Shown here piece after piece: positions 1-5,357 of a stretch of 5,357 nucleotides of DNA (position 1 is its first letter; each line of letters begins with the position of its first letter). The stretch lies in NCBI GenBank assembly GCA_031263435.1, contig JAISFT010000072.1:1-5357 (forward strand). Direction: 5' to 3'. A program made the translations under genes and the position numbers. The stretch is from Treponema sp. (GTDB lineage: Bacteria > Spirochaetota > Spirochaetia > Treponematales > Breznakiellaceae). The notes under the pieces were generated by a model. The model saw only the letters and a program-made list of their open reading frames with translations, ran no database searches and had not been told where the DNA came from.

Positions 1-17
1 AAACAAGATGGTGTACA

Positions 18-169
18 GCAAGGCCGATGGCAGGGCGGGGCATAGCCCCTGGAAGAACATTTGGAATTCCCTGCCGTAGCGTATCGAAGATACGACGTAT
101 CGAAGATAGCGGAGGCAGACTCTACAAGCGTTTTCCGGGGGCTATGCCCCGCCCTGCCATCGGCCTTGC
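18..169. repeat. 152-bp inverted-repeat element with perfect 32-bp arms
   Basis: The left arm (18-49) and right arm (138-169) are exact reverse complements over 32 bp. Pairing continues inward with G-U wobbles through about 56/131, giving a near-continuous 39-bp stem. The loop contains an 8-bp palindrome at 63-70, a CTGCC/GGCAG pair (71-75 with 114-118) and two tandem 16-bp units (80-108). The element starts 65 bp past the stop of the minus-strand phospholipase D gene. It encodes no protein I can support. It could be a non-autonomous terminal-inverted-repeat element (MITE-like), a dispersed intergenic repeat, or a large transcription or mRNA-end structure. No clear target-site duplication flanks it, and no U-tract follows either arm, so a simple intrinsic terminator is not supported. 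The structure is seen directly; its nature is inference. Confidence 0.85.
80..108. repeat. Two tandem copies of a 13-bp core in a 16-bp unit
   Basis: CGTATCGAAGATA occurs at 80-92 and again at 96-108, a 16-bp period. Each copy is itself a small dyad (GTATC-GAA-GATAC in the first copy; the second has a mismatch at its end). The copies lie in the loop of the larger inverted repeat. They may be internal duplications of the element or paired protein-binding sites. Confidence 0.8.
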
Positions 170-234
170 CGACATGACCTTGGGGAGGATCTACAGACTT
201 TTGCATGAAAGTAAACGCCGATGCCCTGCGCCGT

Positions 235-1776
235 CTACATCAGGGGCGCGAAAATTCGCAGTACATCGGGAACCAGCCGCTGGAAAAAATTCCGGGCGCA
301 GTCGGCCAGACTAATCTCATGGCAGCGGGGCAGGGTGTTAAGAAAATCATCCTTAACCGCGCCGATCGTGCGGTTATGGTACAAGACCACCCCACATTCA
401 AAATGCAAGTACAGGCTGCGAAAGTCCAGGTTGGTGGTACCCACCGTGGCTACCCGGTCATCGGACACAAAGGTTTTGGAGTGGTTAAAGCCATCGGTAT
501 ATTCGTAGACCCTGACCCCCGCGCTGATAAGCTGCCGGTAGTAAGAACGGGAGGTGATGGCTACAATTTTCTTGTCCCAGCGGTGGGGCGTAACGATCCG
601 CACGTCCACCCCGCTCTTTGCCGCCAGCGCAAGGGCGGAAATCAGGTTATCGTCTATCACCAGGTAAGGGGTATTGATGTACACATAGTCCTTTGCATTG
701 TTGATGATCTGAATGTACACATGCTCCCCTACGTTTTCATCGTCAATAGGACTGTCCGCATAGGGTTGGACAAAACCATCGGATTCTACCGGACAGCCCT
801 CCTTCCAGGGGTACAGGGCCGGATAATTTTCGTTCTGCCTGGGATCCAGGTTCCACATTTGGAGGAAGATAAGGGTAAGGGACCATGCCGCCTCCCCCCG
901 CAGCATAATTGCCGCGTCCTTCCAGTGTCCAAACCGTTCTATCTCGTTGATGTATTCGTCCGCCAGGTTCATACCGCCGGTAAAGGCAACTTTTCCGTCG
1001 ATGCAGACAAGTTTACGGTGGTCCCGGTTGTTCTGCAGGGAAGAGAGTATGGGCCTGAAGGCGTTAAAGACGATGCATTTGATCCCCTTTTGCTTCATTT
1101 CTTCGGTAAAACTGGAGGGCAGGGACATGAAGCAGCCAAGGTCATCATAGATAAGCCGAATGTCGAGGCCGGCACGGGCCTTCCGTTCCAGAACGGCCAG
1201 GACAGAATCCAGCATCCGCCCCTGTCTCAGGATAAAAAATTCCAGAAAAATGTACTGTTCCGCGTTTTCCATCTCCTCCAGAATTTTTTTGTGAAAAGCC
1301 TCCCCGGATGCAAGGTATTCCGCCAGGGTATGGTTATAGACCGGGAATCCGGCGTGTTTCTGGAGGTAGCGGGCCTGGGGAAGGAAGTCCCGGTCTTTAG
1401 CCAGCAGGGAGGGAAGGCTGTCACCGGGAAGGTAAAAATATTCTTCGCTTTGGGAATTTGCCCGTTCAAAATACCGGCGCAATCCCCGGGGGTTGGACTG
1501 TAAAAGAAAGATGATGTACAGGACGCCGCCAAAAATAGGGATCATCAGGATAAGAAAAATCCAGGTCAGCTTATAGGCAGGTTTTTCGGTCTTATTAACG
1601 ATGTATATACATACCATGATGCTCAGTATGTTCAGGGCCCAACTGAAATACTGGAACGAGATGCTGGAACCGGCAATTAAAAATACCAAAAAGCCAATCT
1701 GGAGCAGCAGGGCGCTGATAACAAAAACCCGGCGGCGGAGTACTACCCGCAGCCACGGCGCCGTTATACCGGCCAC
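235..1776 (-). CDS. cls: Cardiolipin synthase-type phospholipase D family protein
   Basis: This 513-residue membrane protein likely condenses phosphatidylglycerol (or a related phospholipid) to cardiolipin at the cytoplasmic membrane. The N-terminus has three hydrophobic segments at about 17-35, 41-60 and 69-92, which match the PLDc_N region of bacterial cardiolipin synthases. Two phospholipase D catalytic motifs (HxKxxxxD) follow: H253/K255/D260, then GGMN at 267-270; and H432/K434/D439, then GTTNLDFRS at 446-454. Both catalytic triads are intact and the length is normal for the family. The start is GTG at 1774-1776, overlapping the end of the upstream yciO-like gene by 13 bp. A purine-rich AGGGGGCGGG stretch just upstream can serve as ribosome binding site. 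The overlap implies translational coupling as the last gene of a three-gene operon. The family is secure; the exact lipid substrates cannot be read from sequence. Confidence 0.93.
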   Translation of the reverse strand: MAGITAPWLRVVLRRRVFVISALLLQIGFLVFLIAGSSISFQYFSWALNILSIMVCIYIVNKTEKPAYKLTWIFLILMIPIFGGVLYIIFLLQSNPRGLRRYFERANSQSEEYFYLPGDSLPSLLAKDRDFLPQARYLQKHAGFPVYNHTLAEYLASGEAFHKKILEEMENAEQYIFLEFFILRQGRMLDSVLAVLERKARAGLDIRLIYDDLGCFMSLPSSFTEEMKQKGIKCIVFNAFRPILSSLQNNRDHRKLVCIDGKVAFTGGMNLADEYINEIERFGHWKDAAIMLRGEAAWSLTLIFLQMWNLDPRQNENYPALYPWKEGCPVESDGFVQPYADSPIDDENVGEHVYIQIINNAKDYVYINTPYLVIDDNLISALALAAKSGVDVRIVTPHRWDKKIVAITSRSYYRQLISAGVRVYEYTDGFNHSKTFVSDDRVATVGTTNLDFRSLYLHFECGVVLYHNRTIGAVKDDFLNTLPRCHEISLADCARNFFQRLVPDVLRIFAPLM

Positions 1777-2423
1777 TTTCCCGCCCCCTGGCGGAGGACC
1801 TGCACCCCATCTTCCGTAATGTCCAAAATGGTAGAAAAGATGCGGGTTTGGTTTTCGTCCCCGGAGATGATCATATCCAGTCCCTTGATGGATTCCAGCT
1901 CCTGGTCCGATTCAAAAAGTTCTTCCTCCGGAATTTCCAGGGCCGTTTCGTCTTCGCTGCTGCGGACTCCGTCCGGCCCGTCGATCATGCTCTGTTTTGC
2001 GGTTATTGAATACAGGGGAAACGCCAGGGTTTTGATCAGGGCCAGCGGTATAGGATGATCGGGAATACGGATTCCCACTTCCCGGCGGCGGATATCGAGG
2101 ATCTTCTCCGTCCCCGGCAGAGTTCTCAGGATAAAGGTATAGGCCCCCGGGGACAGCCGCTTGATAAGCCGGAACCGGGTGTTGTCCATGCTGCACAGTT
2201 CCCCAAACTGGGAAATATCTGCACACAGCAGGGTAAAATGCCTCTCGTCCCGCTCCCCCGAAAGGGACTTGAGCTTTTTTATACCTGCCTTTGATTTAAG
2301 GGAGCAGGTCAGGGCCCAGCTTGTATCGGTGGGCAGGGCTACAAGCCCCCCGTCGTTGAGCAGCGCCGCCGCCTTCGTCAATACCCGGTCATCAATGTTT
2401 CCCGGATTTACATATTTGATCAC
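1764..2423 (-). CDS. yciO: YciO/TsaC (Sua5-YrdC) family protein
   Basis: This 219-residue single-domain YrdC-fold protein most resembles E. coli YciO. Recognisable blocks are an N-terminal YVNPGN, PTDTSWAL (31-38), HFTLLC (62-67), YTFIL (95-99), VGIRIPDHPI (116-125) and a C-terminal DITEDGVQVLRQGAG segment. TsaC/Sua5 enzymes make threonylcarbamoyl-AMP from threonine, bicarbonate and ATP for t6A in tRNA; YciO paralogues are less well understood. The Lys-x-Arg block of TsaC is not conserved. The TsaC STSAN motif reads SITAK (139-143), so the usual Asn is Lys. There is no Sua5 C-terminal domain. An acidic stretch at about 155-183 is longer than I recall in E. coli YciO. I chose the GTG at 2421-2423 because it gives the family-like start MIKYVNPGN with a GGGTAGG upstream. 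An in-frame TTG at 2433-2435 would add four residues and overlap the preceding stop by 8 bp. Confidence 0.88.
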   Translation of the reverse strand: MIKYVNPGNIDDRVLTKAAALLNDGGLVALPTDTSWALTCSLKSKAGIKKLKSLSGERDERHFTLLCADISQFGELCSMDNTRFRLIKRLSPGAYTFILRTLPGTEKILDIRRREVGIRIPDHPIPLALIKTLAFPLYSITAKQSMIDGPDGVRSSEDETALEIPEEELFESDQELESIKGLDMIISGDENQTRIFSTILDITEDGVQVLRQGAGKWPV

Positions 2424-2427
2424 AAGC

Positions 2428-2907
2428 CTACCCAACCCATATCAGCTTATTCGGCGCGGATTCCTGAAGAAAGATCTTCTCGTAGCGTCCCGAATGGGAA
2501 ACCCCCGGATTCTCCGGAAAGTAGGTCTTCCGGAAAAACCAAACTATGTCGGACATGACCGCCGGGGAATTGCTGGGGGTGTAACGGAACCATATCTCGT
2601 TATCCTCCAGAATTTGCCGCAATTGCCGCGTGGCGGAAAGCTCCGGGTCGGTAAGACGGCGCAGTTCTGTTCTCAGACCTCCGTAATGGGTATCCCCCAC
2701 ACTGAGCATCCGCAGGTGCTTGCGCTCGTCCATCCAATAGATCTCGTATACCCCGGCCACGGACGGAACACGGGCGTTGATAGTCCAACGATCCGCCGGG
2801 CTGAGGGGAGACCAGTTGATGAAATAGTACACATTTTTGCCCTTTTCCCGGGCGGTAATGCCGTATTCCACTTTACCACTATAGCACAATGATGTTATCT
2901 TTTCCAT
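2428..2907 (-). CDS. Hypothetical protein, possible degenerate GIY-YIG fold
   Basis: I do not recognise this 159-residue protein as a named family. It has no signal peptide or membrane segment and is rich in aromatic and charged residues. The stretch AGVYEIY (51-57), then MLSVGDT (67-73) and GLRTELRRL (77-85), has the layout of a GIY-YIG domain core (GVY for GIY, SVG for YIG, then an Arg-bearing helix). The second Tyr of the signature is missing, so nuclease activity is doubtful. This fold assignment is weak inference. The start is ATG at 2905-2907; only a weak CAGG lies upstream. A TTG at 2968-2970 would add 21 residues but has no ribosome binding site and runs through promoter-like AT-rich DNA, so I rejected it. 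It is the first gene of the operon, with its stop 4 nt before the chosen yciO start. Confidence 0.75.
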   Translation of the reverse strand: MEKITSLCYSGKVEYGITAREKGKNVYYFINWSPLSPADRWTINARVPSVAGVYEIYWMDERKHLRMLSVGDTHYGGLRTELRRLTDPELSATRQLRQILEDNEIWFRYTPSNSPAVMSDIVWFFRKTYFPENPGVSHSGRYEKIFLQESAPNKLIWVG

Positions 2908-2925
2908 ACAGGGACTAGACCTGAG

Positions 2926-2941
2926 TGTATAAAAATTTATA
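2926..2941 (-). promoter_or_regulatory. Possible -10 region for the minus-strand operon
   Basis: Read on the minus strand, TATAAA (2941-2936) and TATACA (2931-2926) lie 19-34 nt before the ATG at 2907. A TTGGAC at 2970-2965 resembles a -35 box, but it is 23 nt from TATAAA, too far for a standard sigma-70 promoter. The AT-rich block makes a start site here plausible; the precise boxes are uncertain. Confidence 0.3.
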
Positions 2942-2984
2942 CATTTTGGCCCGCCAGGCGAAAAGTCCAAAATTTCCGGACTGT

Positions 2985-3011
2985 GTAATTCCTTATATTA
3001 CAAGGAATTAC
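2985..3011. promoter_or_regulatory. 27-bp inverted repeat, candidate operator or activator site
   Basis: GTAATTCCTT (2985-2994) is perfectly complementary in reverse to AAGGAATTAC (3002-3011), with a 7-nt spacer. A further GGAATTA at 3012-3018 repeats 3004-3010 with 8-bp periodicity. The dyad centre (2998) lies about 66 bp upstream of the predicted sigma-54 start near 3064, and also upstream of the divergent minus-strand operon. It is followed by neither a U-tract nor a gene end, so a regulator-binding site is more likely than a terminator. The repeat is seen directly; its role is inference. Confidence 0.6.
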
Positions 3012-3036
3012 GGAATTATGTGGGGATTTACCGGAC

Positions 3037-3053
3037 TTGGCATGAAAATTGCA
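3037..3053 (+). promoter_or_regulatory. Sigma-54 (-24/-12) promoter of the sigma-factor gene
   Basis: TTGGCATG (3037-3044), four A residues, then TTGCA (3049-3053) matches the sigma-54 consensus YTGGCACG-N4-TTGCW at all but one core base. The invariant GG (3039-3040) and GC (3051-3052) have the required 12-bp offset. The predicted start is near 3064, giving a leader of about 32 nt. The same DNA also offers TTGGCA with TATACT (3058-3063), but only a 15-bp spacer, so a sigma-70 reading is weaker though not excluded. Confidence 0.7.
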
Positions 3054-3095
3054 GTATTATACTGGACCTGTTAGAAGACTCGTCCGGAGGTTGTT

Positions 3096-3959
3096 ATGAC
3101 TACGTTGAAAAATAACGATGAGGACACCCAAGAGGTCAATGTTTTGCAGACTTACTTCAACCAGATTAAGGCGATTCCTCTGCTGAGTTTTGAGGAAGCG
3201 TTGGAATTATCGAAGCGAATCCGGCAGGGTGATGAAGATGCCCGCCGTAAACTTATAGAGGCGAATCTCCGCCTGGTCATCAAGATTGCCCGCGGTTATG
3301 CATCCTACGATACCCCGCTCATGGATATTATCCAGGAAGGAAACCTGGGACTTATCCGGGCGGCGGAAAAGTACGACTATTCCAAGAATATCCGCTTTTC
3401 CACCTATGCAAGCTGGTGGATTCGTCAGGCTATTTCCCGTTATATCTCCAACAAGCAGCGGGCCATCCGCCTGCCCCACCGCAAAGAGGTGCTTCTGTAC
3501 AGGATACGGCGGGCCTACCAGTCCCTGAGTCAGACTTTGATGCACCAGCCCACAAGCGGGGAAATTGCCGATTATCTGGGGCTTACGGTGGAAGCTGTGG
3601 ATCAGATCATCAAGGCTGCCCACGGGGCCGTTTCCCTGGAGTTGGACGGCGGGTCCGGTGAATCCGCGGCCATTGCGGATCTTCACGAAGATTACACCTA
3701 CAACCCCGAGCGGACCTTTTTGCGCAAGTGTGCCCGTGCCGATACGATCCGCTTTTTGGGAATGCTCAAGGACCGGGAAAAACGGATCCTGATGAGCCGC
3801 TACCAGCTTGACGGCTCCAAAGATCGTACCCTTAAAACGATTGGGGATAGGATGGGGATCTCCCCGGAAACGGTGCGCCAGATCGAGATCAGGGCCCTTA
3901 AAAAGATCCGGAGCCATGCGGAAGAACTGAGGAACTGTGTTTACAGCGATGCGATGTAA
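3096..3959 (+). CDS. RNA polymerase sigma-70 family factor (group 2-like)
   Basis: This 287-residue protein directs RNA polymerase to a subset of promoters. Domains in order: region 1.2 at about 16-44; region 2 at about 51-126, with DIIQEGNLGLIRAAEKYDY (77-95) and the -10-melting and recognition segment FSTYASWWIRQAISRYI (101-117), then IRLP (124-127); region 3 at about 130-177; region 4 at about 222-272, with its helix-turn-helix at 245-271. Region 1.1 is absent, unlike a housekeeping RpoD, so this is a group 2 or RpoS-like factor. The RpoH-specific box is not seen. In the -35 recognition helix the usual TRERIRQIE reads SPETVRQIE (256-264), replacing two commonly conserved Arg. The start ATG follows a strong GGAGG (3086-3090) with 5-nt spacing. 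The gene is monocistronic by appearance, with a sigma-54-like promoter upstream and an intrinsic terminator downstream. I leave the symbol blank because RpoS and SigA-type names cannot be separated without a tree. Confidence 0.93.
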   Translation: MTTLKNNDEDTQEVNVLQTYFNQIKAIPLLSFEEALELSKRIRQGDEDARRKLIEANLRLVIKIARGYASYDTPLMDIIQEGNLGLIRAAEKYDYSKNIRFSTYASWWIRQAISRYISNKQRAIRLPHRKEVLLYRIRRAYQSLSQTLMHQPTSGEIADYLGLTVEAVDQIIKAAHGAVSLELDGGSGESAAIADLHEDYTYNPERTFLRKCARADTIRFLGMLKDREKRILMSRYQLDGSKDRTLKTIGDRMGISPETVRQIEIRALKKIRSHAEELRNCVYSDAM

Positions 3960-3991
3960 GCCCCGGCGGTAATTTTACAGGCTGCATGCAG

Positions 3992-4022
3992 GCCGGCAGG
4001 GCATTCCTGCCGGCTTTTTTTT
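3992..4022 (+). terminator. Intrinsic terminator of the sigma-factor gene
   Basis: GCCGGCAGG (3992-4000), loop GCATT, CCTGCCGGC (4006-4014), then eight T (4015-4022): a 9-bp GC-rich stem with a U-tract, 32 nt after the sigma-gene stop. It ends exactly where the tsaD ribosome binding site begins, so any transcript reaching tsaD from upstream must pass through it. Confidence 0.95.
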
Positions 4023-4026
4023 GGAG
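4023..4026 (+). promoter_or_regulatory. Ribosome binding site that fixes the tsaD start
   Basis: GGAG lies 4 nt before the ATG at 4031. An in-frame ATG at 3986 would add 15 residues, but those codons run through the terminator hairpin and the product would not begin with the family's conserved N-terminus. The start at 4031 gives MKVLGLESSCDE, typical of TsaD. Confidence 0.85.
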
Positions 4027-4030
4027 AATC

Positions 4031-5176
4031 ATGAAGGTTTTAGGGCTGGAGTCTTCCTGCGATGAATGTGCCGCTGCGGTGGTAGAGGACGGCAGGAAGA
4101 TACTTTCCAATGTTGTACATACCCAGATACCTTTCCATGCCGCTTATGACGGGGTGGTCCCGGAGATAGCAAGCCGCAAGCATACCGAGTGGATCTACGG
4201 GGTGGCAAAGCAGGCCCTGGAGGATGCGGGCCTTGGGCCGGGGGATATCGACGGAGTTGCCGCCACCTCCCGGCCGGGTCTGCTGGGTTCCCTGTTGGTG
4301 GGACTTAGCTTTGCCAAGTCCTTTGCCTGGGCCCGGAATGTGCCCTTTATCGCGGTAAACCACATGCTGGCCCATCTCTACGCTTCCCGGCTCGAAGAAA
4401 AGCAGGGGGGGCCTCCGGGGCCTTTACCTAGCGGGGAGACGGCCGGGGAAGCCCCGCAGGGCCCCGCTTACCCCTTTCTGGGGCTACTGGTTTCCGGGGG
4501 GCATAGTATCATCTGCCGGGTGGACAATTTTGATGATATTACGGTGCTGGGGACCACGATTGACGATGCGGTGGGGGAGGCATTTGACAAGGTTTCCAAA
4601 TATTACGGTTTCGGCTACCCCGGAGGGGCGGCCATCGACCGGCTGGCCCGGACCGGGGACCCGGAGGCCTTTAATTTCCCCCTGCCGAGGCTCCACAAGG
4701 GGCAGCACCCCTACGACATGTCCTATTCGGGGCTTAAAACCGCGGTGGTAAACCAGTTGGAACAGTTCCGCCGCCGTTCTCCCAGCGGAACAGCGCCCGG
4801 TCCGGACCGTGGAGAAGGCCCGGATACGGCGGGGGAGGGCAAGGACAGTCCGGCAGGGGCTGAAGGGGCCGATATTGCCGCGTCCTTTCAGCGGGCGGCC
4901 ATAGAAATTCTGCTCCGCAGCCTTTTCCGGGCCGCCGCCGACACCGGGCTGAGTACCATTGTGGCGGGGGGCGGAGTCGCGGCCAATTCCTGTTTACGGG
5001 AACGGCTCGCCGCCCGGCAGGACCTGCGCTGCATCTTCCCCCCCCCGGAACTCTGCGGGGATAACGGCGCCATGGTGGCCGGGATTGGCTTCCGCTACCT
5101 GGCCCGGGGAGAAACCTCGCCGTTCAGGGTAACTGCCTCCGCCCGGGTAGAGGGCTTTAAGCGGAAGTACCCGTAG
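4031..5176 (+). CDS. tsaD: tRNA N6-adenosine threonylcarbamoyltransferase TsaD
   Basis: TsaD (Gcp/Kae1/YgjD) transfers the threonylcarbamoyl group from threonylcarbamoyl-AMP to A37 of ANN-decoding tRNAs in the cytoplasm, working with TsaB and TsaE. Visible signatures: ESSCDE (7-12); metal-binding H111 and H115 in NHMLAHLYA; nucleotide-binding LVSGGHS (153-159); DDAVGEAFDK (178-187); GYPGG (195-199); YSGLKT (232-237); GGGVAANS (313-320); and CGDNGAMVA (342-350) with metal ligand D344. All core residues appear intact. At 381 residues it is longer than the usual 335-350, because of two Pro/Gly-rich low-complexity insertions at about 122-145 and 246-279. A run of nine C (5038-5046) encodes FPPP just before the D344 motif. 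No convincing promoter is seen between the sigma gene and tsaD, and the terminator abuts its ribosome binding site. Neither TsaB nor TsaE is in the window. Confidence 0.97.
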   Translation: MKVLGLESSCDECAAAVVEDGRKILSNVVHTQIPFHAAYDGVVPEIASRKHTEWIYGVAKQALEDAGLGPGDIDGVAATSRPGLLGSLLVGLSFAKSFAWARNVPFIAVNHMLAHLYASRLEEKQGGPPGPLPSGETAGEAPQGPAYPFLGLLVSGGHSIICRVDNFDDITVLGTTIDDAVGEAFDKVSKYYGFGYPGGAAIDRLARTGDPEAFNFPLPRLHKGQHPYDMSYSGLKTAVVNQLEQFRRRSPSGTAPGPDRGEGPDTAGEGKDSPAGAEGADIAASFQRAAIEILLRSLFRAAADTGLSTIVAGGGVAANSCLRERLAARQDLRCIFPPPELCGDNGAMVAGIGFRYLARGETSPFRVTASARVEGFKRKYP

Positions 5177-5182
5177 GGGGCC

Positions 5183-5198
5183 CTACAGCGCACTGTAG
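5183..5198 (+). other. Short hairpin after tsaD
   Basis: CTACAG (5183-5188), loop CGCA, CTGTAG (5193-5198), with outer G and C runs (5176-5180 and 5203-5206) that could extend it across an internal loop. No U-tract follows, so it is not a standard intrinsic terminator. It may protect the tsaD mRNA 3' end. Confidence 0.45.
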
Positions 5199-5243
5199 TA
5201 GTCCCCATGATGTCTCACGTAAAAAACTAACCGAAGGGGTCCC

Positions 5244-5272
5244 TTTACCTTTCTGGGGTTTTCCGGTAGTAT
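5244..5272 (+). promoter_or_regulatory. Weak candidate sigma-70 promoter for the gene at 5348
   Basis: TTTACC (5244-5249) and TAGTAT (5267-5272) are separated by 17 bp; each box matches the consensus at four of six positions. The predicted start near 5280 would give a leader of about 68 nt containing the GC hairpins described next. Support is only by pattern and position. Confidence 0.25.
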
Positions 5273-5293
5273 ACCAAGTTCCAGGGGGTTTGT

Positions 5294-5325
5294 GCCCCGG
5301 TGAGGCTTAGGGGGCCGGGGCCCCC
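5294..5325 (+). other. Mutually exclusive GC hairpins in the leader of the next gene
   Basis: GCCCCGG (5294-5300) can pair with CCGGGGC (5315-5321) over a 14-nt loop. Alternatively GGGGGCC (5310-5316) can pair with GGCCCCC (5319-5325), which uses the same bases. The second form is followed by GATCTTTT, a weak U-tract. The pair resembles an antiterminator/terminator arrangement or a simple terminator for tsaD. No known riboswitch class is recognised. Confidence 0.4.
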
Positions 5326-5347
5326 GATCTTTTAAGGAAGGATTGAT

Positions 5348-5357
5348 ATGTCACGGA
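5348..5357 (+). CDS. Start of an unidentified gene, cut by the window end
   Basis: An ATG at 5348-5350, followed by codons for Ser and Arg, sits 5 nt after a strong AAGGAAGGA ribosome binding site (5334-5342). Only three full codons are present, so the product cannot be named. The strong ribosome binding site and the 171-bp gap after tsaD support a real start. Confidence 0.55.

Follow-up and report, generated by a model that had tools for sequence, protein, structure and literature searches.

The locus raises the question of whether a small sigma-factor gene of a Treponema is placed under sigma-54 (RpoN), as is already known for a sigma factor of Borrelia, and, if so, whether the two arrangements have a common origin. 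The RpoN-RpoS cascade has so far been treated as a Borrelia matter: the part available of a 2019 study describes Borrelia as having 'appropriated' RpoN for rpoS transcription (PMC6719511), the accessible text of a 2011 survey of sigma-54 mentions Borrelia ten times and Treponema, Leptospira or any word in spirochaet- not once (PMC3162934), and among the literature matches listed (titles and abstract openings, with few subscription papers) none dealt with sigma-54 control of sigma factors in spirochaetes beyond Borrelia. We did not find in print what is described here, namely that the same wiring is widespread in spirochaetes and is accompanied by an upstream dyad, an additional operator and a parallel sigma-factor clade.

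In the window, by which we mean the whole stretch of 5,357 nucleotides that was analysed, the gene and its immediate surroundings comprise the following features:

1764-2435, minus strand: TsaC-type gene, divergent from the sigma gene
3037..3053, plus strand: -24/-12 sigma-54 promoter, TTGGCATGAAAATTGCA, 12/12 informative positions, kept before clade-S genes
3086..3090, plus strand: ribosome-binding site GGAGG, from the sequence
3096..3959, plus strand: clade-S sigma-70-family factor of 287 aa, assigned by domain matches, tree and R129-K130-E131 in region 3.0
3992..4022, plus strand: putative intrinsic terminator (stem 3990-4016, T tail)
4031..5176, plus strand: tsaD, beyond the terminator and outside the circuit

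Promoters were scored on the 12 informative positions of the sigma-54 consensus, TGGCA[CT]G-N4-TTGC[AT]. The core of the element, TGGCATGAAAATTGCA (3038-3053), carries GG at 3039-3040 and GC at 3051-3052, exactly 12 apart, and the predicted transcription start at 3064 lies 32 nt 5' of the ATG at 3096. The encoded protein matches regions 1.2, 2, 3 and 4 and gives no match for region 1.1, which makes it a sigma factor of the group 2 type. The original prediction of a -24/-12 match with exact spacing, correctly placed and oriented before such a gene, is thereby confirmed (12/12, GG and GC 12 apart, plus strand), and we regard 3037-3053 as a convincing sigma-54-type promoter, presumably active. 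With a stricter pattern, TGGCACG-N5-TGCW, the whole window contains 22 matches with up to three mismatches, a total not above chance (shuffle mean 18.3), and 3037-3053 is the only one among them with a single mismatch. In 2000 simulated first-order Markov windows, 12/12 sites arose at a rate of 0.0015 per window, both strands included. A terminator-like hairpin lies 3' of the coding region and makes it probable that the transcript covers no gene but the sigma gene, although the terminator scan was not significant by itself (1 found versus 1.3 in shuffles).

The main argument against a chance origin is the conservation of the site before relatives of the gene. Two sets of homologues were assembled. 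The first comprised the best 80 of 576 confirmed homologous stretches, 55 of them from spirochaetes, and 53 of these 55 carried a site of at least 10/12. The second was drawn from 392 genomes of the spirochaete phylum, 389 of which gave some match, mostly to RpoD or other paralogues; it consisted of 30 loci from the genome search and 60 further ones, 52 taken in score order and eight picked by hand (G282, G168, G335, G336, G404, G427, G369 and G398), with the partial matches in G364 and G142 and the duplicate G041 left out. Duplicates (L088, L090, L096, L112 and L114) were removed before the final count, which covers 129 genes of the clade that contains the window gene (clade S), 91 assigned by a tree of 150 proteins and the remaining 38, all first-set genes, on the basis of similarity; a group designated T was counted apart, and FliA-type sigma genes lay outside the survey. 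Within 300 bases 5' of the homology match, 123 of the 129 clade-S genes have a site of at least 10/12 (at least 11 in 115 and 12/12 in 70), figures that represent no share of genomes, since the loci were mostly chosen by score and weaker homologues are under-sampled. The original prediction had singled out the GG and GC bases in relatives that retain the gene, and the outcome favours it: in these 123 both are kept. L034 and L171 preserve TGGCACG-N4-TTG with the GC changed to GA, L128 has a best site of 9/12, and no sigma-54 site was found in the 300 bases upstream of L039, L138 and L144 (3/129); the last of these belongs to a genome (G073) with two copies of the gene, and there the other copy, L123, does carry the site.

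Control genes behaved differently. Sites of at least 10/12 were found before none of the spirochaete controls (RpoD 0/9, clade B 0/11, other sigma-70 genes 0/2; 0/22 together) and none of the non-spirochaete homologues (0/25), and the comparison of clade S with the 22 spirochaete control genes, for rows that are not independent, gives a Fisher value of 2.4e-21. When the stretch was widened to as much as 350 bases before the first start, clade-B L192 showed 10/12 at -228 and L196 9/12 at -240. The background, taken from 2.34 Mb of the clade-S loci outside their own promoters (both strands), amounts to 97 sites of at least 10/12, or 0.012 per 300 bases, and to 6 sites of at least 11/12, or 0.0008 per 300 bases.

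Two further elements upstream of the promoter, missing from the original prediction, were found here. Together with the nearest divergent reading frame they are:

2428..2907, minus strand: small divergent open reading frame without family match, its start 18 bp from the dyad
2926..2943, no strand assigned: distal dyad TGTATAAAAATTTATACA (TGTAT-N8-ATACA, 18 bp, perfect), candidate sigma-54 activator site
2985..3011, no strand assigned: palindromic operator GTAATTCCTTATATTACAAGGAATTAC, centred at about -66, candidate site of a further regulator

When the clade-S upstream regions are aligned on the promoter, TGTAT-N8-ATACA often recurs about 104 bp before the sigma-54 site; the window copy is centred at about -129 from the predicted start, and its separation from the promoter is typical for enhancers. 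With a spacer of 8, at least 9 of the 10 positions match in 78 of the 123 clade-S promoters, 44 of them perfectly, and the dyad is missing at that threshold in the other 45. The consensus derives from the same promoters in which it was counted, the other spacers serving as the control: spacers 2-7 and 9-15 gave 1-13 of 123, with at most 1 perfect. Exact copies number 1-12 per genome in 12 genomes, compared with 1-5 for the reversed pattern, and a 10/12 sigma-54 site occurs within 250 bp of only 3 of the 17 other copies read (L240, L242 and L251). These figures led us to reject the dyad as the marker of a large regulon. In L240 and L242, which are near-identical copies, the dyad stands 219 bp before the sigma-54 site, and in L251 (G391) it stands 102 bp before another sigma-54 site, of 11/12.

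The pattern makes 2926-2943 the likely candidate for an activator (enhancer) site, a defined one that Borrelia lacks. The best-surviving alternative, that the dyad is the operator of another regulator or part of the divergent gene, strikes us as unlikely though worth keeping in view. It draws on the nearness of the divergent start, the lack of a dyad at the Borrelia rpoS promoter scanned (L167), the few other copies near a 10/12 site, and the fact that the activator encoded beside the Treponema primitia sigma gene is not universal. A role tied to the divergent gene fits poorly with the distribution by upstream reading frame, since the dyad is also present where that frame is co-directional (30 of 57, against 43 of 55 where it is divergent and 5 of 11 where no frame was found), and L251, with its dyad before a different sigma-54 promoter, likewise speaks for an enhancer. 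The distance to the promoter agrees, moreover, with that of enhancers as given in the part available of one Borrelia study (PMC3037356).

The palindrome belongs to a family, TAATTCNTTN7AANGARTTA, that occurs in all 12 genomes searched with 1-19 forward-strand copies each, while the reversed pattern was found in none of the 12. Of 40 copies read, six are accompanied by a nearby sigma-54 site scoring 10/12 or more: four stand before clade-S genes, one before a lipoprotein-like gene and one before an Hsp20 gene. Further copies (among L255-L293) precede dnaA, dnaN, a gyrB-like gene and transporter-like and integrase-like genes; DnaA, DnaN, an ATPase domain, Hsp20 and one integrase are backed by Pfam, the rest being assigned by eye. 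We rejected the palindrome as a sigma-54 enhancer, as 34 of the 40 copies lack a 10/12 site within 140 bp, several of these stretches reaching contig ends. It looks instead like the operator of a regulator with many other targets, perhaps a global one. In one genome (G354), two near-identical lipoprotein-like genes (L240 and L242, named by eye) combine a sigma-54 site of 12/12 with TGTAT-type dyads and the palindrome, a promoter anatomy resembling that of the sigma gene, and an Hsp20 gene (L274) has a 12/12 site and the palindrome.

What kind of sigma factor does this promoter serve? Among the 25 NCBIfam matches listed, only the superfamily model TIGR02937 exceeds its cut-off; the two best, at 231 bits each, are the cyanobacterial RpoD/SigA type (cut-off 384.5) and proteobacterial RpoS (378.7). 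The closest relatives are metagenome proteins, from 95% identity downwards, several of them named Treponema sp., and we take the lineage to be one from termite guts. Trees were built from 150 proteins (quick) and from 92 rows (careful), the latter without L193, L195, L068 and most clade-S rows. In both, the window protein and Borrelia rpoS fall within clade S, with support of 96 (SH-aLRT) in the quick tree and 98/97 in the careful one. Borrelia is represented by L167 in both trees and by L237 in the careful tree only, L237 being 95% identical to a Borrelia recurrentis protein and 89% to Borreliella bavariensis RpoS; the genome G309 was labelled Borrelia by protein identity (95%, 89%) and G282 by its 98% near-identity to G309. 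The careful tree also places clades S and C and the T group on one side of an unstarred branch (92/91).

In region 3.0, clade-S proteins share a tripeptide, R-K-E (R129-K130-E131 in the window), present in 79 of 90 clade-S rows and in both Borrelia rows, in at least 44 of 56 first-set proteins (as x-R-K-E), and in 103 of 119 new proteins from the best 120 of 4408 matches to Borrelia rpoS (two Borrelia entries included), none of which has the clade-C signature. It is absent from clade C (0/19), RpoD (0/10, which reads HMI), B-type (0/13) and non-spirochaete proteins (0/8), and from E. coli RpoS (HIV). The accessible text of a study that also treats K173 and E458 proposes R121 and K122 of Borrelia RpoS as possible counterparts of E. 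coli RpoS K173 (PMC6719511), and the sole R-K of Borrelia RpoS in region 3.0 is that of the R-K-E signature. By shared clade and signature, the window protein can be classed as a Borrelia-type RpoS (clade S). Proteobacterial RpoS was rejected as its family: E. coli sigma-S is likewise a group 2 member of the sigma-70 family, with 39% identity, but the match is 231 bits against 378.7, the E. coli protein groups with Nitrospirota in the careful tree, outside clade S, and HIV replaces R-K-E; moreover, E. coli rpoS has no sigma-54 site of even 9/12 in the 350 bases upstream.

The sister clade C is a small sigma paralogue of about 280-320 aa (L200-L216 and L172-L174). Like the window gene, its members have a sigma-54 site upstream (15 of 17; two basal members have none, 0/2); unlike it, they carry N-[RK]-x in place of R-K-E (NRA or NRT in 16 of 19). 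As read from these promoters, clade C is a second sigma-54-driven sigma factor of spirochaetes. The spacer-8 dyad was found before none of 15 clade-C genes, and a dyad common to the clade was rejected as weak, spacer 7 occurring in just 5 of 15. In 8 of 17 loci, a receiver-domain enhancer-binding gene lies within the 1.8 to 8.8 kb read upstream, and the encoded proteins, 52-56% identical to their Borrelia counterparts, are Rrp2. The T group (L154, L159-L161, L164-L166 and L168) has sigma-54 sites in 7 of 8 and R-K-G in 8 of 8, and its position differs between the quick and careful trees.

The earlier suggestion of an ancient or convergent cascade is supported, leaning towards ancient. Convergence, meaning that the site is real but that Borrelia and the window's Treponema lineage acquired the wiring independently, appears improbable to us. 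It can appeal to the long branch of Borrelia rpoS (1.7 changes per column), on account of which the tree alone is not final for this protein, and to the AU test, which does not reject Borrelia beside clade C (p 0.121) and only marginally rejects a grouping with E. coli/Nitrospirota RpoS (p 0.0488); the sigma-54 sites of clade C and the T group, in addition, make more than one gain possible. Against it, Borrelia lies within clade S at 98/97 and shares R-K-E with the clade, nearly all other clade-S lineages examined have the sites, and both candidate homes of Borrelia rpoS, S and C, are sigma-54-driven. The weakest alternative, an ordinary sigma-70 promoter with TTGGCA (3037-3042) as -35 and TATACT (3058-3063) as -10, can be dismissed as very improbable and was rejected: each hexamer matches 5/6 of its consensus and many relatives have an A/T-rich stretch 3' of the -12 element, but the hexamer spacer is 15 rather than 16-18, the GG and GC kept 12 apart in 123 of 129 genes would be needless for such a promoter, and a promoter scan found no sigma-70 promoter on the plus strand before the sigma gene.

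A sigma-54-dependent promoter requires RpoN and an activator. Of the 46 genomes of related loci that were searched, 41 encode an RpoN domain. In the five genomes where none was found, four loci (L002, L012, L019 and L054) keep 11/12 or 12/12 sites and the fifth is L034, with its GC changed to GA; assembly gaps may explain the absences, and the genomes of L012, L019 and L054 are titled MAG. An Rrp2 orthologue of at least 54% identity and nearly full length, with receiver, AAA+ and Fis-type DNA-binding domains, is encoded in 34 of 35 genomes (two Borrelia and the query's own included), the best Rrp2-like match in G019 being just 42%. The genome of the nearest locus, L001 (G001), has both RpoN and Rrp2, and the organism of the window presumably has them too, as its relatives do. 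Rrp2 of T. denticola is described, in the part available of a recent source, as an unstudied, predicted sigma-54 activator (PMC12070737).

The identity of the activator was approached by comparing two families across genomes, Rrp2 and the T. primitia type. A motif scan of the 56 first-set clade-S loci, many of them on short contigs, gave a single enhancer-binding gene (L008; not Rrp2); in the second set, where mostly 1.5 or 3 kb were read to either side, one lies beside the T. primitia sigma gene (L085) and a partial one on the other strand in L151. With 37-42% identity to the Borrelia proteins, those encoded in L008 and L085 represent a different type, and the T. primitia activator was rejected as universal, because the nearest relative searched, G001, has no close copy (best full-length match 41%). 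Since rrp2 adjoins clade C (8/17) and activators of any kind rarely lie near clade S (1/56), Rrp2 may chiefly serve clade C. The owner of the dyad may be Rrp2, which nearly all genomes tested encode and which is the established activator in Borrelia, or, given that rrp2 sits with clade C, another protein.

Taken together, we consider it highly probable that 3037-3053 is a working promoter of a clade-S sigma gene, in a cascade inherited from early spirochaetes of which the Borrelia pathway is a dyad-less descendant. In the mechanism that we propose from the sequence comparisons, the dyad at 2926-2943 would be bound by an enhancer-binding protein of the AAA+ class, for which the Rrp2 orthologue or a response regulator akin to it is the likeliest candidate; this protein would loop to closed RpoN-RNA polymerase at 3037-3053 and open the complex with ATP; the transcript would start near 3064, cover the sigma gene alone and stop at 3992-4022; the sigma factor would then direct polymerase to a further group of promoters, with another regulator at 2985-3011 tuning the output. 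The Borrelia Rrp2-RpoN-RpoS pathway would descend from the same cascade, its dyad gone.

The comparison with Borrelia fits this account in several respects. As in the window, a -24/-12 promoter precedes a small group-2-type sigma gene encoding a clade-S protein with R-K-E, and, as in relatives of the window, Rrp2 and RpoN orthologues are encoded. The window promoter differs in having the dyad and the palindrome, the dyad being absent from the Borrelia rpoS promoter (L167), and in gene context, rrp2 lying about 7 kb from Borrelia rpoS and the window gene beside tsaD and TsaC-type genes. According to the portions available of two studies, the Borrelia rpoS promoter is sigma-54-dependent and its pathway additionally requires BosR (PMC3037356), and Rrp2 bound nowhere in the 238 bp preceding rpoS, its activation needing no enhancer (PMC1976401); loss of the dyad would explain this enhancer-independent activation. 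A search of two Borrelia genomes yielded RpoD and rpoS alone, and no gene of clade C.

These observations incline us, somewhat more than not, to a broader proposal, in which an RpoN-to-sigma cascade with the dyad and with S and C in parallel was ancestral in spirochaetes and the Borrelia switch is a remnant that lost clade C and the dyad and kept Rrp2. The cascade is not universal today, because L. interrogans is reported, in the accessible part of one source, to be without RpoS (PMC12655853). If it is ancestral and widespread, its original purpose would have been something other than the switch between tick and mammal, the debated relationship of Borrelia RpoS would find an answer, and harmless spirochaetes could serve as models.

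Two minor features of the window may be recorded. The sigma gene is flanked by genes for TsaC-type and TsaD enzymes, which belong to one and the same tRNA modification, and a cardiolipin synthase gene also lies on its divergent side. At the left contig end, a long inverted repeat, GGGGCTATGCCCCGCCCTGCCATCGGCCTTGC and its complement, was noted by eye at 19-51 and 137-169.
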